IMG/VR virus record: IMGVR_UViG_3300020156_000023
Location: 1-64,000 of that record
DNA from: a virus
Length of the DNA stretch: 64,000 nt
Direction: 5' to 3' (one strand)
In this document: positions 1 to 64,000 of the stretch, piece after piece
Layout: every line of letters begins with the position of its first letter
How positions within the stretch are numbered: the first letter of the stretch is position 1
Program-made: the position numbers and the translations under genes
The notes under the pieces: model-generated
Database searches by the model: none
Seen by the model: the letters and a program-made list of their open reading frames with translations, nothing else
What the model was told of the DNA's origin: nothing

Positions 1-1
1 T

Positions 2-478
2 AAAGAAGCTTACAAAAAAGAGGTAGAATTACTATCTGGTACTTTAACTGATATAGTTAAAGCTTTTGTACCTGAAGAACAAATCAAACAAGCTCTTGCA
101 ACTCCTATTAACTCTTTCAAAGATTATACACAAATCTTAGAAAGACTTGTTAAATCTGTTCCTAATTGGAATAAGGTTCCAGTTGATGTATTCTTAGAAT
201 ATCAATGGTCTCCATCAGGAGATAATGATAGGACTTTCTTAACACTTCCTAAGAATGTTAAGCATGGTCAATTCATTTCTAAGAGCTATGGTCCTGGATT
301 CAGGGAAGAAAGAACTTCAAGCTCACTTAAATACGTGAATGAGCAAGGAGAAGAACATCCATTCAAGAGAAATGAATGGTATTTAGGCTCAGACTTTGCA
401 AAGCAAACAGGTGTTGGTACTACTGAGACTAACAGCTCAGAAGGTGGAGCTATGCAATCATCTGGAGCTGCATGGTAA
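2..478 (+). CDS. C-terminal part of an unassigned phage protein (partial)
   Basis: An open frame runs from the window edge to TAA at 476-478, giving 158 residues; its start lies outside. The visible part has a charged helical stretch, then a beta-rich segment with Trp and Tyr residues, and a Gly/Ser-rich end finishing GAAW. It sits seven bases upstream of the primase-like gene. That position, and a folded domain followed by a flexible tail, would fit a single-stranded DNA-binding or other replication protein, but the tail is not the acidic DEEF-type tip of bacterial SSB. I do not recognise the family with confidence, and the function stays open. Confidence 0.6.
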   Translation, partial: KEAYKKEVELLSGTLTDIVKAFVPEEQIKQALATPINSFKDYTQILERLVKSVPNWNKVPVDVFLEYQWSPSGDNDRTFLTLPKNVKHGQFISKSYGPGFREERTSSSLKYVNEQGEEHPFKRNEWYLGSDFAKQTGVGTTETNSSEGGAMQSSGAAW

Positions 479-484
479 TAAACC

Positions 485-1534
485 ATGTATGGTTACTATA
501 AATATGCACCCTCTGTAACTCAAGAAGAAATTCTTAGTAAGGTAAGTCAGGAAGACATATTCAAAATAGTGATTAAAGAAGATATTATCCTTGATAAAGG
601 TGCTCTATACAGGGCACCTTACAGGGATGATAAACATCCAGATTGTTATTTTGAAAGGTATAATGGAGTCTTGTATTTCAAAGATTATGCAGATTTTGAA
701 GGTAAAGCTTCAAAGGATTGTTTTAATATGCTCGAAAGGTGTTTCAATATCAACTACTATGAGGCATTGAAGTATGTCAATGACTACTTCAATCTTGAGT
801 TAGGTGATAGTTCAAAAGAAGAGATTGGAAATACAGTAGAAGAAAGTAATATACAATACAATAGGAAAAAAATAACTATCACCTTTGCCCCAAGACCATT
901 TTCCAACAAAGATAAAAACTTTTGGGCACAATATGAAATTTCTCGTGATAATCTTGTAGAAGATAAAGTTATTCCTATTACTATGTATAAAAGCATGAGT
1001 AGGAAAGGTACACCTTTCTTAGTTAAACCTTTTGATATAGTTTATGCCTATACAGATTTTCCTGATAACAAAGTAAAAATATACAGACCACATTCTCCTA
1101 CAAAGGAGGGCAAATGGTTTACTAATTGTAACCAAAATGATATAGGTTGTATAAATGCTTTATCTAAATCAGGGGATTTGCTAATTATAACCAAGAGCTA
1201 TAAGGATTGTAGAGTTCTTAGAAACCAAGGATTAAATTCAGTATGGATACAAAGTGAAGGTGTTATACCTTCAGTGAAAATAATTAAAGACTTATGTGAA
1301 AGGTTCACAAATATTGTAGTGTGGTTTGATAATGACCAAACAGGATTAGCAAGAGCAAAAGCTCTGAAAGACTACATCAATGGAATAGTTCCAAATAAAG
1401 CCAACACAGTATTTCTTCCACCTAAACTCTTTAAAGAAGAGAACATAAAAGACCCATCTGATTACATAGCATCTAAAGGAAGAAAGGCTCTGAGAGACTT
1501 CTTAGTTCAAAAACAATTATTACATGAATCCTAA
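485..1534 (+). CDS. DnaG-family primase-like protein with TOPRIM domain
   Basis: A 349-residue protein. The N-terminal ~100 residues follow the pattern of DnaG/phage primase zinc-binding domains (APYRDDKHPD, then FKDYA), but the usual Cys/His zinc ligands are not obvious. A TOPRIM domain occupies about residues 225-330. Its acidic motif is clear (WFDNDQTG, Asp282 and Asp284), followed by KDPSDYI. The first TOPRIM motif, normally V-E-G-x-x-D with a catalytic Glu, reads TKSYKD (Lys237, Ser238). Primase is the expected role because crAss-like phages carry a DnaG-family primase. The Glu-to-Lys change raises the question of whether it is active or structural. Its last 11 bases overlap the uracil-DNA glycosylase gene. 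Confidence 0.75.
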   Translation: MYGYYKYAPSVTQEEILSKVSQEDIFKIVIKEDIILDKGALYRAPYRDDKHPDCYFERYNGVLYFKDYADFEGKASKDCFNMLERCFNINYYEALKYVNDYFNLELGDSSKEEIGNTVEESNIQYNRKKITITFAPRPFSNKDKNFWAQYEISRDNLVEDKVIPITMYKSMSRKGTPFLVKPFDIVYAYTDFPDNKVKIYRPHSPTKEGKWFTNCNQNDIGCINALSKSGDLLIITKSYKDCRVLRNQGLNSVWIQSEGVIPSVKIIKDLCERFTNIVVWFDNDQTGLARAKALKDYINGIVPNKANTVFLPPKLFKEENIKDPSDYIASKGRKALRDFLVQKQLLHES

Positions 1535-2165
1535 AGACAAAATTCATCCATCCTGGCAACCTCTAATAGATAATATTCTTGAAAAGGATGAAAACCTAAA
1601 AGTATTAAACCAACAGATACTCCCTAATATAAAATATTATCCTAAAGGAGAATATATATTTAATGTATTTCAAATGCCTGTAGAGGATATTAAAGTTGTC
1701 ATATTAGGTCAGGACCCATATCCAAGAGAGGGTCAAGCAATAGGTTATGCATTTGCAGTATCAAAAGAAACAAGTAAACCCGCATCACTCAGAATAATTG
1801 AAAGAGAAATTGGTCATGAAATAGACAAGACCTTATTTACATGGAGAGAACAAGGTGTGTTTCTGTTGAATACAGCATTAACTGTACAAGCTGGAAAAGC
1901 TGGTAGTCATTTAGGCTATTGGGACAATTTTATAAGACATGTGATTAATTACATTTCTAATGTAAATCCATGTATATGGTTGTTATGGGGAGTAAAGGCT
2001 CAAATATATTACAATATCTGTAATAGAGATGGTAATAGAGTAATAACAGCTCCACACCCTGCAGCAGAGACTTATAGTCCTGGAGCAGGTTTTATAGGAA
2101 GTAAATGCTTCCAAAAAGTAAATCAAATCCTTGAGAGTCAAGGTAAAAAGAAAATTAATTTTTAA
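1524..2165 (+). CDS. ung: Uracil-DNA glycosylase, family 1 (UNG-like)
   Basis: A 213-residue enzyme that would remove uracil from DNA by cutting the N-glycosidic bond. The water-activating motif is GQDPYP at residues 62-67. Most family 1 enzymes have GQDPYH; Pro in the last position also occurs in poxvirus enzymes. The Asn pocket motif is LLNT, and the minor-groove loop is HPAAET with the key His178, in place of HPSPLS. Length fits the family. The start ATG lies inside the end of the primase-like gene, so the two are probably translated together. With the dUTPase at 12,694 it suggests the phage keeps uracil out of its DNA. UDG is a recurrent crAss-like phage gene. Confidence 0.93.
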   Translation: MNPKDKIHPSWQPLIDNILEKDENLKVLNQQILPNIKYYPKGEYIFNVFQMPVEDIKVVILGQDPYPREGQAIGYAFAVSKETSKPASLRIIEREIGHEIDKTLFTWREQGVFLLNTALTVQAGKAGSHLGYWDNFIRHVINYISNVNPCIWLLWGVKAQIYYNICNRDGNRVITAPHPAAETYSPGAGFIGSKCFQKVNQILESQGKKKINF

Positions 2166-2177
2166 AAACTATTTATT

Positions 2178-2501
2178 ATGGCTAATACAACAGAAGACAC
2201 AGCACAAGCTAACACTACAGCAGCTACTTATTTACAACTTATCTCTAAAGATGAGAAACAAGTAAAAGTTGAAGGTCTAACCATTAAAGCTCAAGAGGCT
2301 TCATTAGAAGTTTCAAGAGAGATTATGAATCTTAAGTCATCTATAGCTAAGAAAACTACTGAACTTGAGGCATCTAAGAGACAAATCCCTTATGATGTTA
2401 GGAGTGAGTACAAACTTACTAATGAGCTTCAAGAACTTAACAATAGGTTAGAGTTTGCTCAAGCTATCAAGTCTGAAAGATTTTCAGATGCTAATATATA
2501 A
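2178..2501 (+). CDS. Small coiled-coil protein, unknown function
   Basis: A 107-residue protein with a Thr/Ala-rich disordered N-terminus (about 20 residues) and then nearly continuous charged helix (about 25-100) with heptad-like hydrophobic spacing. It has no cysteine and no membrane segment. It lies 12 bases after uracil-DNA glycosylase and directly before the ubiquitin-like gene, so it could be a partner or target of that pathway. This is inferred from position only. I do not recognise the family. Confidence 0.7.
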   Translation: MANTTEDTAQANTTAATYLQLISKDEKQVKVEGLTIKAQEASLEVSREIMNLKSSIAKKTTELEASKRQIPYDVRSEYKLTNELQELNNRLEFAQAIKSERFSDANI

Positions 2502-2556
2502 TTAGCAATAGTTAAGGGAAGAAACTATACAATATAAAAATTTAAATTTAAATAAA

Positions 2557-2976
2557 ATGAGAAAAGTTAAAATTTATTCAACAGTAGGTACTTCAGGTAC
2601 AATTGATACTAATGTAAGGACTTTAGGAGAGCTTAAACCTTTACTAAGACAACAAGGTATCAATTATGATGGTATGAAGATGTTAGTTGGAGAAACAAGG
2701 AATGAGTTAGGAGTTGATGAGGCAGTTCTGCCTGAAGGAGATTTCAAACTTTATCTAATGCCAGAGAAAACTAAATCTGGAATAGATACTGATGGGATAT
2801 TAGATGCATTGGATGAAGCTTCTGAAGCTATTGAGACTGCAAGAGCAGCAGTTATCAGAAGTATAAATGATAGACCAGCAACTAAGTCTATGTCCTATGA
2901 AGACCAGGAAGCTATGGAAGACCTTAGAAGGCTTGCAGGTGGTGGTTCTTCTTCAAGAAGTAATTCTTGGGATTAA
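2557..2976 (+). CDS. Ubiquitin-like beta-grasp protein with C-terminal GGG and tail
   Basis: A 139-residue protein. Residues 1-70 show the beta-grasp order: strand (VKIYST), loop, strand (TIDTNV), helix (LGELKPLLRQQG), then two strands ending FKLYLMPE. The middle (about 75-126) is a charged helical region. The end reads LRRLAGGG (Gly128-130), followed by nine residues, SSSRSNSWD. Ubiquitin ends in a similar Leu/Arg-rich stretch plus Gly-Gly, and its precursors carry a tail that a peptidase removes. The next three genes encode E2-like, JAMM peptidase and E1-like proteins, so this is the natural conjugated modifier. It resembles ThiS/PRTRC-C-type beta-grasp proteins in size of fold but lacks clear PRTRC-C signature residues. 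Fold assignment is by eye. Confidence 0.6.
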   Translation: MRKVKIYSTVGTSGTIDTNVRTLGELKPLLRQQGINYDGMKMLVGETRNELGVDEAVLPEGDFKLYLMPEKTKSGIDTDGILDALDEASEAIETARAAVIRSINDRPATKSMSYEDQEAMEDLRRLAGGGSSSRSNSWD

Positions 2977-2984
2977 TATTAATT

Positions 2985-3014
2985 AACGGGGCTAATAAAG
3001 CCCCGTTTTTCTTT
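2985..3014 (+). terminator. Rho-independent terminator after the ubiquitin-like gene
   Basis: The nine-base arms AACGGGGCT (2985-2993) and AGCCCCGTT (2999-3007) enclose a five-base loop and run into a T-rich tract (TTTTTCTTTT). The hairpin is GC-rich in an AT-rich genome. It lies between the ubiquitin-like gene and the E2-like gene, so it should lower downstream expression relative to the modifier. Confidence 0.85.
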
Positions 3015-3028
3015 TAATTTACTAAAAT

Positions 3029-4168
3029 ATGGATACAAGAGAATTACAATTATCTGGTAAAGCAAGGGATTATGCGTGGATGTTAGAGCAGTTTAACCAA
3101 GGTAAGTTAACAATAGGAGGAGTTCCTCTTAATAAAGTACATTTTGATAAATTAAGAGTATTTATTAAAGTTGCTAATGAAATTTATGAGAATGCTTGGG
3201 ATTTAGAAGTACTGCTTTATGGTAATAATATAGAAATCAAAGGTTTAGTTATTCATTTTCCTGAGATTACCATAAGAAATAGAAGTAATAGGAGACATAC
3301 TATAAAAGATTTGTTTGTAAAGTTACCTTTTTCTATTAATGGAGATACACTAAAAGTAAACTCACCTCAAGGTGGTAGAACCACTTGGACTCATGCAGAA
3401 TGGAGTTCAGATTATTCACATAGTCACTTATCTGGTATTAACAAAAGTTCAGGAGCACTCCCGCTTTATTCAGGCTTCTGTACAGGTTCAGGACATATTA
3501 ATGATTATATAGCTGATATTTGTAGTGGAGAATTTTCAGAAGAGCTTGTTACAAGCTTATTAGTACAAATAATGGGTCTTGCCTCTTATGAATCAATAGA
3601 GGGAACTCCTTATAGAACTATGTCAAGTATTTATGATAGAAGTGTTTCAAATGGTTCATTTTATATGGCACGAGATGCATATAAAACACTATATGATTTG
3701 CTTATGAACCATTATAAACATTATACAAAAGAATTACCTCCTATAGAATTTGGTGTAGAAACAGGTAAGTATTTTGTCAAAGATAATGATAAGTTTGATG
3801 AGTTTTTAAACTCTGTACCACTTACCCATGAGCAGAAACAAAGATATTTAGCTTTTATAGATAATACAGGAACTGCGTGGAGATATGGAGCCTCTCCTAC
3901 TGGAACTACAGTAGATACAAGCTTATATACTCCATATATTTTTAGAAGTCAGGAATATAGTGCTAACATAATATATCAAAGAAGAGAAGAAACAGAGGTT
4001 GAGTATAAAGTACACCCTCAAATTAGAAATCAAATAAAAAAGGAGATTGAATATGAAATCAACAGGAAAACAATTAGAAAGAGTACAATTGACAGATACA
4101 CAAATAAAGCTAGTGATGCCAGAAAGAGTGCTAAACCAAGTAAAGTACCTGTGCAGGCAAATAGCTAA
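3029..4168 (+). CDS. E2-like (ubiquitin-conjugating-fold) protein, candidate
   Basis: A 379-residue protein. After an N-terminal helical part (about 1-60) there is a strand-rich core, VIHFPEITIRN (about 74-84) and IKDLFVKLPF (about 92-101). It is followed by YSHSHLSG (His131, His133), then SGFCTGSG with Cys151, then helices. A beta meander, a His-containing flap and a single Cys before a helix is the layout of E2 and prokaryotic E2-like proteins, including the PRTRC-B type. The C-terminus (about 330-379) is basic and low complexity, and overlaps the JAMM peptidase gene by 116 bases. Position between a ubiquitin-like gene and JAMM/E1 genes strongly favours an E2 role. The assignment is inference from pattern and context. 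Confidence 0.5.
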   Translation: MDTRELQLSGKARDYAWMLEQFNQGKLTIGGVPLNKVHFDKLRVFIKVANEIYENAWDLEVLLYGNNIEIKGLVIHFPEITIRNRSNRRHTIKDLFVKLPFSINGDTLKVNSPQGGRTTWTHAEWSSDYSHSHLSGINKSSGALPLYSGFCTGSGHINDYIADICSGEFSEELVTSLLVQIMGLASYESIEGTPYRTMSSIYDRSVSNGSFYMARDAYKTLYDLLMNHYKHYTKELPPIEFGVETGKYFVKDNDKFDEFLNSVPLTHEQKQRYLAFIDNTGTAWRYGASPTGTTVDTSLYTPYIFRSQEYSANIIYQRREETEVEYKVHPQIRNQIKKEIEYEINRKTIRKSTIDRYTNKASDARKSAKPSKVPVQANS

Positions 4169-5384
4169 GGTAGAGTGGTCAGGAGTACTTTTCTATTCTG
4201 TAGAAGGTTCTATTAAAGAACCAGGTAAGATGGTACTTACCATAGAAGATATATTACCAATGCATAAAGGTACAAGTGCTTATACTGAATATACTTTTGA
4301 TGAGAGGGTAGTAGACTATATGATGGATAATGAAGTAATGGAAAAAGGTTGGAAAATGGGTCATGTGCATTCCCATAACACTATGGGTGTATTCTTCTCA
4401 GGTACTGATTGGAGTGAATTAGAGGATAATGCTCCTAACCATAATTTCTATCTGTCATTGATAGTAAATAACTTTATGGACTTCTGTGCTAAAGTGTGCT
4501 TTATAGTAGATTGTGATGAGAGTAAGGAATTTAGTTTCTCAGGTAAAGATGAGAATGGCCAAAGATATGTTTATACAACTGAATCCTATGGGGTTCCAGA
4601 TAAAAAGTTAGTTGTTTATGATTGTGCTATAGAATCCCCTAAGAATGAAATAGTAGTTGATGATAGTTTTGCTTCTAAAGTGGACCACATCATAGCAGAA
4701 GCTGAAAGAGTAACTGCCAGAACTACATTAACAACTGGAACTACAAGCCTTAAGAACTTTTTAGATAAAGAGAAAGGAGAGAATAGTAGTGTGGGAAAGT
4801 CTGGTACGCACCAGAGGAATGGAACGAATACTGGTGGTAAGAAAGGTAAAGGATGGTCAAGATGGCAAGACCAAATGGATGCATGGTCTGATAAATCTTG
4901 GCATCAAAAGATTGATGATGAACCTAAAGAAGAGATTAAAGCCTCTAAGAATTTTAAAAATGGTGGTCCTAATAATGAAGATGTTCTTTTGATGCATGTA
5001 AGTGATAGAGCTTATATTGATGCTATTGAAGCATTTTCAATGTATGTAGTAAATGGTGGTAATTCTACTGAAGAGTATGGAGACATAGATGATATTACAG
5101 AAATGTATATGCAACATAAAGTATCTGGAAAAGCTTTAGCATCCCATATATTAGAAAACTATTCTGATATGTATGATGCATTCTTTGAAAAGCTTGAAGA
5201 TAGGGATGATGCTAAACTATTTATAGATATTACAAAAGACCTTATAGATAATTTAGAATCTGAATGTGAAGTAACATTGTTGCCACAACAAGTAGAATTA
5301 ATAAGACCTGTTATATTTGCTTTAGAAAATATGATAAGAACTTTTGAGGCAGCAGCTGAAGGAAAAAATAAAATGATAATATAA
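4053..5384 (+). CDS. JAB/JAMM-domain isopeptidase (deubiquitinase-like)
   Basis: A 443-residue protein. The JAMM zinc-peptidase signature is complete: Glu41 in EWSGVLFY, then HSH (His106, His108), seven residues, then SGTD (Ser116, Asp119). Such enzymes cut after a ubiquitin-like Gly-Gly end or remove the modifier from targets. The C-terminal ~230 residues hold a linker rich in Gly, Lys and Trp, then a helical acidic domain with no name I can give. I start at ATG 4053, not TTG 4047, because AAGGAG at 4040-4045 is well spaced from it and the JAMM domain begins after residue 15. The gene overlaps the E2-like gene and is followed two bases later by the E1-like gene. Confidence 0.88.
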   Translation: MKSTGKQLERVQLTDTQIKLVMPERVLNQVKYLCRQIAKVEWSGVLFYSVEGSIKEPGKMVLTIEDILPMHKGTSAYTEYTFDERVVDYMMDNEVMEKGWKMGHVHSHNTMGVFFSGTDWSELEDNAPNHNFYLSLIVNNFMDFCAKVCFIVDCDESKEFSFSGKDENGQRYVYTTESYGVPDKKLVVYDCAIESPKNEIVVDDSFASKVDHIIAEAERVTARTTLTTGTTSLKNFLDKEKGENSSVGKSGTHQRNGTNTGGKKGKGWSRWQDQMDAWSDKSWHQKIDDEPKEEIKASKNFKNGGPNNEDVLLMHVSDRAYIDAIEAFSMYVVNGGNSTEEYGDIDDITEMYMQHKVSGKALASHILENYSDMYDAFFEKLEDRDDAKLFIDITKDLIDNLESECEVTLLPQQVELIRPVIFALENMIRTFEAAAEGKNKMII

Positions 5385-5385
5385 T

Positions 5386-6090
5386 ATGACAGAATTACAT
5401 TCAAGTAGATTTAAAGATGCTCCATGGTTTCCTAAAGAGGAAACTTATGTAGTAATTGGAGGTTCAGGAGGAATAGGTTCGTGGTTAACTATATTACTTG
5501 CCAGAGCAGGATTCCTACCTATTATATATGATTTTGATACTATTGAAGAACATAATATAGGTGGGCAACTTTTTGGTAAGAAACATATAACTATGGCTAA
5601 AGTAGATGCTCTTAAAGAAATTGTAAAAGAGTTTACTGATACAGAAGTTACTGCAAATAATGAGAGATATACTTCAGAAAGTATGTCACATCACTATGTA
5701 TTCTCTGCTTTTGATAATATGAAAGCAAGGAGAGATATGTTTGATGCATGGAAAGCTTATGTAAAAGAATATCAGGAAGAGAACTTAGATAAAGAAAATT
5801 ATCAGGTTCCTGTATTCATAGATGGTAGGCTTACTATGGAACAATTAACTATCTTCTGTGTTACACCAGATAAGGTAGAGGAATATGAGAAACATTTATT
5901 TGATGATTCTGAGGTTGAGGATGCACCATGCACTCTTAAACAGACATCACATAGTGCAGCTATGATAGCTTCACATATGGTAGGTTTCTTTACAAACCAT
6001 ATGGCTAATAATGCTGTAGGGGAAGATGATAGAGCATTACCATTTAGGTGGGAATACTTTATACCAATTAATTATATAAATGAAGAATAA
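5386..6090 (+). CDS. E1/ThiF-family adenylating enzyme
   Basis: A 234-residue protein with a Rossmann-type ThiF/MoeB/E1 fold. The ATP-binding loop is GGSGGIGSW (about 25-33). Then come DFDTIEEHNIGGQLF (about 49-63), matching the Asp...Asn...Arg/Gln region of E1 enzymes, SAFDNMKARR (about 107-116), and IDGRLTMEQL. A cysteine in APCTLKQT (Cys182) sits where E1 enzymes carry the catalytic Cys. The enzyme would adenylate the C-terminus of the ubiquitin-like protein and pass it to a thiol. At 234 residues it is a minimal, single-domain version. The start is two bases after the JAMM gene, and the stop overlaps the next start (TAATG), so the cluster is co-translated. Confidence 0.85.
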   Translation: MTELHSSRFKDAPWFPKEETYVVIGGSGGIGSWLTILLARAGFLPIIYDFDTIEEHNIGGQLFGKKHITMAKVDALKEIVKEFTDTEVTANNERYTSESMSHHYVFSAFDNMKARRDMFDAWKAYVKEYQEENLDKENYQVPVFIDGRLTMEQLTIFCVTPDKVEEYEKHLFDDSEVEDAPCTLKQTSHSAAMIASHMVGFFTNHMANNAVGEDDRALPFRWEYFIPINYINEE

Positions 6091-6800
6091 TGATAATGAA
6101 TAGAATTAGTGATATAATTCATTTTAGAATGCCTTTTAATAGGGTAGGTAGTCATCCTGAAACAGGGAGAAGAACAATGTTACCTGGTTTCCCTGAAGAA
6201 GATTTTAGAACTGGATTAATAGGAACTTCCGACTGTAACACATTTATTCCAATCATTGCTTTAATGAATCATACTTTATTAGAGTTTGAAGATACAAAGG
6301 TAATAGAGTATTCTATGCCTATCTCAAGTCATGTATATAGTGCTACCAGACAATATAATACATTATTAGATGGTTTAGTGAGGGCTTCAAGACCAGTAAA
6401 GTTTGATTACAGGCTACAAGGTGTTTCACATACTTTATATGCTCATAGAGGTGTATTGTATAGTCAAGATGGCAAGATATTGATGTGTCTTGCTGTTGAT
6501 AGAGATTATGGTTTCACAATACCAATAAGTGAGTCAGAGCCTAATATAGAAATGGATACTACTAAATTTCTGTTGTTCATGACATCAGATTTTGATGCAC
6601 CTGAATATAAAAATGTTAAAAAAAAGCTTGAATCTTTATATGTAGAGAAATGTAAAGCTCATAACATTGATATAGTATATACTTCAAGGGTAGAACAATG
6701 GTTATTTAAAAATAACTTTAAGGTACCTGCATTCAAAAGTGTGATAGAAATGAATAAACATCTTAAAGAGGAAGTTCCTAAAAATCTTTTAATGGTTTAA
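6090..6800 (+). CDS. Unknown partner of the ubiquitin-like cluster
   Basis: A 236-residue protein of mixed alpha/beta character, with no transmembrane segment and no catalytic motif I recognise. It is translationally coupled to the E1-like gene (TAATG overlap at 6088-6092; ATG at 6096 is an alternative start). A region near DYRLQGVSHTLYAHRG is strand-rich, followed by MCLAVDRDYGF. It could be an adaptor, substrate receptor or second PRTRC-like component; position is the only support. Whether it travels with the other four genes in related phages would be informative. Confidence 0.7.
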   Translation: MIMNRISDIIHFRMPFNRVGSHPETGRRTMLPGFPEEDFRTGLIGTSDCNTFIPIIALMNHTLLEFEDTKVIEYSMPISSHVYSATRQYNTLLDGLVRASRPVKFDYRLQGVSHTLYAHRGVLYSQDGKILMCLAVDRDYGFTIPISESEPNIEMDTTKFLLFMTSDFDAPEYKNVKKKLESLYVEKCKAHNIDIVYTSRVEQWLFKNNFKVPAFKSVIEMNKHLKEEVPKNLLMV

Positions 6801-6805
6801 GGAAT

Positions 6806-7219
6806 ATGCAAGAAGAAGAAAAAAGAAAAAATTACGGTAAAACAAACAAGAGGAAAGGTAGTGATGCTGAAAGAGTTTATGCAAAACTATTTAGAGACTT
6901 AGGATTTACCCATTGTAAGACAGCAAGGCTTGGTTCCAAGTTACATGATGATGCAGGTATAGATTTAATATTCTTACCTTTCAATGTACAAATCAAAGCT
7001 GGAAAGCAAACTGGTCTTAATCCTGGTAGAGAATTAAGGAGTATGCAAGATAAGATGGCTATTTTATTTCCCCCAACCTCTAGTGAACATTCTTATCCTA
7101 AATTAGTAATACACAGGAGAGAAGTAGGTTCAGGTAAAAGAAGAGGAGAATTTGATGATTTAGTTACTATGACCTTTGAGGATTTTGTTAAACTTATAAA
7201 CAAGATTGAGAAATGGTAA
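6806..7219 (+). CDS. PD-(D/E)XK nuclease, Holliday-junction-resolvase-like
   Basis: A 137-residue protein with a compact restriction-endonuclease fold: Glu22 in the first helix (GSDAERVYAKLF), then a strand with GIDLIF (Asp53) and VQIKAG (Gln62, Lys64). The E...D...QxK spacing and the length fit archaeal Hjc-type and related phage resolvases. It would cut branched DNA during replication, recombination or packaging. It overlaps the next nuclease gene by seven bases, pointing to a shared DNA-processing role. Confidence 0.65.
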   Translation: MQEEEKRKNYGKTNKRKGSDAERVYAKLFRDLGFTHCKTARLGSKLHDDAGIDLIFLPFNVQIKAGKQTGLNPGRELRSMQDKMAILFPPTSSEHSYPKLVIHRREVGSGKRRGEFDDLVTMTFEDFVKLINKIEKW

Positions 7220-8262
7220 ATCATATCACAGAATACTTCGAAGATAGCTCTGTATCTCAGTCACAGTTAAAACTGTTATTATCAGGTAGTCCAAGACTAT
7301 TTAATAATATAAGAGAACCTGAGTTATATTTTGAAGAAAAGAAACATTTCACTATAGGTTCTGCAGTAGATTGTTTACTTACTCAGAGTAATGAAGAGTT
7401 TAGAAGACAATATCATGTAACTGAATTAGAGAATAAACCTACTGATATCATGATGAGTATAATCAATAGAGTATTTGATAGCTTACCACCAGGTAGATAT
7501 CACCCTATTACTTCTATTGAGTATAAGCAGGCTATAATAGACTCAATACATGAACATGATTATAGGAGAACATGGAGTGATGATGTAAGATATTCTAAAG
7601 TTTGTGAGCACTATGAATATTGGGATGAATTAAGGAACTCTCAGGGTAAGATAATATTATCAAATGATGAATATTCCATAATATCTCAAATAGTTATGTC
7701 TCTCAGGACTTCTGAATATACTTCAGAATATTTCCAAGAAGGTAATGATATAGAAGTAATGTATCAGGTTCCTATTTATTGGGAGTATGATGGTGTAAGA
7801 TGTAAAGCTTTACTTGATATGGTTAGGATTGACCATAAAGCTAAGACAATACAACCTATTGATATTAAAACATTAGGAGATTATACAATTAATTTTCCTA
7901 AATCTGTAAGACAAAGAAGATATGATATTCAGGCAGCTTTTTACTCAGAAGCTTGTGTAACATTAAAAAATACCTTAAATTTGTGGGAGTATAAGATACT
8001 CCCATTTAAATTTCTGGTGGAATCTACTATAGAACCTGGAACACCTTTAGTATTTACCTGTGACTATGACTTGTACAAGACAGGTAGATATGGTAGTCCA
8101 GAGGTAGAGGTTTCAGGAGTTGTAATAAGGCAAGAGATTTTTGGTTTTGAGCATTTAATTAGATTGTATAAGTACCACCAGAGTAATGGATTTGAGAAAG
8201 ATAAAAGAGTTGTTGATAATAATCACCATTTCTTTATAAACTGGAATGGTATTATAAATTAA
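7213..8262 (+). CDS. RecB-like PD-(D/E)XK exonuclease
   Basis: A 349-residue protein. An early GSAVDCLL (about 49-56) is typical of the helix before the catalytic core in phage RecB/Cas4-like nucleases. The catalytic set is LLDMV (Asp202), PIDIKT (Asp217, Lys219) and YDIQAAFY (Gln240). Such enzymes resect DNA ends and often pair with annealing proteins, though none is recognised next to it. A zinc or Fe-S cysteine cluster is not evident. It overlaps the upstream resolvase-like gene. Confidence 0.8.
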   Translation: MVNHITEYFEDSSVSQSQLKLLLSGSPRLFNNIREPELYFEEKKHFTIGSAVDCLLTQSNEEFRRQYHVTELENKPTDIMMSIINRVFDSLPPGRYHPITSIEYKQAIIDSIHEHDYRRTWSDDVRYSKVCEHYEYWDELRNSQGKIILSNDEYSIISQIVMSLRTSEYTSEYFQEGNDIEVMYQVPIYWEYDGVRCKALLDMVRIDHKAKTIQPIDIKTLGDYTINFPKSVRQRRYDIQAAFYSEACVTLKNTLNLWEYKILPFKFLVESTIEPGTPLVFTCDYDLYKTGRYGSPEVEVSGVVIRQEIFGFEHLIRLYKYHQSNGFEKDKRVVDNNHHFFINWNGIIN

Positions 8263-8274
8263 AATTAAACTACT

Positions 8275-8916
8275 ATGCAAATACAAAGTGGGAAGTTGTA
8301 TGAGAATAGAACCTGGAAATATCTTTATCCTTGCTTAAAATACTATGGAACTGAACTGATAGATTACTTAGGAAACTTTTTCAAATTAGCCGTAGGAATA
8401 GGTGACTCTAATGTAACCACAGAAGGAAATTGTATTTTTATACTAATTGATACAAATATTAGACTTGTTACGGAAGGTGATGTAGCTTCTTATAAAAGAA
8501 GGTTCTCCAAATTTTTAGACTGGATAAAATATCAAGACTACTATGTTACTGATTATGTATTCACAGGACTTGATAGGACAGAGAAACATATGGTAGTATT
8601 AAAATTACCAGAAGTACACAATAATACATATCTATCTTTTATTAGGGGTAAGTATAGTGATATGTATAGTAAGGAAGATATAGATACTTATTTTAATATA
8701 TTACCTAATAAAGTAAATAATCCGAATGTAACAATAAGAAATGAAAGAGTAAAACAAGTAAAATCTATATTAAAAAAGGATAAGGAATTGGTTCCAGTGT
8801 TTGTTGAAAAAGTGAACAGAGAGTTCAGAACTACTGTAACAGTAGAAGATTTCAAAGATGCAGAATTGGATTTTCCAATTAATCTAAGTGAAGAGATATT
8901 TAATTATAAGGGTTGA
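8275..8916 (+). CDS. Unknown protein
   Basis: A 213-residue protein. It begins with a Tyr/Trp-rich segment, then alternating strands and helices; the C-terminal third is helical, ends with acidic residues, and has no cysteine motif. A terminator hairpin overlaps its stop codon, so it ends a transcription unit that starts upstream with the nucleases. I do not recognise the family. Confidence 0.7.
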   Translation: MQIQSGKLYENRTWKYLYPCLKYYGTELIDYLGNFFKLAVGIGDSNVTTEGNCIFILIDTNIRLVTEGDVASYKRRFSKFLDWIKYQDYYVTDYVFTGLDRTEKHMVVLKLPEVHNNTYLSFIRGKYSDMYSKEDIDTYFNILPNKVNNPNVTIRNERVKQVKSILKKDKELVPVFVEKVNREFRTTVTVEDFKDAELDFPINLSEEIFNYKG

Positions 8917-8936
8917 CAAAAAGTCAACCCTTTTTT
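8908..8936 (+). terminator. Rho-independent terminator overlapping a stop codon
   Basis: The perfect ten-base arms AAGGGTTGAC (8908-8917) and GTCAACCCTT (8923-8932) flank an A5 loop and run into T residues. The stem covers the TGA of the preceding gene and ends just before the ATG at 8940. Transcripts reading through would place this hairpin directly on the next gene's translation start region. Confidence 0.88.
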
Positions 8937-8939
8937 ATT

Positions 8940-9815
8940 ATGGAAGAAAAGGAAAAAGAAAAAGGACTAAGGTTTGACCAGGGTAAACTTAGATACGACC
9001 TTGTAAATACTTTTGCACATGAACAAATGGTAAGGGTATTAACGTATGGTGCAACTAAGTATTCCGATAGGAACTGGGAAAAGGGAATGGAATGGAGCAA
9101 AATTATAGGGCCTTTAAAAAGGCATATAGCTGCCATAGAGAAGGGAGAGGATTTTGATATAGACCCTACATGTCCAGAGTGTGCAGAAAGTACACAAGAG
9201 AAGTGGATATGTACTAAGCACTCAGGGTTATTACACGCTGCACACGTGGCTTGTAATGCACATTTCCTGACAGCTTACTATAAAATATTTCCTCAGGGAG
9301 ATGATAGACCTCATAGGTATTTAAATATGCCAAAGATAGGACTTGATATTGATGAGGTACTGTGTAACTGGATAGGACATTGGGCTGCTACTCAAGGTAT
9401 AGACCAACCTAAGTGTTGGCATTTTGATAGGGAACTATTAGACAAGTTTGAGAGAATGAAAGGAGAAGATAAGTTAGATGAATTCTATGCTAATCTACAA
9501 CCTTTAATAGGCCCTGAGGAATTGCCTTTTGAGCCTCATTGTTATATAACATCAAGACCTATAGATACTAAGATTACTGAGGAGTGGCTTGATAAACATG
9601 GATTTCCTGCAAGGCCTGTATACACTACAGCTGTAGGACAATCTAAAGTAAAGCTTGCTCAGGATGCTGGTGTAGAAATATTTGTAGATGACAACTATGA
9701 TAACTTTGTAGCTCTTAATAATGCAGGTATTTGTTGTTTCCTTATGGATGCACCTCATAATCAAAGGTATAATGTAGGTTATAAAAGAATCAAATCTTTA
9801 AAAGAATTGATATAA
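8940..9815 (+). CDS. Fusion: MazZ-like dATP/dGTP diphosphohydrolase plus HAD 5'-nucleotidase
   Basis: A 291-residue two-domain protein. Residues 9-125 match the dATP/dGTP diphosphohydrolase N-terminal family (RFDQGKLRYDL, then YGATKYSDRNWEKGM, then HIAAIEKGE and a His/Ala-rich helix). These are all-alpha nucleotide pyrophosphohydrolases that turn dNTP into dNMP. Residues 132-291 form a HAD phosphatase resembling 5'(3')-deoxyribonucleotidases: GLDIDEVLCNW (Asp136, Asp138), ITSRP, and VDDNYDN. Together they could take a dNTP to dNMP and then to the nucleoside. A four-Cys group (CPEC and a later Cys, about 79-91) may bind metal. I start at ATG 8940 because the longer TTG start (8913) would encode the terminator stem. 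Confidence 0.78.
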   Translation: MEEKEKEKGLRFDQGKLRYDLVNTFAHEQMVRVLTYGATKYSDRNWEKGMEWSKIIGPLKRHIAAIEKGEDFDIDPTCPECAESTQEKWICTKHSGLLHAAHVACNAHFLTAYYKIFPQGDDRPHRYLNMPKIGLDIDEVLCNWIGHWAATQGIDQPKCWHFDRELLDKFERMKGEDKLDEFYANLQPLIGPEELPFEPHCYITSRPIDTKITEEWLDKHGFPARPVYTTAVGQSKVKLAQDAGVEIFVDDNYDNFVALNNAGICCFLMDAPHNQRYNVGYKRIKSLKELI

Positions 9816-9840
9816 ACAAAGATTTTAAAAAAACAAATTT

Positions 9841-10017
9841 ATGAATTGGTTTTTACTACTTACCTTTGTAGGTGTAATACTCCTTGTAAGATTTATTGTC
9901 TTAGGGAAACCTAAGTTTGATTATGATAAAGAGAATAAAACTCTTTATCTATGGTACTCTATTGGCAGTAAATATACGAGAAGAGGTTACAGAACGTATG
10001 TAAAACTATCAATATAA
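9841..10017 (+). CDS. Small single-span membrane protein
   Basis: A 58-residue reading frame with ATG at 9841 and TAA at 10015-10017. The first 21 residues are a hydrophobic span (WFLLLTFVGVILLVRFIVL), followed by a basic, Tyr-rich cytoplasmic-type tail of about 37 residues. It fits the gap between the nucleotidase fusion and the ribonucleotide reductase, with only nine bases to the next start. Function unknown. Confidence 0.6.
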   Translation: MNWFLLLTFVGVILLVRFIVLGKPKFDYDKENKTLYLWYSIGSKYTRRGYRTYVKLSI

Positions 10018-10026
10018 TTAATTCAA

Positions 10027-12627
10027 ATGGGAAGTGAATTATTAGAGTATTTTAAAGGAGATGAATTAGCTGCAAATGTGTGGCTAAGTAAGTATGCTAT
10101 TGAAGGAGAAAAGACTCCTGATGATATGCATAAGAGATTGGCAAGAGAGTTTAGTAGGGTAGATGATAATTACCAAAGTTTAGAAGAAGGTACTAGTAAT
10201 CCTATTCAATGGAACAGCTTGTCTCATTATGGAAGACATAGAGACCATCTTACAGAAGATAGAATCTATGAGCTATTCAAAGATTTTAAATACATTATAC
10301 CTCAAGGGAGTATAATGTCACAGTTAGGAGCTCCAAGTATTGGAAGTTTATCTAATTGTTTCGTAATTGGGCAACCACAAGATTCTTATGGAGGAATATT
10401 CCAAAAAGATGAAGAGATGGCTCAACTTATGAAGAGAAGGGGAGGAGTTGGTATAGATTTATCTACACTAAGGTGTGAAGGTACCCCAACAACTAATGCT
10501 GCTAAATCCTCTACAGGACCTGTATCATTTATGCACAGATACTCACATACAACGAGAGAAGTAGCACAAGAAGGAAGAAGAGGAGCTCTTATGATATCTT
10601 TAGATGTAAGACATCCTGATGTATTAAAATTTACTAAGGTTAAAAGAGATTTATCACAGGTAACAGGAGCTAATATATCTATCAAGCTTAATGATGAATT
10701 CATGATAGCTGTAGAGAATAATGAGGATTACTGGTTAAGATTTCCTTGTACAGAGGAACTATGGTTTGCTTCAGATGCTAGAGTAATACCTTATAATGAG
10801 CTAATAACTCAGCAACAAGATGAAACAACTGTTCACTTTAAAAGGATTGAAGCTAAAGAGTTATGGGATGAGATTATCAAATCTGCACATGGAGTAGCTG
10901 AACCAGGACTTATGTTTTGGGATAGAATGGTTAATTACTCACCTGATGGAGTTTATCCTCAGTTTAGACAGGTAACTACTAATCCTTGTTCTGAGATAGG
11001 TATGCAAGCTTATGATGCATGTAGATTAATAGCATTGAATTATTTTTCATTTGTTAAAAATCCATTTACTAAAGATGCTTATTTTGATTTTGCAGAGTTC
11101 TATAAAGTGAACTACGAAGCAATGAGATTAAGTGATGACTTAATTGATTTGGAGATTGAACACATTGATAGAATACTTGATAAGATTGAGAATGACCCAG
11201 AATCTCCCGAAGTTAAAATGGTAGAATATGCTCTTTGGATGAAAATTAGAGAGACTGCTCAAGCTTCAAGAAGAACAGGATTAGGGTTTACAGCATTAGC
11301 TGATACTTTAGCTGCATTAGGTCTTAAATATGACTCAGATGAAGCTTTAGAAATGATTGATAGAATCATGGCTAAGAAGATGCAATCTGAATTAGATTGT
11401 AGTATTGATTTAGCTATACTTAGAGGTACATTTGAAGGATGGGATAATGAAGTTGAGTATGATTTATCTGTAGATACTCCTGGTAGGTTTAGTAAAGGTT
11501 ATGGTAGAAATGAATTCTATAGATTTTTACAGAGTCAGTTTGATGAGCAAGCAGAAAGAATGCAGAAATATGGTAGAAGAAATGTATCATGGAGTACTGT
11601 AGCACCTACTGGTACTGTAAGTTTAATGACTCAAACTACTTCAGGTATGGAACCTTTATTTATGCCATTCTATATGAGAAGGAAGAAGGTTAATCCTAAT
11701 GATGTTGGTATTGGAGCAAGAGTAGACTTTGTAGACCAGAACGGAGATACATGGCAAGAATTCCCTGTAATACATCCCAAGTTTAAACAGTGGATGAATA
11801 AGACATGGGATTATAATGAAGTTATGTTTGACCAACTAAGTAAGGAGAACTTACAAAGTGCATTTGAACAATCCCCTTGGTATGGTTCTACAGCAAATGA
11901 TATAGATTGGATTAAAAGAGTTGAGATACAAGCTATTATACAGAAGTATATAACACATTCTATTAGTTCCACTATTAATCTACCTAATGATGTTAAGGAA
12001 GAAGAAGTTTCAGAAATATACTTAGAGTCATGGAGAAAAGGTCTAAAAGGTATCACAGTATACAGAGATGGTTCAAGAAGTGGAGTTCTTGTAAGCTCAG
12101 AGGCTAAAGATAATGTAGAGATATTCCAATATCATGATGCACCTAAAAGGCCTAAAGAACTTGATGCAGAGTTATATGTAACTAATGCTAAAGGTTCTAA
12201 ATTCACTATTATAATAGGACTTATGGATGGTAAGCCTTATGAAGTATTTGGATATGATTATGCTCCTGAAGATGGTAAACCAAGGAAGGGAACTTTAGTT
12301 AAGAAGAAAAAAGGAACTTATGAATTTGTAAATGGAGATGGGCCTCATTCTATTTCAGGAGAAATGAGTGATGAACAAGCTGCTATTACAAGATTAGTTT
12401 CAACATCATTAAGGCATGGAGCTGATATTAAATTTATTGTAGAACAGTTAGGTAAGTGTGATGGAGATTTATTTTCATTCACTAAAGCCCTTGCAAGAAT
12501 ACTTAAGAAATACATTCCTGATGGAGCAAAAAGTACTGTTAAATGTAATGATTGTGGTTCAGAAAATGTTATCTTTGAGGAAGGATGTAACAAGTGTTTA
12601 GACTGTGGTTCAAGTAAATGTGGTTAA
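10027..12627 (+). CDS. nrdJ: Ribonucleotide reductase, adenosylcobalamin-dependent (class II)
   Basis: An 866-residue enzyme that would reduce ribonucleotides to deoxyribonucleotides. It carries SNCFVIG (Cys111, redox pair), GGVGIDLS, NPCSEIGMQ (Asn319, Cys321 as the thiyl site, Glu323) and APTGTVSLM. The C-terminal zinc-ribbon with paired cysteines (CNDCG, then CNKCLDCGSSKCG) is characteristic of NrdJ. No ATP-cone is apparent at the N-terminus. Because it needs B12 rather than a small subunit, one gene is enough and it works with or without oxygen, which suits a gut phage. No NrdB-like subunit gene is nearby. It leads the dNTP group with dUTPase downstream. Confidence 0.92.
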   Translation: MGSELLEYFKGDELAANVWLSKYAIEGEKTPDDMHKRLAREFSRVDDNYQSLEEGTSNPIQWNSLSHYGRHRDHLTEDRIYELFKDFKYIIPQGSIMSQLGAPSIGSLSNCFVIGQPQDSYGGIFQKDEEMAQLMKRRGGVGIDLSTLRCEGTPTTNAAKSSTGPVSFMHRYSHTTREVAQEGRRGALMISLDVRHPDVLKFTKVKRDLSQVTGANISIKLNDEFMIAVENNEDYWLRFPCTEELWFASDARVIPYNELITQQQDETTVHFKRIEAKELWDEIIKSAHGVAEPGLMFWDRMVNYSPDGVYPQFRQVTTNPCSEIGMQAYDACRLIALNYFSFVKNPFTKDAYFDFAEFYKVNYEAMRLSDDLIDLEIEHIDRILDKIENDPESPEVKMVEYALWMKIRETAQASRRTGLGFTALADTLAALGLKYDSDEALEMIDRIMAKKMQSELDCSIDLAILRGTFEGWDNEVEYDLSVDTPGRFSKGYGRNEFYRFLQSQFDEQAERMQKYGRRNVSWSTVAPTGTVSLMTQTTSGMEPLFMPFYMRRKKVNPNDVGIGARVDFVDQNGDTWQEFPVIHPKFKQWMNKTWDYNEVMFDQLSKENLQSAFEQSPWYGSTANDIDWIKRVEIQAIIQKYITHSISSTINLPNDVKEEEVSEIYLESWRKGLKGITVYRDGSRSGVLVSSEAKDNVEIFQYHDAPKRPKELDAELYVTNAKGSKFTIIIGLMDGKPYEVFGYDYAPEDGKPRKGTLVKKKKGTYEFVNGDGPHSISGEMSDEQAAITRLVSTSLRHGADIKFIVEQLGKCDGDLFSFTKALARILKKYIPDGAKSTVKCNDCGSENVIFEEGCNKCLDCGSSKCG

Positions 12628-12649
12628 TGATGAGAATATATAAATACAT

Positions 12650-12678
12650 GGGAGTAGGCTGTTGGGTCTACTCCCTTT
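12650..12678 (+). terminator. Hairpin between nrdJ and dut, weak terminator candidate
   Basis: The eight-base arms GGGAGTAG (12650-12657) and CTACTCCC (12668-12675) enclose a ten-base loop, followed only by TTTACTT. The T tract is short, so it may attenuate rather than stop transcription, or stabilise the nrdJ message end. It is the only structured element in this 66-base gap. Confidence 0.5.
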
Positions 12679-12693
12679 ACTTAAAAGAAGGAT

Positions 12694-13203
12694 ATGAAAG
12701 TAAGGATAAAGAAATTAAATGAATCTGCTATAATTCCACAATATGCTAAACCTGGAGATGCAGGTTTAGATTTAGTTGCTACTTCTTATAAATATGAGAA
12801 TGGTAATTTTGTATATGGAACTGGATTAGCAGTAGAGATACCAGAAGGTTATGTAGGATTGGTATTTCCAAGAAGTAGTATATCTAGTAGACCTATGAGT
12901 CTATCTAATTCTGTAGGTGTAATAGACTCAGGATATAGAGGAGAAATAATGCTTAAGTTTGACTCATCTCATGATTATTATCTTATAGATGGTATGCCTA
13001 AATATCATGGTGTATATGAGGAAGTTGAGGAAGGAGCTCCTTTAGAGATTTATAAAGTAGGAGATAAAATAGCACAACTAATAATCATACCTTATCCTAA
13101 AGTAGAGTTTGAAGAAGTTGAAGAACTATCTGAAACTGAAAGAGGAGTAGGAGGATTTGGAAGTACGGGTGGTCAATTTGACCATCTGAAGATTTACAAA
13201 TAA
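12694..13203 (+). CDS. dut: dUTP diphosphatase (dUTPase)
   Basis: A 169-residue trimeric-type dUTPase, converting dUTP to dUMP and pyrophosphate. All five family motifs are seen: PGDAGLDL (20-27), PRSSIS (59-64), GVIDSGYRGEIML (75-87, with Asp78 and Tyr81), YKVGDKIAQLII (120-131), and RGVGGFGSTGG (150-160). An extra segment of about 20 residues between motifs 3 and 4 (HDYYLIDG and following) makes it longer than bacterial forms. It follows nrdJ and, with the UDG gene, guards against uracil in DNA. A strong terminator follows. Confidence 0.95.
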   Translation: MKVRIKKLNESAIIPQYAKPGDAGLDLVATSYKYENGNFVYGTGLAVEIPEGYVGLVFPRSSISSRPMSLSNSVGVIDSGYRGEIMLKFDSSHDYYLIDGMPKYHGVYEEVEEGAPLEIYKVGDKIAQLIIIPYPKVEFEEVEELSETERGVGGFGSTGGQFDHLKIYK

Positions 13204-13209
13204 TAATAG

Positions 13210-13235
13210 GGGGAAGTTTTACTTCCCCTTAATTT
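13210..13235 (+). terminator. Rho-independent terminator after dut
   Basis: GGGGAAGT (13210-13217), a TTT loop and ACTTCCCC (13221-13228) are followed by TTAATTTTA. It directly follows the dUTPase stop codon and closes the nrdJ-dut unit. Confidence 0.85.
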
Positions 13236-13256
13236 TAATAATTAATAAAAAATGCG

Positions 13257-14015
13257 ATGAGTGAAGACTTTTTAATTAGAAGAAAGAAGACATGGAAAGA
13301 ACATCTATTCTTCTGGGGAGCTATAGTGCTAGTACTATTATTAGCAATAAGTATAGCTTTAAATGTAAAGAGAGCTGATACAATTAATGAGCAGCAAGGT
13401 CTTATTGAAGCTCTTAATGATACAGTATTTGTGTGGAAAGATAAGCAAGGAAGAACTCATGCTAAGATAACTACTATACAGACAGCTAAGACTGGTACTT
13501 TTACTGATATTAATAGTAGTAACCCTGAAATAAAGGAATTACAAGAGTTAGTAGAGAAGTACAAAAGTGAACTTAAGAATAGAGGTACAGCCACTATATT
13601 CAAGAGTGTAACAGTATATGATACTATTAAAGTAGTTGACAATTCAGCAATTATCAAAGATGCAGTAGAAGGAAAACCTTTTGTACTCAGAGATAGTATT
13701 GATAATAAATGGATAACAGCAAAATGGGGGTTCACTGATAATACAAGTGAATTTAGTTTAGAAACAAGAGACCAGTATTCAGTTATTATAGGAGAAGAGT
13801 CACAAGGTTGGTTTAAATCCAAGAAACCTTTTGCTGAGGTTATATCAGAAAATCCTTATAATGAATTAAAATCTGTTAGGGCTTATCAAGTTGTAATACC
13901 TAAGAAAAGGATACAAATTAGACCTGGTCTTTACGCAGGTTATGGAGGTACATTAATAGAAGGAGTGGTAAAAACAGGTGTACAAATAGGTGGAGGAATA
14001 ATTATAACTTATTAA
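13257..14015 (+). CDS. Membrane-anchored protein, spanin-like candidate
   Basis: A 252-residue protein with a short basic N-terminus, one strong membrane span (about residues 18-37, FFWGAIVLVLLLAISIAL), and then a long extracytoplasmic part. The outer part has a helical stretch, a beta-rich middle, and a glycine-rich beta end (PGLYAGYGG, then GVQIGGGIIITY). Similar anchored proteins occur in many Bacteroides phages, where a role in envelope disruption (spanin) or in entry exclusion can be imagined; neither is shown by the sequence. ATG 13257 is chosen since ATG 13252 is followed at once by a stop. Confidence 0.65.
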   Translation: MSEDFLIRRKKTWKEHLFFWGAIVLVLLLAISIALNVKRADTINEQQGLIEALNDTVFVWKDKQGRTHAKITTIQTAKTGTFTDINSSNPEIKELQELVEKYKSELKNRGTATIFKSVTVYDTIKVVDNSAIIKDAVEGKPFVLRDSIDNKWITAKWGFTDNTSEFSLETRDQYSVIIGEESQGWFKSKKPFAEVISENPYNELKSVRAYQVVIPKKRIQIRPGLYAGYGGTLIEGVVKTGVQIGGGIIITY

Positions 14016-14016
14016 T

Positions 14017-14595
14017 ATGAAGAATAGGATAGTATCTAGGAATAAAGAAGAATTTGACTTGGTGTTAATAGTTTTAGAAAATGAAGGGTGGAGATGGTAC
14101 TCAGGAGACTTACCAACTGAACTAGGGGATGGATACTGGAACACAGGTAAAGACAGTATTACTTTAAATAGTAATAAAAAAATTACCTTGGCCTCTCTAC
14201 CAAGTTCTAGCTATAATAATATTGAGGCACAAACATTTTTAAGAAGTTATTTAGAAACACCTAATCTTGAGGTCTTTATACCAATACCAAAAGAAGAGGA
14301 ACCTAAGGGAAAGATGATGGATGTACTTGAGTTTGTTCACACTATAGACCCTAACTTTTTAGGTAAGTGGAACATGTATGAACAAGTTATGAAAGGAGAC
14401 CCTCAAGATTTAGTAGGTAAATTTATACATGTACTTCCAGAAAGTAAAGCTCCTTTTATTCCTAAAGGGAAGTATGAAATAATGGGAGTGCATAATAATC
14501 AACTTGTTACTGACAGGGGTTATACACTAAAATATTCTAACTTGTATGAAAATGCTGTATTAAGTGAATATTATAATGAAATAAAAAAAATATGA
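14017..14595 (+). CDS. Unknown protein
   Basis: A 192-residue protein. The N-terminal half (about 1-90) resembles small alpha/beta phage domains, with Trp-Arg-Trp-Tyr near residue 26. A Pro/Glu linker (PIPKEEEPKG) leads to a second half with an SH3-like look (GKFIHVLPES...GKYEIMGV). No catalytic motif is seen. It overlaps the PRPP-synthetase-like gene by four bases (ATGA), so the two are coupled. Confidence 0.65.
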   Translation: MKNRIVSRNKEEFDLVLIVLENEGWRWYSGDLPTELGDGYWNTGKDSITLNSNKKITLASLPSSSYNNIEAQTFLRSYLETPNLEVFIPIPKEEEPKGKMMDVLEFVHTIDPNFLGKWNMYEQVMKGDPQDLVGKFIHVLPESKAPFIPKGKYEIMGVHNNQLVTDRGYTLKYSNLYENAVLSEYYNEIKKI

Positions 14596-15443
14596 TAATA
14601 GATTTTGATATTAGAAGTGGTTTCGGAGATTTTGAACATTATAAGATGTCTAAGTTTCCTGATGGTTCAATTAAATTTCAATTAAAGGTAGTTTATGATG
14701 ACTCAGATTGGGATGATTATTACATTGAAGGAGTAAATATTATTACTACTCTGAGAAACTCAGATGATATACTAGCTTTAGGATTGGTAGCTCAACAACT
14801 TAATTATAGTTATGGATTACCTATAGACTGTTACATTACTTATATGATGTACCAACAAGATGATAGGAGATTCTCAGAAACTGAAAGTTTTGGATTACAA
14901 TTCTTAGCAGATATACTTAATACATATCCTATCAGGACTTACACAGTATTTCATCCACATAGTGATAAAGTAGAACTTATAAGAGATATTAAGATAATAG
15001 ATAACACTTCCTTTGTAAAAGATGTTACTTGGAAACTTAAGCATAGTAGACCTTCTATTGTTCCTTTAGTATGGATTATACCAGATTCAGGGGCATTTAA
15101 AACTCAATTCAAACAAATAGAGAAACTTAATCATAGGGATTTTATTACATGTATGAAATCAAGAGACCATGAAACTGGAGAGATTACTACAGTAGTTAAT
15201 ACAGATGATTTAGAAGGTAAGGATTGTTTTATTGTAGATGATATTTGCTTAGGTGGAGCAACCTTTATAGGTATTGCTGAGGAGTTAAAGAAAAAGAATT
15301 GTGGTAAATTGTATCTTATTGTATCTCATGGAGTATTCAATAAAGGTATAGAGCATTTACTTGAATATTTTGATGTAATTCACACTACGGATAGTATTTG
15401 TACTTTACCTCAATCTGATAGATTAAAGATACACAACTTATGA
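14592..15443 (+). CDS. Ribose-phosphate pyrophosphokinase (Prs)-like; NARP1 Adps candidate
   Basis: A 283-residue protein of the PRPP-synthetase type. A segment (about 95-115) matches the Prs pattern of an aromatic/Met run, paired Asp-Arg and then an ES motif (ITYMMYQQDDRR, SETESFG). Next come FHPHSD and the ribose-phosphate loop VDDICLGGATF (Asp216-Phe225). Classical function is making PRPP from ribose-5-phosphate and ATP. In the phage NARP1 pathway a Prs homologue (Adps) instead pyrophosphorylates ADP-ribose for a NAMPT homologue (Namat) that rebuilds NAD+. A NAMPT-like gene lies 3.8 kb downstream, so either substrate is plausible here. Sequence alone does not separate them. Confidence 0.8.
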   Translation: MIIDFDIRSGFGDFEHYKMSKFPDGSIKFQLKVVYDDSDWDDYYIEGVNIITTLRNSDDILALGLVAQQLNYSYGLPIDCYITYMMYQQDDRRFSETESFGLQFLADILNTYPIRTYTVFHPHSDKVELIRDIKIIDNTSFVKDVTWKLKHSRPSIVPLVWIIPDSGAFKTQFKQIEKLNHRDFITCMKSRDHETGEITTVVNTDDLEGKDCFIVDDICLGGATFIGIAEELKKKNCGKLYLIVSHGVFNKGIEHLLEYFDVIHTTDSICTLPQSDRLKIHNL

Positions 15444-15619
15444 AAGAGTATAGGAAACTAATGCAAGAAGTTTCTAAGGATAAAAGATTTGAGCTCATTA
15501 AGACTACTAATAAACCCACTGTAAAGCTGGTACACATAGAGTCTAGTGAGCTTTATTCTATACATCCAGGAGATAATGCAGTAAGGCCATTAAGAAATTG
15601 GATAAGAAAATTTGATTAA
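15440..15619 (+). CDS. Small basic protein, unknown
   Basis: A 59-residue frame starting at ATG 15440, overlapping the Prs-like stop (ATGA), with TAA at 15617-15619. It has a helical N-terminus, two short strands (VKLVHI, ELYSIHP) and a basic helix at the end. The size and strand-His-strand layout recall HicA-like small domains, but the key residues are not convincing. Function is unknown. It ends just before the promoter of the homing endonuclease gene. Confidence 0.5.
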   Translation: MKEYRKLMQEVSKDKRFELIKTTNKPTVKLVHIESSELYSIHPGDNAVRPLRNWIRKFD

Positions 15620-15646
15620 GTTATAGGAATATATCATGGAATTTGT

Positions 15647-15654
15647 TATCTTTG
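15647..15654 (+). promoter_or_regulatory. Bacteroides-type -7 promoter element (TATCTTTG)
   Basis: TATCTTTG matches the TAnnTTTG -7 consensus used by the Bacteroides primary sigma factor. It is 18 bases upstream of the ATG at 15673. A clear TTTG -33 element at the usual distance is not seen. The same octamer lies before two minus-strand genes, which supports a real promoter here, serving the homing endonuclease and genes downstream. Confidence 0.6.
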
Positions 15655-15672
15655 TAGTCTAATTTTTAGATT

Positions 15673-16272
15673 ATGAAAGAACAAATTTTATTAGGCACAT
15701 TACTCGGACATGCTTATATAGGTAAACTTCAAGGTAGAGCAAAATCTTATTCTATTAAGTGGGAACATTCATTAGAACAAGAAGAATATGCTCTGTGGAA
15801 AGCAGAAAATAGTTTAGATAATTACTCTATTTATAAAAGAAGTAGATTAGACAGTAGGACAGATAACACTTATCATTCTATTATTTGTTATTCTACTAAA
15901 GATGATTACAAAAACTATAGAGAATTATTTTATGAAGATAAAAAAGAGGTAAGTCAACAAATTCTTAATTTATTACAACCCTTAGCTATAGCAGTGTGGT
16001 TTATGGATGATGGTAACTTATATTACAATAGTAATAATTGTCATTTAACTTTATCTGTAAATGGTTTTAGTAGAGAATCTGTAGATAGAATAATAAACTA
16101 TTTTCAAACAAAATATAATATTAATTTTAAAAAAGCTGGTAAAGCTATAAGACTTACATCTGTGCAGCAAGTTTTATTATTTGAATCATATTTCAAACAA
16201 TATTATCATTCTTGTATGGAATATAAGACATTAGCTTATCAAAAACAAAAATATAAAGATGGAAAAAACTAA
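15673..16272 (+). CDS. LAGLIDADG homing endonuclease
   Basis: A 199-residue protein with two LAGLIDADG motifs: LLGTLLGHAY (about 6-15) and LAIAVWFMDDG (104-114, with Asp112/113). In this family the first motif normally ends Gly-Asp; here the acidic residue is His13, so one of the two metal-binding acids is missing. It carries its own Bacteroides-type promoter and overlaps the phosphatase gene by 14 bases. Free-standing homing endonucleases copy themselves into uncut alleles. Its target may be the adjacent sequence in related phages. Loss of one acid may mean a nickase or a decaying gene. Confidence 0.82.
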   Translation: MKEQILLGTLLGHAYIGKLQGRAKSYSIKWEHSLEQEEYALWKAENSLDNYSIYKRSRLDSRTDNTYHSIICYSTKDDYKNYRELFYEDKKEVSQQILNLLQPLAIAVWFMDDGNLYYNSNNCHLTLSVNGFSRESVDRIINYFQTKYNINFKKAGKAIRLTSVQQVLLFESYFKQYYHSCMEYKTLAYQKQKYKDGKN

Positions 16273-17071
16273 AAAAGGTAGAACACTTTGTGTGGGTGAC
16301 ATCCATGGTAATTATAAAGGCTTAATGCAAGCTTTAGAACGAAGTAATTTTGATTATGAGAAAGACACATTAATCTCTGTAGGAGATGTAGTAGATGGTC
16401 ATTCTCAAAGTTATGAAGTAGTTGAGGAACTATTAAAAATAAAGAATCTAATTGCTATTAAAGGTAACCATGATGATTGGTTTAATGAGTGGATACAAAC
16501 AGGAGAGAGTCCAGCAAGATGGATGCAAGGACAAAAAGCTACAGGTGAGTCTTATTTAAGGCAACAACATCCAGATGATTTCTATCTATATGACTACTCA
16601 ACAGGTCATGCAAGAGTTAGGATGAATAATACTTATGTACCTGAGAGTCATCAAATCTTTTTTAAACATCAGATATGGTACTACTTAGATAATCAAAATA
16701 GACTATTTGTACATGGTGGGTTTAATAGACATGAGAAACTTGAAGAACAAGACCCATTTATATTTTGGTGGGATAGAGATTTATGGGGACAAGCTCTCTC
16801 ATGGGAAGCTATGTCTATTACAGATTTACCTGGACATGCTCCAGGTTATAAACCTAAATTTAAGATGGTAGGAGACTTTAGTGAAGTATTTATAGGACAC
16901 ACTCAAGTTCAATTTTGGGGAGAGAGTACACCTATGAAAGCAGCTAATATCTGGAATCTTGATACAGGTGGAGGATGGCATGGATATATAACAATAATGG
17001 ATATAGATACTAAAGAGTTTTGGCAAAGTGATGATGCTAAAAGTTTATATCCAGAATTTAAAGGAAGATAG
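16259..17071 (+). CDS. PPP-family serine/threonine phosphatase-like metallophosphoesterase
   Basis: A 270-residue protein with the PPP metal-binding set: GDIHGNY (Asp14, His16), GDVVDG (Asp43, Asp46), KGNHDD (Asn70, His71) and later VHGGF and IGHTQV. The usual GDxVDRG Arg is replaced (GDVVDGH), which could change substrate. Family members act on phosphoproteins or on nucleotides such as Ap4A. The substrate is not evident, but its place between PRPP-synthetase-like and NAMPT-like genes makes a nucleotide or ADP-ribose-type substrate worth considering. It ends with TAG, used here as a normal stop. Confidence 0.88.
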   Translation: MEKTKKGRTLCVGDIHGNYKGLMQALERSNFDYEKDTLISVGDVVDGHSQSYEVVEELLKIKNLIAIKGNHDDWFNEWIQTGESPARWMQGQKATGESYLRQQHPDDFYLYDYSTGHARVRMNNTYVPESHQIFFKHQIWYYLDNQNRLFVHGGFNRHEKLEEQDPFIFWWDRDLWGQALSWEAMSITDLPGHAPGYKPKFKMVGDFSEVFIGHTQVQFWGESTPMKAANIWNLDTGGGWHGYITIMDIDTKEFWQSDDAKSLYPEFKGR

Positions 17072-17073
17072 TT

Positions 17074-17373
17074 ATGGAATATACAAGGAAAAGTACAGAA
17101 GGTCTTGGAGGAGCTTTGTCAATATTAAGAGAAAGATTAAGACAATCAGATGTAGAAAATTGGACTCCTGAACATGATGATAAATATACAGAAGGACAAC
17201 TTATAAGAGCTGCAATGGCTTATGCCTCTGGTACTATTTTATTCTGGCCAGAAGATTGGGATAAGGGATGGTTTAAACCTACAGATGAGATAAGAAACCT
17301 TGAGAAAGCAGGAGCTTTAATAGCTGCTGAAATTGACAGACTTAAAAGATTAGAAAATGGTAAAAACATATAA
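17074..17373 (+). CDS. Conserved phage protein of unknown function
   Basis: A 99-residue helical protein with the pattern ERLRQ...WTPEHDD...AAMAYA...WPEDW...WFKP...EKAGALIAAEIDRL. This pattern recurs in many phage and prophage proteins annotated only as hypothetical. It lies in a run of very short, overlapping genes. No function can be given from sequence. Confidence 0.75.
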   Translation: MEYTRKSTEGLGGALSILRERLRQSDVENWTPEHDDKYTEGQLIRAAMAYASGTILFWPEDWDKGWFKPTDEIRNLEKAGALIAAEIDRLKRLENGKNI

Positions 17374-17695
17374 ATTCTATAAAGAAGAAGATAACAGGTG
17401 GTTTATTGATTTACCTGAGTGGATAGAACAAGGTGGAGACAAAGATGCCTTAGAGATGATACTTGGTGCTGATACATTCTTAGAAATACTTTCTAAAATG
17501 ACACATGAAGTACATGTAACATTTTCTGATGAACCATTTGAGGGTTATTTATATGAATTGGACAAAACTGCTGAAGATGAGTTAGGAGCTGAGTACTTAG
17601 TATTAAGCCCTTTAATATATCCATTAGAAGTATGGTTATGTCCAGTAACTCAATTTGTATTTGGTAGGTTTCCTGATAAAATCTATTTAAGATGA
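17357..17695 (+). CDS. Conserved small protein (possibly DUF6717-type)
   Basis: A 112-residue protein beginning KTYKFYKEEDNRWFIDLPEW, a start pattern I associate with a small conserved family (DUF6717, recalled rather than checked). It then has a helix with LEMILGADTFLEIL and a beta-rich second half. It overlaps its upstream neighbour by 17 bases and the downstream gene by four (ATGA). No catalytic residues stand out. Confidence 0.65.
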   Translation: MVKTYKFYKEEDNRWFIDLPEWIEQGGDKDALEMILGADTFLEILSKMTHEVHVTFSDEPFEGYLYELDKTAEDELGAEYLVLSPLIYPLEVWLCPVTQFVFGRFPDKIYLR

Positions 17696-17988
17696 TAAGA
17701 GATATAATGGGAGAACCTTTACAAGAAGGAGATTTAGTTTTAAGAGCCATACATTCCCGATATAGTTTACATACTATAGTAAGATTTACAAATAACAATA
17801 TAGTACTGTCCTGTCAAAGAGGAACAAATACTTATAGAGACTGGAGGGGAATAGAAAGAACATGGTCTTATATGATGTATAGTACTACAGTTGAGCAACA
17901 TAATGATACATTTTATTATAGTAAGGCTATGGCTCCATATGGATTAATTAAATATAGAAGATATGACAGCGAAAGAATTTCTGATTAA
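17692..17988 (+). CDS. Small SH3-like protein, unknown
   Basis: A 98-residue beta-rich protein starting with IMGEPLQEGDLVLRA, a pattern of small barrel domains (turn, Gly-Asp, then strand). It is similar in style to the 69-residue protein at 20,803 (DMFGREPLIGDTIVY). Tyr- and Arg-rich, with no cysteine motif. Coupled to both neighbours by overlapping ends. Function unknown. Confidence 0.6.
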   Translation: MIRDIMGEPLQEGDLVLRAIHSRYSLHTIVRFTNNNIVLSCQRGTNTYRDWRGIERTWSYMMYSTTVEQHNDTFYYSKAMAPYGLIKYRRYDSERISD

Positions 17989-18163
17989 ATATCCTATGTC
18001 TGTATCAGGAGATTGGATAATAAGAGCAATGATTGAGTTTGCTAAACTCAAAGTTAAAGAGGCTTTGGACCAAGTTTATGAAGAATCTAAACATGGAGAC
18101 CAAGAACACCAGGATTGGTTAAGAGATAAGTTTAATTCTTATAATTATAACAGTATAATATGA
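17963..18163 (+). CDS. Small helical protein, unknown
   Basis: A 66-residue, mostly helical, charged protein (AMIEFAKLKVKEALDQVYEE near the middle). It overlaps the previous gene by 26 bases and the SLOG gene by four. It is short but framed tightly by real genes on the same strand and has an ATG start. Function unknown. Confidence 0.55.
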   Translation: MTAKEFLIKYPMSVSGDWIIRAMIEFAKLKVKEALDQVYEESKHGDQEHQDWLRDKFNSYNYNSII

Positions 18164-18573
18164 TAATAGGATTTACAGGAACAAGGTCTGGTATGTCTGA
18201 GAGACAGAAAGATTTTTTGAAAAGGCTTATAGAACAATTACAACCTATAACAAAAGTTCTTCATGGTGGTTGTATAGGAGCTGATATGGAATTTCATGAG
18301 ATATGTAAGGATTACACACGAGAAGTATATCCAGGACATTCATCAAGTAATCCATTAGATTTATCTAATAGAGGAGATTATAAAGATGCCGATGTTATAC
18401 ATTCTTCTCAAACCCATTTCAAAAGGAACAGGGATATTGTAGATAGCTCAGACATACTAATAGGCGCTCCTTACAGTGATATAAAAACAGGTGGAACTTG
18501 GTATACTATAAAATATGCTACAAAGCTATGGTTAGCAGGAGGTAGTAACAAAATAATAATTTTAGATAGATGA
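18160..18573 (+). CDS. SLOG/DprA-LOG-fold nucleotide-binding protein
   Basis: A 137-residue single-domain protein with the SLOG signature: IGFTGTRSGM near the N-terminus (3-12), LHGGCIGAD (34-42), then KRNRDIVDSSDILIGAP (88-104) and GGTWYTIKYA (111-120). SLOG domains bind or process nucleotides and sense NAD-derived signals in several defence systems. Here the domain stands alone, 0.65 kb before the NAMPT-like gene, so it may act in the same NAD+ or ADP-ribose chemistry, for instance as a signal sponge or hydrolase. That role is inference; the fold call is fairly firm. Confidence 0.78.
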   Translation: MIIGFTGTRSGMSERQKDFLKRLIEQLQPITKVLHGGCIGADMEFHEICKDYTREVYPGHSSSNPLDLSNRGDYKDADVIHSSQTHFKRNRDIVDSSDILIGAPYSDIKTGGTWYTIKYATKLWLAGGSNKIIILDR

Positions 18574-18878
18574 TACAAGTGATAGGTAGAGCAATAAAGA
18601 AACCAGTTGAGATAAATTGGTTCAGATGGAATGGGTTTAGTCAAACCCATGGTAAAGAGTTAATGGAGTGGGTACAATCTTTTGGAGTAGATTTTACAGA
18701 ACATTTTGTATTAAATATTGAGAAAAATATTCTAACAGTTAATACACTTGAAGGAGTATATTATAATATACCTAAAGGATATATTATAATAAGAGGTGTA
18801 AAAGGAGAATTTTATCCTTGTGATGTAGAAATTTTCAATGAAACTTATAATATTATAGAAAATAATGTTAGTAGATAG
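18570..18878 (+). CDS. Conserved phage protein of unknown function
   Basis: A 102-residue protein whose second half (YNIPKGYIIIRGVKGEFYPC...IFNETY) matches a pattern common in small phage proteins across hosts, usually unannotated. The first half reads IKKPVEINWFRWNG. Likely a compact beta-rich fold. It starts four bases inside the SLOG gene and ends with TAG inside the next gene. Confidence 0.7.
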   Translation: MIQVIGRAIKKPVEINWFRWNGFSQTHGKELMEWVQSFGVDFTEHFVLNIEKNILTVNTLEGVYYNIPKGYIIIRGVKGEFYPCDVEIFNETYNIIENNVSR

Positions 18879-19227
18879 TATTGGTAACAGGATATACAGA
18901 GAAGAAGATAATTTATATCTTCTTCTCCAATCTGAAGTAGTACCGAGGAAATTAGGAGAGATTGATTCTTATAATAAGACTTTGACTACTTATAGAGAAT
19001 ATGATAAACATCTGTTTAGAAAAACTAATTCCTTTGGATTTAATTCAAATTTATTAGAGACAGCCACACTATTTAATAAGATAATACTTAACACTGACAG
19101 AGATGAAGCTTTTGTAATTCCTGTTAGTTATATACTTGAGAATGGAGAATACTTATTCTTTAGACAACAAGGTTTTGAAAAACAAATATTTATAAAATTG
19201 GAACAAATAAATAAATTTAAAATATGA
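18865..19227 (+). CDS. Unknown protein
   Basis: A 120-residue protein, charged and Tyr/Leu-rich, with alternating strand and helix prediction by eye and no motif I know. Its start lies 14 bases inside the preceding gene and its stop overlaps the NAMPT-like start (ATGA), so it is probably translated with that enzyme. Confidence 0.6.
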   Translation: MLVDSIGNRIYREEDNLYLLLQSEVVPRKLGEIDSYNKTLTTYREYDKHLFRKTNSFGFNSNLLETATLFNKIILNTDRDEAFVIPVSYILENGEYLFFRQQGFEKQIFIKLEQINKFKI

Positions 19228-20813
19228 ACAGTATGTTATTAGCAGATGGGTATAAACTATCCCATGCACCACAGTATCCAGAAGGAACAACATTAGTATT
19301 TGATAATTTTACTCCGAGAGGAGATAAGTACGCTCCTATAGCAGCAAAAGGAAGTGTAATAGTATTTGGAACACAACTCGCATTTCAACAAGTACATGAG
19401 CATTTTGCTCAGAATTTCTTCTGTTCAGCAGAGAGATTGATATTTGAAGACCATCCGAGACATGTTAAGGCTTTAAAGAACAGAGTAATATCTACTCTTA
19501 AAGAAGAGTTTGATATGTATTTAGGTACTGACTATGATATGAGTCAGATTGAAGCTTTATGGGACTTAGGTTATTTACCTATTGAGGTTAGAGCTTTGGA
19601 TGAAGGAACTAAGTGTCCTATTAAAATACCTATGTTAACTATACATAATACTCATCCTGACTTCTATTGGGTTCCTAATTTCCTTGAGACAATCTTAAGT
19701 AACTTACTATGGAAACCTATGACATCAGCAACTATAGCTCATGCTTATAGAAGAATACTTGATAAATGGGCTTTAAAGACTACAGGTAGTACAGATGGAG
19801 TTGATTTCCAGGCACATGATTTTAGTATGAGAGGATTAGACTCTATAGATGCTACAGTAAGTTCTGGATTAGGACATCTTACCTCATTTAAAGGTACAGA
19901 TTCTTTACCTACTTTATGGGGTGCAAGAAAATACTATGATGCAGAAGGTATGGTAGCAATGTCAGTACCTGCAACAGAACACTCAGTAATGTGTGCTGGT
20001 GGTAAGGGAGATGAACTTCAGACTTATAATAGATTACTTGATTTGTATCCTACTGGAATAGTTAGTATCGTATCTGATACTTGGGATTTATGGAATGTTA
20101 TTACTGTAATATTACCTAAACTCAAAGACAAAATACTTGCAAGAGATGGTAAGTTAGTAATTAGACCTGACTCAGGAGACCCAGTAGATATTCTATGTGG
20201 ACTTGATGGTTATGACCTTGAAGATATATCTGATAAGGTATTTGAATCTCCTGCTTATAAAGGAGTGATAGAATTACTATGGGATATCTTTGGAGGTACT
20301 ATTAATGAACAAGGATATAAAGTATTAGATTCTCATGTTGGTGCTATATATGGTGATTCAATAACTTTACAAAGAGCTGAAGAAATCTGTGAAAGATTAG
20401 AAGCTAAAGGGTTTGCATCTACTAATGTAGTTCTTGGAATAGGTAGTTATACTTATCAGTACAATACTAGGGATACTTATGGTTTTGCTATGAAAGCTAC
20501 TTATGTAGAGAGAAAAGTACAAAATGATGACTACTCTCACGAAGAAGGCGGTTATGATATTCCTATTTATAATACACAAGGTTATGCTATATTTAAAGAC
20601 CCTGTAACTGATGATGGAGGTAAGAAATCTGCAACAGGATTACTTGCTGTACATAAGAATGAAACTACAGGAGAACTACTATTAGTAGAAAATGCTGCTT
20701 GGGATAAAGTTAATTCTGAAGATAATCAACTTAAGGTAAGATACAAAGATGGTCACTTCTATAACCAAACTAATTTTGAGGAAATTAGAGAAAGGGTAAA
20801 GTATGCAGATTAG
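19224..20813 (+). CDS. nadV: Nicotinamide phosphoribosyltransferase-like (NAMPT/NadV); NARP1 Namat candidate
   Basis: A 529-residue protein that follows the NAMPT family along its length. It has LADGYKLSH at the start, FDNFTPRGDKY, LETILSNLLWKPMTSAT, FSMRGLDS, GARKYYDAEG, VPATEHSVM with the expected active His253, SDTWDLWNVI, and RPDSGDP for the phosphoribosyl group. NAMPT joins nicotinamide to PRPP to give NMN. In NARP1 the phage homologue joins nicotinamide to ADP-ribose-pyrophosphate and so rebuilds NAD+ in one step after defence enzymes have destroyed it. With the Prs-like gene upstream, both readings are possible. It overlaps genes on both sides. Confidence 0.9.
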   Translation: MNSMLLADGYKLSHAPQYPEGTTLVFDNFTPRGDKYAPIAAKGSVIVFGTQLAFQQVHEHFAQNFFCSAERLIFEDHPRHVKALKNRVISTLKEEFDMYLGTDYDMSQIEALWDLGYLPIEVRALDEGTKCPIKIPMLTIHNTHPDFYWVPNFLETILSNLLWKPMTSATIAHAYRRILDKWALKTTGSTDGVDFQAHDFSMRGLDSIDATVSSGLGHLTSFKGTDSLPTLWGARKYYDAEGMVAMSVPATEHSVMCAGGKGDELQTYNRLLDLYPTGIVSIVSDTWDLWNVITVILPKLKDKILARDGKLVIRPDSGDPVDILCGLDGYDLEDISDKVFESPAYKGVIELLWDIFGGTINEQGYKVLDSHVGAIYGDSITLQRAEEICERLEAKGFASTNVVLGIGSYTYQYNTRDTYGFAMKATYVERKVQNDDYSHEEGGYDIPIYNTQGYAIFKDPVTDDGGKKSATGLLAVHKNETTGELLLVENAAWDKVNSEDNQLKVRYKDGHFYNQTNFEEIRERVKYAD

Positions 20814-21012
20814 AAAAGATATGTTTGGAAGAGAACCTTTGATAGGTGATACTATAGTATATAATCCACCTCACTATAAAGGAATTGTCTCAGCTGTAGT
20901 AAAAGGATTTTCAAATAGTGGACTTCCCATAGTAGATGAACTTAATAGATATAGTGTAACAAACTATAAAGAAAATACACCAAAAACAGGATTTGCAATT
21001 GTAATATTATGA
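20803..21012 (+). CDS. Small SH3-like barrel protein, unknown
   Basis: A 69-residue beta-rich protein with DMFGREPLIGDTIVYNPPHY near the N-terminus and a strand-rich end (TGFAIVIL). It resembles small barrel domains carried by many phages, and the 98-residue protein at 17,692. It overlaps the NAMPT-like gene by 11 bases and the exonuclease gene by four. Function unknown. Confidence 0.6.
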   Translation: MQIRKDMFGREPLIGDTIVYNPPHYKGIVSAVVKGFSNSGLPIVDELNRYSVTNYKENTPKTGFAIVIL

Positions 21013-21596
21013 AATATATATCAATAGATATTGAAACAACAGGATTAAATCCTGATACGTGTCAGCTCTTATCTTTAGGAGCTATAATAGAAGACACAGA
21101 AAACAAACTATCCTATGAAGACTGTCCTAAATTTCATGGAGTTATAGCACATAAGTTTATTCAAGGAGAGCCTTTTGCATTAAATATGAATACTGGTTTA
21201 ATTAATATTATATCACAATATCATACTTGTAAAACACAAGAGGAGAGAGATGCATTAGCTTTAATGAATGATATACAATTCTATGATGAAGGTTCAATAC
21301 TACCTGCACTAGATAGTTTTGCTAAACAACATGGTTTTACCTCAGAGGCTAAATTAGTAGCTGGAGCTAACTTTGCTTTTGATAGGTCATTCTTGTCTAA
21401 GTTTCCAGGTTATAGATACCTTAACATAGCAAGAAGACCTTTAGAACCATCTCATTATACTATTGATTGGAAGAATGATAAAATCATGCCTTCACTGTTT
21501 CAATGTAAGGAAAGATTAGGATTAGAAGGAGGAATAGCTCATGATGCATTAGCAGATGCTTGGGATGTAATTGAAGTATTAAGAACACAATATTAA
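21009..21596 (+). CDS. DEDD 3'-5' exonuclease, DnaQ/oligoribonuclease-like
   Basis: A 195-residue protein with the DEDDh set: SIDIETTGL (Asp7, Glu9), AGANFAFDRSFL (second Asp), and AHDALADAWDVI near the C-terminus (His and Asp). It could serve as a proofreading or repair exonuclease, or degrade short RNA or nicotinamide-capped ends; the sequence does not choose between them. It ends one base before the next gene and is second to last in the plus-strand block. Confidence 0.88.
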   Translation: MKYISIDIETTGLNPDTCQLLSLGAIIEDTENKLSYEDCPKFHGVIAHKFIQGEPFALNMNTGLINIISQYHTCKTQEERDALALMNDIQFYDEGSILPALDSFAKQHGFTSEAKLVAGANFAFDRSFLSKFPGYRYLNIARRPLEPSHYTIDWKNDKIMPSLFQCKERLGLEGGIAHDALADAWDVIEVLRTQY

Positions 21597-21597
21597 T

Positions 21598-22080
21598 ATG
21601 TGTGGACAACATTATAAACACGAAGAAGATATGGAGTATATATTTAGAATACCAATAGGAGATTGGTCTAATGATGGACATGGTAGGTATATTGATTATT
21701 ACATTAAATCTAATAAGCCTGTAGAACATGTAAGAGAAATGTATTTACAAGCTTGCCAAACCTCAGGAATTTCTCTTGATGGTAGTGGTAAATATCCTGC
21801 TCCATGTGCTGAGTATGAGAATTATTTATTTAGTGAACAACAAATAAAAGATTTAATTGAATATGGAATTAATATTACTGATAAACAGAGAGAGTTTTGG
21901 ACTACAGATTGTATAGAAACTTATGAGTTCTGTGATTTAGTATTAGAATTTATAAAAGTACAAGACCCAGAACTTACTTTAGAGAGAGGGATGAATGAGA
22001 AACCTCCTATGTTACAGTTTTATGGTTGGGATGAACAGAAAAGGCATATAGGATATTTTGGATATGGTTTATTTGAATAA
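21598..22080 (+). CDS. Conserved phage protein of unknown function
   Basis: A 160-residue protein, mixed alpha/beta, rich in Tyr, Glu and Asp, with five Cys spread along its length. Its C-terminus (PPMLQFYGWDEQKRHIGYFGYGLFE) looks like a strand pair. It is the last gene before the convergent terminator. No known motif is recognised. Confidence 0.7.
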   Translation: MCGQHYKHEEDMEYIFRIPIGDWSNDGHGRYIDYYIKSNKPVEHVREMYLQACQTSGISLDGSGKYPAPCAEYENYLFSEQQIKDLIEYGINITDKQREFWTTDCIETYEFCDLVLEFIKVQDPELTLERGMNEKPPMLQFYGWDEQKRHIGYFGYGLFE

Positions 22081-22084
22081 AAGA

Positions 22085-22118
22085 AAAGGTTAGCCTAAAT
22101 GGCTAACCTTTATTATTT
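22085..22118. terminator. Bidirectional terminator between converging gene blocks
   Basis: The perfect eleven-base arms AAAGGTTAGCC (22085-22095) and GGCTAACCTTT (22101-22111) enclose a five-base loop. T tracts follow on the plus side (TTTATTATTTTT), and A-rich sequence precedes on the other, so it can end transcription from both sides. It fills the 41-base gap where the plus-strand genes meet the minus-strand virion block. Confidence 0.88.
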
Positions 22119-22121
22119 TTA

Positions 22122-25100
22122 TTACCTACCTCTAAATCTTTCAGCCATTCTCTCTGCTATTTCTTCATTAGTAAGTCCTTCTTCTTTTAACCTATCTTTA
22201 TAATTATTCCTTGTAGTCTTTGAAGCTTTTTTAAGTTTACCTTTCTCTCCTGCTTCTATTCTGTTTAGTATAGATTTATTACTTTCTCCTCTCTCTTTAT
22301 CAGGGAACTCTAAAGTCATAGCTTTTTCAATAGCTTCTTCTAATTGGTCTCCTTCATATTGAGAAGATAGTTCTGACCTATATCTTGACCTTGCATCTTT
22401 CCTAAGTTTCTTATATTCTTTCTCTGCTGAGTATTCCCCATCTGTAGCTTGGTCTTTAATAAAGTCAGAAGTCCATTTTAATGGAGAAGATATACCAATC
22501 ATAGAAGGAACCTCATCATAGTTTTTCTTATTCTCCCAAGGTAATTCACCTTTAGTAAGTATCCTTGGAACTGGAGTTAAGTTCATAAAATTAGTACCTA
22601 AATCTTCTCTTTGCTTTTCATCATAAATAGCAGATAGTATTTTAGATATACTTGATAATGTACTTAAAGCAGCTACCCTTGAATTATCTGTTACTAATTC
22701 CTGAGGATTAGAATATATTGCAAGAGAATTTATAGCTCTGGATAATTGGTTTTGTGCAAAATTATATCTCATCCTTTCAGGAGATTCTGCATCATCTTCA
22801 TCATCATAAGCTAATGCTCCTACAGCTAATTTGAAAGCTAAGAATGAAAGCATAATAGCTAACTCTCTAGTAAGGGCTCTAAGAGCTCCTATCTCTTCCT
22901 CAGACATAGTTGTATTCTCAAATGATTTATTCTTCACTCTGAGCCTGTCAGATACATTAAGAAGCCTTCCAGGGTAGTTCAGAGTTTCTATTAAAGTAGA
23001 TTTTAAGAACTCAACCATTTCCATAGCATAGTTAACATCTCTTTTAACTCCTTGTGGATTAGCAATCTTTCTTAAGAACTTCTGGTATACAATAGCTGAT
23101 AAAGCTCCTGTAGCAGCTAAACCTACAGTACCAAGTGTACCATATGATATAGCTAAAGTACCTAAAGCATACATAGCTGCATTAGCTTTATTACCTTTAT
23201 AAGCTGCAATGAACCTACCATCCCTTCTTTTCTTACCTGTAAAGATACTCACATTATTCTCTGAGTTAACACCAAACCTTTGGTTAACATGTTCAGGAAA
23301 CCAAGTCATAAATAGTGTAGCAGCCCTTCCCCATATATTTCTCTTAGCCATCATGATATCAAATATATCATAGTTACCTTGAGACCTGGATACAGCATCT
23401 TCCATTCTAATCTTTAGTTTAGTGATATCCTTACCACTAAAGTCTAATAAGTTTGCTCTGTTCTCTTCTGTATCAAACTTTGGTTTTAACTGTAAGTTAC
23501 CATCTACTAAATCATATGGAACTAAAGAATTACCATCAAATAATTTATGTGAATTACCATCCACATCTTTAATCTCTTTACCATACATCATAGATAATAT
23601 AATACCACCCTGGTTTTTAAATTCAGGATTATCCACAGCTAAAGCAAATAGATTAAAACTACCTGCATTAAACTTAGACTCTTGTGAATTCTTCTGAAGT
23701 TCATTCTTTCTATCTTGTAGAGTATTCATTTGTCTTAAGAATAATTGGAACTTCTCAATCTCTCTTCTCTTAACCATATCCTTAGGTAGTAACTTATTAG
23801 GAGACATCCTAATTATATTAGCAAAAGATAAGAATTGATTAGCTTTATCTATAGCTCCAGTAGGCCAATACTCTCCAGTCATATCCATAACCATAGCTGA
23901 GTGTTTACCCTCTATCCTGTTAAATATACCAGATATAGGGTTAAAACCAAGAGACTTATATATAACAGTTTTAAGTACACCTTGTATAAATCCTGCTAAT
24001 GAAAAGTCAAGACCAAGAGATTTTATCTTTTGTTCTATATAATCATTGAACATTCTATTATAGGCATCTTCAGTAATTTCCTTTACATCTTTTCCTATAC
24101 CTTCATAAAACTTAATATCAATCTCCCCATTATCTTTCTCAGTAGTCTTCTTAGAGAATATCATATCATTATGCTTGAATGAGAAATCATTAGCTGGATG
24201 TCCTAATTCTTTAGCTTGTTGTAATCCTTTGAATACCTCTTTCTCAGAATCAGTAAGAAAGTGAGCACTCTTTTCATTAACAAACTTCTTAACAAAAGGA
24301 ACAGAACTTAAAATATTAATAGCTCTGTTAAACCATGGAGATAAAGACTTACCTTCAATCTTAGAAGAACCTCTATAGTTCTCTCCTCTATTTAATATAA
24401 CTTTCTCATGCCAATATTCAATCTTTTCAATAGCTCTCTTTCTTTCACTACCTAAATCTTTAAACTGTGCTATCAGAGCCTCTGAAATAGGTTGCATTTC
24501 AAGCCTTGTATTATGTAATGTAGCTTCCATAACTACACCAAGTATATCCCTATTAAAGTCAGTTGAGTAGCCAGATAGTACTTTACTTCTTGCTTGTGTA
24601 TAAGCTTGCTCCCTTGACATACCTGTGATTATGTAAGACTCAGCTAAATCTTTTATTTCTTTTCCTGTAGCATCAAAATAGTTAGGAGATACATTTGATT
24701 TCTCATCAGTATGTTTTCCTTCTTCAAAGAAGAATCCTTTCCATTGGTGCATAGCCTGGGTAAGTATTTTAGAACCACCCATGAATTTACCTTGCCTTAT
24801 ATCTTTTAATGAGTCAAAGAACCTTTCTGCATAATCCTCCTGTACCTTAGGATAAGATAACCTACCATGGTTCCTTAAGTTATAAGTAGAGTTGATATAC
24901 TCTGACATTTCCTTAACTAATTTCCAGTATTCAAGCTTCTGTGGGTCACTTATAATATCCTGGAAATCTTCATTATAGAAACCAGTTTTTACTTCTTTAG
25001 CTTGCACACCTAAATCAGTGTATACAGCTTTAATAGAACTCTTCTTAGGTATAAAAGCCAGGTCTCTAAAGCCAGTAAAGTACACTCCATACCTACCACC

Positions 25101-26744
25101 ATTATAGTTATAAGGTATTCTTGAATCTATAGCTCTTCCTTTTACTAATCTGTTAAACTCCCATATATTATTTTGTGCAATATTCCTTTCAATATAATTA
25201 GGATTACCCTCCTGGGCATCCACTTTAAATTCTTCAAATCTTGCAAGCCTATCTAATATTTGATTAAGTACATCCTGATACCTTGGCCCTAACCTTTCTC
25301 TAATATCTCTTTCATATTCCTCAGAAGCTTCAACACTATCAGTAAAGTATTGAGGATACATGTCCTGGTATACTTCTCTTACTTCAGATAATTTAGTAAA
25401 GTCTATTACATCAATATTATCTTTAATAATCTTAGTAACTTCCTTATAGTTATCTGCATTATAGTCAGATAAGAATTTACCAGTAGCTCCTTCAAATCTT
25501 CTTAGTATTTTATACCATTCAGGAGAAAACACATCTGTAATAAATCCTGTAGGATTACCTGAAGAATCTTTCTCAATAATGAAATCAAAATCTTTTAATC
25601 CTGTAGTCTTAATCAACTCATTAAACCTTCTTGCAAAGTCTATATAGTTAGTAAAATTCCTTGCATAAGTCTGTTTGAACTGAGACATTATAACTTGTGG
25701 TATAACTGTATTGTTAGTCCTATCAGCTGTAATACCTAAAAACATTTGTTCTAACCAGTTAATATCTCCTTGTGCTTGTAGTAAATCATCAAGTTTAACA
25801 TCATTGTTAGTTAGTGTATCCTGTACAAATATATCTTCCTCAATATACTTCCTTGCAGTTTCTAATAACTTATTCTTATATAAATCTTTAAGTTCATCTA
25901 TAGTAGTTTTAATATCTCCAAATGCAGGATTATCATATACTCTTAGAGACTCTCCTTTATATTCCTTAGAATTACCAGATACAAACTCATCATAGAAATC
26001 AATCTTCTGACCTATAGCTTGTGTATCAACTAATAATAGATTATCAAAAGACTCCTTAATATCTTTAAGGTCTTCTGTTATAGCATGAAACATTATATCA
26101 GATTCATTTTTAGCTAATTGTTCAAGCTGTAAAGAAATCTTCTGTTTATCTTGTTGTAGTTTTCTAAGCCTTAAGTTAACTTGTCTTTTATCAATAGTAG
26201 TATTAATATTGGTATTCCTCAGGTCTCTTCTTAATCTTGTAATTTGTTCATCTATAAGTTCTAATTGATTCTGTTTGTATCTTACAAACTCTCCATAGTT
26301 ATCCCCTATAGGTTTCTGAGGTTCCTCATCCCTTCTTGAAGCAAACTCAAACTCAGAATTATTATACTGATTGTATTCTTCTAAAGACAATGAAGCCCTC
26401 TGAGCTTCAGATACTCTATAGGCAATAGCTTCATCCTCTACATTTTGTAGAGTCATAGCATCAGCTAATTTTCTTGAAGGATGAATAGATATTACATATC
26501 CATCAGATTTCCTTATATAAGTTACTACCTTACCATGTACATCCGAATTGTATAAAGTATTCATTTGGCTTTCAAAAATTTTTACTTTACCAAACAACAC
26601 ATCATTATTAGGATTAGAAGCATCGAAGGGAATGAACCCTTCGATGCTATCCTGGTACTTTGTAAATTTAGCAGAATCAAATCTATCTAAAACCTGATTC
26701 TTAATCCTATTTTGTATATCTCTTACTGTAACTTCACATGCCAT
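22122..26744 (-). CDS. Large virion-associated (ejected-type) protein, 1,540 residues
   Basis: This is the last gene of the minus-strand block, downstream of the RNA polymerase giant, and has its own Bacteroides-type promoter. The protein is mainly charged helix with long coiled segments (about 150-210), then hydrophobic stretches near residues 1183-1220 (ALGTLAISYGTLGTVGLAAT) and 1286-1315 (LAIMLSFLAFKLAVGALAY), and a basic C-terminus rich in Lys, Arg and Glu. No enzyme motif is recognised. In crAss-like phages, two or three giant proteins next to the tail genes are packed in the virion and injected with DNA. The membrane-like segments would suit a role in the injection channel, which is inference. 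Confidence 0.8.
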   Translation of the reverse strand: MACEVTVRDIQNRIKNQVLDRFDSAKFTKYQDSIEGFIPFDASNPNNDVLFGKVKIFESQMNTLYNSDVHGKVVTYIRKSDGYVISIHPSRKLADAMTLQNVEDEAIAYRVSEAQRASLSLEEYNQYNNSEFEFASRRDEEPQKPIGDNYGEFVRYKQNQLELIDEQITRLRRDLRNTNINTTIDKRQVNLRLRKLQQDKQKISLQLEQLAKNESDIMFHAITEDLKDIKESFDNLLLVDTQAIGQKIDFYDEFVSGNSKEYKGESLRVYDNPAFGDIKTTIDELKDLYKNKLLETARKYIEEDIFVQDTLTNNDVKLDDLLQAQGDINWLEQMFLGITADRTNNTVIPQVIMSQFKQTYARNFTNYIDFARRFNELIKTTGLKDFDFIIEKDSSGNPTGFITDVFSPEWYKILRRFEGATGKFLSDYNADNYKEVTKIIKDNIDVIDFTKLSEVREVYQDMYPQYFTDSVEASEEYERDIRERLGPRYQDVLNQILDRLARFEEFKVDAQEGNPNYIERNIAQNNIWEFNRLVKGRAIDSRIPYNYNGGRYGVYFTGFRDLAFIPKKSSIKAVYTDLGVQAKEVKTGFYNEDFQDIISDPQKLEYWKLVKEMSEYINSTYNLRNHGRLSYPKVQEDYAERFFDSLKDIRQGKFMGGSKILTQAMHQWKGFFFEEGKHTDEKSNVSPNYFDATGKEIKDLAESYIITGMSREQAYTQARSKVLSGYSTDFNRDILGVVMEATLHNTRLEMQPISEALIAQFKDLGSERKRAIEKIEYWHEKVILNRGENYRGSSKIEGKSLSPWFNRAINILSSVPFVKKFVNEKSAHFLTDSEKEVFKGLQQAKELGHPANDFSFKHNDMIFSKKTTEKDNGEIDIKFYEGIGKDVKEITEDAYNRMFNDYIEQKIKSLGLDFSLAGFIQGVLKTVIYKSLGFNPISGIFNRIEGKHSAMVMDMTGEYWPTGAIDKANQFLSFANIIRMSPNKLLPKDMVKRREIEKFQLFLRQMNTLQDRKNELQKNSQESKFNAGSFNLFALAVDNPEFKNQGGIILSMMYGKEIKDVDGNSHKLFDGNSLVPYDLVDGNLQLKPKFDTEENRANLLDFSGKDITKLKIRMEDAVSRSQGNYDIFDIMMAKRNIWGRAATLFMTWFPEHVNQRFGVNSENNVSIFTGKKRRDGRFIAAYKGNKANAAMYALGTLAISYGTLGTVGLAATGALSAIVYQKFLRKIANPQGVKRDVNYAMEMVEFLKSTLIETLNYPGRLLNVSDRLRVKNKSFENTTMSEEEIGALRALTRELAIMLSFLAFKLAVGALAYDDEDDAESPERMRYNFAQNQLSRAINSLAIYSNPQELVTDNSRVAALSTLSSISKILSAIYDEKQREDLGTNFMNLTPVPRILTKGELPWENKKNYDEVPSMIGISSPLKWTSDFIKDQATDGEYSAEKEYKKLRKDARSRYRSELSSQYEGDQLEEAIEKAMTLEFPDKERGESNKSILNRIEAGEKGKLKKASKTTRNNYKDRLKEEGLTNEEIAERMAERFRGR

Positions 26745-26763
26745 TTCTTATATATTTTAATTT

Positions 26764-26771
26764 ACAAAGAT
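26764..26771 (-). promoter_or_regulatory. Bacteroides-type -7 promoter element before the 1,540-residue gene
   Basis: On the minus strand this reads TATCTTTG, 20 bases upstream of the ATG at 26744, in the only sizeable gap (38 bases) of this region. A -33 element is not clear. It is identical to the octamers at 15,647 and 61,899. Confidence 0.62.
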
Positions 26772-26782
26772 ACATATTATTC

Positions 26783-29700
26783 TTAACATTTCTTAATCTC
26801 AGGGTACCTAAATCCTTCCTCTCTTGGAGAATCATTTAGTTCAGTATCTGATAAATCAACATCATCATTTTTCATATCCTCTATTATATTGCCACTTTGA
26901 GTATTAGGTGCTGTCTGAGTTACTCCAGATGTTTTAAGTAAACTATATACAGCATCAAATGTTTCATCTTTATAAGAGAAGTTCTCTCCTGTAACTGCAG
27001 TATACAATGAACCTAACATGTCTCTTATTATTTTAAGGAACTTCCTTACCATATTAGGACTCTGAGCTTCAAGTCTTTCCCTATAATCAGGAGCTACAAA
27101 CATACCTGCCATGAACTCATAAATATCTTTAGAGTAATATGTACTCTTATCTGTTGAGTCATAAGGAATAGCTTGTTGTGCAGTTTGGAATAGAGCTACT
27201 AATTTAGTTACAAATGTAGGAGCATTGTTTACAAGCTCTATCTCCCCTGTAGCTTTATTATAATTCTGTACATACTTATCAAACTCCCTTACTGTCATAG
27301 AGTGTATAATCTCTTCTAAGAATATTTCCCTAAGCACATTCCTTGCTTCAATCATGTTATAGTTATTCTGAGCAAGTATTATTTCATAGATATTAGGATT
27401 GATATATATCTCATTTGTCATCCTGTTATATGAACCTAAGGCACCATTAGTAGGTTTCTGATATACCAATTTAGCATTAGGATTACCATACTTAATCAGA
27501 TTTTCTATGAACTCTTTATCCTCTTGTGGAGTATTAACAGAATTCATATAAGCTTCTAATACATATGATATACCTTTACTTTCAGGGAATATATCAGACA
27601 CTGGCATATAAGATACCTGTCTGTTTAATCCTGTATCAAAGTATACATTACCTTTAAACTTAGAGGTCTTATCTACATTATTAGGTATTAAGGAAGGTTG
27701 AGAGAATGCATTAGCATTGTACTCATTATATCCTGTTGTACCTAAAGTCTCTATCCTGATGTATAATCCAGTGTGTGGGTCATACTTAAATAAAGAATAT
27801 TTATTCTCTGAGTTAATGATAGATGTATTCCTTACTGCTACATACTCAGGCTCATATCCTTCTATCCCTGTATCAAATTTAAAACTATCCTGGTTATTAA
27901 TTAAATTATTTATATTCTTACCTTCCTCTAAAGCTCTGATTAAAGTAGTCTGAGCTTTCATATCTGACAACTGTATCAAATCTTTATTAACTGTATTATT
28001 AGATAAAATGAAAGCTCTCTCTGGATGATGTTGGAAATATTGTTCTTCAAACTTCTCAACAAATCCTGACATATCTTTACCATTGTTAATATCATAAATC
28101 AGGTTCCTTAAGTCTTTCGTGAAACCAATAGCTTTAAGATAGTCAACATGTATATATTGTCTAAACCCTGTAGCTCCATTTTGATTATCAGAAAGCATTG
28201 CATAAGTAGCTAAATCCTGAGCTAACTTATGTGGAGTCATAACTTCACCATTATACATACCTAAATTAGTATGGTCATTTACTAACTCTAAGAAAGCTTC
28301 ATATTTAGTAGTCTTATCAAAGTTAGTATTGAAGTTAGCTGTTGCTGTAATTAAAGAAGGCACTACATCCCTTACTTGTAATTGTAAATCTTTAAGGAAT
28401 AGATTATCCATTATAGGATTCTTCTCTTTCCTTAGTGTTTGCAATATCTTAGCAAGAGAGAAGTTACTCTCAGTATTAAAGAACAGTCTCCTTCTTTCCT
28501 CATTAACATCTCCTCTGAATAGAGTTGTATTAGTTCCTGAATAAGCAAAGTCCCTAAAGGCTGTCATAATCTCATACTTCCACTTAAGTGCACTTCCAGA
28601 TGTATCATTAACATCTTTATTCTTTTGTGCAAATATATAAGAGATAGTCTCTTTTATAGTTGGGTGGTTGTATGGGAAGAATATATCCATTAAATCCTGT
28701 GCTGCACTTAAAGAATTAAGTAACATCACACCTTCTGTTGTAGTAGGCTTCCAGAAGTATTTACCAACTAACTTAAATCCTTGAGCTTTAAGCTCTGTTA
28801 TTTGAGATAGTTTTTGCTCTTCTGTCAGTTCCTCTACATCATATGGATTAACTCTTGACTCTCCTATTAAATTCTCAGCACCAGATACTCTATCTAAACC
28901 TAAATCATCAAGCATAGATATTCTCTGTAGAGTTTCAAAGTAGGATACTCCAAGCTTAGATGTTGATAAGTTGATTAGTCTCTGGGCTTTAGCTAATTGA
29001 TTCTCTTCAGTTTTAAATCTCATGAATTTCTGTAATACAGCTAACTGTAATTCAGGTTCCATAGCAGGCCCTACTTCAAGATTATCCCATAATCTTTGCC
29101 CATCCATCTTCTCAGACATTTGTTCATACATCTCTTCTGGTAAGAAGTCTACTGTATTATTAACCTCTGTAGGGAAACCATACTTCTGTACTAATTGTTG
29201 TACTACAAACAATTCCTTATTAGGTAAGAACTCTGCTGTAATAGAACTATACTTTTGCATTAATTCTACATAATCCCTTATTATAGGTTGATTAACAAAT
29301 AGAGAAGGTATGTGTAATTGTGTAGGCTCTTTAAGTTGAGGGGCACTTACTTTATCTAAAGATAAGTCAAATCCTCTCATTGCCATTAAGGCATACACAC
29401 CCATAGTATAAGAGTTCTCATTTCTCTTACCCATAATCTGCTTGTTAATATTATCAGTAGATACATTCTGGTTCTCACCATGTTGTTCTGCTATATCTCT
29501 ATATCCATCAAGAGTTTTATATTGTGCACCTAACTTACCAGTAGAAGTTAATCCACCAATAGTTTCTTCTGCATCAACCCACTCTCTAGCCTTCTCTCTT
29601 TCATTATATATAAATTTCTTAAGTTGTAACTTCTGGTCATCAGGTAATCTTTGTAATTGAGCTTCAAAGGTTACAGCATTAGAGTGTTTACCAATACCAC

Positions 29701-32700
29701 CTTTACCATCAGCACCTAAGTTAAGTAGGTACCTTTGATATGAATCTCCAAGCATAGTGAAGTTCTCTGATGCATTAGAAGATAATAATGAGTCCATTGC
29801 AAATGCAGTAGTCTCAGCTATATCAGTTACAAGTGGCTTAAATATTTTTTTCTGTACCATATCTGAAGGAGATTGGTAAACAGATTTATATATATTAAGC
29901 ATTACATTCTCATAAGCTTTTATCTTCATCTTGTTCCTCTTGTATACCTCAACATTTACAACATTCTGTAAATCTTCATCCTGAAGAGTACTTAGGAAAT
30001 CATCAACAAGTTCTTCTACAGAGTAATCCTTATAAGGAAGCTCTTTGATTATACCATCTCTATTTAAATAATAATTACTCTTATATACATATCTCTTATC
30101 AATATCATAATCCTCTCCTAACTGTACTGTATGTTCAGCAGGTACTACTAACATATCTCCTGATTGTGGAGGTAAGAACCCTACTACTTTTAATATAACA
30201 CCTGATTGGTGTGATGAAGTAGGTATCCTGAATGAGAAGTTATTAAGAAGAGTTTTATCAATCTTTTCTAACCTTAATTGTCTTCCTGTTACTTTACCTT
30301 CACTATCTACTATAGGCTCTGAGTAATCATCAGACATCATATCAATAAGTTGTGTACTCTTAGAACCATCTTCATTATGTATTGTTACCCTATAGTGAGA
30401 TTGTATTAGAACCTCAGACTCCATTATCCTTCCATTAGAATTCTTAGTAGCTTTTAACCTACCAACCCTGTTAGGGTCAATCCATACTATACCTTGTCTT
30501 GAGTTAGCATCCAACTCATCAAGAGTGGTTACTTTCTCAAAACCTTCTGATGAAGTAGAGATATGTCCATTACCTGGGAGCTTGTGTGCAATTAACCTAT
30601 TAGATATTAAGGCTTGTAATAAAGCTTCAAACTTGTTAGCATTAGCATCAAGCATTAGAGGAATCTCAGTAGAGATGTTATTCTCATTGATATTCACACC
30701 AAGTACATTCTGTAAGTAATCAGGATATCCTCTTGTAATAATTTCATCTCTTATGATAGAGATTAAGTTATCCATTACTTTTGTTTTCTCTACAATAGTA
30801 AGACTGTTAAAAGGTACTCCTTCCTCTAATCCTAATTCAGAGTATAGTATTTCTTTCTGAGTTTCACTAAACCTTTTATAGATTTCAAAATCTATCTTAT
30901 CTAAATCAACTCCTGATATCATTCCATTCTCAGGAGTAATACCAAGCTCTCTTAATAGTTCCCTTGAATATAAATCAGGGAATATCTTATCAGTTATCTT
31001 ATTGATACCATTAGCTAACTTAATCTTCCAGAACTGAGAACCCATAGTAATATAGTTATCACTATTCTTAGCTAAGAACTTCTTAGTCTTAACTGGAGTC
31101 TCTTGCTGTATCTTAAAGTCAGAATAATTAAGAGTAAGTACAGAGTCTGCTAATAATCCAGAAGGCTGTGCTTCTGATACATTATATAACTCTTCCATAG
31201 GTTTGTAATACAAATCATTCATAGTAAGTTTGGTCTTAGAAGCACCAATCTTATTAGCTGTTTGATATGACATCCTTACAGTCTTACCTGTCCTTTGTTC
31301 AAGAGCTTCAAGTTTCTGCCTTACAGCATCTATCCTTAAGTTCTTAGTTAGTTGAGGTAATAGAGGGAATGAAGAAGACTTAATATATAAAGGCCTCATC
31401 CCTATTATTTTACTTACTTTATTTCCGTTAGCATCAGTAGTTTCAGCTACTAATGGTATCTGTCCTGTATAAACAGGTTTCACAGGTTGCATAACTACAT
31501 TAATCTCATCAGTAGTAACTTCTTCAAACTTATTAGCTGACATCTTATCATAAGCAGATTTAAGGAGTTTTAATTGTTCTTCAGTTAAATCCCCTTTTCT
31601 TTGTAAAATATCAACATGTGCTCTCCAGGTTGTATACTCCTGAGCATCTGTACCAGTCATATTGAAATAACCATCAAGACCTGTAGTAGTATTTTCAAGT
31701 ACTGCTATATTCTCCTGTTTCTGTTCTAATAATCCTTCACTACCATATAAAGCTTCAGTATCATTTTGTTCTAAAGCTTTCTCTATTTTTTTATTTAATT
31801 CATCTATATTATCAAGAGCTGCTGTTTGTTCTAAAGTTAGTTCACCATATTGTGATATGATTAACTCCCTCATAACCTCAGACATACTCTCTACATCATT
31901 TACTTGTACTTGTAGGTATTGTGTATTATAACTACCTGACCTATCCTCTGAATTAGCAAGCTTAGAACCTGGTGCTATAAGTGAGGCTGCCCTCTTATCT
32001 ACAATTACTGATATGGCTTTAGCTATATCTACATATCTGTTATTATTTAACAGAGCTTTAGAATCTATATAAGTTTGTCCATTCTCTGTGTAAGTAGGTA
32101 TTAACTTATCCTTAGAATAGTAAGCAGCATCTCCAAGAAATAACTGATATACATTAGCTTGGTTTAGCATATAGTTCAGAGAGTAATCTGCCATAGCTAA
32201 TCTAATCTGTTCAGTAGTATTACCTTTAAACTGTTTTAGATAAGATGTAGAAATATTAGTTCCATCATGCATTCCAAACAATCTAAGTTCTCCTGCTTCC
32301 CCATCTTTAGATAGCTTAGAATCTACCTGCTCATTTATAACCTCAGAGATGATTCTCTTAGCCTCTGGTATATATTTCTCTATATCATAAGCACCTACTT
32401 TCAATAGGTCATGTATGTTAATTCCACCCACTGTTATAGTATTGAACTTAGGTATAAGAGTAAATATTTTTGATGTATTATCAAACCCTTGTATACCATG
32501 AGTACCATACTTATAAGCATCTATTATCCTATTGAACTCTGATTGGAATAACTGTTCAGTTAAGAAACTTAGTATGTTATCATCAAGCTCAATAGAACCA
32601 TCATCTGCAGTAGAGATATTATGTTTAGCCTCTACAAGTGCAGTCTTAAGATATATCATCCTACCTTTATCAGATAGTGTATTGAAAGGTAACTGACCTA

Positions 32701-35700
32701 CCCTGAAAGTAAGTCCTGCTCTAATATCTGTTGGATTAGATAGATTAGAAAAACCTTTTAAGTTCATGAATAATCCCATAGTAGCAGATAAGTTATCCTG
32801 TGGAGATATCTTATCAAAGTCTGCATCAGAATATAAATCCCTACCATGTACTTTATAAGCTTCTGGTGAAGAGAAGTCTATAGATAATATGTTCTTAAAG
32901 TTAGGGTCATCTTTTAATAACTGTAATAATACATTATTCTTTGTATACCCTATCTCCTGAAGTGTATCTATAATATCATCCCTGTTAGAAGTTAACTTCT
33001 TAATTGTATCATAAGCAGAAGTATTTTGTATAGTACCCTGCATTACTTTACCACCAACCCTTATAGACTTAGCTATATTAGTTCCATTTAGAGATATCTC
33101 CATCTCTATTAATCTGTTAAGGGCACCTGAAGCATTATCGAATAGATTGTTCTCAGGTTCTGTAAGCACTACATCTATTGTTCCATTATCAGATTTATCT
33201 ATTAATCCAGTTAAACCTTTCTCTATATAGAATAGGATACCATTCTTCTGACTAAATGGATTAGTTGTTTTTAAGTACTCATCAATTGTATTATCACTAA
33301 AGTCTAATCCAAAGTGATAGAATATTTCTTTTACTTTATCTTTCTCTAAATTATTAGTTCCACTATTTTCTTTAATCCTATTCTTTAAAGCTGTTTGGTA
33401 TTTCTTAGCCACCTCAAGATTTAATACCCTTTCATTTCTTTCATTAGTTCTTGAGAATACAGAAGTATAGGTAAAGAAATCTCTAATCTGAGCTCTTAAC
33501 CTTATATCTTCCTTCTGGTTATTCTCATCTATAACCTGTAGCTCATACCCAGTAACATTACCTGCCTTATCAGTAATTACCCTGTTAAGTACTTTATAGA
33601 TATTAAGTCTTGAAGATATCATTTTATATAATAACTCATTCCTTAATTGTTCTGTAAATACTTCTTCATTCTCAAACTTAGATTTAAGTTGAGAATATAT
33701 ATTACCTTTACCTGTCTGGTACATATAGTCAAGCTTATCTATAAAGGTATCCCAGTCAGAGATAATCTCCGTAGTTATATCTTTAAGCCTTAGTTCTACA
33801 TCATCAGCAGATTCAAATTGAGGTAGTCCTGTAAGTACAGATACTACTTTATTTTTATTTTCTCCCTGAAGTTTAGGTATACCAAATAGAGATAACTTAA
33901 GTTTATTACTATAAGATAGTTTCAAATCTTTCTCCATGAATGACTTAGTGAAACTCTCATCAGCATCAGCTAATAAGTCAGTCTCATTCTCTTGTTCATC
34001 CTGTGCAATATTATCTAAATCCTGTATATCTAAATCCTCAGATTGTTGTAAATCTAAGTTTAGGAGTTTATCAAACTCCTTAGTTATAGAACCTTTGTTA
34101 TTAACATCCAATGAAGTTAACTTCAAAGACTCATTAACAACTCCTTGTAATTTATTAATCCTAACTTGTAACTCTCTTATGTTAGGAGAATTAGCAAGAG
34201 CAGGTATCTTAGACATGTTATCATATATAGCCTTATAGTTATTAAGTATAGGTTGTACATGTTTAGATACTGATTGTGATATTAACCTTTTAATATCACT
34301 CTCCTTAACTCCTGCTTTGAAATCTATATCAGATATAATTAAGTTCTTTAATGAACCTACTAACTCTGATTGTTCCCTTGTACTAAGGGTAGTAATCTTA
34401 TTTGTATTAAATTTAGTAAACCTATCTCTTTCTTCCTGAGAGTTAACTCTTCTTGAGCTAAGTATCTCTGGATTATCTAATCCATCTACAGGAGTTCCAA
34501 GAGTTGCATATAAAGCTTTCTCTTCCTCAGATAATGAATTATAGAACTCTTGCTCTGCAGTTTCATATTCCTGAGGAGTTTCTATTATATTCTGTTGTAC
34601 TTGTTCTATTAAACCTTGTGAACTTGTAGGTACTGTAAGCTCCCTATCTATAGGTAATGAAATATTAATTACAGGTTGTATATCTGTAATCCATTTCTTA
34701 GTTCCATCTATAGTTTCAATCTCATGTGACCTTACATTTGTAAACACGTTAGTTTTAATAAAGTCATTGTAGTCCTGATAGTTATTTACTGGAGTCCCAG
34801 TATTATCAAGAGTTACAAATCCTTTACCTGCATATACTGTAGAGTTAAGCCTATCAAAATTAATATTAAAAGCAGAACTCATAACTGAACCATTCATATC
34901 ATTAAATGCTGATACAAGGTTAGCCATATATATATCTACATTAGTTACTTTAGAACCAAATGAAGAAGGTCTTGCTTTATCTACTTTAGTTTGATTAGCT
35001 TTATTGTATACCTTTAATTCTCCTTTACCAAAGCTATCAAAGAAAGTTTGACCTGCTGGTATATTATCATTGTTTTGTTGTTGTGTTAAGTAGGCATCTT
35101 TATATTTAGCTGAACCTACCTGTACAAACAATCCTACATATCCTGTCAGGTTATTCTCTATATTAATACCTACAGTATTAGATATGGCATTCTTAATATC
35201 TTTAGCTTTAGATATAGTTATACCATAATCTGATTTAATCCTTTCTACAAGGTCAGTATTATCTATATTATTAAGTACAGTAGCAGCAAGAGTAGAATAC
35301 TTAATTGAATTAAATATCTCTGCTGGAAGAGTACTCTTTAAATTATCATTGTTTGCTACAGGACTTTTCTGTAGTACATGAAGAGCTATATATACAGGCT
35401 CTCCATCTTTTACATAAACTTCCCTTAGGTCTACTATACCACCAACATTATATCCTTCTCCTATAGTACCAATTATCTTACCCTTAAAAGGTTTACCTTT
35501 CTGAGTATATAAAGTTTTAACTCCATTATCCTCAAGTATAAAAGCTAACTCAGAATTACCTGTAGCCTCTCTCAATGTTATTGGCTCAGAATTCCTGTGT
35601 TCATTTATTTTATCAATTTGTCCAAAAGACTTTCCAGATACTTGTAATATATTATCTCCTGAAAGTATAGCTTCTCTAAGAGCTACTGTATTATTATATC

Positions 35701-38700
35701 CAGTTTGTGCTATATCAACCCTGTCTTGTTCTGATAAGTTACTGTTTATATTCTCAGGTATATACCATGTAGCATCAGATATGAAACTAACAGGTACAGG
35801 AGAGCCACTCACATCTTTGTAAGCTATCATTGGTACTTTAGCAACATACCTTGGGTCTTCTTCAGTAAGAGAATATTTTCTCTTATAATCCCCCCAAGTA
35901 ATTTTAACAGGCTTATTATCTATTAGTTCTGTAATAGGAACTGAGTCATTATCAAATACATATACTGCAAGATTATCTCCTTGTGAGATAAATTCAGGGT
36001 CAAGTATATAATCATTTCCTATAAAAGGATTTGTAACTAAACTATCTGAAGTAATTATAAATTCTCCAGATGGACCCCTTTCATATTCCTGGTGATAATG
36101 AGATAATTTAATTGCTGGAGAAGTAGTTCTTCTATCATTCTCTATAGTATTCTTAGTCTCAATTATATCCATAGGAGCTCCATGCACATCAAATACATCT
36201 TGCTTAGCTGTAGATATTTGTGCATTCTGAGTTACAGCATTTGTCTTTTCATAGAAATCTGTTACTTCATCTTCTGTAAGAGTTCCCTCAAGTAGTTCAT
36301 TAAGTAATTCATCCCTATTAAAGAAGTTACTATATACTTCTCCTATATTAGAGATAGGCCTTCCTGTAGCTTCCCATACCCTTCTATAAGCATCAAACAT
36401 TCTTTCTGCTTCATCAAATCCAAACTTCTCTATTCTTGAGTGTATGAAATCTTTAAATTCAGCTATCCTGTTTATATCTTTTTCAATACTAGCTATAGTA
36501 TCATTAGCAAGGTCTATAGCTCTCTGAGGAATATCTCCTATACTCCTTCTTGAGAACTGACTATCCTCACTTGATACTAAAGGCATTTCTACATTATCTG
36601 TAGAACCTACTGCTCCTAATCCTTTAAGAGCTTCATTAAGTTCTTCATCTGTTGCAGCTCTTTCCTTAGAATTAGGTATAGGTTGTTCATTAAGACCAAC
36701 CTCAGGAGCTATCTCTTGTATCTTATCATTTATATCTAATTGCTCAACTTTCCTTTGAGCAAGTTCCTGCATTTTATTATCAGCAACACCCGCAGCTGCA
36801 GCTTTAGTTAATTCTTTTTGTACAGCTTCCTTGGTTTTTGCATTCTCAATTGCTTTCTCTTGTCCTTTCTTAATATTTTCATTTATCTTCTTAAGGTCTT
36901 TTAAATCTTTAAGGTCAGCAATATTTTGCTGAATAGATTGATTAATAGATACTTTAGAAACTTCTGCATTAATATAAGGTTGTCTTGATATAGAAGGGAC
37001 AATAGTCTTATCCTTAGTACTATAAGGAGCAGCTTCAGAGAATTCTGCTTTAAGTTCAGATAATCTTTCTGCATCTACCTGAGATAGTTCTCTTGTAGTT
37101 GTATCTCTTGATACCTGTTCTAAAGCAATAATCTCATTCTCCATTCTAAACCTGTCTTTACCCTCTGGAGATAACATGTTGAATTGAGTATCCTTATTAT
37201 AAGCAGTTTGTAAATCAATATCATATTGATTTAATCTTTCTAAATTCTTAATATTAGAAAATTCTTTCTTAACAATATTAAAAGCAGATTCAAAATGCTG
37301 TGTAACATTATTTAAATTGTTCTCAAGTAAATCTTTTATTCTTTGAGAATCTTGTATGTTTTCCTGGAATGTAGTTTTAATAGTTTCAAATGAACCTTGA
37401 TATTTCTCTTTACCTTGTTCATCCACTAATCCAAATTTCTTTAGAGTATCTACATCAGCTGAGTTAACAGCATCCAGTATAGTTTGCAATTGATTAACAT
37501 GTGCATCAAATCCTTTAGTATCTCCATTAAGGTAATCATACTGAAGTGCATTGATAGCATTAGTTAAGTGAGAGTTATATCTTGCACCCTCAACTTCTTC
37601 TTTAGCTTTTTGTAATTTAATTGTATTCTCAGGAGTTCTGTTAGTTACAAAATCCTTCTGAGCTTGTATATAATTTTGAGCAATCCTATCCTGTTCAGCA
37701 AAGCTATTTGCTGTTCTTGTGAAAGAATCCTTTATAAAGTCTTGTTGTATCTGAACCTTATCTATTAGACCTCTATCCTGGAATACTTTATTTAAAGCAT
37801 TACCACCACCTGCAAATAGGGCACCACCAAAGATACCTGCTATAACAGAGTCTGTAGTTTCAGGACTCCATACATCAAACTCCTGAATAGTTTCAAGATT
37901 CTCTACATCAGTTTTATGTTGTGCATATCTTCCTATAGTAGTTTGTACACCTTCTTCAAGACCCTCAGATACAGCATTACTAACAAGGTTAGCACCTGTC
38001 TGTACAGTCCTGTTAGAACCTGTAGGTATCTTTGATAATAGTGATTCACCTAATGAAGAGAAACCAGTCTTTACTTCTGGGTTACCTTTGAAAGCACCAC
38101 CCTTACCAAATATAGATGCGAACTGTAATCCATTAACAATCATTAGTGGAGCTACCTCAGTCCTATAGGCAAATGTAGCTGCCTCTGCAGCTATTCTTTT
38201 AGCATCAGCATCAGAATAACCTTTAGCTTTATATTCCTGGTATACTTGTTCCATAGTTTCCATACCATTCATATATCCTTCCTGAACTCCTTTCCACATA
38301 CCAAAGCCACCTTGTCCTAATAATCTTGTTTTATTAGCAAGTCCAGCAGCTCCAGCACCTGGAGCAATACTATTAATTAAAGCTTGTTCAGCAAGTATCT
38401 CAGTAATGATACCACCAGTATAACCAAGGCTTTGAGTCATCTTACCCCAATAGTTAGCACTCATCATAGAGTCTCCATATTGGTATATCTCAAGGCCAGT
38501 CATATCTTTACCCCACTTAGATGCAGCTGATTCATTTAACCAGTTACCAAACTCTTCTTCAGAGTTTCCTGCAGCCATATTATACATACCTTGTAAATCC
38601 CATGAAGCAGCAGCATCAGTAAAACCTGCAACAGCTTGTTTACCAAACCCTGCTATAGCTCTACCAAATATCTCTCCACCAGATTGATATGCACCTAATA

Positions 38701-38941
38701 AAGGAGTGTTATCTTCACCTGCTTGAAATGGTACACCAAGCCTGTTTAATTCAGTGGCACCTGGTGTTGTATGTACAGTATCCCACCCTCCTAACATTCC
38801 CCAGAAAGGATTATCTGTAGAGTATACAGGAGCTCCTGGAAGCTCTTGTCCTGTACCATAATTAACAGGTACATCAATCCTACCTAATTCTCCATGAAAA
38901 GGGTTCTGTGCTAAAAAGGCTTTGATTTCTTCTTCATTCAT
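26783..38941 (-). CDS. Giant virion RNA polymerase protein (crAss-type), 4,052 residues
   Basis: A single uninterrupted frame of 4,052 residues. The catalytic motif of crAss-like phage RNA polymerases, DxDxD, is present as GEDYDIDKRY (Asp2944, Asp2946, Asp2948). It is preceded by FLPPQSGDMLVVPAEH, as expected for the double-psi barrel of these single-chain enzymes related to eukaryotic RNA-dependent RNA polymerases. The N-terminus has Gly/Ala-rich membrane-active-looking segments (about 180-210 and 370-395), the middle is coiled and helical, and a zincin-like domain with LEEIIHS (His near 3880) lies near the C-terminus. The enzyme is carried in the virion and transcribes early genes after injection. 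It sits between two other cargo-type genes. Confidence 0.9.
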   Translation of the reverse strand: MNEEEIKAFLAQNPFHGELGRIDVPVNYGTGQELPGAPVYSTDNPFWGMLGGWDTVHTTPGATELNRLGVPFQAGEDNTPLLGAYQSGGEIFGRAIAGFGKQAVAGFTDAAASWDLQGMYNMAAGNSEEEFGNWLNESAASKWGKDMTGLEIYQYGDSMMSANYWGKMTQSLGYTGGIITEILAEQALINSIAPGAGAAGLANKTRLLGQGGFGMWKGVQEGYMNGMETMEQVYQEYKAKGYSDADAKRIAAEAATFAYRTEVAPLMIVNGLQFASIFGKGGAFKGNPEVKTGFSSLGESLLSKIPTGSNRTVQTGANLVSNAVSEGLEEGVQTTIGRYAQHKTDVENLETIQEFDVWSPETTDSVIAGIFGGALFAGGGNALNKVFQDRGLIDKVQIQQDFIKDSFTRTANSFAEQDRIAQNYIQAQKDFVTNRTPENTIKLQKAKEEVEGARYNSHLTNAINALQYDYLNGDTKGFDAHVNQLQTILDAVNSADVDTLKKFGLVDEQGKEKYQGSFETIKTTFQENIQDSQRIKDLLENNLNNVTQHFESAFNIVKKEFSNIKNLERLNQYDIDLQTAYNKDTQFNMLSPEGKDRFRMENEIIALEQVSRDTTTRELSQVDAERLSELKAEFSEAAPYSTKDKTIVPSISRQPYINAEVSKVSINQSIQQNIADLKDLKDLKKINENIKKGQEKAIENAKTKEAVQKELTKAAAAGVADNKMQELAQRKVEQLDINDKIQEIAPEVGLNEQPIPNSKERAATDEELNEALKGLGAVGSTDNVEMPLVSSEDSQFSRRSIGDIPQRAIDLANDTIASIEKDINRIAEFKDFIHSRIEKFGFDEAERMFDAYRRVWEATGRPISNIGEVYSNFFNRDELLNELLEGTLTEDEVTDFYEKTNAVTQNAQISTAKQDVFDVHGAPMDIIETKNTIENDRRTTSPAIKLSHYHQEYERGPSGEFIITSDSLVTNPFIGNDYILDPEFISQGDNLAVYVFDNDSVPITELIDNKPVKITWGDYKRKYSLTEEDPRYVAKVPMIAYKDVSGSPVPVSFISDATWYIPENINSNLSEQDRVDIAQTGYNNTVALREAILSGDNILQVSGKSFGQIDKINEHRNSEPITLREATGNSELAFILEDNGVKTLYTQKGKPFKGKIIGTIGEGYNVGGIVDLREVYVKDGEPVYIALHVLQKSPVANNDNLKSTLPAEIFNSIKYSTLAATVLNNIDNTDLVERIKSDYGITISKAKDIKNAISNTVGINIENNLTGYVGLFVQVGSAKYKDAYLTQQQNNDNIPAGQTFFDSFGKGELKVYNKANQTKVDKARPSSFGSKVTNVDIYMANLVSAFNDMNGSVMSSAFNINFDRLNSTVYAGKGFVTLDNTGTPVNNYQDYNDFIKTNVFTNVRSHEIETIDGTKKWITDIQPVINISLPIDRELTVPTSSQGLIEQVQQNIIETPQEYETAEQEFYNSLSEEEKALYATLGTPVDGLDNPEILSSRRVNSQEERDRFTKFNTNKITTLSTREQSELVGSLKNLIISDIDFKAGVKESDIKRLISQSVSKHVQPILNNYKAIYDNMSKIPALANSPNIRELQVRINKLQGVVNESLKLTSLDVNNKGSITKEFDKLLNLDLQQSEDLDIQDLDNIAQDEQENETDLLADADESFTKSFMEKDLKLSYSNKLKLSLFGIPKLQGENKNKVVSVLTGLPQFESADDVELRLKDITTEIISDWDTFIDKLDYMYQTGKGNIYSQLKSKFENEEVFTEQLRNELLYKMISSRLNIYKVLNRVITDKAGNVTGYELQVIDENNQKEDIRLRAQIRDFFTYTSVFSRTNERNERVLNLEVAKKYQTALKNRIKENSGTNNLEKDKVKEIFYHFGLDFSDNTIDEYLKTTNPFSQKNGILFYIEKGLTGLIDKSDNGTIDVVLTEPENNLFDNASGALNRLIEMEISLNGTNIAKSIRVGGKVMQGTIQNTSAYDTIKKLTSNRDDIIDTLQEIGYTKNNVLLQLLKDDPNFKNILSIDFSSPEAYKVHGRDLYSDADFDKISPQDNLSATMGLFMNLKGFSNLSNPTDIRAGLTFRVGQLPFNTLSDKGRMIYLKTALVEAKHNISTADDGSIELDDNILSFLTEQLFQSEFNRIIDAYKYGTHGIQGFDNTSKIFTLIPKFNTITVGGINIHDLLKVGAYDIEKYIPEAKRIISEVINEQVDSKLSKDGEAGELRLFGMHDGTNISTSYLKQFKGNTTEQIRLAMADYSLNYMLNQANVYQLFLGDAAYYSKDKLIPTYTENGQTYIDSKALLNNNRYVDIAKAISVIVDKRAASLIAPGSKLANSEDRSGSYNTQYLQVQVNDVESMSEVMRELIISQYGELTLEQTAALDNIDELNKKIEKALEQNDTEALYGSEGLLEQKQENIAVLENTTTGLDGYFNMTGTDAQEYTTWRAHVDILQRKGDLTEEQLKLLKSAYDKMSANKFEEVTTDEINVVMQPVKPVYTGQIPLVAETTDANGNKVSKIIGMRPLYIKSSSFPLLPQLTKNLRIDAVRQKLEALEQRTGKTVRMSYQTANKIGASKTKLTMNDLYYKPMEELYNVSEAQPSGLLADSVLTLNYSDFKIQQETPVKTKKFLAKNSDNYITMGSQFWKIKLANGINKITDKIFPDLYSRELLRELGITPENGMISGVDLDKIDFEIYKRFSETQKEILYSELGLEEGVPFNSLTIVEKTKVMDNLISIIRDEIITRGYPDYLQNVLGVNINENNISTEIPLMLDANANKFEALLQALISNRLIAHKLPGNGHISTSSEGFEKVTTLDELDANSRQGIVWIDPNRVGRLKATKNSNGRIMESEVLIQSHYRVTIHNEDGSKSTQLIDMMSDDYSEPIVDSEGKVTGRQLRLEKIDKTLLNNFSFRIPTSSHQSGVILKVVGFLPPQSGDMLVVPAEHTVQLGEDYDIDKRYVYKSNYYLNRDGIIKELPYKDYSVEELVDDFLSTLQDEDLQNVVNVEVYKRNKMKIKAYENVMLNIYKSVYQSPSDMVQKKIFKPLVTDIAETTAFAMDSLLSSNASENFTMLGDSYQRYLLNLGADGKGGIGKHSNAVTFEAQLQRLPDDQKLQLKKFIYNEREKAREWVDAEETIGGLTSTGKLGAQYKTLDGYRDIAEQHGENQNVSTDNINKQIMGKRNENSYTMGVYALMAMRGFDLSLDKVSAPQLKEPTQLHIPSLFVNQPIIRDYVELMQKYSSITAEFLPNKELFVVQQLVQKYGFPTEVNNTVDFLPEEMYEQMSEKMDGQRLWDNLEVGPAMEPELQLAVLQKFMRFKTEENQLAKAQRLINLSTSKLGVSYFETLQRISMLDDLGLDRVSGAENLIGESRVNPYDVEELTEEQKLSQITELKAQGFKLVGKYFWKPTTTEGVMLLNSLSAAQDLMDIFFPYNHPTIKETISYIFAQKNKDVNDTSGSALKWKYEIMTAFRDFAYSGTNTTLFRGDVNEERRRLFFNTESNFSLAKILQTLRKEKNPIMDNLFLKDLQLQVRDVVPSLITATANFNTNFDKTTKYEAFLELVNDHTNLGMYNGEVMTPHKLAQDLATYAMLSDNQNGATGFRQYIHVDYLKAIGFTKDLRNLIYDINNGKDMSGFVEKFEEQYFQHHPERAFILSNNTVNKDLIQLSDMKAQTTLIRALEEGKNINNLINNQDSFKFDTGIEGYEPEYVAVRNTSIINSENKYSLFKYDPHTGLYIRIETLGTTGYNEYNANAFSQPSLIPNNVDKTSKFKGNVYFDTGLNRQVSYMPVSDIFPESKGISYVLEAYMNSVNTPQEDKEFIENLIKYGNPNAKLVYQKPTNGALGSYNRMTNEIYINPNIYEIILAQNNYNMIEARNVLREIFLEEIIHSMTVREFDKYVQNYNKATGEIELVNNAPTFVTKLVALFQTAQQAIPYDSTDKSTYYSKDIYEFMAGMFVAPDYRERLEAQSPNMVRKFLKIIRDMLGSLYTAVTGENFSYKDETFDAVYSLLKTSGVTQTAPNTQSGNIIEDMKNDDVDLSDTELNDSPREEGFRYPEIKKC

Positions 38942-38946
38942 ATTTA

Positions 38947-41250
38947 TTAGCTTTTACCTAATTGTTTTACTCTTTCTTTTATTATTTCTTTCCTTGAGCT
39001 ATCATCCAATCCTTCAAGATTGTACATTAGGAATTTTATCTCTTGTTGTGTAAATCCAGATTTAAAATTATTAATACTATAAGTATTGTTACCATTACTG
39101 GTAACTGTAATATTAGGGTATAGTTTAGTAGAGGTATTGAAAGTAGGTATCTCAGATAAAGCTCTGTCTACCCTATTCATAGTTGCCTTAACACTTCTAT
39201 TCTGCTTAGCTAACCATTCAGTACCTTGTGGAGAACTAAAGAAAGTGTTACTTCTTACAGCATTATTGTAGGATTCATTATTAACCCTATCAGTTACAAA
39301 AGCTACTTTCTTACCTCTGAACCCTTCAAGGTCCTCATTAGTTAATCCACCAAATAAACTATCATCTTCCCTATTCTCAGGTATCCTTAAAGTACCTCTT
39401 ACAATCATTTTATCATTATCCCAATCAACAACCATATTATCAATATAATCTGTTGGGCTTCCTCCTAATTGGGAAACCAGATATTGTATAGGAGATGCTC
39501 CTGCTGTATCTCCTGCCCAACCATCAAACATCTTAGTATCTATAGTAAGGTTCTCTAATTTCTTAGGGTCTATCTTACCATGCTTATCAGTAAGTACTAC
39601 ATCTCCATTATATACTTTAACATTAGAACCCATAAGGGCAGCATCAGCTAAAGCATAAGTCTGTTTACCTATTTCAGTTTGCCTTGATGGTTTGTAACCT
39701 ACATAAGTATTAGTAGATAGGTTCAGTATATTAGTGTTCCAATCTTTAATACCTTTGTTTGTTTTATTGTACTTAGCTAAAGCAGCAAGGGCTTCTTTCC
39801 TCTCAGGTGTATCTTTATATGTCCTACCTGTAGTTGGAGCAGCACCACCTAATCCTATCATTAACTCATCCCCACCAGATACTTTACCAAAGTTAGGGTC
39901 ATTCTGAATAGCATGTATCAACATTACTTCTCTTGGAGTCATGTTCAAATCTTTAGCTACTTCAGCATACCTTGTCTTAAGAGTATCAAACTCTTCTCTT
40001 TGCTCAGGAGTTAGTTCCTCTCCTTTAGCTTCCTTCATTAAGTACTTAGAGAATTTATCTCCATCTTCCTGTAATTCCTCAGGAGTAAATGGTATAAGGT
40101 TCTCACTTGTTAATATATCACTCTGAGCTTGTTGAGGAGTAATTTCCCCTGTAAGCATCAGTTTATTTATTTCATTTGTATAATTATTGTTATCCCTAGC
40201 TATATCAAGCTGATGATTTAACCTTGCCATATTAGTATCATGCTGTCTATCTAAAGCTTTAGAATAGATTACATCTTCCTGTACTTTAAGGTCTGCTTCA
40301 GTTCTTGAAGCATAAGACATAGGGCTTGCTAATGAGAATACTTTACCTAATGGATTATTAGTATACAGAGTACTCTTTCTTACAGAAGCTTTCTCTGCAG
40401 ATGTCATCTTATTATATTCTTCCTGAGTAACCTCATCTCCTACAGAATTAACTAAACCACTCCTGTAAGGAGCTATAAGGTTTCCAGTCTCATCAAAGTA
40501 TTGAGCTAATCCAAATCTTTGTTGTTGATTTAAATAACTCATCATATTAGGATTAGAGAAAGCTGCACCATTAATAAGTTGTAATAACCTTTCTTCTGAT
40601 ACATTCTCAGTCTTATCTCCCATAGTTATTATATAACCATTCTCACTCTTTCTGAATGAGTTAGCATCTTTAAATGCTGGTACCTGTTTAATCAATTCTA
40701 AAGTATCCTTAGCATTAAAGATATCAGGTTGGTTGATAATATCCTCAGCTTTCCAAACTCCATTATTAATAGAGTCTCCACCCCAGTTCTTATCAAAAGT
40801 CCTTGAAGCTGCATTAACTACAGCAGCATTATATTGTGCAGGATTCTTTTCTTTTAGTTCCTGCATTTGTTTCTGCCAATTACTGTAGGCATTGTAAGTA
40901 CCTTCAAGTTTTGCAATCCTTCCTGAAGTCCTGTCTTGTTGTATCTCCCTCTGAAGGTTTCTTATTCTATTAAGATTCTTTCTCCAGTTAGCAGGGTCTC
41001 TCTGTATAGTACCTGTTATCTCATCTATCTGAGAACCATAGTAATTTTTTATTTCATTAGCAGCAGCTGTATCAGCTTCTGAATTCCTATGTAATATATT
41101 TAGCATTCCATTAAGGGCATCAGTTTGGGTTAGAGCTGTATCATAACCTTGTTGCTGCATAGCCATAGCTTGTTGTATCAACTCATAAGGTGGTTGATAA
41201 ATCATATCATTTACAAACTGTGGTTGTGATGTTCTATAACCTCTTGCCAT
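38947..41250 (-). CDS. Cargo-type virion protein, 767 residues
   Basis: A helical protein with Gln-rich N-terminal coil (YELIQQAMAMQQQGYDTAL) and further coiled segments up to about residue 190. A mixed region follows, ending in a Ser/Asn-rich stretch and a charged tail. No membrane span and no enzyme motif. It lies five bases upstream of the RNA polymerase giant and directly after the 566-residue protein. In crAss-like phages the genes between the tail muzzle and the polymerase encode proteins packed inside capsid and tail. I infer the same here. Confidence 0.72.
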   Translation of the reverse strand: MARGYRTSQPQFVNDMIYQPPYELIQQAMAMQQQGYDTALTQTDALNGMLNILHRNSEADTAAANEIKNYYGSQIDEITGTIQRDPANWRKNLNRIRNLQREIQQDRTSGRIAKLEGTYNAYSNWQKQMQELKEKNPAQYNAAVVNAASRTFDKNWGGDSINNGVWKAEDIINQPDIFNAKDTLELIKQVPAFKDANSFRKSENGYIITMGDKTENVSEERLLQLINGAAFSNPNMMSYLNQQQRFGLAQYFDETGNLIAPYRSGLVNSVGDEVTQEEYNKMTSAEKASVRKSTLYTNNPLGKVFSLASPMSYASRTEADLKVQEDVIYSKALDRQHDTNMARLNHQLDIARDNNNYTNEINKLMLTGEITPQQAQSDILTSENLIPFTPEELQEDGDKFSKYLMKEAKGEELTPEQREEFDTLKTRYAEVAKDLNMTPREVMLIHAIQNDPNFGKVSGGDELMIGLGGAAPTTGRTYKDTPERKEALAALAKYNKTNKGIKDWNTNILNLSTNTYVGYKPSRQTEIGKQTYALADAALMGSNVKVYNGDVVLTDKHGKIDPKKLENLTIDTKMFDGWAGDTAGASPIQYLVSQLGGSPTDYIDNMVVDWDNDKMIVRGTLRIPENREDDSLFGGLTNEDLEGFRGKKVAFVTDRVNNESYNNAVRSNTFFSSPQGTEWLAKQNRSVKATMNRVDRALSEIPTFNTSTKLYPNITVTSNGNNTYSINNFKSGFTQQEIKFLMYNLEGLDDSSRKEIIKERVKQLGKS

Positions 41251-41251
41251 A

Positions 41252-42952
41252 TTATTTTATAGGTTCTAATGTTGTTATATCTAATTCTTTACCTTCTTTA
41301 TTATAAAGCTTACCACCTACCCATTTATAATTCTTTTTGATAATACCATTCAGATATTTATCTTTAAGTTCTGTAGTAGGAAGATTACTATATATTGAAG
41401 TACTCTTAACCTGTTCTTCAGTAACCTTACCAGTTAACTTACCATTCATCATATCTACTTCAAAGTTAGGATACATTTGATTAAGTACATTACCAGTAAC
41501 ATTCCTTGTTTTCATTTGATTAAGGTCTCTACCTGTTTTCTGTAATCCAGTTCCCATAGTAGAAATATCTGATGCCAGTGCTGTAAAGTAAGCATCTTTA
41601 TCTGCCCTATCAGCAGCATCTCTTTGAGCTTCACCTGACATAACCATTCTATCCTGGTCATTTTCCATCATAGCTTCCTGACCCAATATACTTGCTATCT
41701 GTTGCATGTACTGATTGTATATCTGAGACCTTGTATTATTAACTCCCATATCAGTAGCTAAATCAAGTGCTCTCATAGTATTAATACTCCTTGCACCATT
41801 CCTACCTCTATTTATTGTAGCATTCCTTGCTAATTCTAAATCTTGTAGTTGACTATCTCTTACTCCACTTGCAAACCCTTTAGTCTGGTCCATCTTATCA
41901 ATACCCTCCTTTCCATAGTTAAGGAAAGGATTTATATTAGGAGTATCAGAAGCTCTCATATTATTAGTGTTCCTCATAGGCCCAAATGTAGAAACTAAGT
42001 TTCCAAATAAACCTACTGCATCTCCTGCAGTTATATTTAAAGCACCCATCCATGGACTTGTATTATCTCCTGTTGAAGCAACACCTGTAGGATTAGTTGA
42101 TGGACTATAAGTAGTAGCAGGAGTACCTGTAGTACTAACTCCATAATCCATTGCATTATTACCTGTATGGAAATCATCTGTAGTACCAGTCATATTAAGA
42201 CTAGGGTTCATACTTGAGAATAACTTATTCCAATCCATATTCATAGGAGGCCATCCTGCTACACCACCTGTAGCAAACTGCTCTGCCTCAGAAACCATCT
42301 TAGCAAGTTGCATTACAGCCATATCTGACTGTTCTTTCTTTTCATTATTAGATTGTAATCTCTTGAGTGTCCTTAGTAAAGTAGCATCATTAGGATTCTT
42401 CTCTAATTGTTTCTCTATCTTAGATATTTTCTTTTCTCTCTCCAGTTTCCTCTCAGCCATAGTTTTACCATCTGAGCCTTTTATCTTCTTAGAAAATATC
42501 TCAGTACCTGAAGGTACTACCATATCAATACCACCTTCAGCATGAGAAGGACCTTTTAAAGTTCCTACAGCACCATTAGGTGTTTCTATTACTTCTTCCC
42601 CCTCAGCATTAATGGCAGTAGGTATCCCTACCTTACCTCCAGTAGCAAAGGAGCCTTGTGCATTACCATATGCACCTAAGGCTCCTACTCCTGTTTGTAA
42701 TAGATTACCCCAATTAAACCCTCCTGAAGAGATACCTTCTCCTGCAGAGGCTCCTTTATTCATCATAGAGCCTCCATACTGCATAGCTAAGTTTCCTAAT
42801 ACTTTAGTACCCATAGCCCATGGATTATTACTACCTGCTGCTTTAGCTTGAGCTAAAGCTATATTAGCTTCTGCTAAGTCAACACCTGGATTAGTAACAT
42901 AAGTACCAAATTCAAATTCAGGAAGTTTAATTTTCTTTCTATTCTTTTTCAT
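41252..42952 (-). CDS. Cargo-type virion protein, 566 residues
   Basis: Starts with a Lys/Arg patch (KKNRKKIKLPEF), then Gly/Ala/Asn-rich segments (about 30-110). A conserved-looking beta part follows (ATGGKVGIPTA, GPSHAEGGIDMVVPSGTEIFSKKI), as found in Bacteroidetes phage structural proteins, then a coiled coil (about 165-205), a Thr/Pro/Ser linker and a helical C-terminus. It is located just downstream of the tail muzzle gene, where crAss-like phages place injected cargo proteins. The exact role is unknown. Confidence 0.7.
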   Translation of the reverse strand: MKKNRKKIKLPEFEFGTYVTNPGVDLAEANIALAQAKAAGSNNPWAMGTKVLGNLAMQYGGSMMNKGASAGEGISSGGFNWGNLLQTGVGALGAYGNAQGSFATGGKVGIPTAINAEGEEVIETPNGAVGTLKGPSHAEGGIDMVVPSGTEIFSKKIKGSDGKTMAERKLEREKKISKIEKQLEKNPNDATLLRTLKRLQSNNEKKEQSDMAVMQLAKMVSEAEQFATGGVAGWPPMNMDWNKLFSSMNPSLNMTGTTDDFHTGNNAMDYGVSTTGTPATTYSPSTNPTGVASTGDNTSPWMGALNITAGDAVGLFGNLVSTFGPMRNTNNMRASDTPNINPFLNYGKEGIDKMDQTKGFASGVRDSQLQDLELARNATINRGRNGARSINTMRALDLATDMGVNNTRSQIYNQYMQQIASILGQEAMMENDQDRMVMSGEAQRDAADRADKDAYFTALASDISTMGTGLQKTGRDLNQMKTRNVTGNVLNQMYPNFEVDMMNGKLTGKVTEEQVKSTSIYSNLPTTELKDKYLNGIIKKNYKWVGGKLYNKEGKELDITTLEPIK

Positions 42953-42982
42953 TTTAATCTTAATTATTTTTAATATTAAAGT

Positions 42983-45900
42983 TTACCTGAAACTTTGCTG
43001 TTCATTCTCAGCTGAATAATTTGTAATTAACTTCTTATTTGATACTCCTGCAAAGTTATCAAATATCAACCTAACCACCAAATATTTATCTCTAAAACTT
43101 TCCAGTTCTGTCCATTCTTTACTATAGTTAAGAGTAGCTTCATTAAGAACCTTGTCTATATAGTAATCATCTTGTCTACTAATTATATTAGAGTCCCATA
43201 TAGGAAGATTATAATTAATCCTTATATCTCTTAGGTCATTAACTAACCAATCTTTCTCTACTTTATCTATCATGATATCGCCATCATTAAAATCTGTAGT
43301 CTGGTTCTTGAACCAATCCTGTTGATTAAAATCAGTATCTTTAACTTTAAGATTAAGAAGACCAGTACATTGCCTTGAATTATAAGCTATCATCTTATTG
43401 AAAGTAACAAACCTTTCATCTACATAATCCTTAAACTCTTTATTATAACTCTTAGCTTCTGTAAGTAATCTAATATGGTTCCATAATCTTGTAATTAAAG
43501 GATTAGATAAAGATACATATTCTAATATGTGAGGAAAATACTGTTGATAGTATGTCTGGTAATCTCCTAACACATTGTGTATCCATATATTATCACTACC
43601 AGGAGTCCATGAATAGAATTTCTCAGGTACATTCATATAGAATGAAGGTAAGTAAGAGTGCCATGATATCCAAGCATCTTGTTTTAATGAATAACTCATA
43701 GTCCAAGAGTTGTGTAATTCCATTGGGTCCTCTACTACTGTACCATCTATATATTTATATTCAGTATCTAAGTATTGCACTTCTACCTCTATCTCTCCTA
43801 CACTTATTATATCTTCAAGTAATGCATTAATATCTGCAGCAAATTCTGCTGGTGTTATAATAACATCCTGCTCTCCTGCTATTACAGCTAAGTCATTCCT
43901 ATCAGGTTTAATGTACCAGTCATATGTTTCAAGTCCAGGTCCTAGTACACTGTAAGGGTTAGTAGCTAAAAGAGTATCTTTAACATTATTCCACTCAACT
44001 GTATCAAATACTCCATTCACAGGTATAGCATCAGCCTCTGCTTCAGTGTAGGATGTACCTTTTATAGCTAACAATGACTGTTGTATAAAAGCCTGAGAGT
44101 TAGTATAAGGCCCACCATCTGTTGCTATAGGATAATTAATACCTATGAATGAGTTTAGTGATGGGTATGTTGTACTTGTAAATGTCGCATAGTCTGATAT
44201 ATATGTAGCTGTAGGTTGTCCATCTATAGGATTAGTAATAAGTGGTTGATGATAAGCAGCATTAGATTCATTACACAACGAGATAACTAATATGTCACCA
44301 TTATGTGCAGGGTCTAGTGCAGCTTGTGTAGCAAAGTTAACCCATCTCTCCTGGGAGTTATCAATATGGTGTAACTTAGTCATACCTACATCCTCAGGCC
44401 TTAACTCCTCATACCAATCAGTAACAGCAGTTTGTAATCCTTCAAGATATCCTGGAGCATTAAATGAACCTGAAGTATCATAGAATACATATACATGCGT
44501 ATTATTAGGAAGTACTACTGTACCCTCTCTTATCTCAGTTTTTGTCTTAATAACATCCCTTCTGAATTTCATTCTACAATTCTCAAGACCTATATAGTTC
44601 CAACCCTCTGTAGCCTCATCTTCTATAATTTGATTGAAGTTAGGGAAGATAGTAATCTGTCCATCAAATACACACATCTCATAACCTGGTTGACCTACTA
44701 CATCCTCAGATAAAGTAAAGTCTTTCTTAGTGAATATCACTCTCTCTTTCTTAGTATCATAAGTAGAAATGAAACCAGACCCAAATAGATTAGAAGGATT
44801 GTCAGCATAAATATATTCCTCTCCTGTTGTATTATAATATTGTTGGTCTACTATTAAACCTATATTTTCTTTAAACCAATTAGATAATCCCTGATTAGAA
44901 ATAGCTCTTAGTTTCCTACCATCAAATTGATATATCTTTCTCTGATTTTCACATACAAAGAAGTAACCTAATGGAGTTTTAATAGCACTCCATTTATGTT
45001 GTATACCTGCAGATGAACCTGTATCATCATCTACTACTTTTTGAGGTGGTATCTCAAAATAAGAACCAGTTCCTATGAAGGAAACTATTTGGTCTGTAAC
45101 CCTTTCCTGATAGCTTCTTGGCATTTGCCATAGCCCTTCCAGAGTATGTATAAATAAATCATTACCTATTTTAAATAGGTTTTTAATCTCACCTGTCTCT
45201 CCTTCTATATCTCTATAGTTATTAGGTAAGAATACTCTATAGTTATCTGTTAGTTCCTCCTGGAAACTTTGCTCTGAGTAATGTATCCTGTGTGGAAAAT
45301 CTTCCATACAATCTGTACAACAATCATATTCTAAAGGTAAGTGATAATAAAGCTTTTGCTTATTATACCTATGGTAATCTGGATTAACTTTATAGTATTC
45401 TCCCAAAGCTGCACCTAAGTATAACCTATTGTCATTCCTCGAAGAATCATACATAGTAAGCTTATTAGCTAAATGTTGTTCTAACCTGCTAACTGGATAT
45501 CTTGAATCTGCCCTCTCGTACCATAAATCAAAGAACTCCCATATTACTTTAGGGTCATTATTACCTGACTCATACATACCTGGAGCATCCAGGAAAGTAG
45601 GTACATCTGAAATCATACCATGCCTTAGATGTGTATTAACTGAAGTATCAAACCATATATCAGTTAAACAATCTCCTATCCATTGTATCTCATCATCAGA
45701 AGGACCTGAACCACCTTCATGTCCTGGCCTACCTTTACCATATTCTGACTGTACCCATGTATCTAATGAGGTTTCTCTAAGACCTTTATTGTATGCTTCA
45801 TCATAAGCTTTTACCATAGCATCTCTTTCAAGTCCAGAAGATATAAATAAAGCTCCTGCTCCTATAAGAGATACACCTGCACCTATTACTATAGTAGATG

Positions 45901-48715
45901 CACCTGCAGTAAAGAAAGATAATACAGCTCCTACTACAACTAATAAACCACCTGCAATATAATTCCATACAGAACTCTTACCTGCTCTCTTAGCAGGTCT
46001 GTTCTCCCAGAATACTGTATTAACATATCTCATAGGAGATACATAAGAGTCTCCACCAAATACTATAGCAGTATCACCTGACTGCATATTAACAGAGTTC
46101 TTATAGTATGGTAATAACCTGAAATTAGAATAAGGGTCAGATAAATCTCTACCTAAAACTACATAAGGTAAGTTCTCAGTAACTGTGTTAATAGGTTCAT
46201 TCTTTAGATGAACTACACCAACCCTGTTGTCTGAAGAGACATTATAGTAAGTCTTAGCCCCACCATCTATATTCCTGGACTCTGTTGCTTTAAGATAAAA
46301 AGTATCTTCTACATTAGAAGCATCAATATTAAATGTATTCCTTAAATCAAACTCTGTGTAATTATCCCTAACTATAGTAGCAAGACACCACCCATCATAA
46401 CCTCTTGAATTAGGAGTACCATCAGCTTTGTGTCCATCATCATTACCTCCCTTATGAGCATCTGCATCATAAGATGAACCATCAAGTACATCATTAAACC
46501 TTATCTTACTCTTATCTCTTTTAATTATACTATAATTACCTTCCTGCCTTATGTAATCATATACACTATATTCTTTATTATTAAACTTATGCTCTGGATA
46601 TATTAATCCAAACATATTCTTTTGTATCTTATCTTGTGATATCTCAGGTTGTAATAAACCATGTGAAATATATTTATCATTTATTAGTGAAGGAGTAAGT
46701 ACAGCACCATCTAAAATAGTTTTCTCATTCTCTGTTCTTTCATTCCTTACTATATAATAACCTATAATCTTAGCTCCATTGGTATCTTCTAATGAAGGAG
46801 TATCTATTCCAGAGAACTTAATACCAAATATCTCTGTACTGTATATCTTAGACTCTGTAGTAAATTCAGCATCTACTATTTCAGTTGCATATTGTAAACC
46901 TTTTGGAGAAGTTTCTCCTGGTGGTACTTCAGTATATGTAATACCATCATCAGATTCTTCTATCTTAGTTACTACTATGTTACTTGAAGTATATAAGTTA
47001 GAGTATAAATTCTCATTAACTGGATTAGATAGTTGTGCTGGGTCTAATACAATAGATAAATCTTCCTCAATACCATCTACTGTATAGGTAAGCTTAACTA
47101 CAAAAGGTGGAGCACAAAGTGTAGGTTCTCCTGTATCAGGGTCTATAGGACAATCCTCTGGTAATACTATAGTACCATCTGCAGTAATCCTTATTCTCCA
47201 ATATGTAAATTGATTCTGTGTAGCATCTCCTTCCTGTTGTACTAAAGGTTTATTAAGCTCTGTCCTAAATGGAAACCTATGATGCCTCACTGGAGCATTT
47301 TGTAAAGGTTCACCCTCTGAGTCTAATCCCCAATAGTTATTACTTACACAAGAATCATTGTCAATGTATATATTGTTCTTTGATGCATTCCTTGTATTAT
47401 TCATTGGATACACATTGGTACCTGGAGAATAAACAGTAGTAGGGTCTACATTGGGGTTCTTACCTGGTATATGAAATACAGGACTAAGGCTTCCATCATC
47501 AAAAACATACACTATACCAAATGAATATAATTCTCCTGGCATATATCCTAAACCTCCTGTAATCATATCCCCAAACTGCATAGCTGGGTTCTTAGGATTA
47601 GCTGGGTCATGTTGTGAGTTAAGTATTACTTTCTTAGTAATACAATCTGCTTTTATCCTTGAAGCATATCTTTGTAGTAAGCACCAGTTAACTTGTTTAC
47701 CTTGTGTATTACCCAATAGTAATCTGTTCTCTATTTGTTCTATACTCTGAGCCCTGTATATAATCTCATTGAAGAAAGCTATTTCTTCTTCTGTACCTGT
47801 GGAAGCTGCATTAGCCCCAGTGTAGATAAAGAAGTTCTTATCTACAGGTATTACTTCTGAGTATTCAACTCCAGTAACAAATCCTGTTCCTCCAGTAGAG
47901 CCTATAAATGCTAATCTATAGAATGTAAAACTTGTATCTAAATCATCTAATACAACTCTTATAGCTTTAGAAGTTGCTGGGAAATCCTCATAATCCACAT
48001 CTGAATTAATAGAACCTCTTATATTTAAGTAATCTTCAGTAGATAAATCATTGTACACATTAACTACAGGACTTGTAGTAATCCATTCTGTTGGATTAAG
48101 TCCTTCATCTAAGTACTGTACAGCTATATTATATGAACCAGGTTCTAATACACCACCTGAGTCCATTACTTCTACTTCTTCAAAACTTGGTATAGAGTTA
48201 TAATCTTTAAAAAGATTGAACTTTCTTGCAGACCATGTATCATCCTCATTCTTATAATCCTCAGGTTTATCAAAATTGAAGTACCTCGGTTTGTTATAAT
48301 CATCTGTAAAGTAGATAGTTCTCTCACAACCTCTTCTTAATCTGTAAGTAGCTTGTATCTGATGAGCTACTTTGAAATTCAACTTATCTTCAACAGGGCT
48401 ATCTATATCATTTACATGAGTTACATAGTTACAATTGTTATCCAATATACCTATCTCTGAGGCTGTCTCATCACTTCTCACAAGGAATACAATAGTTTCA
48501 TTGTTCCCTATATACACCTTTCCTAATGGGATATAATCTGTAGGAATACTATCACATATGTCATTACTTTCCTCATTACCTATAAATGCAAAATCTCCTA
48601 ACTCAGTTTCATTAACTGCGTTAAGAGCAAATCTATAAGTATCCTTAGGTTGGTCCCCTGGAGAACTGTCTAAGTGTAAACCTTTTGCAGGTCTTTGTAC
48701 ATTATCTTGTTGCAT
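42983..48715 (-). CDS. Tail stabilisation / muzzle protein with VWA-like insert, 1,910 residues
   Basis: The N-terminus (AKGLHLDSSPGDQPKDTYRF, then ALNAVNE) and the repeated beta-rich body (about 1-900) fit the P22-gp10-like tail stabilisation protein of crAss-like phages, which forms the end of the short tail. A hydrophobic Gly-rich hairpin lies at about 915-960 (IAGGLLVVVGAVLSFF). A von Willebrand A-like segment starts near residue 1405 with HVYVFYDTSGSF (Asp1413, Ser1415, Ser1417: a MIDAS DxSxS) and runs for roughly 180 residues. The C-terminus returns to a beta-rich structural domain. The protein would close the tail channel and contact the host surface. Confidence 0.82.
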   Translation of the reverse strand: MQQDNVQRPAKGLHLDSSPGDQPKDTYRFALNAVNETELGDFAFIGNEESNDICDSIPTDYIPLGKVYIGNNETIVFLVRSDETASEIGILDNNCNYVTHVNDIDSPVEDKLNFKVAHQIQATYRLRRGCERTIYFTDDYNKPRYFNFDKPEDYKNEDDTWSARKFNLFKDYNSIPSFEEVEVMDSGGVLEPGSYNIAVQYLDEGLNPTEWITTSPVVNVYNDLSTEDYLNIRGSINSDVDYEDFPATSKAIRVVLDDLDTSFTFYRLAFIGSTGGTGFVTGVEYSEVIPVDKNFFIYTGANAASTGTEEEIAFFNEIIYRAQSIEQIENRLLLGNTQGKQVNWCLLQRYASRIKADCITKKVILNSQHDPANPKNPAMQFGDMITGGLGYMPGELYSFGIVYVFDDGSLSPVFHIPGKNPNVDPTTVYSPGTNVYPMNNTRNASKNNIYIDNDSCVSNNYWGLDSEGEPLQNAPVRHHRFPFRTELNKPLVQQEGDATQNQFTYWRIRITADGTIVLPEDCPIDPDTGEPTLCAPPFVVKLTYTVDGIEEDLSIVLDPAQLSNPVNENLYSNLYTSSNIVVTKIEESDDGITYTEVPPGETSPKGLQYATEIVDAEFTTESKIYSTEIFGIKFSGIDTPSLEDTNGAKIIGYYIVRNERTENEKTILDGAVLTPSLINDKYISHGLLQPEISQDKIQKNMFGLIYPEHKFNNKEYSVYDYIRQEGNYSIIKRDKSKIRFNDVLDGSSYDADAHKGGNDDGHKADGTPNSRGYDGWCLATIVRDNYTEFDLRNTFNIDASNVEDTFYLKATESRNIDGGAKTYYNVSSDNRVGVVHLKNEPINTVTENLPYVVLGRDLSDPYSNFRLLPYYKNSVNMQSGDTAIVFGGDSYVSPMRYVNTVFWENRPAKRAGKSSVWNYIAGGLLVVVGAVLSFFTAGASTIVIGAGVSLIGAGALFISSGLERDAMVKAYDEAYNKGLRETSLDTWVQSEYGKGRPGHEGGSGPSDDEIQWIGDCLTDIWFDTSVNTHLRHGMISDVPTFLDAPGMYESGNNDPKVIWEFFDLWYERADSRYPVSRLEQHLANKLTMYDSSRNDNRLYLGAALGEYYKVNPDYHRYNKQKLYYHLPLEYDCCTDCMEDFPHRIHYSEQSFQEELTDNYRVFLPNNYRDIEGETGEIKNLFKIGNDLFIHTLEGLWQMPRSYQERVTDQIVSFIGTGSYFEIPPQKVVDDDTGSSAGIQHKWSAIKTPLGYFFVCENQRKIYQFDGRKLRAISNQGLSNWFKENIGLIVDQQYYNTTGEEYIYADNPSNLFGSGFISTYDTKKERVIFTKKDFTLSEDVVGQPGYEMCVFDGQITIFPNFNQIIEDEATEGWNYIGLENCRMKFRRDVIKTKTEIREGTVVLPNNTHVYVFYDTSGSFNAPGYLEGLQTAVTDWYEELRPEDVGMTKLHHIDNSQERWVNFATQAALDPAHNGDILVISLCNESNAAYHQPLITNPIDGQPTATYISDYATFTSTTYPSLNSFIGINYPIATDGGPYTNSQAFIQQSLLAIKGTSYTEAEADAIPVNGVFDTVEWNNVKDTLLATNPYSVLGPGLETYDWYIKPDRNDLAVIAGEQDVIITPAEFAADINALLEDIISVGEIEVEVQYLDTEYKYIDGTVVEDPMELHNSWTMSYSLKQDAWISWHSYLPSFYMNVPEKFYSWTPGSDNIWIHNVLGDYQTYYQQYFPHILEYVSLSNPLITRLWNHIRLLTEAKSYNKEFKDYVDERFVTFNKMIAYNSRQCTGLLNLKVKDTDFNQQDWFKNQTTDFNDGDIMIDKVEKDWLVNDLRDIRINYNLPIWDSNIISRQDDYYIDKVLNEATLNYSKEWTELESFRDKYLVVRLIFDNFAGVSNKKLITNYSAENEQQSFR

Positions 48716-48724
48716 AATTATATA

Positions 48725-49735
48725 TTATATACCTCTTAATGAAAAACCACTTCTTGACATCTTACCAAAATAACCATAGTATCTATTCCTTTGTGGTATT
48801 AATTGGTGAGTCATATCTTTTAAATTCTCATATTCATCTTCTCCATAAGGAAGTAAAGATTTATTACCTGCTTGTTTACAATACCATTGCCAATCTGATT
48901 CAGCTTTTTGGAACTTATCAGCATAACCTTCTCTTCCTAAGTACCACATCCTACCCATATACTTCATAGTAATATACATTGTAATAGCTGTAATCATACT
49001 ATACTCATCAGGTATTAAAGGATATCCAGTTTCTGTATCTATAGCTTGCCTGTAATAAGCTACTGCTATTGAGCCTTCCTTAAATGAAGTCCTTATTTTA
49101 TCTCTTACTATTGTATATTCATCTACACAGGTAGAGTATAATCCTTGAGTATTCTCAGGAAGTACTAATGTATTAAAGAAGGAGTGATTAGCTAACCTTA
49201 CAGGAGTATATGCATTCCTATATATATTAGAATTTCTCCAACCTTCATATTCATATTTCAAGTCAAAGTAAGGCCTATAATAAGCTATTTCATAATCTCC
49301 TATCAGATGTCCATTACAATCCATAAATACATATTCCTGTCCATTATGGAAATAATAATCTCCTGTAGCAGATTGTTGTAATCCTGTCTTTGGAGTACTA
49401 CATCCACAAGATGTAGGATTCTTTACTAATTCTTCTGTAGTACAATCTAACTGTATATTAGCTGGACATAAACAATCTTCTTTATTTTCCTTAACCCATT
49501 TATTATTTCTTGCTACTTGTATTATAGAGTGCAATCCATTGGGTAAGTCTCCCTGATGATTCTCTATTTCAATAAAAGCTACTGCTTCTTCATACAGAGT
49601 AACAGCACCTATACCTTCTAAAGCCTCACCTACCCATTCAACAAGGTCTGTCTCACTAATTTCTTCAAGTCCTAAATCTCTATATACTTTAGATATAATC
49701 CTGTCTAAAGATATATATTGCATTTTTCTTCCCAT
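48725..49735 (-). CDS. Ring / tail-tubular (P22 gp4-like) virion protein
   Basis: A 336-residue protein starting with ISLDRIISKVYRDLGLEE, DLVEWVGEALEGIG and a YEEAVAFIEIENHQG strand. The helical pair at the N-terminus and helical C-terminus (MITAITMYITMKYMGRMWY) follow the layout of head-tail connector and tail-tubular proteins. A Cys-rich insert (CLC, C, CGC, about 80-110) is unusual. It lies ten bases upstream of the muzzle gene, the expected place for the tail tube of crAss-like phages. Structural call by context and layout. Confidence 0.6.
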   Translation of the reverse strand: MGRKMQYISLDRIISKVYRDLGLEEISETDLVEWVGEALEGIGAVTLYEEAVAFIEIENHQGDLPNGLHSIIQVARNNKWVKENKEDCLCPANIQLDCTTEELVKNPTSCGCSTPKTGLQQSATGDYYFHNGQEYVFMDCNGHLIGDYEIAYYRPYFDLKYEYEGWRNSNIYRNAYTPVRLANHSFFNTLVLPENTQGLYSTCVDEYTIVRDKIRTSFKEGSIAVAYYRQAIDTETGYPLIPDEYSMITAITMYITMKYMGRMWYLGREGYADKFQKAESDWQWYCKQAGNKSLLPYGEDEYENLKDMTHQLIPQRNRYYGYFGKMSRSGFSLRGI

Positions 49736-49737
49736 AA

Positions 49738-50310
49738 TTATAAATATTTTAATGAAGTTTTATTTTTCCTTAAACCAGACATATAACCTCTAAGTGTTCC
49801 ATAATTCAAATTTAAATCCTTAGCTGCGTAAGATAATGACTCATATATAACACCAGTATTTTCATCTATAACTTTCTTTGCTCTTGATTCAAATAATTTT
49901 TTCTTCATATATTCTGACATAGTTCTTTTTCTATTACTATCAGCTATTTTATTTTTGGTTTCTTGGCTAAGTTTTTTACCTGTATTTATTGTTCTTAATT
50001 TTTCTTTAGTGTAATTAGATACAACTTTACCAGTAGAACCTTCTCCACCATTAGTAAGGTTTACTAAATAACCAGTATTTAAATTTCTCCTCCCATATAA
50101 AGAAATCAAGAATTCTTCTAGTTCACAAGCACTGTCCCAATCTAAATTTGTTTGTATAATCTCTACACTATAACCATATTTATTAACAACCTTATTCCAC
50201 AAATTGTTTCTACCTTCTTTTATATAGGGTCTTTTTTCACCTCCAATTCCTATATAAAATACCTTATTAGTAACTAATGTTCTGTGTCTATATACTACTA
50301 TATTTTCCAT
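49738..50310 (-). CDS. GIY-YIG homing endonuclease with NUMOD DNA-binding repeats
   Basis: A 190-residue protein. The N-terminal nuclease has VVYRHRT...VFYIGIGG as the GIY-YIG pair, an Arg in GGEKRP, and a Glu in ELEEFLISLYG. The second half has NUMOD-type DNA-binding segments: GKKLSQETKNKIADSNRK (NUMOD3-like) and LSYAAKDLNLNYGTLRGYM (NUMOD1-like). It is a free-standing mobile gene wedged between the ring protein and the IHF-like gene with gaps of two and zero bases, so it has inserted without disturbing the operon. It is unrelated to virion assembly. Confidence 0.85.
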   Translation of the reverse strand: MENIVVYRHRTLVTNKVFYIGIGGEKRPYIKEGRNNLWNKVVNKYGYSVEIIQTNLDWDSACELEEFLISLYGRRNLNTGYLVNLTNGGEGSTGKVVSNYTKEKLRTINTGKKLSQETKNKIADSNRKRTMSEYMKKKLFESRAKKVIDENTGVIYESLSYAAKDLNLNYGTLRGYMSGLRKNKTSLKYL

Positions 50311-50769
50311 CTACTTAATTAAATATTCTTTTCCACTCCTTATCCTATCCTTTAAAGCCCTCTTATTAGTTCTTGTCATTCTAAGATTAAATAGAGTCTT
50401 ATTAGGTAACAAGACTCTCCTTTTAGACCAGAAGAACTTATATCTTATACCATTAGTCTCTTCATTAAAATGATATACTAACTGCTTCTTTTCTTTAGCT
50501 TCTGTATCAGAGTCCCATAACTCTTTAGTCTTAGCCCAATCAGGGGCTAATCCTTTAATACTATCTCCATCTAAAACTATCTTAGACTTCTTACCCTGTA
50601 TATGTAAACTACCTAATCTCTCAGGTATTATAATCTCTCCCCTTTCAAATAACTTATTTATAAGGAATTTCATAAATCCTTTAACTATAGAAAGGTATTG
50701 TTTTACATCTATAGGATTCTCAGAGTTAGCTTGATATATCTTATATGTATCTCTTAAGTTATAGTGCAT
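50311..50769 (-). CDS. HU/IHF-like crAss conserved protein
   Basis: A 152-residue basic protein. The segment VKQYLSIVKGFMKFLINKLF, followed by EIIIPERLGSLHI, fits the two-helix plus strand start of HU/IHF proteins. Crassvirales genomes carry conserved IHF-like genes in the virion block, which agrees with this location. The rest is Lys/Arg-rich and differs from true HU arms. It may bind DNA in the virion or serve as a structural adaptor. Confidence 0.55.
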   Translation of the reverse strand: MHYNLRDTYKIYQANSENPIDVKQYLSIVKGFMKFLINKLFERGEIIIPERLGSLHIQGKKSKIVLDGDSIKGLAPDWAKTKELWDSDTEAKEKKQLVYHFNEETNGIRYKFFWSKRRVLLPNKTLFNLRMTRTNKRALKDRIRSGKEYLIK

Positions 50770-50770
50770 A

Positions 50771-51469
50771 TTATTTGCTTTGTTCTCTTAAACTATCTCT
50801 TGTATTATTAGTCTGGTCTTCCTGGCTCTGAGAGAATAGTATGACTAGCTCATTTATAGTAAGCTCAATCATTGCATCTATAAGGTCATTATCTATTGGA
50901 AAATCCTGCTCTAAATAATCTATACAGTTGTTACAATCCTCACAGTCACATAAACCTTTAAATTGAGATGCTTCTATAGGGTCTTCAAATAGAGCTACTA
51001 TAGATATAGCCTTAAGATTTTGTGTTGAAGTTACATATAAATATCCATTGTGTAGGAAGTAATTCATCTTCTTTGATGTATACTTATTACCTTTCTGAGC
51101 ATTCACAGCATTTAAGGTAACCTCATCTATCTTAATTCCTCTATCCATTGTAGATACTGTCTGTATAAGTGAACCATTTAATCCTGTTAGAGGCTCAGGT
51201 AACTTATATTTAGTTCTCAGAATCTTACAACCTAATGGTGGTACGCAAGGACAATCATGTGGTGGTACTAATTCTAACTCTACACAAGGTAGTACCTGAT
51301 AGTTCCACTGTGATATCTTTTGCTTTTTCTTAGCTTCTTGTGAAATAAGCCTTGACCTTACAGTTAAAAGCTTGTTATATATATGTCTGTTAGTAAGCCT
51401 GGAATCATCAGATTTAACACCCTTACTATAGAGACTTTGTACTCTCTGTAAAATATCTTTTAATTTCAT
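50771..51469 (-). CDS. Ring / head-tail connector-like virion protein
   Basis: A 232-residue protein with an N-terminal helix pair (LKDILQRVQSLYSKGVKSDD, then LTNRHIYNKLLTVRSRLIS) typical of P22-gp4/T7-gp11-like connectors. It has Cys-containing loops (HDCPCVPPLGC; CDCEDCNNC) and a helical end. With the 336- and 239-residue proteins it would form stacked rings at the portal vertex; crAss-like virions have several such rings. Assignment by layout and neighbourhood. Confidence 0.55.
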   Translation of the reverse strand: MKLKDILQRVQSLYSKGVKSDDSRLTNRHIYNKLLTVRSRLISQEAKKKQKISQWNYQVLPCVELELVPPHDCPCVPPLGCKILRTKYKLPEPLTGLNGSLIQTVSTMDRGIKIDEVTLNAVNAQKGNKYTSKKMNYFLHNGYLYVTSTQNLKAISIVALFEDPIEASQFKGLCDCEDCNNCIDYLEQDFPIDNDLIDAMIELTINELVILFSQSQEDQTNNTRDSLREQSK

Positions 51470-51738
51470 ATCATATTAAAATTTTTCATTAGATATAATA
51501 GTTCCTCCTCATTTCTACAAGAACCTTTATAACATACTTCCCATTCAAAAGAATTTCTTTCATAAGCTTCCATAGTAATATATCTATCAAAATCTACGAA
51601 ATTCAATCTATAATCAAGAGGTCTATTAGAATACTCATCTACATAAATCTCATTCTTAACAGGCCACTCATACCAGAAAGCTCCTATATGTGTCCATCCT
51701 AAAGATATTATTTTATTTCTTGCTTCTACTACATTCAT
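51466..51738 (-). CDS. Small unknown protein
   Basis: A 90-residue protein rich in Trp, Tyr and Glu, with strand-like middle and helical ends. It overlaps the ring protein gene by four bases (ATGA) and follows a nuclease gene after two bases, so it is expressed with them. No motif is recognised. Confidence 0.6.
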   Translation of the reverse strand: MNVVEARNKIISLGWTHIGAFWYEWPVKNEIYVDEYSNRPLDYRLNFVDFDRYITMEAYERNSFEWEVCYKGSCRNEEELLYLMKNFNMI

Positions 51739-51740
51739 AC

Positions 51741-52466
51741 TTATCCTCTTTTAGCAGTTAGTTCTTGTAAAAGTAATCCAGTTAAATCTTCAGTTTTGAA
51801 TACCTCATAAGTACCATTAGGTTTAAGCCATATAATCTTTCTTGACTCAACTTCAAATCCACATTGTTCAAATAAGATTTGATATAGTGAAAGCTGTAGC
51901 TGATATTTATTATAAGGACAATCTATAAGGAAATCAAATGGAGGTAACATTTTCTTACCTTTATAATTCTTGAACAAGTCAATATTTGTCTTGTAATCAG
52001 CTATAATAAACTTACCAGTTTTTGTATTATATAATACAATATCTGTTGTTCCTGCTAATCCAAAAGCTTCAGAATACATCTGTAGTTCAAACAAAAAAGG
52101 TTCTATGTAGTCTGGGATATTATCCCAAAAACTAACTATAGAAGCCTCATGTCCATTTGTAGCTATTTGCCCTGTAGTGTAATTCTCTCCAAATGCATGT
52201 ACAGAAGTACCTCTGTCACAAGCTGCATTTTTCTTATCTTCCCACTCTTGTAATATCATTTCTTTGGTATATAATATACCTTCTTCTTTTGTTCTTTTAA
52301 TTGCTACAAACCCTGCTATTTTATCAGCATCAAAAGGTTCTACATATTTCTTTATAAGGCTGGAAACAGAGCTAAGGCTCTTGTTCCCAACTTTATAAGA
52401 ATGACTTTCAGGATTAAATTGTAATCCCTGAAAGTAGTTTTTTATTTTATTCTTTAATTCATCCAT
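51741..52466 (-). CDS. PD-(D/E)XK nuclease (crAss conserved type)
   Basis: A 241-residue RecB/Cas4-like nuclease: helix with DRGTSVHAFGE (84-94), then ELQMYSEAFGLAGTTDIV (Glu128, Asp142), IIADYKTN (Asp157, Lys159) and YQLQLSLYQ (Gln189). Crass-like phages have a conserved PD-(D/E)XK gene in the virion block. It may process packaged or replicating DNA. It overlaps the DEDDy exonuclease gene by one base, so two nucleases are co-transcribed here. Confidence 0.82.
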   Translation of the reverse strand: MDELKNKIKNYFQGLQFNPESHSYKVGNKSLSSVSSLIKKYVEPFDADKIAGFVAIKRTKEEGILYTKEMILQEWEDKKNAACDRGTSVHAFGENYTTGQIATNGHEASIVSFWDNIPDYIEPFLFELQMYSEAFGLAGTTDIVLYNTKTGKFIIADYKTNIDLFKNYKGKKMLPPFDFLIDCPYNKYQLQLSLYQILFEQCGFEVESRKIIWLKPNGTYEVFKTEDLTGLLLQELTAKRG

Positions 52467-53476
52467 TACATTTTTAAGTATTGTGAATTAGTTATCTTAA
52501 ACAAATGTCCATCCTCCTTACATCTCATAATTCTATGAATAGTTCCAGAAGGAGCTACTGTTGTCTTAAATAATTCTGTATTATTACCACCACATATTGG
52601 ACAGGTTGTTCTTTCTAATCCCATAGTTACTCCTGCATGTATTGGATGTTTTAGGTATTTCCTCATCCTTAAATAAACATCCTCAGTAACTACTATATCC
52701 TGTACATTGTAGTCTATCATTAATTCCATTGCCTCTCTAGCTTCTTTCTTAGTTCCATATTGGATAGCTTCCCACATTGCTAAACCAGAGTGCTGTAATT
52801 TAGTTTCAAGTCCTAAGTACCTTGCAATATAGTTCATTGAGTATGAAGGCAACCTGAACAACCTCTTAGCTTCCTTCATAAGGTCAAGAGACTTAACATG
52901 TGTGTTTACTTCTAAGTTGTGTTTAAGAGCCCTTGAATTAATGTACCTGTTGTCAAATTTGTCATTATTAAATCCTATAACATAATCTGCTTCATTGTAA
53001 ACTTCTAAAAACCTCTTAAGTAATTTCTTATCAGATTGCTTCTTATTCCACTTTAAGTGATGAACTTTATCTTCACCTAACCACTTATAAGCTACTGTAA
53101 TGATTCTAGGCTCTGAGGTTATGGAGTTACCATTTAAGTATTGTTGTCCACTCCACCATACATTAGCTTCCATTCTTGCAGTTTCTATATCATAGATAAG
53201 AATCTTAGGTTGAGGTCTTGAAACACTGAGAGTAAGAATGGTTTCAGGTTCTGTATCAGATTGTACTTGTGAAAGATTTATATTTGTTTCTTCAGAAAGC
53301 CTTTGATATTTTCTCCAAATATCATTAGCTGCTGTTCTTCTTTGTTTAGTACTACCTGAAGGTTTTATTCCAAAAGCATATGCTAATGTAATCCAGTTTT
53401 GATTTCTTCCATTCTGTAGGATATATTGAACCATATCCCATTCATTACTTTCAAATTTGTCTTGTAATTGTATCAT
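52466..53476 (-). CDS. DEDDy 3'-5' exonuclease with C-terminal zinc ribbon
   Basis: A 336-residue protein. An N-terminal helical DNA-binding-like part (1-60) is followed by a PolB/RNase-H-type exonuclease: IYDIETAR (Asp96, Glu98), GFNNDKFDNRY (Asp172/Asp175) and YNVQDIVVTEDVY (Tyr256, Asp260, hence DEDDy). A zinc-ribbon-like end has CPICGG and RCKEDGH. No polymerase domain is attached. A TAACTTTG promoter element and a hairpin lie just upstream, so it starts a sub-operon within the late block. Confidence 0.85.
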   Translation of the reverse strand: MIQLQDKFESNEWDMVQYILQNGRNQNWITLAYAFGIKPSGSTKQRRTAANDIWRKYQRLSEETNINLSQVQSDTEPETILTLSVSRPQPKILIYDIETARMEANVWWSGQQYLNGNSITSEPRIITVAYKWLGEDKVHHLKWNKKQSDKKLLKRFLEVYNEADYVIGFNNDKFDNRYINSRALKHNLEVNTHVKSLDLMKEAKRLFRLPSYSMNYIARYLGLETKLQHSGLAMWEAIQYGTKKEAREAMELMIDYNVQDIVVTEDVYLRMRKYLKHPIHAGVTMGLERTTCPICGGNNTELFKTTVAPSGTIHRIMRCKEDGHLFKITNSQYLKM

Positions 53477-53479
53477 ATA

Positions 53480-53516
53480 AAAATAGTTTTAACTCCTGCA
53501 AAGTTAAAACTATTTT
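53480..53516 (-). terminator. Long hairpin, terminator candidate
   Basis: AAAATAGTTTTAAC (53480-53493) and GTTAAAACTATTTT (53503-53516) form a perfect 14-base stem with a nine-base loop. On the minus strand it ends in a T run (TTTTTATAT). It would terminate transcripts of the small gene at 53,546. The stem is AT-only apart from two G-C pairs. The promoter element of the exonuclease gene lies in its loop and one arm. Confidence 0.6.
53499..53506 (-). promoter_or_regulatory. Bacteroides-type -7 promoter element (TAACTTTG)
   Basis: On the minus strand this reads TAACTTTG, matching TAnnTTTG, 22 bases upstream of the exonuclease ATG at 53476. It overlaps the hairpin at 53,480-53,516. No clear -33 TTTG is seen. 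It is identical over 15 bases with a site at 43,044-43,058. Confidence 0.5.
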
Positions 53517-53545
53517 CTGACATTTTAGCTATATAGCTAAATTAT

Positions 53546-53758
53546 TTATACTATTTCTTCCCAACTTACTACTCCATCAGTAGATACTAGTTGGAAATTA
53601 CCTGTTTCAGGAGGTTCTGGTAGTCTGCTATCTGGAACAGCCCCAATAGCTTCTGGAGTAATATCTTCAATCTGAAGATTGTACTTAGCTCCAAATAAAA
53701 GAAGTTTAATTATTTTTTCAACTTCATTAGGATTTTTTAGCTTAGCTTGTAAGTTCAT
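53546..53758 (-). CDS. Small unknown protein downstream of fibre genes
   Basis: A 70-residue protein with a helical start (NEVEKIIKLLLFGAKYNL), then a Pro-rich linker and a beta end, NFQLVSTDGVVSWEEI. The last motif resembles short segments that recur in Bacteroidetes phage fibre proteins, so it could be a fibre accessory. A palindrome (18 bases, 53524-53541) and a terminator hairpin follow its stop. Confidence 0.6.
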   Translation of the reverse strand: MNLQAKLKNPNEVEKIIKLLLFGAKYNLQIEDITPEAIGAVPDSRLPEPPETGNFQLVSTDGVVSWEEIV

Positions 53759-53784
53759 GTGTTTGGTTTTGGTTTGTTAAATAT

Positions 53785-54150
53785 TTATTTTTTCTCATTC
53801 ATGGCCTTATACTCTATAAATTCTGTTTTAAGAGCATAATAGTCAGTTTTTAATTTGTCATACTCAACCAGGAGTACTGCATACTTAGTTCTTTCTGTAG
53901 ATAATTCCTGGGTTACCTGAGTCAATCTTACTTTAACTTCATTGAGTTCTTCCTTGATATCATTGTATCTTGAAAGAGAATCCTCAGTGAACCTATCATA
54001 AGCTTCTTGCATTGATTTGAGAGCATCTGTAGATAATTGCTTTTCTTCAATCTTTCTCTTCCTCCTCTCATTAATATAAGCAAAGAGAGAACCTCCCCCA
54101 AATAAACCAGTTATTATACTAAATAGATTTTCTAATAACCATTCTTTCAT
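53785..54150 (-). CDS. Membrane protein with coiled coil, lysis-accessory candidate
   Basis: A 121-residue protein with one membrane-type segment (about 5-25, LLENLFSIITGLFGGGSLFAY). A basic patch (NERRKRKIEEK) and a long coiled coil to the C-terminus follow. The layout (short N-terminus, one span, coil) is that of holin-associated or inner-membrane spanin proteins. No endolysin is visible nearby, so the lysis role is only a suggestion. Confidence 0.6.
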   Translation of the reverse strand: MKEWLLENLFSIITGLFGGGSLFAYINERRKRKIEEKQLSTDALKSMQEAYDRFTEDSLSRYNDIKEELNEVKVRLTQVTQELSTERTKYAVLLVEYDKLKTDYYALKTEFIEYKAMNEKK

Positions 54151-54174
54151 TTTTATGTTTCCTTTCTTATATCA

Positions 54175-54399
54175 TTAACAATCATCACACTCTAAGGGAC
54201 AATGCTCTACTTCTTCAAATTCTACAGCAGACTCAGGAAATATATTGTTATATGCAGTTATAGGTAATATACTTGTAATCCAATTATAATTACAGTCTGG
54301 TACACAATTTATGTGAGTTGAAGTACCATATTCAGGTACATAAACTCTTACATCTTGTATCTGGTCTTTTACTTGTTGTGTTACTAATGCTACTATCAT
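54175..54399 (-). CDS. Small Cys-rich protein, unknown
   Basis: A 74-residue protein with cysteines concentrated in a central CVPDC and a C-terminal CPLECDDC, perhaps a metal- or disulphide-stabilised domain. It starts where the fibre partner gene stops (one base shared), so it is co-translated with the fibre genes. No family recognised. Confidence 0.6.
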   Translation of the reverse strand: MIVALVTQQVKDQIQDVRVYVPEYGTSTHINCVPDCNYNWITSILPITAYNNIFPESAVEFEEVEHCPLECDDC

Positions 54400-55205
54400 T
54401 ATGCTACTGGTGTTAATCCTACTCTTTGTAAGAAGTTATTATAAGATGTTCTGAATACTTGAGATTGTGCATAACTAATAGCACCACCTAAGAAATAACA
54501 GGATATTGTACTGGTTCCATAACCTGCTGCACCTGACCTGAGTATTAGCTGCTGTTCTGATGCTACGCTGGTTGAGGCTGCAATTCTATCCATTTGAATA
54601 TTCTTATTAATAAGCATCACATTAGTGTTATCACTTCTGCTTATCATCTTAAACCCATTTTGCGACATGTCAGCTTGTAAATTAAGATTGTCACTATTAA
54701 TCCTATGAGTAACTCCATTACTTAAAAATAGTCTGTTTAATGCAGCAACTTGTCCGTCAAATGAATTATCGGTATTGTCGTATATATATACGACCCCACC
54801 CCTGCAAGCATCGTTTAACGTATAGTTATTAGTTCCAACAGTAGGATTAAATGTAGTATTTACGAAAGCATCTGAGTTATTTCCAGATATTCCTGAAGGC
54901 CAATAATTAAGTCCTCCATGATTAATAGCTAATGGTCCAGTTGGGTTCTTCCAATTAATTAAACTTATATCCCATAGATTCAATCCATCATGTTCTCCAT
55001 AAGCAAAATTAAAAAATAAATCTAACTTATTCCATATACCATTATCTATCATCCTTCTAATAAGAACATCACAAGCCACTTGTGCTGTATAACTTGGAAG
55101 GTCAAATAGTTCAGCCTCTGCCCTGGTTTTAATAGCAATCCACTCAGGAGTAAATTCATACTCTGGTATTGAAGTTACTATACTATGCGTTATTGGTTTT
55201 ATCAT
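54399..55205 (-). CDS. Fibre-associated virion protein, probable receptor-binding partner
   Basis: A 268-residue protein starting at ATG 55205, which overlaps the TGA of the fibre gene (ATGA); the longer start at 55232 would overlap it needlessly. The N-terminal helical part (PEWIAIKTRAEAELFDLPSY) precedes a region rich in Gly, Asn, Trp and Thr typical of fibre tips or carbohydrate-binding domains (AINHGGLNYWPSGISGN). No catalytic motif. It is placed between the large fibre and small late genes, so a tip or adaptor of the fibre is likely. Confidence 0.6.
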   Translation of the reverse strand: MIKPITHSIVTSIPEYEFTPEWIAIKTRAEAELFDLPSYTAQVACDVLIRRMIDNGIWNKLDLFFNFAYGEHDGLNLWDISLINWKNPTGPLAINHGGLNYWPSGISGNNSDAFVNTTFNPTVGTNNYTLNDACRGGVVYIYDNTDNSFDGQVAALNRLFLSNGVTHRINSDNLNLQADMSQNGFKMISRSDNTNVMLINKNIQMDRIAASTSVASEQQLILRSGAAGYGTSTISCYFLGGAISYAQSQVFRTSYNNFLQRVGLTPVA

Positions 55206-58200
55206 GGTTTGAAATTTCCTGTTAGTACCCATTCATCTTCAGCTCTTTTGTAGAGAGCTACTACATCCCATTGGTTACTTATCCTGTAGAAACCACTTGC
55301 TTGCTTTAATGAAACTCCTCCTTCACCAACTATCTCTATTTCTCCTTCTCCTACTCTTGTAACAAGTAATTGTGTTCCAACAGGGAAGTTTACACTAGCA
55401 TCTTCTGGTACAGTTACTATTGTATCAAGAGCAGACTCTATCTCTAATACTCTCCCTTCATCTCCTGCAATGAAAGTATAACTATCAGTTTTAAGGTGAG
55501 GATTAAGATTAGAAGAATTTACAGCATTATCTACATATTCCTTATCTACTAAGGACCTGTCTGTATAAGAGGCTGAATAATCTTCAACATATCTAATACC
55601 ACCTGTTTTTATCTCATTAAAATCCTGCACAGTTATACCGCCTGGTACAGTTCCCATTGCTATTTGTATATCACCAGAAGTAATTGCAATATCTCCGCTT
55701 CCACCATTAATAGATATTCCTTGCACTCCACCATCTATTGTTACTCCTTTAGAATAACCTGCAATAGTAATTCCTACCCCTGCATCTCCCCATATTGCTC
55801 CATTACTTCCATTAGTTATATTAAAACCAAAACCCGCAGTATCTATATTAAAAGGAGATGTAATAGTAGCTTCACTACCATTATCTAATACATCTTGTAA
55901 ATCTTGACTTGAAGAAGAAATTGTATTGTCTACATATTCTTTATCAACAAGAGACCTATTAGTAAAATTAGCAGAATAATTATCCTGATAACCTGCAATA
56001 GTATGGAATGTTACAGACTGTTCAGTTGTTTCTCCATACAGGTTCATTCCTGCACTGATGTACATATCAGTCTCCCCTGTTATTGTAATACCTGTTGTAC
56101 CCCCATTAATACTAATACCCCCTGCCTCTCCTGCTAAAGAAACACCAGTAGATGACAGTGATATTGAACCTTTTACATCTGTGTTATTTGCTGATGCAAT
56201 AACTACAGATGTAACTACTCCTGTAGCTATACTACCATTTGTTAGTACACCTTGTAAATCCTGTCCTGCAGAGCTTATAGCATTACTAACCCATTCTTTT
56301 GTTGTAACAGCTTTACCATCTGCACCATCTATTAATGTATTAGTTACACTTGGAAGCCTTAATAGACCATTCTTTAATAATGTAAAAGCATCACTCTTAT
56401 TAGTACTGTCTGTTCCATTACCATAATTTACAAGTCTATCTGTTCCTACTACTTCCGTAGTACTTGCTGCTGTATATATAGTCCCCCAAGCTCCACCTGC
56501 ATGTTCAGCGTAAGACATTGCTTCATTACCTTGCCCTTGTGCATGAGAAGCTACTCCATGTGCTTCTGTATTTGCACCCTCAGTATGAGAATACATACCA
56601 ATTGCATCTGTGTGTTCTCCTTCTGCATGTGACCAATCTCCTGTAGCTGTATTCTGTTGTCCTTCAACGTGAGCACAATTTCCTGAAGCTATGTTATTAG
56701 TTCCTTCAGCATGTGAAGATACTCCTGATGCTATTGTATTAAATCCTTCTGCATGTGATTGCATCCCTTCTGCTCTCGTAGTATTTCCTTCTGAGTGTGA
56801 GTAGTTTCCAATAGCTTTAGTTAAATATCCTTCTGCATGAGTAGCTATTCCTGTAGATTCAGTACTAAACCCTTCAGCATGAGATTGTGCTCCAGAAGCT
56901 AATGTGAATTGACCTTGTGCATGTGACTCTTTACCTGTTGCTCTTGTATTTGTACCTTCTGCATAAGAAGATTCCCCCATAGCACCCATAGCTAAGATTC
57001 CTTCAGCTACAGTGCTATTACTTAAATCTGTAGCATTTAATCCTATATTACCATATTTAGTTGCATCTCTACCTTTGAATCTCCAACCTATACCATTACC
57101 TTCATTAATAGCTATTAGTCCTGATATAGCACTATATACTCCTCCTGAAGTAACAAGGTTTGTACTTCCTTCTATTGGAAGTGAATCAATAGGATAATCC
57201 CAAGACATACCTGTAACTCCAGCTTTTTGGTGTAAACCAACAAACCAGAAATTACCATTAAGATGTGCTAAAGCTTTATTTGATACCCTGAAACTACCTG
57301 ACCTAGACAAGGAGAAATCCATCTCATCAGATGCAGTCATTACTTGATTCCCACTTGAATCAAGGAACTTAATAAATACTTGGGTGGCTGTTTGTGAAAC
57401 AACTACAGGTGTTAATGTGCTTCCATTTCTAGGTTTAACATCAATAAAATCATTTCCACTTTGAAAAGGATAAGCACTCGCTGTTATTCTTAGTTCTCCC
57501 GTAGTGGTATTGAATAAGAAAGCAAAGTCATCAGGCCTAACTACATCACCCGCTACAACAGACCATGCACCTGCATTTCTCTCTACAGCAATAGCCATTC
57601 CTGTTTTACCTACTCTGAAAGTAGCCTGAGTTTGATTTATTGAAGCTCCTATTGCGCTTAGTCCATATAAGGCATAATCCTCATCTGGAGTAAAGTTCAT
57701 AGAACCTACAGCATCTACCATATCATAATTAACTCTTCCTTCATAAGAAGCAGGTGTTGTTATACTTACTACATTAATAGGTTGATGTATTACAGCTCCA
57801 CTGCTATTCTCTACAATTACCCACTCATAAACTCCAGGTGTAGTTTCCTGACATCTTACAGTTCCTGCTATTGGGAATATATTAGTTTGTGCAAAAGGTA
57901 AATCTGCTATAGTTTCACTTACATATTCTTCTGTAGCAAAAGGACTTGTACCATCTCCATCATTATTTAATAGAGATGTATTTATATTTCCTCCTTGTGT
58001 AATTACTTCTTCGAAATTGGGTATAAGTATTACAGGATTAGTAGGGTCAGTATTATCTACTAAATCCCCAGTTACAGATAAAACTGCTCCTATAGACAGG
58101 TTATCCAGGTTTTCTATTTGTTGTAAGGTTAAGTGATAGAACTCATTAAGCTCTTCACTACCACCCTGCTTTTCAGAGGTACTGTTATGTTTAAGTGCAC

Positions 58201-58264
58201 TAGGTTCTGCCATAAGGCATTTAACCTGTTTCATTAACCATTGTACTTGTTGATATAATTCCAT
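55202..58264 (-). CDS. Large fibre protein with YadA-like head repeats
   Basis: A 1,020-residue protein. A short helical N-terminus (about 1-60) may attach it to the virion. A beta-rich region spans about 90-420, then 14-residue repeats (about 430-590), then further beta-rich segments with recurring DLQ(D/G)VL...NGS units and RSLVDKEYVDN units (two and three copies by eye). A C-terminal domain ends VLTGNFKP. The shape suggests a trimeric fibre for host attachment. It is coupled to its downstream partner by an ATGA overlap. Whether it is a head or tail fibre cannot be told from sequence. Confidence 0.8.
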   Translation of the reverse strand: MELYQQVQWLMKQVKCLMAEPSALKHNSTSEKQGGSEELNEFYHLTLQQIENLDNLSIGAVLSVTGDLVDNTDPTNPVILIPNFEEVITQGGNINTSLLNNDGDGTSPFATEEYVSETIADLPFAQTNIFPIAGTVRCQETTPGVYEWVIVENSSGAVIHQPINVVSITTPASYEGRVNYDMVDAVGSMNFTPDEDYALYGLSAIGASINQTQATFRVGKTGMAIAVERNAGAWSVVAGDVVRPDDFAFLFNTTTGELRITASAYPFQSGNDFIDVKPRNGSTLTPVVVSQTATQVFIKFLDSSGNQVMTASDEMDFSLSRSGSFRVSNKALAHLNGNFWFVGLHQKAGVTGMSWDYPIDSLPIEGSTNLVTSGGVYSAISGLIAINEGNGIGWRFKGRDATKYGNIGLNATDLSNSTVAEGILAMGAMGESSYAEGTNTRATGKESHAQGQFTLASGAQSHAEGFSTESTGIATHAEGYLTKAIGNYSHSEGNTTRAEGMQSHAEGFNTIASGVSSHAEGTNNIASGNCAHVEGQQNTATGDWSHAEGEHTDAIGMYSHTEGANTEAHGVASHAQGQGNEAMSYAEHAGGAWGTIYTAASTTEVVGTDRLVNYGNGTDSTNKSDAFTLLKNGLLRLPSVTNTLIDGADGKAVTTKEWVSNAISSAGQDLQGVLTNGSIATGVVTSVVIASANNTDVKGSISLSSTGVSLAGEAGGISINGGTTGITITGETDMYISAGMNLYGETTEQSVTFHTIAGYQDNYSANFTNRSLVDKEYVDNTISSSSQDLQDVLDNGSEATITSPFNIDTAGFGFNITNGSNGAIWGDAGVGITIAGYSKGVTIDGGVQGISINGGSGDIAITSGDIQIAMGTVPGGITVQDFNEIKTGGIRYVEDYSASYTDRSLVDKEYVDNAVNSSNLNPHLKTDSYTFIAGDEGRVLEIESALDTIVTVPEDASVNFPVGTQLLVTRVGEGEIEIVGEGGVSLKQASGFYRISNQWDVVALYKRAEDEWVLTGNFKP
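56500..56972 (-). repeat. Eleven tandem 14-residue (42-base) YadA-like repeats
   Basis: Within the fibre gene, units starting S/T-H-A-E/Q-G recur every 14 residues: SYAEG, SHAQG, SHAEG, THAEG, SHSEG, SHAEG, SHAEG, AHVEG, SHAEG, SHTEG, SHAQG, ending in SYAEH. The rest of each unit is variable, with a Gly at position 12. This is the left-handed parallel beta-roll head repeat known from YadA and other trimeric adhesins. The copies differ in DNA sequence, so unit number is probably stable. Confidence 0.9.
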
Positions 58265-58292
58265 TTATTATGTATATAAAGTTATTGTTTAT

Positions 58293-59045
58293 TTAACAAG
58301 CTTCCTCTTGTATTGTTTGGTATAATTCTTTCAATTCCTCGAAGTCTATTCCAAACTTTCTCATACATCTTTTAATCTCACAGATATCATATAAGTCATC
58401 TATATACTGCTCTTCAGATTCATCTGAAGCAGAAAAGAACTGTTCAAAATAAAAACCTAAGTAGTATATACTTACAAATTTACTAAACAATTCTAAACTT
58501 CCTGTAAACCTTCCGAAGAAATCTGTGCTATTAACTTGTATACAAAGCTCTTTTTGTATATCACAACTATATAAGTTGGCAGCTCTGTAAATAAAATTAG
58601 CTCTCTTACAGTTCTGACATTGCTCATCTGGGCCTTCATATCCCTTAAGTAAATGATACGTTATCACTTCATTAAAGATATTCTGATATTGTGATAAGTT
58701 TTCTACTCTAGCCTGGGTTACTGAATTACCACATTCTACACAGTTATCTCCACATAAGAATGCTTTGACATCACTTACAATCCTAGTTTCTAATTTAGGG
58801 AAATAGTTAATAGTAAAAGTATCTGTAGGAGTACCTGTACCAGGTACATTAACTACATATATCCCATCTATAGTAAGAGCTAATAGTTTTTCTTCACTTG
58901 CAAGTAAAGTATCTACTACAGGGCTTGGACTATTAGTTTCACAAGTACAACAGTTACCTGCTAATTGTATAGAATATGTAGAACTTGTAACACCAGTGTT
59001 TTCTAGGTAATATTCATTTTTATATTTTCTTAATAAGAATGCCAT
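58293..59045 (-). CDS. Conserved Cys-rich virion-block protein, unknown
   Basis: A 250-residue protein. The N-terminal half is beta-rich with CCTCE and the second half helical, with CGDNCVECG, QCQNC, and further Cys before an acidic helical end. The cysteines suggest metal sites or disulphides. It lies between the fibre gene and a conserved head protein and is followed by a short non-coding gap. I cannot name a function; proteins of this look occur in Bacteroidetes phage structural blocks. Confidence 0.6.
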   Translation of the reverse strand: MAFLLRKYKNEYYLENTGVTSSTYSIQLAGNCCTCETNSPSPVVDTLLASEEKLLALTIDGIYVVNVPGTGTPTDTFTINYFPKLETRIVSDVKAFLCGDNCVECGNSVTQARVENLSQYQNIFNEVITYHLLKGYEGPDEQCQNCKRANFIYRAANLYSCDIQKELCIQVNSTDFFGRFTGSLELFSKFVSIYYLGFYFEQFFSASDESEEQYIDDLYDICEIKRCMRKFGIDFEELKELYQTIQEEAC

Positions 59046-59067
59046 TTCTTAATTTATATTAAATAAA

Positions 59068-59090
59068 AAGGGGAGCTTGTTGCTCCCCTT
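59068..59090 (-). terminator. Terminator after the 409-residue head protein
   Basis: AAGGGGAGC (59068-59076), TTGTT loop and GCTCCCCTT (59082-59090). On the minus strand the stem is followed by TTTATTTAATAT. It lies ten bases beyond the stop of the gene at 59101 and should limit expression of the fibre genes relative to the capsid genes. Confidence 0.85.
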
Positions 59091-59100
59091 CCTATGGTTA

Positions 59101-60330
59101 TTAAGCTATACCATCTGTAGCAACAGTCTTGTCCTCTGTTGGTTCTGATACAGTAGGGTCCACATTTGCAGCAGCAGCATCATCTGTCAGTGCATCAAAC
59201 CCTAAAGGTGTTGCAATAGCATCTAAGATACCTATTACTGCAGCCCTTGTTACCGTGTCAGTAGCAGGGATAGCTATTATACTAGCCTCGTTGTTTTCAT
59301 ATTCAAGCCATGCTCCTATAGACTTTTGGTCATATGCAAGAGCAATTTGGTCATACTTAACTGTAGGGATAGCATTAAAGTGTCTGTCATAAGCTACACC
59401 ATTTAGTGTAGATAGCCTATAAGGACTGTCTTTCCATCCTAAAGCAAAGTATTCTTTTTGCTTAATATCATTTCCATTACCTTCTTCATAGGCAACCTCC
59501 TGAACTGTTATAACTTCTCCATTACACTTGAAGCCTGCAATCTTAGTTGCAATAACTACAGTTTCTCTTGGATAGAAGTAATTCAGGTTTACTGAACCAG
59601 TGAAAGCTCTAAGCTTCTGTGGTTGAGTTTCAAGTTGTAAGTCAGTGTAAAGATAATCAGCTGTGTCAGTCTGAGTTGCGTTATAAGCCATTATAGCATC
59701 TAAGTCAGCATCAGATACTGTATCTCCTGTATCTAAGTCACCAGATAATCCTGTTACTGTAGCAGCCAGGATAGGCTGTCTTGCTATAGCTCTTGCTACA
59801 ACTAATCCATCAGAGTCATTGTTAATCTCTAATTTAAGAAGTTTAGTTATCTCATTAGCATCACCTGATGGGCATGTAGGTGTACATCCCTCACAGCATG
59901 AAGTTTTAATAGCGTAAGTCTTCCAGAATTGATTATAACCTTGAGTCCTGTAGATTTCCTGGTTCCTAAGTTCAAGTTTAACTCCATATACAGTTTCACA
60001 ATCTGCAGTATAATTTGCAATGTTAACTATCATATTTTGTCCTGGAGTATGTGGTCTGTAGGTATAGTAAGCTATACCTTTCTTTTGGATATGGCTACCT
60101 GCTGATTTTTGTATTTCATCAGTAATAGTATCTCCATCAGCATCCACTCCAACAGCTACATAGAAGTTTCTCTTAGTACCAGCAGTAGCAGCTACGAAAG
60201 AAAGGTTAGTTTCATAGTCAAAGAAACCTATCTGACCTGGAGCTAAAGCTGTAACTTTACCACCTGCTGGAAGCACTGCCTGATTCCCACTTGTTACCAA
60301 TACTTGAAACACGTCATTGTTTCTACTCAT
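59101..60330 (-). CDS. Conserved crAss head protein, auxiliary capsid or tail-tube type
   Basis: A 409-residue protein, beta-rich, Ala/Thr/Gly-rich, with an Asp-rich loop (AVGVDADGDTITDE) that could bind calcium and a Cys-Pro loop (CCEGCTPTC, about 144-152). The start MSRNNDVFQVLVTSGNQAVL is of a type seen in crAss-like virion proteins. A strong terminator follows, as expected for a highly made structural protein. Its place, three genes after the major capsid, fits an auxiliary head or head-fibre protein. The exact role is inferred. Confidence 0.6.
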   Translation of the reverse strand: MSRNNDVFQVLVTSGNQAVLPAGGKVTALAPGQIGFFDYETNLSFVAATAGTKRNFYVAVGVDADGDTITDEIQKSAGSHIQKKGIAYYTYRPHTPGQNMIVNIANYTADCETVYGVKLELRNQEIYRTQGYNQFWKTYAIKTSCCEGCTPTCPSGDANEITKLLKLEINNDSDGLVVARAIARQPILAATVTGLSGDLDTGDTVSDADLDAIMAYNATQTDTADYLYTDLQLETQPQKLRAFTGSVNLNYFYPRETVVIATKIAGFKCNGEVITVQEVAYEEGNGNDIKQKEYFALGWKDSPYRLSTLNGVAYDRHFNAIPTVKYDQIALAYDQKSIGAWLEYENNEASIIAIPATDTVTRAAVIGILDAIATPLGFDALTDDAAAANVDPTVSEPTEDKTVATDGIA

Positions 60331-60341
60331 AATTTTTAATT

Positions 60342-61061
60342 TTAATTAAATTGATTTAAATTCAGTTTTGCTTGTTTAATCTGGTAATCTGGAATTTGCA
60401 AATCACCAGTAGTTATAAGAACAGCTATATCTACAATTTCTCTATGCGTGTGTTCTGGAAGTTCGCAATCCTGACTACCTGTTAATACTACACCATCTGG
60501 TAAAGTATATGAACCTGTAGGAAGAAAGTCTTGAGCATTGTGCATATAAGCATGTTTCCTAATATAATTTAAAGTTAGCTCAGTTACAGCAAATGTACCA
60601 TCAGTAAAAATCTTGATTCCTTTATCATAGAACCTGATATTAACCTCTCTCCATTCAAAAGAAGACTTTGTAAAAGAGTCTTCCTCATGTTCATCATCAT
60701 GTTGATAAGTATAGCATCTTGCTATTCTATCTCCACAACCTTCTTTAGACATCTTAACTTTTGCTGATAGATAGAACATATAGTTCTCTGGTAAGCTTAT
60801 GTAATACTCCGTGTCATTAATTTGAGCTGGAGTAAGTACAACATCATCTACTACTATAGTTCTTAAATCATCTATACTTCTTTGATTTATCTCGAAACCT
60901 AAATGATTATTAACTCTGGGCTCTGCTATAGACTTAACAAAAATCTCATAAGCCTCATTGATTTTCCAATCTATTTCAGGAACTCTTAGATTCCTGTATT
61001 GTTGAGAATCAATCTTGTTGAGTTTCTGCTTTAGGTCATAGTGCATTCCCCTTATATTCAT
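60342..61061 (-). CDS. Ring / connector-like virion protein
   Basis: A 239-residue protein with an N-terminal helical start (YDLKQKLNKIDSQQYRNLRV, then DWKINEAYEIFVKSI) and a beta-rich remainder. This resembles the layout of P22-gp4-like and related connector proteins, and of the 232-residue protein at 50,771. It sits two genes after the major capsid gene. Function inferred from layout and position. Confidence 0.55.
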   Translation of the reverse strand: MNIRGMHYDLKQKLNKIDSQQYRNLRVPEIDWKINEAYEIFVKSIAEPRVNNHLGFEINQRSIDDLRTIVVDDVVLTPAQINDTEYYISLPENYMFYLSAKVKMSKEGCGDRIARCYTYQHDDEHEEDSFTKSSFEWREVNIRFYDKGIKIFTDGTFAVTELTLNYIRKHAYMHNAQDFLPTGSYTLPDGVVLTGSQDCELPEHTHREIVDIAVLITTGDLQIPDYQIKQAKLNLNQFN

Positions 61062-61067
61062 AATCTA

Positions 61068-61859
61068 TTAGTTTATTTTTTCTAATATTTGAGCCTTCAT
61101 ACTCTGATTCTTAGGGTCTGAGAAATAATCTACAGCACTTTCTATATCATAACCTAACTGGTCATCCATGTAGTATATTGCAGTTCCATCTTTTCTTAGT
61201 ACACCTTTATGTATTCCTTCAAGTACCATTGCATGTACAGCAGTTCTACCTTTATCTCTATTCATTAAGTTAAGTACTTTCTCAGCACCATGCTTATCAA
61301 TAGCTTCATCTAACTTAAGGTCTACATAGTCCTCAGATTGATTTCTTACAGAAATACCTTCAAGAATCTGAACAAGTTCAGCTTTTCTTGCTTTTGTAAG
61401 TTTGGTAGATTCTATAACTACCTTCCTCTTCATAGCTGCTTTTGAAGCTTTGATTTCTACCTCTTCCTGTTCATCAAATATTACGAACAGAGCTTCAGGA
61501 TACTTTCCTTCTTCATACTCTTTCATAGAGTTAGCTACAAGGTCATTAGCTTTAAGCATTTTAACCTTAATTTCATTAACTGGTATTGAAGTGTCAAAGA
61601 TATTATTACCATGATTCAACTTCACTCTTCCTTCACCTAAGTGATAGAATGGATGTGGTTTTCCTTTTGTATAATCAGGACTTAGGTCATATCCATGAGC
61701 CTCTAATCTTACCCTGTCTTCATCAGACAATCCAGTTGCTAATTTACCTGTTCTTAAACTTACAGGTGCTTCAATTGTAACAGGTCTCGCAAATGCTTCT
61801 TTACCTGTTTTCTTGTGCCATCTTACTTTTTCAATGGGTCTTACTTCTACTATTGCCAT
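61068..61859 (-). CDS. Conserved crAss structural-block protein, unknown
   Basis: A 263-residue protein. The N-terminal part (about 1-85) is beta-rich and basic; the middle is charged helix (EEVEIKASKAAMKRK); the end is helical with AVHAMVLEGIHKGVLRKD. It lies between the major capsid and a ring-like gene and has its own Bacteroides-type promoter 40 bases upstream. The family is conserved in crAss-like phages as far as I recall, but unnamed. It could act in capsid maturation or as a head protein. Confidence 0.6.
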   Translation of the reverse strand: MAIVEVRPIEKVRWHKKTGKEAFARPVTIEAPVSLRTGKLATGLSDEDRVRLEAHGYDLSPDYTKGKPHPFYHLGEGRVKLNHGNNIFDTSIPVNEIKVKMLKANDLVANSMKEYEEGKYPEALFVIFDEQEEVEIKASKAAMKRKVVIESTKLTKARKAELVQILEGISVRNQSEDYVDLKLDEAIDKHGAEKVLNLMNRDKGRTAVHAMVLEGIHKGVLRKDGTAIYYMDDQLGYDIESAVDYFSDPKNQSMKAQILEKIN

Positions 61860-61898
61860 CTTCTTTTTGTTTTAGTTAAACATTATATTTCAATGTGG

Positions 61899-61906
61899 CA
61901 AAGATA
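61899..61906 (-). promoter_or_regulatory. Bacteroides-type -7 promoter element downstream of the capsid gene
   Basis: On the minus strand this reads TATCTTTG, 40 bases upstream of the ATG at 61859 in the 105-base gap after the major capsid gene. The gap holds nothing else clear: one short CTATAA/TTATAG stem and AT-rich sequence. Same octamer as at 15,647 and 26,764. Confidence 0.6.
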
Positions 61907-61964
61907 TAAAAAATTTTTAAATCTCCACCACATCTACTCTATAAGTTATAGAAAAATATTAGTC

Positions 61965-63431
61965 TTACAGACCAACATTTCTTTTTAATATAAGTTCACC
62001 ACATTTAGTGATATCCTCAATATGTACCCCAGTAATCTTAGATACGTGCATTGAGTAGTATTCACCTGCGTGAGACATTAAACCACCTTTAGATGGTCCA
62101 TAAGGATTGATAAGTCCAGCTACATAACCAAACTTGTATCCATTTCTCTTAGTAACTAACTGTACGTTAGAATTACCATTCTCTCCTGAGAAGTCAAGGA
62201 AGGTAAACCTCATTGATTCTACAGGATATCCTGTTATAGGGTCAATCTCAAAGTTAATGCTTCTGTCATCATATAATGGATTGTGAACTACTTCAAGTTC
62301 TGCACCATTATGCATGATATACTTGGTAAATTGATAACCAATTGCATAAGCATTAGAGTTGTAAGGAGATTTGTCAGGTTTAATTGGAGAGAAGTTAGAG
62401 TTAGCAATGAACCAACCTCTTTTCTCCATAAGGTCCTGCATAGCTCTGTTGAACAGAAGCATACCATATTCTCCAGTGAACACTTTAATTTTTCTACCTG
62501 CACCTGGCTTAACTCTTGAATAGAATATATCTAATAAGAACTCTTCAATAAGAGTTGCTGTAAGCTCAGAGTAGTAGTGTAAGTGAGAATCCTCAAGTTT
62601 CTCTTGTATACCTGAGAAGGTATCTACTGGTCTTGCAGTTGCATTTTCAATAGACCTTGCTCTTCTGTTATACCAATAAGCTCTTTCAAGCTCTCTGTAC
62701 CATTGTCTCCAGTATTCTACTTCAGCATAAGGTATCCATGTATCATGACTTGCACCTTTTGAATCTTGTAGTTTAACAGCTAATACCTCTTCAGCAGCAT
62801 AATCAGTTACCTGATATTTCTTTCTGAATTTACCCATTGAATCTTCAAGGGTTAAAGGAGCTGCGTACTGAGTTGAACCATCTTGGTTATCTGCCTCACC
62901 ATAAGTAGAGTAAAGCTTAGCCCATTGTTGACCTGGTTGTAAGTAAGCAGGTGGTACGAATGCTTGGAAATCATCTGATACAAGCCTTACTGTGTACACC
63001 CAACCATTACCATGTCTTTGAACCTCATCCATAACCCTACACTGATACTTCTGTCCAGAAGTACCTGGAGTAATTACATCCCCTGGTACATACCAATTCT
63101 CATCAAGTTTAACCTTGAAAGTAGTTCTTCCTTGTCCTGGAGTAGTATTAGTACTTGGCTCAACATTCTCAATAACTACAAGAGGCCTTGTGTCTGCACC
63201 TTTCATAGACCATTCCCATGCCATAGTACCTATTGTTCTCTCAGCACCTGTAGCCCAAGATATAGATGATAGCGGGTTGTCTGAGTAATAGTTCTGAGCA
63301 GAGAATAGTTGATTCATCTTGTCCTCAAACACTGTAGGCTTAGCATTAAGCATAGCTCCCAAGTGATTAAGTTCAGTCATGTTAGCATGCCAAGGCATTT
63401 GTTTTGTTTTTAACTTTCCTAATGTTGCCAT
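61965..63431 (-). CDS. Major capsid protein (crAss-like)
   Basis: A 488-residue protein, the size of crAss-like major capsid proteins, beginning TLGKLKTKQMPWHANMTELN. A beta-rich N-terminal part has GAERTIGTMAWEWSM and a long strand region. The middle is helical and charged (VEYWRQWYRELERAYWYN). Later come VFTGEYGMLLFNRAM and a conserved-looking end with ITGVHIEDITKCGELI. These segments agree with the HK97-fold capsid of crAss-like phages as I remember it. The gene lies between a scaffold-like coiled-coil gene and other head genes. Confidence 0.88.
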   Translation of the reverse strand: MATLGKLKTKQMPWHANMTELNHLGAMLNAKPTVFEDKMNQLFSAQNYYSDNPLSSISWATGAERTIGTMAWEWSMKGADTRPLVVIENVEPSTNTTPGQGRTTFKVKLDENWYVPGDVITPGTSGQKYQCRVMDEVQRHGNGWVYTVRLVSDDFQAFVPPAYLQPGQQWAKLYSTYGEADNQDGSTQYAAPLTLEDSMGKFRKKYQVTDYAAEEVLAVKLQDSKGASHDTWIPYAEVEYWRQWYRELERAYWYNRRARSIENATARPVDTFSGIQEKLEDSHLHYYSELTATLIEEFLLDIFYSRVKPGAGRKIKVFTGEYGMLLFNRAMQDLMEKRGWFIANSNFSPIKPDKSPYNSNAYAIGYQFTKYIMHNGAELEVVHNPLYDDRSINFEIDPITGYPVESMRFTFLDFSGENGNSNVQLVTKRNGYKFGYVAGLINPYGPSKGGLMSHAGEYYSMHVSKITGVHIEDITKCGELILKRNVGL

Positions 63432-63456
63432 AATTTTTTAAAAAATGTTTGTTTTA

Positions 63457-64000
63457 TTAATTGAACAAATCAGCTACACTTACACCTTGTGATGAACTTC
63501 CAGAACCACTTGGTCTTAAGTTTTTTCGCTGTTCTAAATTTGTTTTTACTTGTCTTGTTTGTTTTGTTTTAGTTACTTTTTCTAATCCTGTGAAGTCAAA
63601 ATCACTTTCAATAAGCTTAGCTAATAGTATCATTCTCTCTGAGTCCTGGAATGTTTCAGCAAGTTTCTTCTGGAAACCTGTTATAACTTTATCTTCACCT
63701 ATCTTCTGGTCTTTCTTAGTTAGGAAGTTAAATAACTTAGTTTTATCCTGGTCTGTTATCTTAAATCCTTTTACTTCATCAATCTCATCAAGAGTCTCTT
63801 TTACAGTTTCTTTGAACTCATTCTCTTGTTCCTTAGCTGCTCTTTTAGCTGCCTCTTGTTGTTTTAGAATGGCTTCTTTTTGTTTATTAACCTGCTCTTT
63901 TACTTTAGTATCGTACTTTTCAGCAAATTTCTTTTTCTTACCTGATTCAGTAAGATATTCTATCCTGTCTTCAATTTCATCTTTATCCCAACCTTCCTGA
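63457..64000 (-). CDS. Coiled-coil protein before the capsid gene, scaffold candidate (partial)
   Basis: A minus-strand frame open from the window edge to TAA at 63457-63459, about 180 residues, with its start outside. The visible part is almost all charged helix (KKKKFAEKYDTKVKEQVNKQ, then KEAILKQQEAAKRAAKEQEN), then a globular-like helix region with Asp and Phe, then a Gly/Ser linker and the end SVADLFN. A Lys/Glu-rich helical protein just upstream of a major capsid gene is typical of phage scaffolding proteins. Neither a protease motif nor an enzyme motif is seen. Confidence 0.6.
   Translation of the reverse strand, partial: QEGWDKDEIEDRIEYLTESGKKKKFAEKYDTKVKEQVNKQKEAILKQQEAAKRAAKEQENEFKETVKETLDEIDEVKGFKITDQDKTKLFNFLTKKDQKIGEDKVITGFQKKLAETFQDSERMILLAKLIESDFDFTGLEKVTKTKQTRQVKTNLEQRKNLRPSGSGSSSQGVSVADLFN

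What the first reader, a model, noticed from the sequence alone, without database searches (positions are those of the whole stretch)
2557..6090. A four-gene ubiquitin-like conjugation pathway in a phage, ordered like Bil operons
Seen: a beta-grasp protein ending in Gly-Gly-Gly plus tail, an E2-like protein with a candidate catalytic Cys, a complete JAMM peptidase (Glu41, His106, His108, Asp119), and an E1/ThiF protein with intact ATP loop, in that order and largely coupled. Known: Bil (bacterial ISG15-like) defence operons and related systems combine the same four parts, in the order modifier, E2, peptidase, E1, and modify phage tail proteins. Inferred: a phage-owned version could modify host or rival phage proteins, protect its own virion, or block a host Bil system by competing for the modifier. 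I cannot say whether it has been described.
Basis: partly seen in the sequence, partly recalled or inferred. Interest (0 to 1): 0.92.

Follow-up and report, generated by a model that had tools for sequence, protein, structure and literature searches.

The report
Phage-encoded ubiquitin-like tagging pathway
Many crAss-like phages, including lab-grown gut phages such as crAss001 and DAC15, carry a complete four-gene kit that looks able to attach a ubiquitin-like tag to proteins, which would let a bacterial virus mark proteins much as eukaryotic cells do; what it marks is unknown.

Summary
Four adjacent genes encode a ubiquitin-like modifier (Ubl), an E2-like protein, a JAMM peptidase and an E1. 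All 82 IMG/VR loci that carry the E1 and are not truncated upstream have the same order. Key residues are invariant in 76-79 divergent homologues: Ubl G75, E2 H133/C151, JAMM E-HxH-S-D, E1 ATP loop and C182. The Ubl model matches ubiquitin/SUMO/ISG15; the E2 fold rests on weak but specific hits. Corrections: the functional C-terminus is G75 (KTKSG), not GGG127-129; six phages' Ubls end one residue after that Gly. It is not Bil: one Ubl domain, single-domain E1, no CEHH motif. Gene order and the JAMM and E1 profiles point towards PRTRC, but PRTRC's F gene is missing. New: a terminator-like hairpin lies between Ubl and E2 in 46 of 75 loci (controls 0-1 of 75), so modifier is probably made in excess; relatives without JAMM have Ubls ending at Gly, so JAMM probably matures the Ubl. 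The cassette is nearly confined to crAss-like phages and patchy among them; in two relatives the same slot holds rIIAB or an amidoligase cassette. Substrates are unknown; host proteins are the likeliest guess.

The parts
2557..2976 (+). Ubiquitin-like modifier precursor (139 aa): beta-grasp domain residues 1-70, conserved KTKSG linker ending at G75 (codon 2779-2781), then a 64-residue helical tail predicted to be removed
   Evidence: AF2 pLDDT 89 with dip at residues 71-80; PDB fold matches ubiquitin/SUMO/ISG15; G75 invariant 76/76 and six homologues end one residue later
2985..3015 (+). Intrinsic-terminator-like hairpin plus T-tract between the Ubl and E2 genes
   Evidence: -15.7 kcal/mol, z -3.6; terminator scan; comparable hairpins at this junction in 46/75 distinct loci vs 0, 0 and 1 of 75 in control positions
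3029..4168 (+). E2-like protein (379 aa); H133 (codon 3425-3427) and candidate catalytic C151 (codon 3479-3481)
   Evidence: H133, C151, G153 78/78 and S189, G192 invariant; AF2 pLDDT 87.5; top PDB matches TSG101 UEV, UEV, Ctf19 but E 0.09-0.48
4053..5384 (+). JAMM metallopeptidase (443 aa) overlapping the E2 gene by 116 nt; E41, H106, H108, S116, D119
   Evidence: Prok-JAB in 13 of 16 homologues, PADLOC JAB 9e-4; motif residues 79/79; profile match to PRTRC protein A, E 2.6e-5
5386..6090 (+). E1-like adenylating enzyme (234 aa, single ThiF domain); ATP loop GGSGGIGS 25-32; candidate catalytic C182 (codon 5929-5931)
   Evidence: Pfam ThiF 1.4e-16; invariant residues incl. C182 77/77; solved relatives MccB, UBA5 and other E1s
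6090..6800 (+). Conserved fifth gene (236 aa, PHROG 15446), function unknown, directly after E1; possible accessory part
   Evidence: Family found next to E1 in 63 ORF matches but without near-invariant catalytic-type residues; not detected in crAss001

Best explanation
A complete, reversible, virus-owned ubiquitin-like conjugation pathway. The Ubl is made as a precursor; JAMM cuts it after Gly75 and may later remove the tag. E1 adenylates Gly75 with ATP and holds it as a thioester on Cys182. It passes to Cys151 of the E2 and then to an amine (probably lysine) of target proteins; no E3 is seen. A terminator after the Ubl gene lets many transcripts stop there, so modifier exceeds enzymes. Because the cassette lies among replication genes, next to primase and uracil-DNA glycosylase, it most likely acts during takeover, on host proteins, possibly defence proteins. 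Shown: genes, order, invariant residues, beta-grasp and ThiF/JAMM identity, terminator-like hairpin; E2 fold likely. Inferred: catalysis and its steps, JAMM maturation, excess of modifier, timing, targets (host targets about 0.5).
For: Strict co-occurrence and order in 82/82 loci; catalytic residues invariant down to about 20-40% identity; Ubl fold; G75 and minimal KSG-X forms; relatives without an adjacent JAMM gene (11 Bacteroidota PRTRC operons, jumbo-phage cluster) have Ubls ending at Gly, whereas 76/76 here have at least one residue to remove; terminator between Ubl and E2; slot used by rIIAB in cr116_1 and by an amidoligase cassette in phi14:2.
Against: E2 fold match is statistically weak and no profile match to known E2s was found. 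No E3, no known substrate, no biochemical data. The alternative-cassette argument rests on one genome each. The Ubl C-terminus is a single Gly (SG), not GG. JAMM/tail correlation is not corrected for relatedness, and one of three PRTRC operons with JAMM has a tailless Ubl.
Confidence: 0.78

Rival explanations
1. The pathway conjugates the Ubl to the phage's own proteins (virion or replisome), to protect or assemble them, rather than to host proteins. Same chemistry, different target.
For: The genes lie among replication genes; lambda-type phages use a Ubl and a JAB protein in tail assembly (PMC1779556).
Against: Many crAss-like phages with a related capsid lack the cassette; it is not in the structural module; the crAss001 structural atlas text does not mention gp75-gp79 or ubiquitin.
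Confidence: 0.25
2. A sulfur-carrier pathway: E1 activates the Ubl's C-terminal Gly for thiocarboxylation (as ThiS/MoaD/CysO/QbsE types do, the last two processed by JAMM) to build a sulfur-containing product, not a protein conjugate.
For: E1 matches ThiF, MoeB and MccB models; JAMM next to ThiS/MoaD-like proteins occurs in sulfur gene clusters (PMC1779556).
Against: A strictly co-occurring E2-like protein with invariant His and Cys, which sulfur-carrier clusters lack; E1 keeps C182 in a CTxxx motif; no rhodanese or other sulfur gene beside it.
Confidence: 0.1
3. A decoy or antagonist: the phage Ubl and JAMM compete with or undo a host ubiquitin-like system (Bil, PRTRC, CBASS) and do not run their own conjugation.
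For: PRTRC operons exist in Bacteroidota (9 of 297 genomes); phage and PRTRC JAMM profiles are related.
Against: A decoy would not need strictly conserved E1 and E2 active sites; the phage Ubl shows no detectable profile similarity to PRTRC Ubls.
Confidence: 0.1

Closest known systems
PRTRC system (I read the type 6d operons of Iyer, Burroughs and Aravind 2006, PMC1779556, as the same thing)
   Same: Single-domain Ubl with functional terminal Gly, separate E2-like protein with C-x-G active-site motif, JAMM in some, single-domain E1; order Ubl-(F)-E2-JAMM-E1 in proteobacterial members; E1 and JAMM profiles related (98.8%; E 2.6e-5).
   Different: No alpha-helical F protein between Ubl and E2 and no PRTRC E beside it; JAMM domain is N-terminal with a long C-terminal part, in PRTRC A it is C-terminal; Ubl and E2 not matched at profile level; carried by phages, not plasmids or ICEs.
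Bil (BilABCD, bacterial ISG15-like; PMC11354881, Millman 2022, Chambers 2024)
   Same: Four separate genes for Ubl, E2, JAMM, E1 in that order (order from the finding and my knowledge); a precursor Ubl matured by JAMM at a Gly.
   Different: BilA has two Ubl domains, BilD two adenylation domains plus a Cys domain, BilB a CEHH motif; here one, one, and none. Bil is a bacterial anti-phage defence, this is phage-borne.
Type II CBASS Cap2-Cap3
   Same: E1, E2 and JAB activities; PADLOC E1-E2 models match the E1 part.
   Different: E1 and E2 are fused in Cap2 and the cGAS-like enzyme itself is conjugated (PMC10097602); here the E2 is separate and a dedicated Ubl exists.
Jumbo-phage Ubl-E2-E1 cluster (Xanthomonas PhiXhv-12 and Erwinia Ep032; noticed here)
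   Same: E1 matches the crAss-like E1 model (5e-33) and is sister to it in a tree; E2-like HPH...CLGS motif; Ubl next to them.
   Different: No JAMM detected in the genome; Ubl ends in SGG; E2-like protein is 892 aa with a Cys-rich end.

Membership tests
Ubiquitin-like conjugation pathway (general) | Beta-grasp modifier with functional C-terminal Gly | tested here: met
   Fold; G75 invariant 76/76
Ubiquitin-like conjugation pathway (general) | E1 with ATP loop and catalytic Cys | tested here: met
   ThiF 1.4e-16; invariant loop and C182; activity not tested
Ubiquitin-like conjugation pathway (general) | E2 fold with catalytic Cys | tested here: inconclusive
   C151 and H133 78/78; UEV/RWD top fold hits at E 0.09-0.48
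Ubiquitin-like conjugation pathway (general) | Covalent conjugates in cells | not testable with these tools
   Needs biochemistry
Bil (BilABCD) | Gene order Ubl-E2-JAMM-E1 as four separate genes | tested here: met
Bil (BilABCD) | Modifier with two Ubl domains | tested here: not met
   One beta-grasp domain then helices; several homologues are only about 77-95 aa
Bil (BilABCD) | E1 with inactive plus active adenylation domains and a Cys domain | tested here: not met
   234 aa, single ThiF match 19-196; BilD architecture from PMC11354881
Bil (BilABCD) | E2 CEHH motif (Cys followed by Glu, His, His) | tested here: not met
   No conserved Glu/His/His in the 19 residues after C151
Bil (BilABCD) | Anti-phage defence in the host bacterium | not testable with these tools
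   Genes are in phages; a defence against rival phages was not tested
PRTRC | NCBIfam PRTRC models over their cut-offs | tested here: not met
   Only PRTRC_ThiF matches, 34.5 bits vs 144.75; A, B, C, E, F no match
PRTRC | F protein between Ubl and E2, E protein before Ubl | tested here: not met
   Ubl and E2 genes adjacent; no NCBIfam match to E or F in the window's ten genes scanned
PRTRC | Homologous Ubl and E2 | tested here: inconclusive
   No significant profile match, but best E2 alignment falls on the Cys motif; PRTRC alignment shallow
Type II CBASS | Fused E1-E2 (Cap2) next to a cGAS-like enzyme | tested here: not met
   Separate genes; no such neighbour in families found

The most novel reading that the evidence does not exclude
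A distinct, virus-specific lineage of complete E1-E2-Ubl-JAMM conjugation, widespread in Steigviridae-type and aquatic crAss-like phages, that tags host (defence) proteins during infection and sits in a slot for interchangeable host-takeover cassettes (Ubl conjugation, amidoligase, rIIAB).
Probability: 0.42. Interest if true: 0.94.

Novelty: new variant of a known kind. Interest (0 to 1): 0.85.

Why it matters
Ubiquitin-like conjugation in bacteria is known as a weapon against phages (Bil, CBASS). A complete, conserved pathway owned by phages, including cultivable ones (crAss001, DAC15, Fpv1), would show the chemistry used in the other direction and makes it directly testable in very abundant gut viruses, whose Ubl and E2 are now annotated 'hypothetical' and whose E1 is annotated 'thiamine biosynthesis'.

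Tried and rejected
GGG127-129 as the conjugation site: rejected, not conserved. Membership in Bil: rejected on three features. Profile-profile match of Ubl and E2 to PRTRC C/B: nothing significant. A consistent Pfam/NCBIfam identity of Ubl and E2 homologues: none. Plasmid relatives of the E1: none. Cellular relatives: two MAG contigs with clear relatives (one with the whole cluster, one short fragment), which look like phage contigs, plus remote ThiF hits. Jumbo-phage E1 in IMG/VR: none found. Structural RNA: no Rfam match. rIIAB as a general alternative to the cassette: seen in one genome of 38. BFVD fold search of the E2: significant hits only to uncharacterised viral proteins. Sequence search of solved structures with the Ubl, E2 and JAMM profiles: nothing meaningful. 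Literature: no held paper describes the cluster, but most subscription papers and preprints are not held, so priority is unsure.
Full report
What is there. Four genes at 2557-6090 on the + strand encode, in order, a 139-aa Ubl, a 379-aa E2-like protein, a 443-aa JAMM peptidase (ATG 4053) and a 234-aa E1. They lie downstream of a primase and a uracil-DNA glycosylase and upstream of a PHROG 15446-type protein, a RusA-like resolvase family protein and an exonuclease VIII-type nuclease. The window is part of a 100,410-base virus record. Its capsid protein is crAss-like, nearest among named phages to Flavobacterium psychrophilum phages.

Family and fold evidence. The E1 matches Pfam ThiF (1.4e-16). 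The JAMM match is weak in the window protein, but 13 of 16 homologues match Prok-JAB (best 4e-6). Ubl and E2 match no named family, only PHROGs of unknown function. AlphaFold models are confident: Ubl pLDDT 89, E2 87.5. The Ubl's PDB neighbours are ubiquitin, SUMO and ISG15. The E2's top three PDB matches among 350,542 chains are two TSG101 UEV domains (an inactive E2 fold) and Ctf19 (RWD-like), but with E 0.086-0.48, so the E2 fold is likely, not proven.

Conservation and co-occurrence. Scans of IMG/VR with the E1 alone gave 86 loci. In all 82 that are not truncated upstream, Ubl, E2, JAMM and E1 follow each other in this order. At least 253 IMG/VR stretches encode a relative of the E1. Across 76-79 distinct sequences these are invariant or nearly so: Ubl G75; E2 H133, C151, G153, S189, G192; JAMM E, HxH, S, D; E1 G26, D51, N57, Q61, K72, D110, R115, C182. 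C182 sits in PCTLKQTS, which resembles the catalytic-cysteine CTxxx motif of eukaryotic E1s (comparison from my own knowledge).

Where the modifier ends. G75 in KTKSG follows the last beta strand in a low-confidence, probably flexible linker and is invariant (76/76). In six phages the Ubl stops exactly one residue after it; in the others 5-252 residues follow. Eleven Bacteroidota PRTRC operons and the jumbo-phage cluster, which show no JAMM, have Ubls ending at Gly. Of three proteobacterial PRTRC operons with JAMM, two have Ubl tails (5 and about 70 residues) and one has none. So JAMM most likely matures the precursor; by analogy with other JAMM enzymes it may also remove the tag. The species are related, so this is a correlation, not independent trials.

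Expression. A terminator-like hairpin lies between Ubl and E2 (2985-3015; -15.7 kcal/mol, z -3.6). Such hairpins, with differing sequences, occur there in 46 of 75 distinct loci, against 0 of 75 inside E2, 0 of 75 after E1 and 1 of 75 before the Ubl. This predicts excess modifier over enzymes. E2 and JAMM genes overlap in most loci, commonly by about 60-130 nt.

Distribution. Among named phages the E1 is found in 78 records, about 74 of them crAss-like, while the capsid query finds 144 crAss-like records. Isolates with it include crAss001 (gp79-gp76), DAC15, DAC17 and the Fpv phages. A profile search of ten other crAss-like genomes (four Intestiviridae, four Suoliviridae, two Steigviridae) found none. 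In the two Steigviridae without it the primase-UDG interval holds other cassettes: rIIA-rIIB in cr116_1, and GGCT, ATP-grasp, glutamine amidotransferase and amidoligase genes in phi14:2. The second is a possible alternative amide-ligating cassette. These are single cases; rIIAB was found in no cassette carrier tested. Jumbo phages of Xanthomonas and Erwinia carry a JAMM-less relative whose E1 is sister to the crAss E1s with PRTRC ThiF outside (92/88 support, long branches). In 84,980 bacterial and archaeal genomes only two MAG contigs hold clear relatives.

Relation to known systems. The order is that of Bil, but Bil has a two-domain modifier, a two-adenylation-domain E1 and a CEHH E2 (PMC11354881); none fits. 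PRTRC fits better in parts and order, with related E1 and JAMM profiles (98.8% probability; E 2.6e-5), but its E and F proteins are missing here and the NCBIfam cut-offs are not reached. I did not fetch Bil sequences, so I cannot say by profile which of the two is nearer. I place it as a distinct viral variant of bacterial ubiquitin-like conjugation.

Mechanism and limits. Most likely JAMM exposes G75; E1 adenylates it and forms a thioester at C182; E2 C151 receives it and transfers it to target amines; JAMM may reverse it. Location among replication genes and the alternative cassettes suggest host takeover or counter-defence. Targets, timing and any E3 are unknown, and nothing here is biochemical. 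The next step that would settle most is co-expression in E. coli with active-site mutants, then mass spectrometry of infected cells.

Noticed in passing
L121 2706-6582 (Xanthomonas phage PhiXhv-12, PV764601): Jumbo phages of Xanthomonas and Erwinia carry a related Ubl (ending KASGG) - 892-aa E2-like protein (HPHM...CLGS, Cys-rich end) - E1 cluster with no JAMM found in the genome.
   Followed up: partly
L026 10082-12374 (Flavobacterium phage Fpv1) versus L153 5082-6353 (FpV4): In Fpv1 the JAMM gene is split by a roughly 1-kb insert at the HxH active-site codons carrying a reversed LAGLIDADG homing-endonuclease gene; FpV4 has the uninterrupted gene. No Rfam intron family matched.
   Followed up: partly
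L143 20607-24763 (cr116_1): rIIA-rIIB genes, with rIIA itself interrupted by an annotated intron endonuclease, occupy the primase-UDG interval where relatives carry the Ubl cassette.
   Followed up: partly
L145 22025-27669 (Cellulophaga phage phi14:2): GGCT, ATP-grasp, glutamine amidotransferase and amidoligase genes occupy the same interval: a possible second type of amide-ligating cassette.
   Followed up: partly
L110-L120: Bacteroidota PRTRC operons (E-C-F-B-ThiF) show no JAMM gene beside them, and their Ubls end exactly at Gly.
   Followed up: partly
window 2178-2501: 107-aa protein of unknown function just upstream of the Ubl, found in only three other loci (L001, L002, L022).
   Followed up: no
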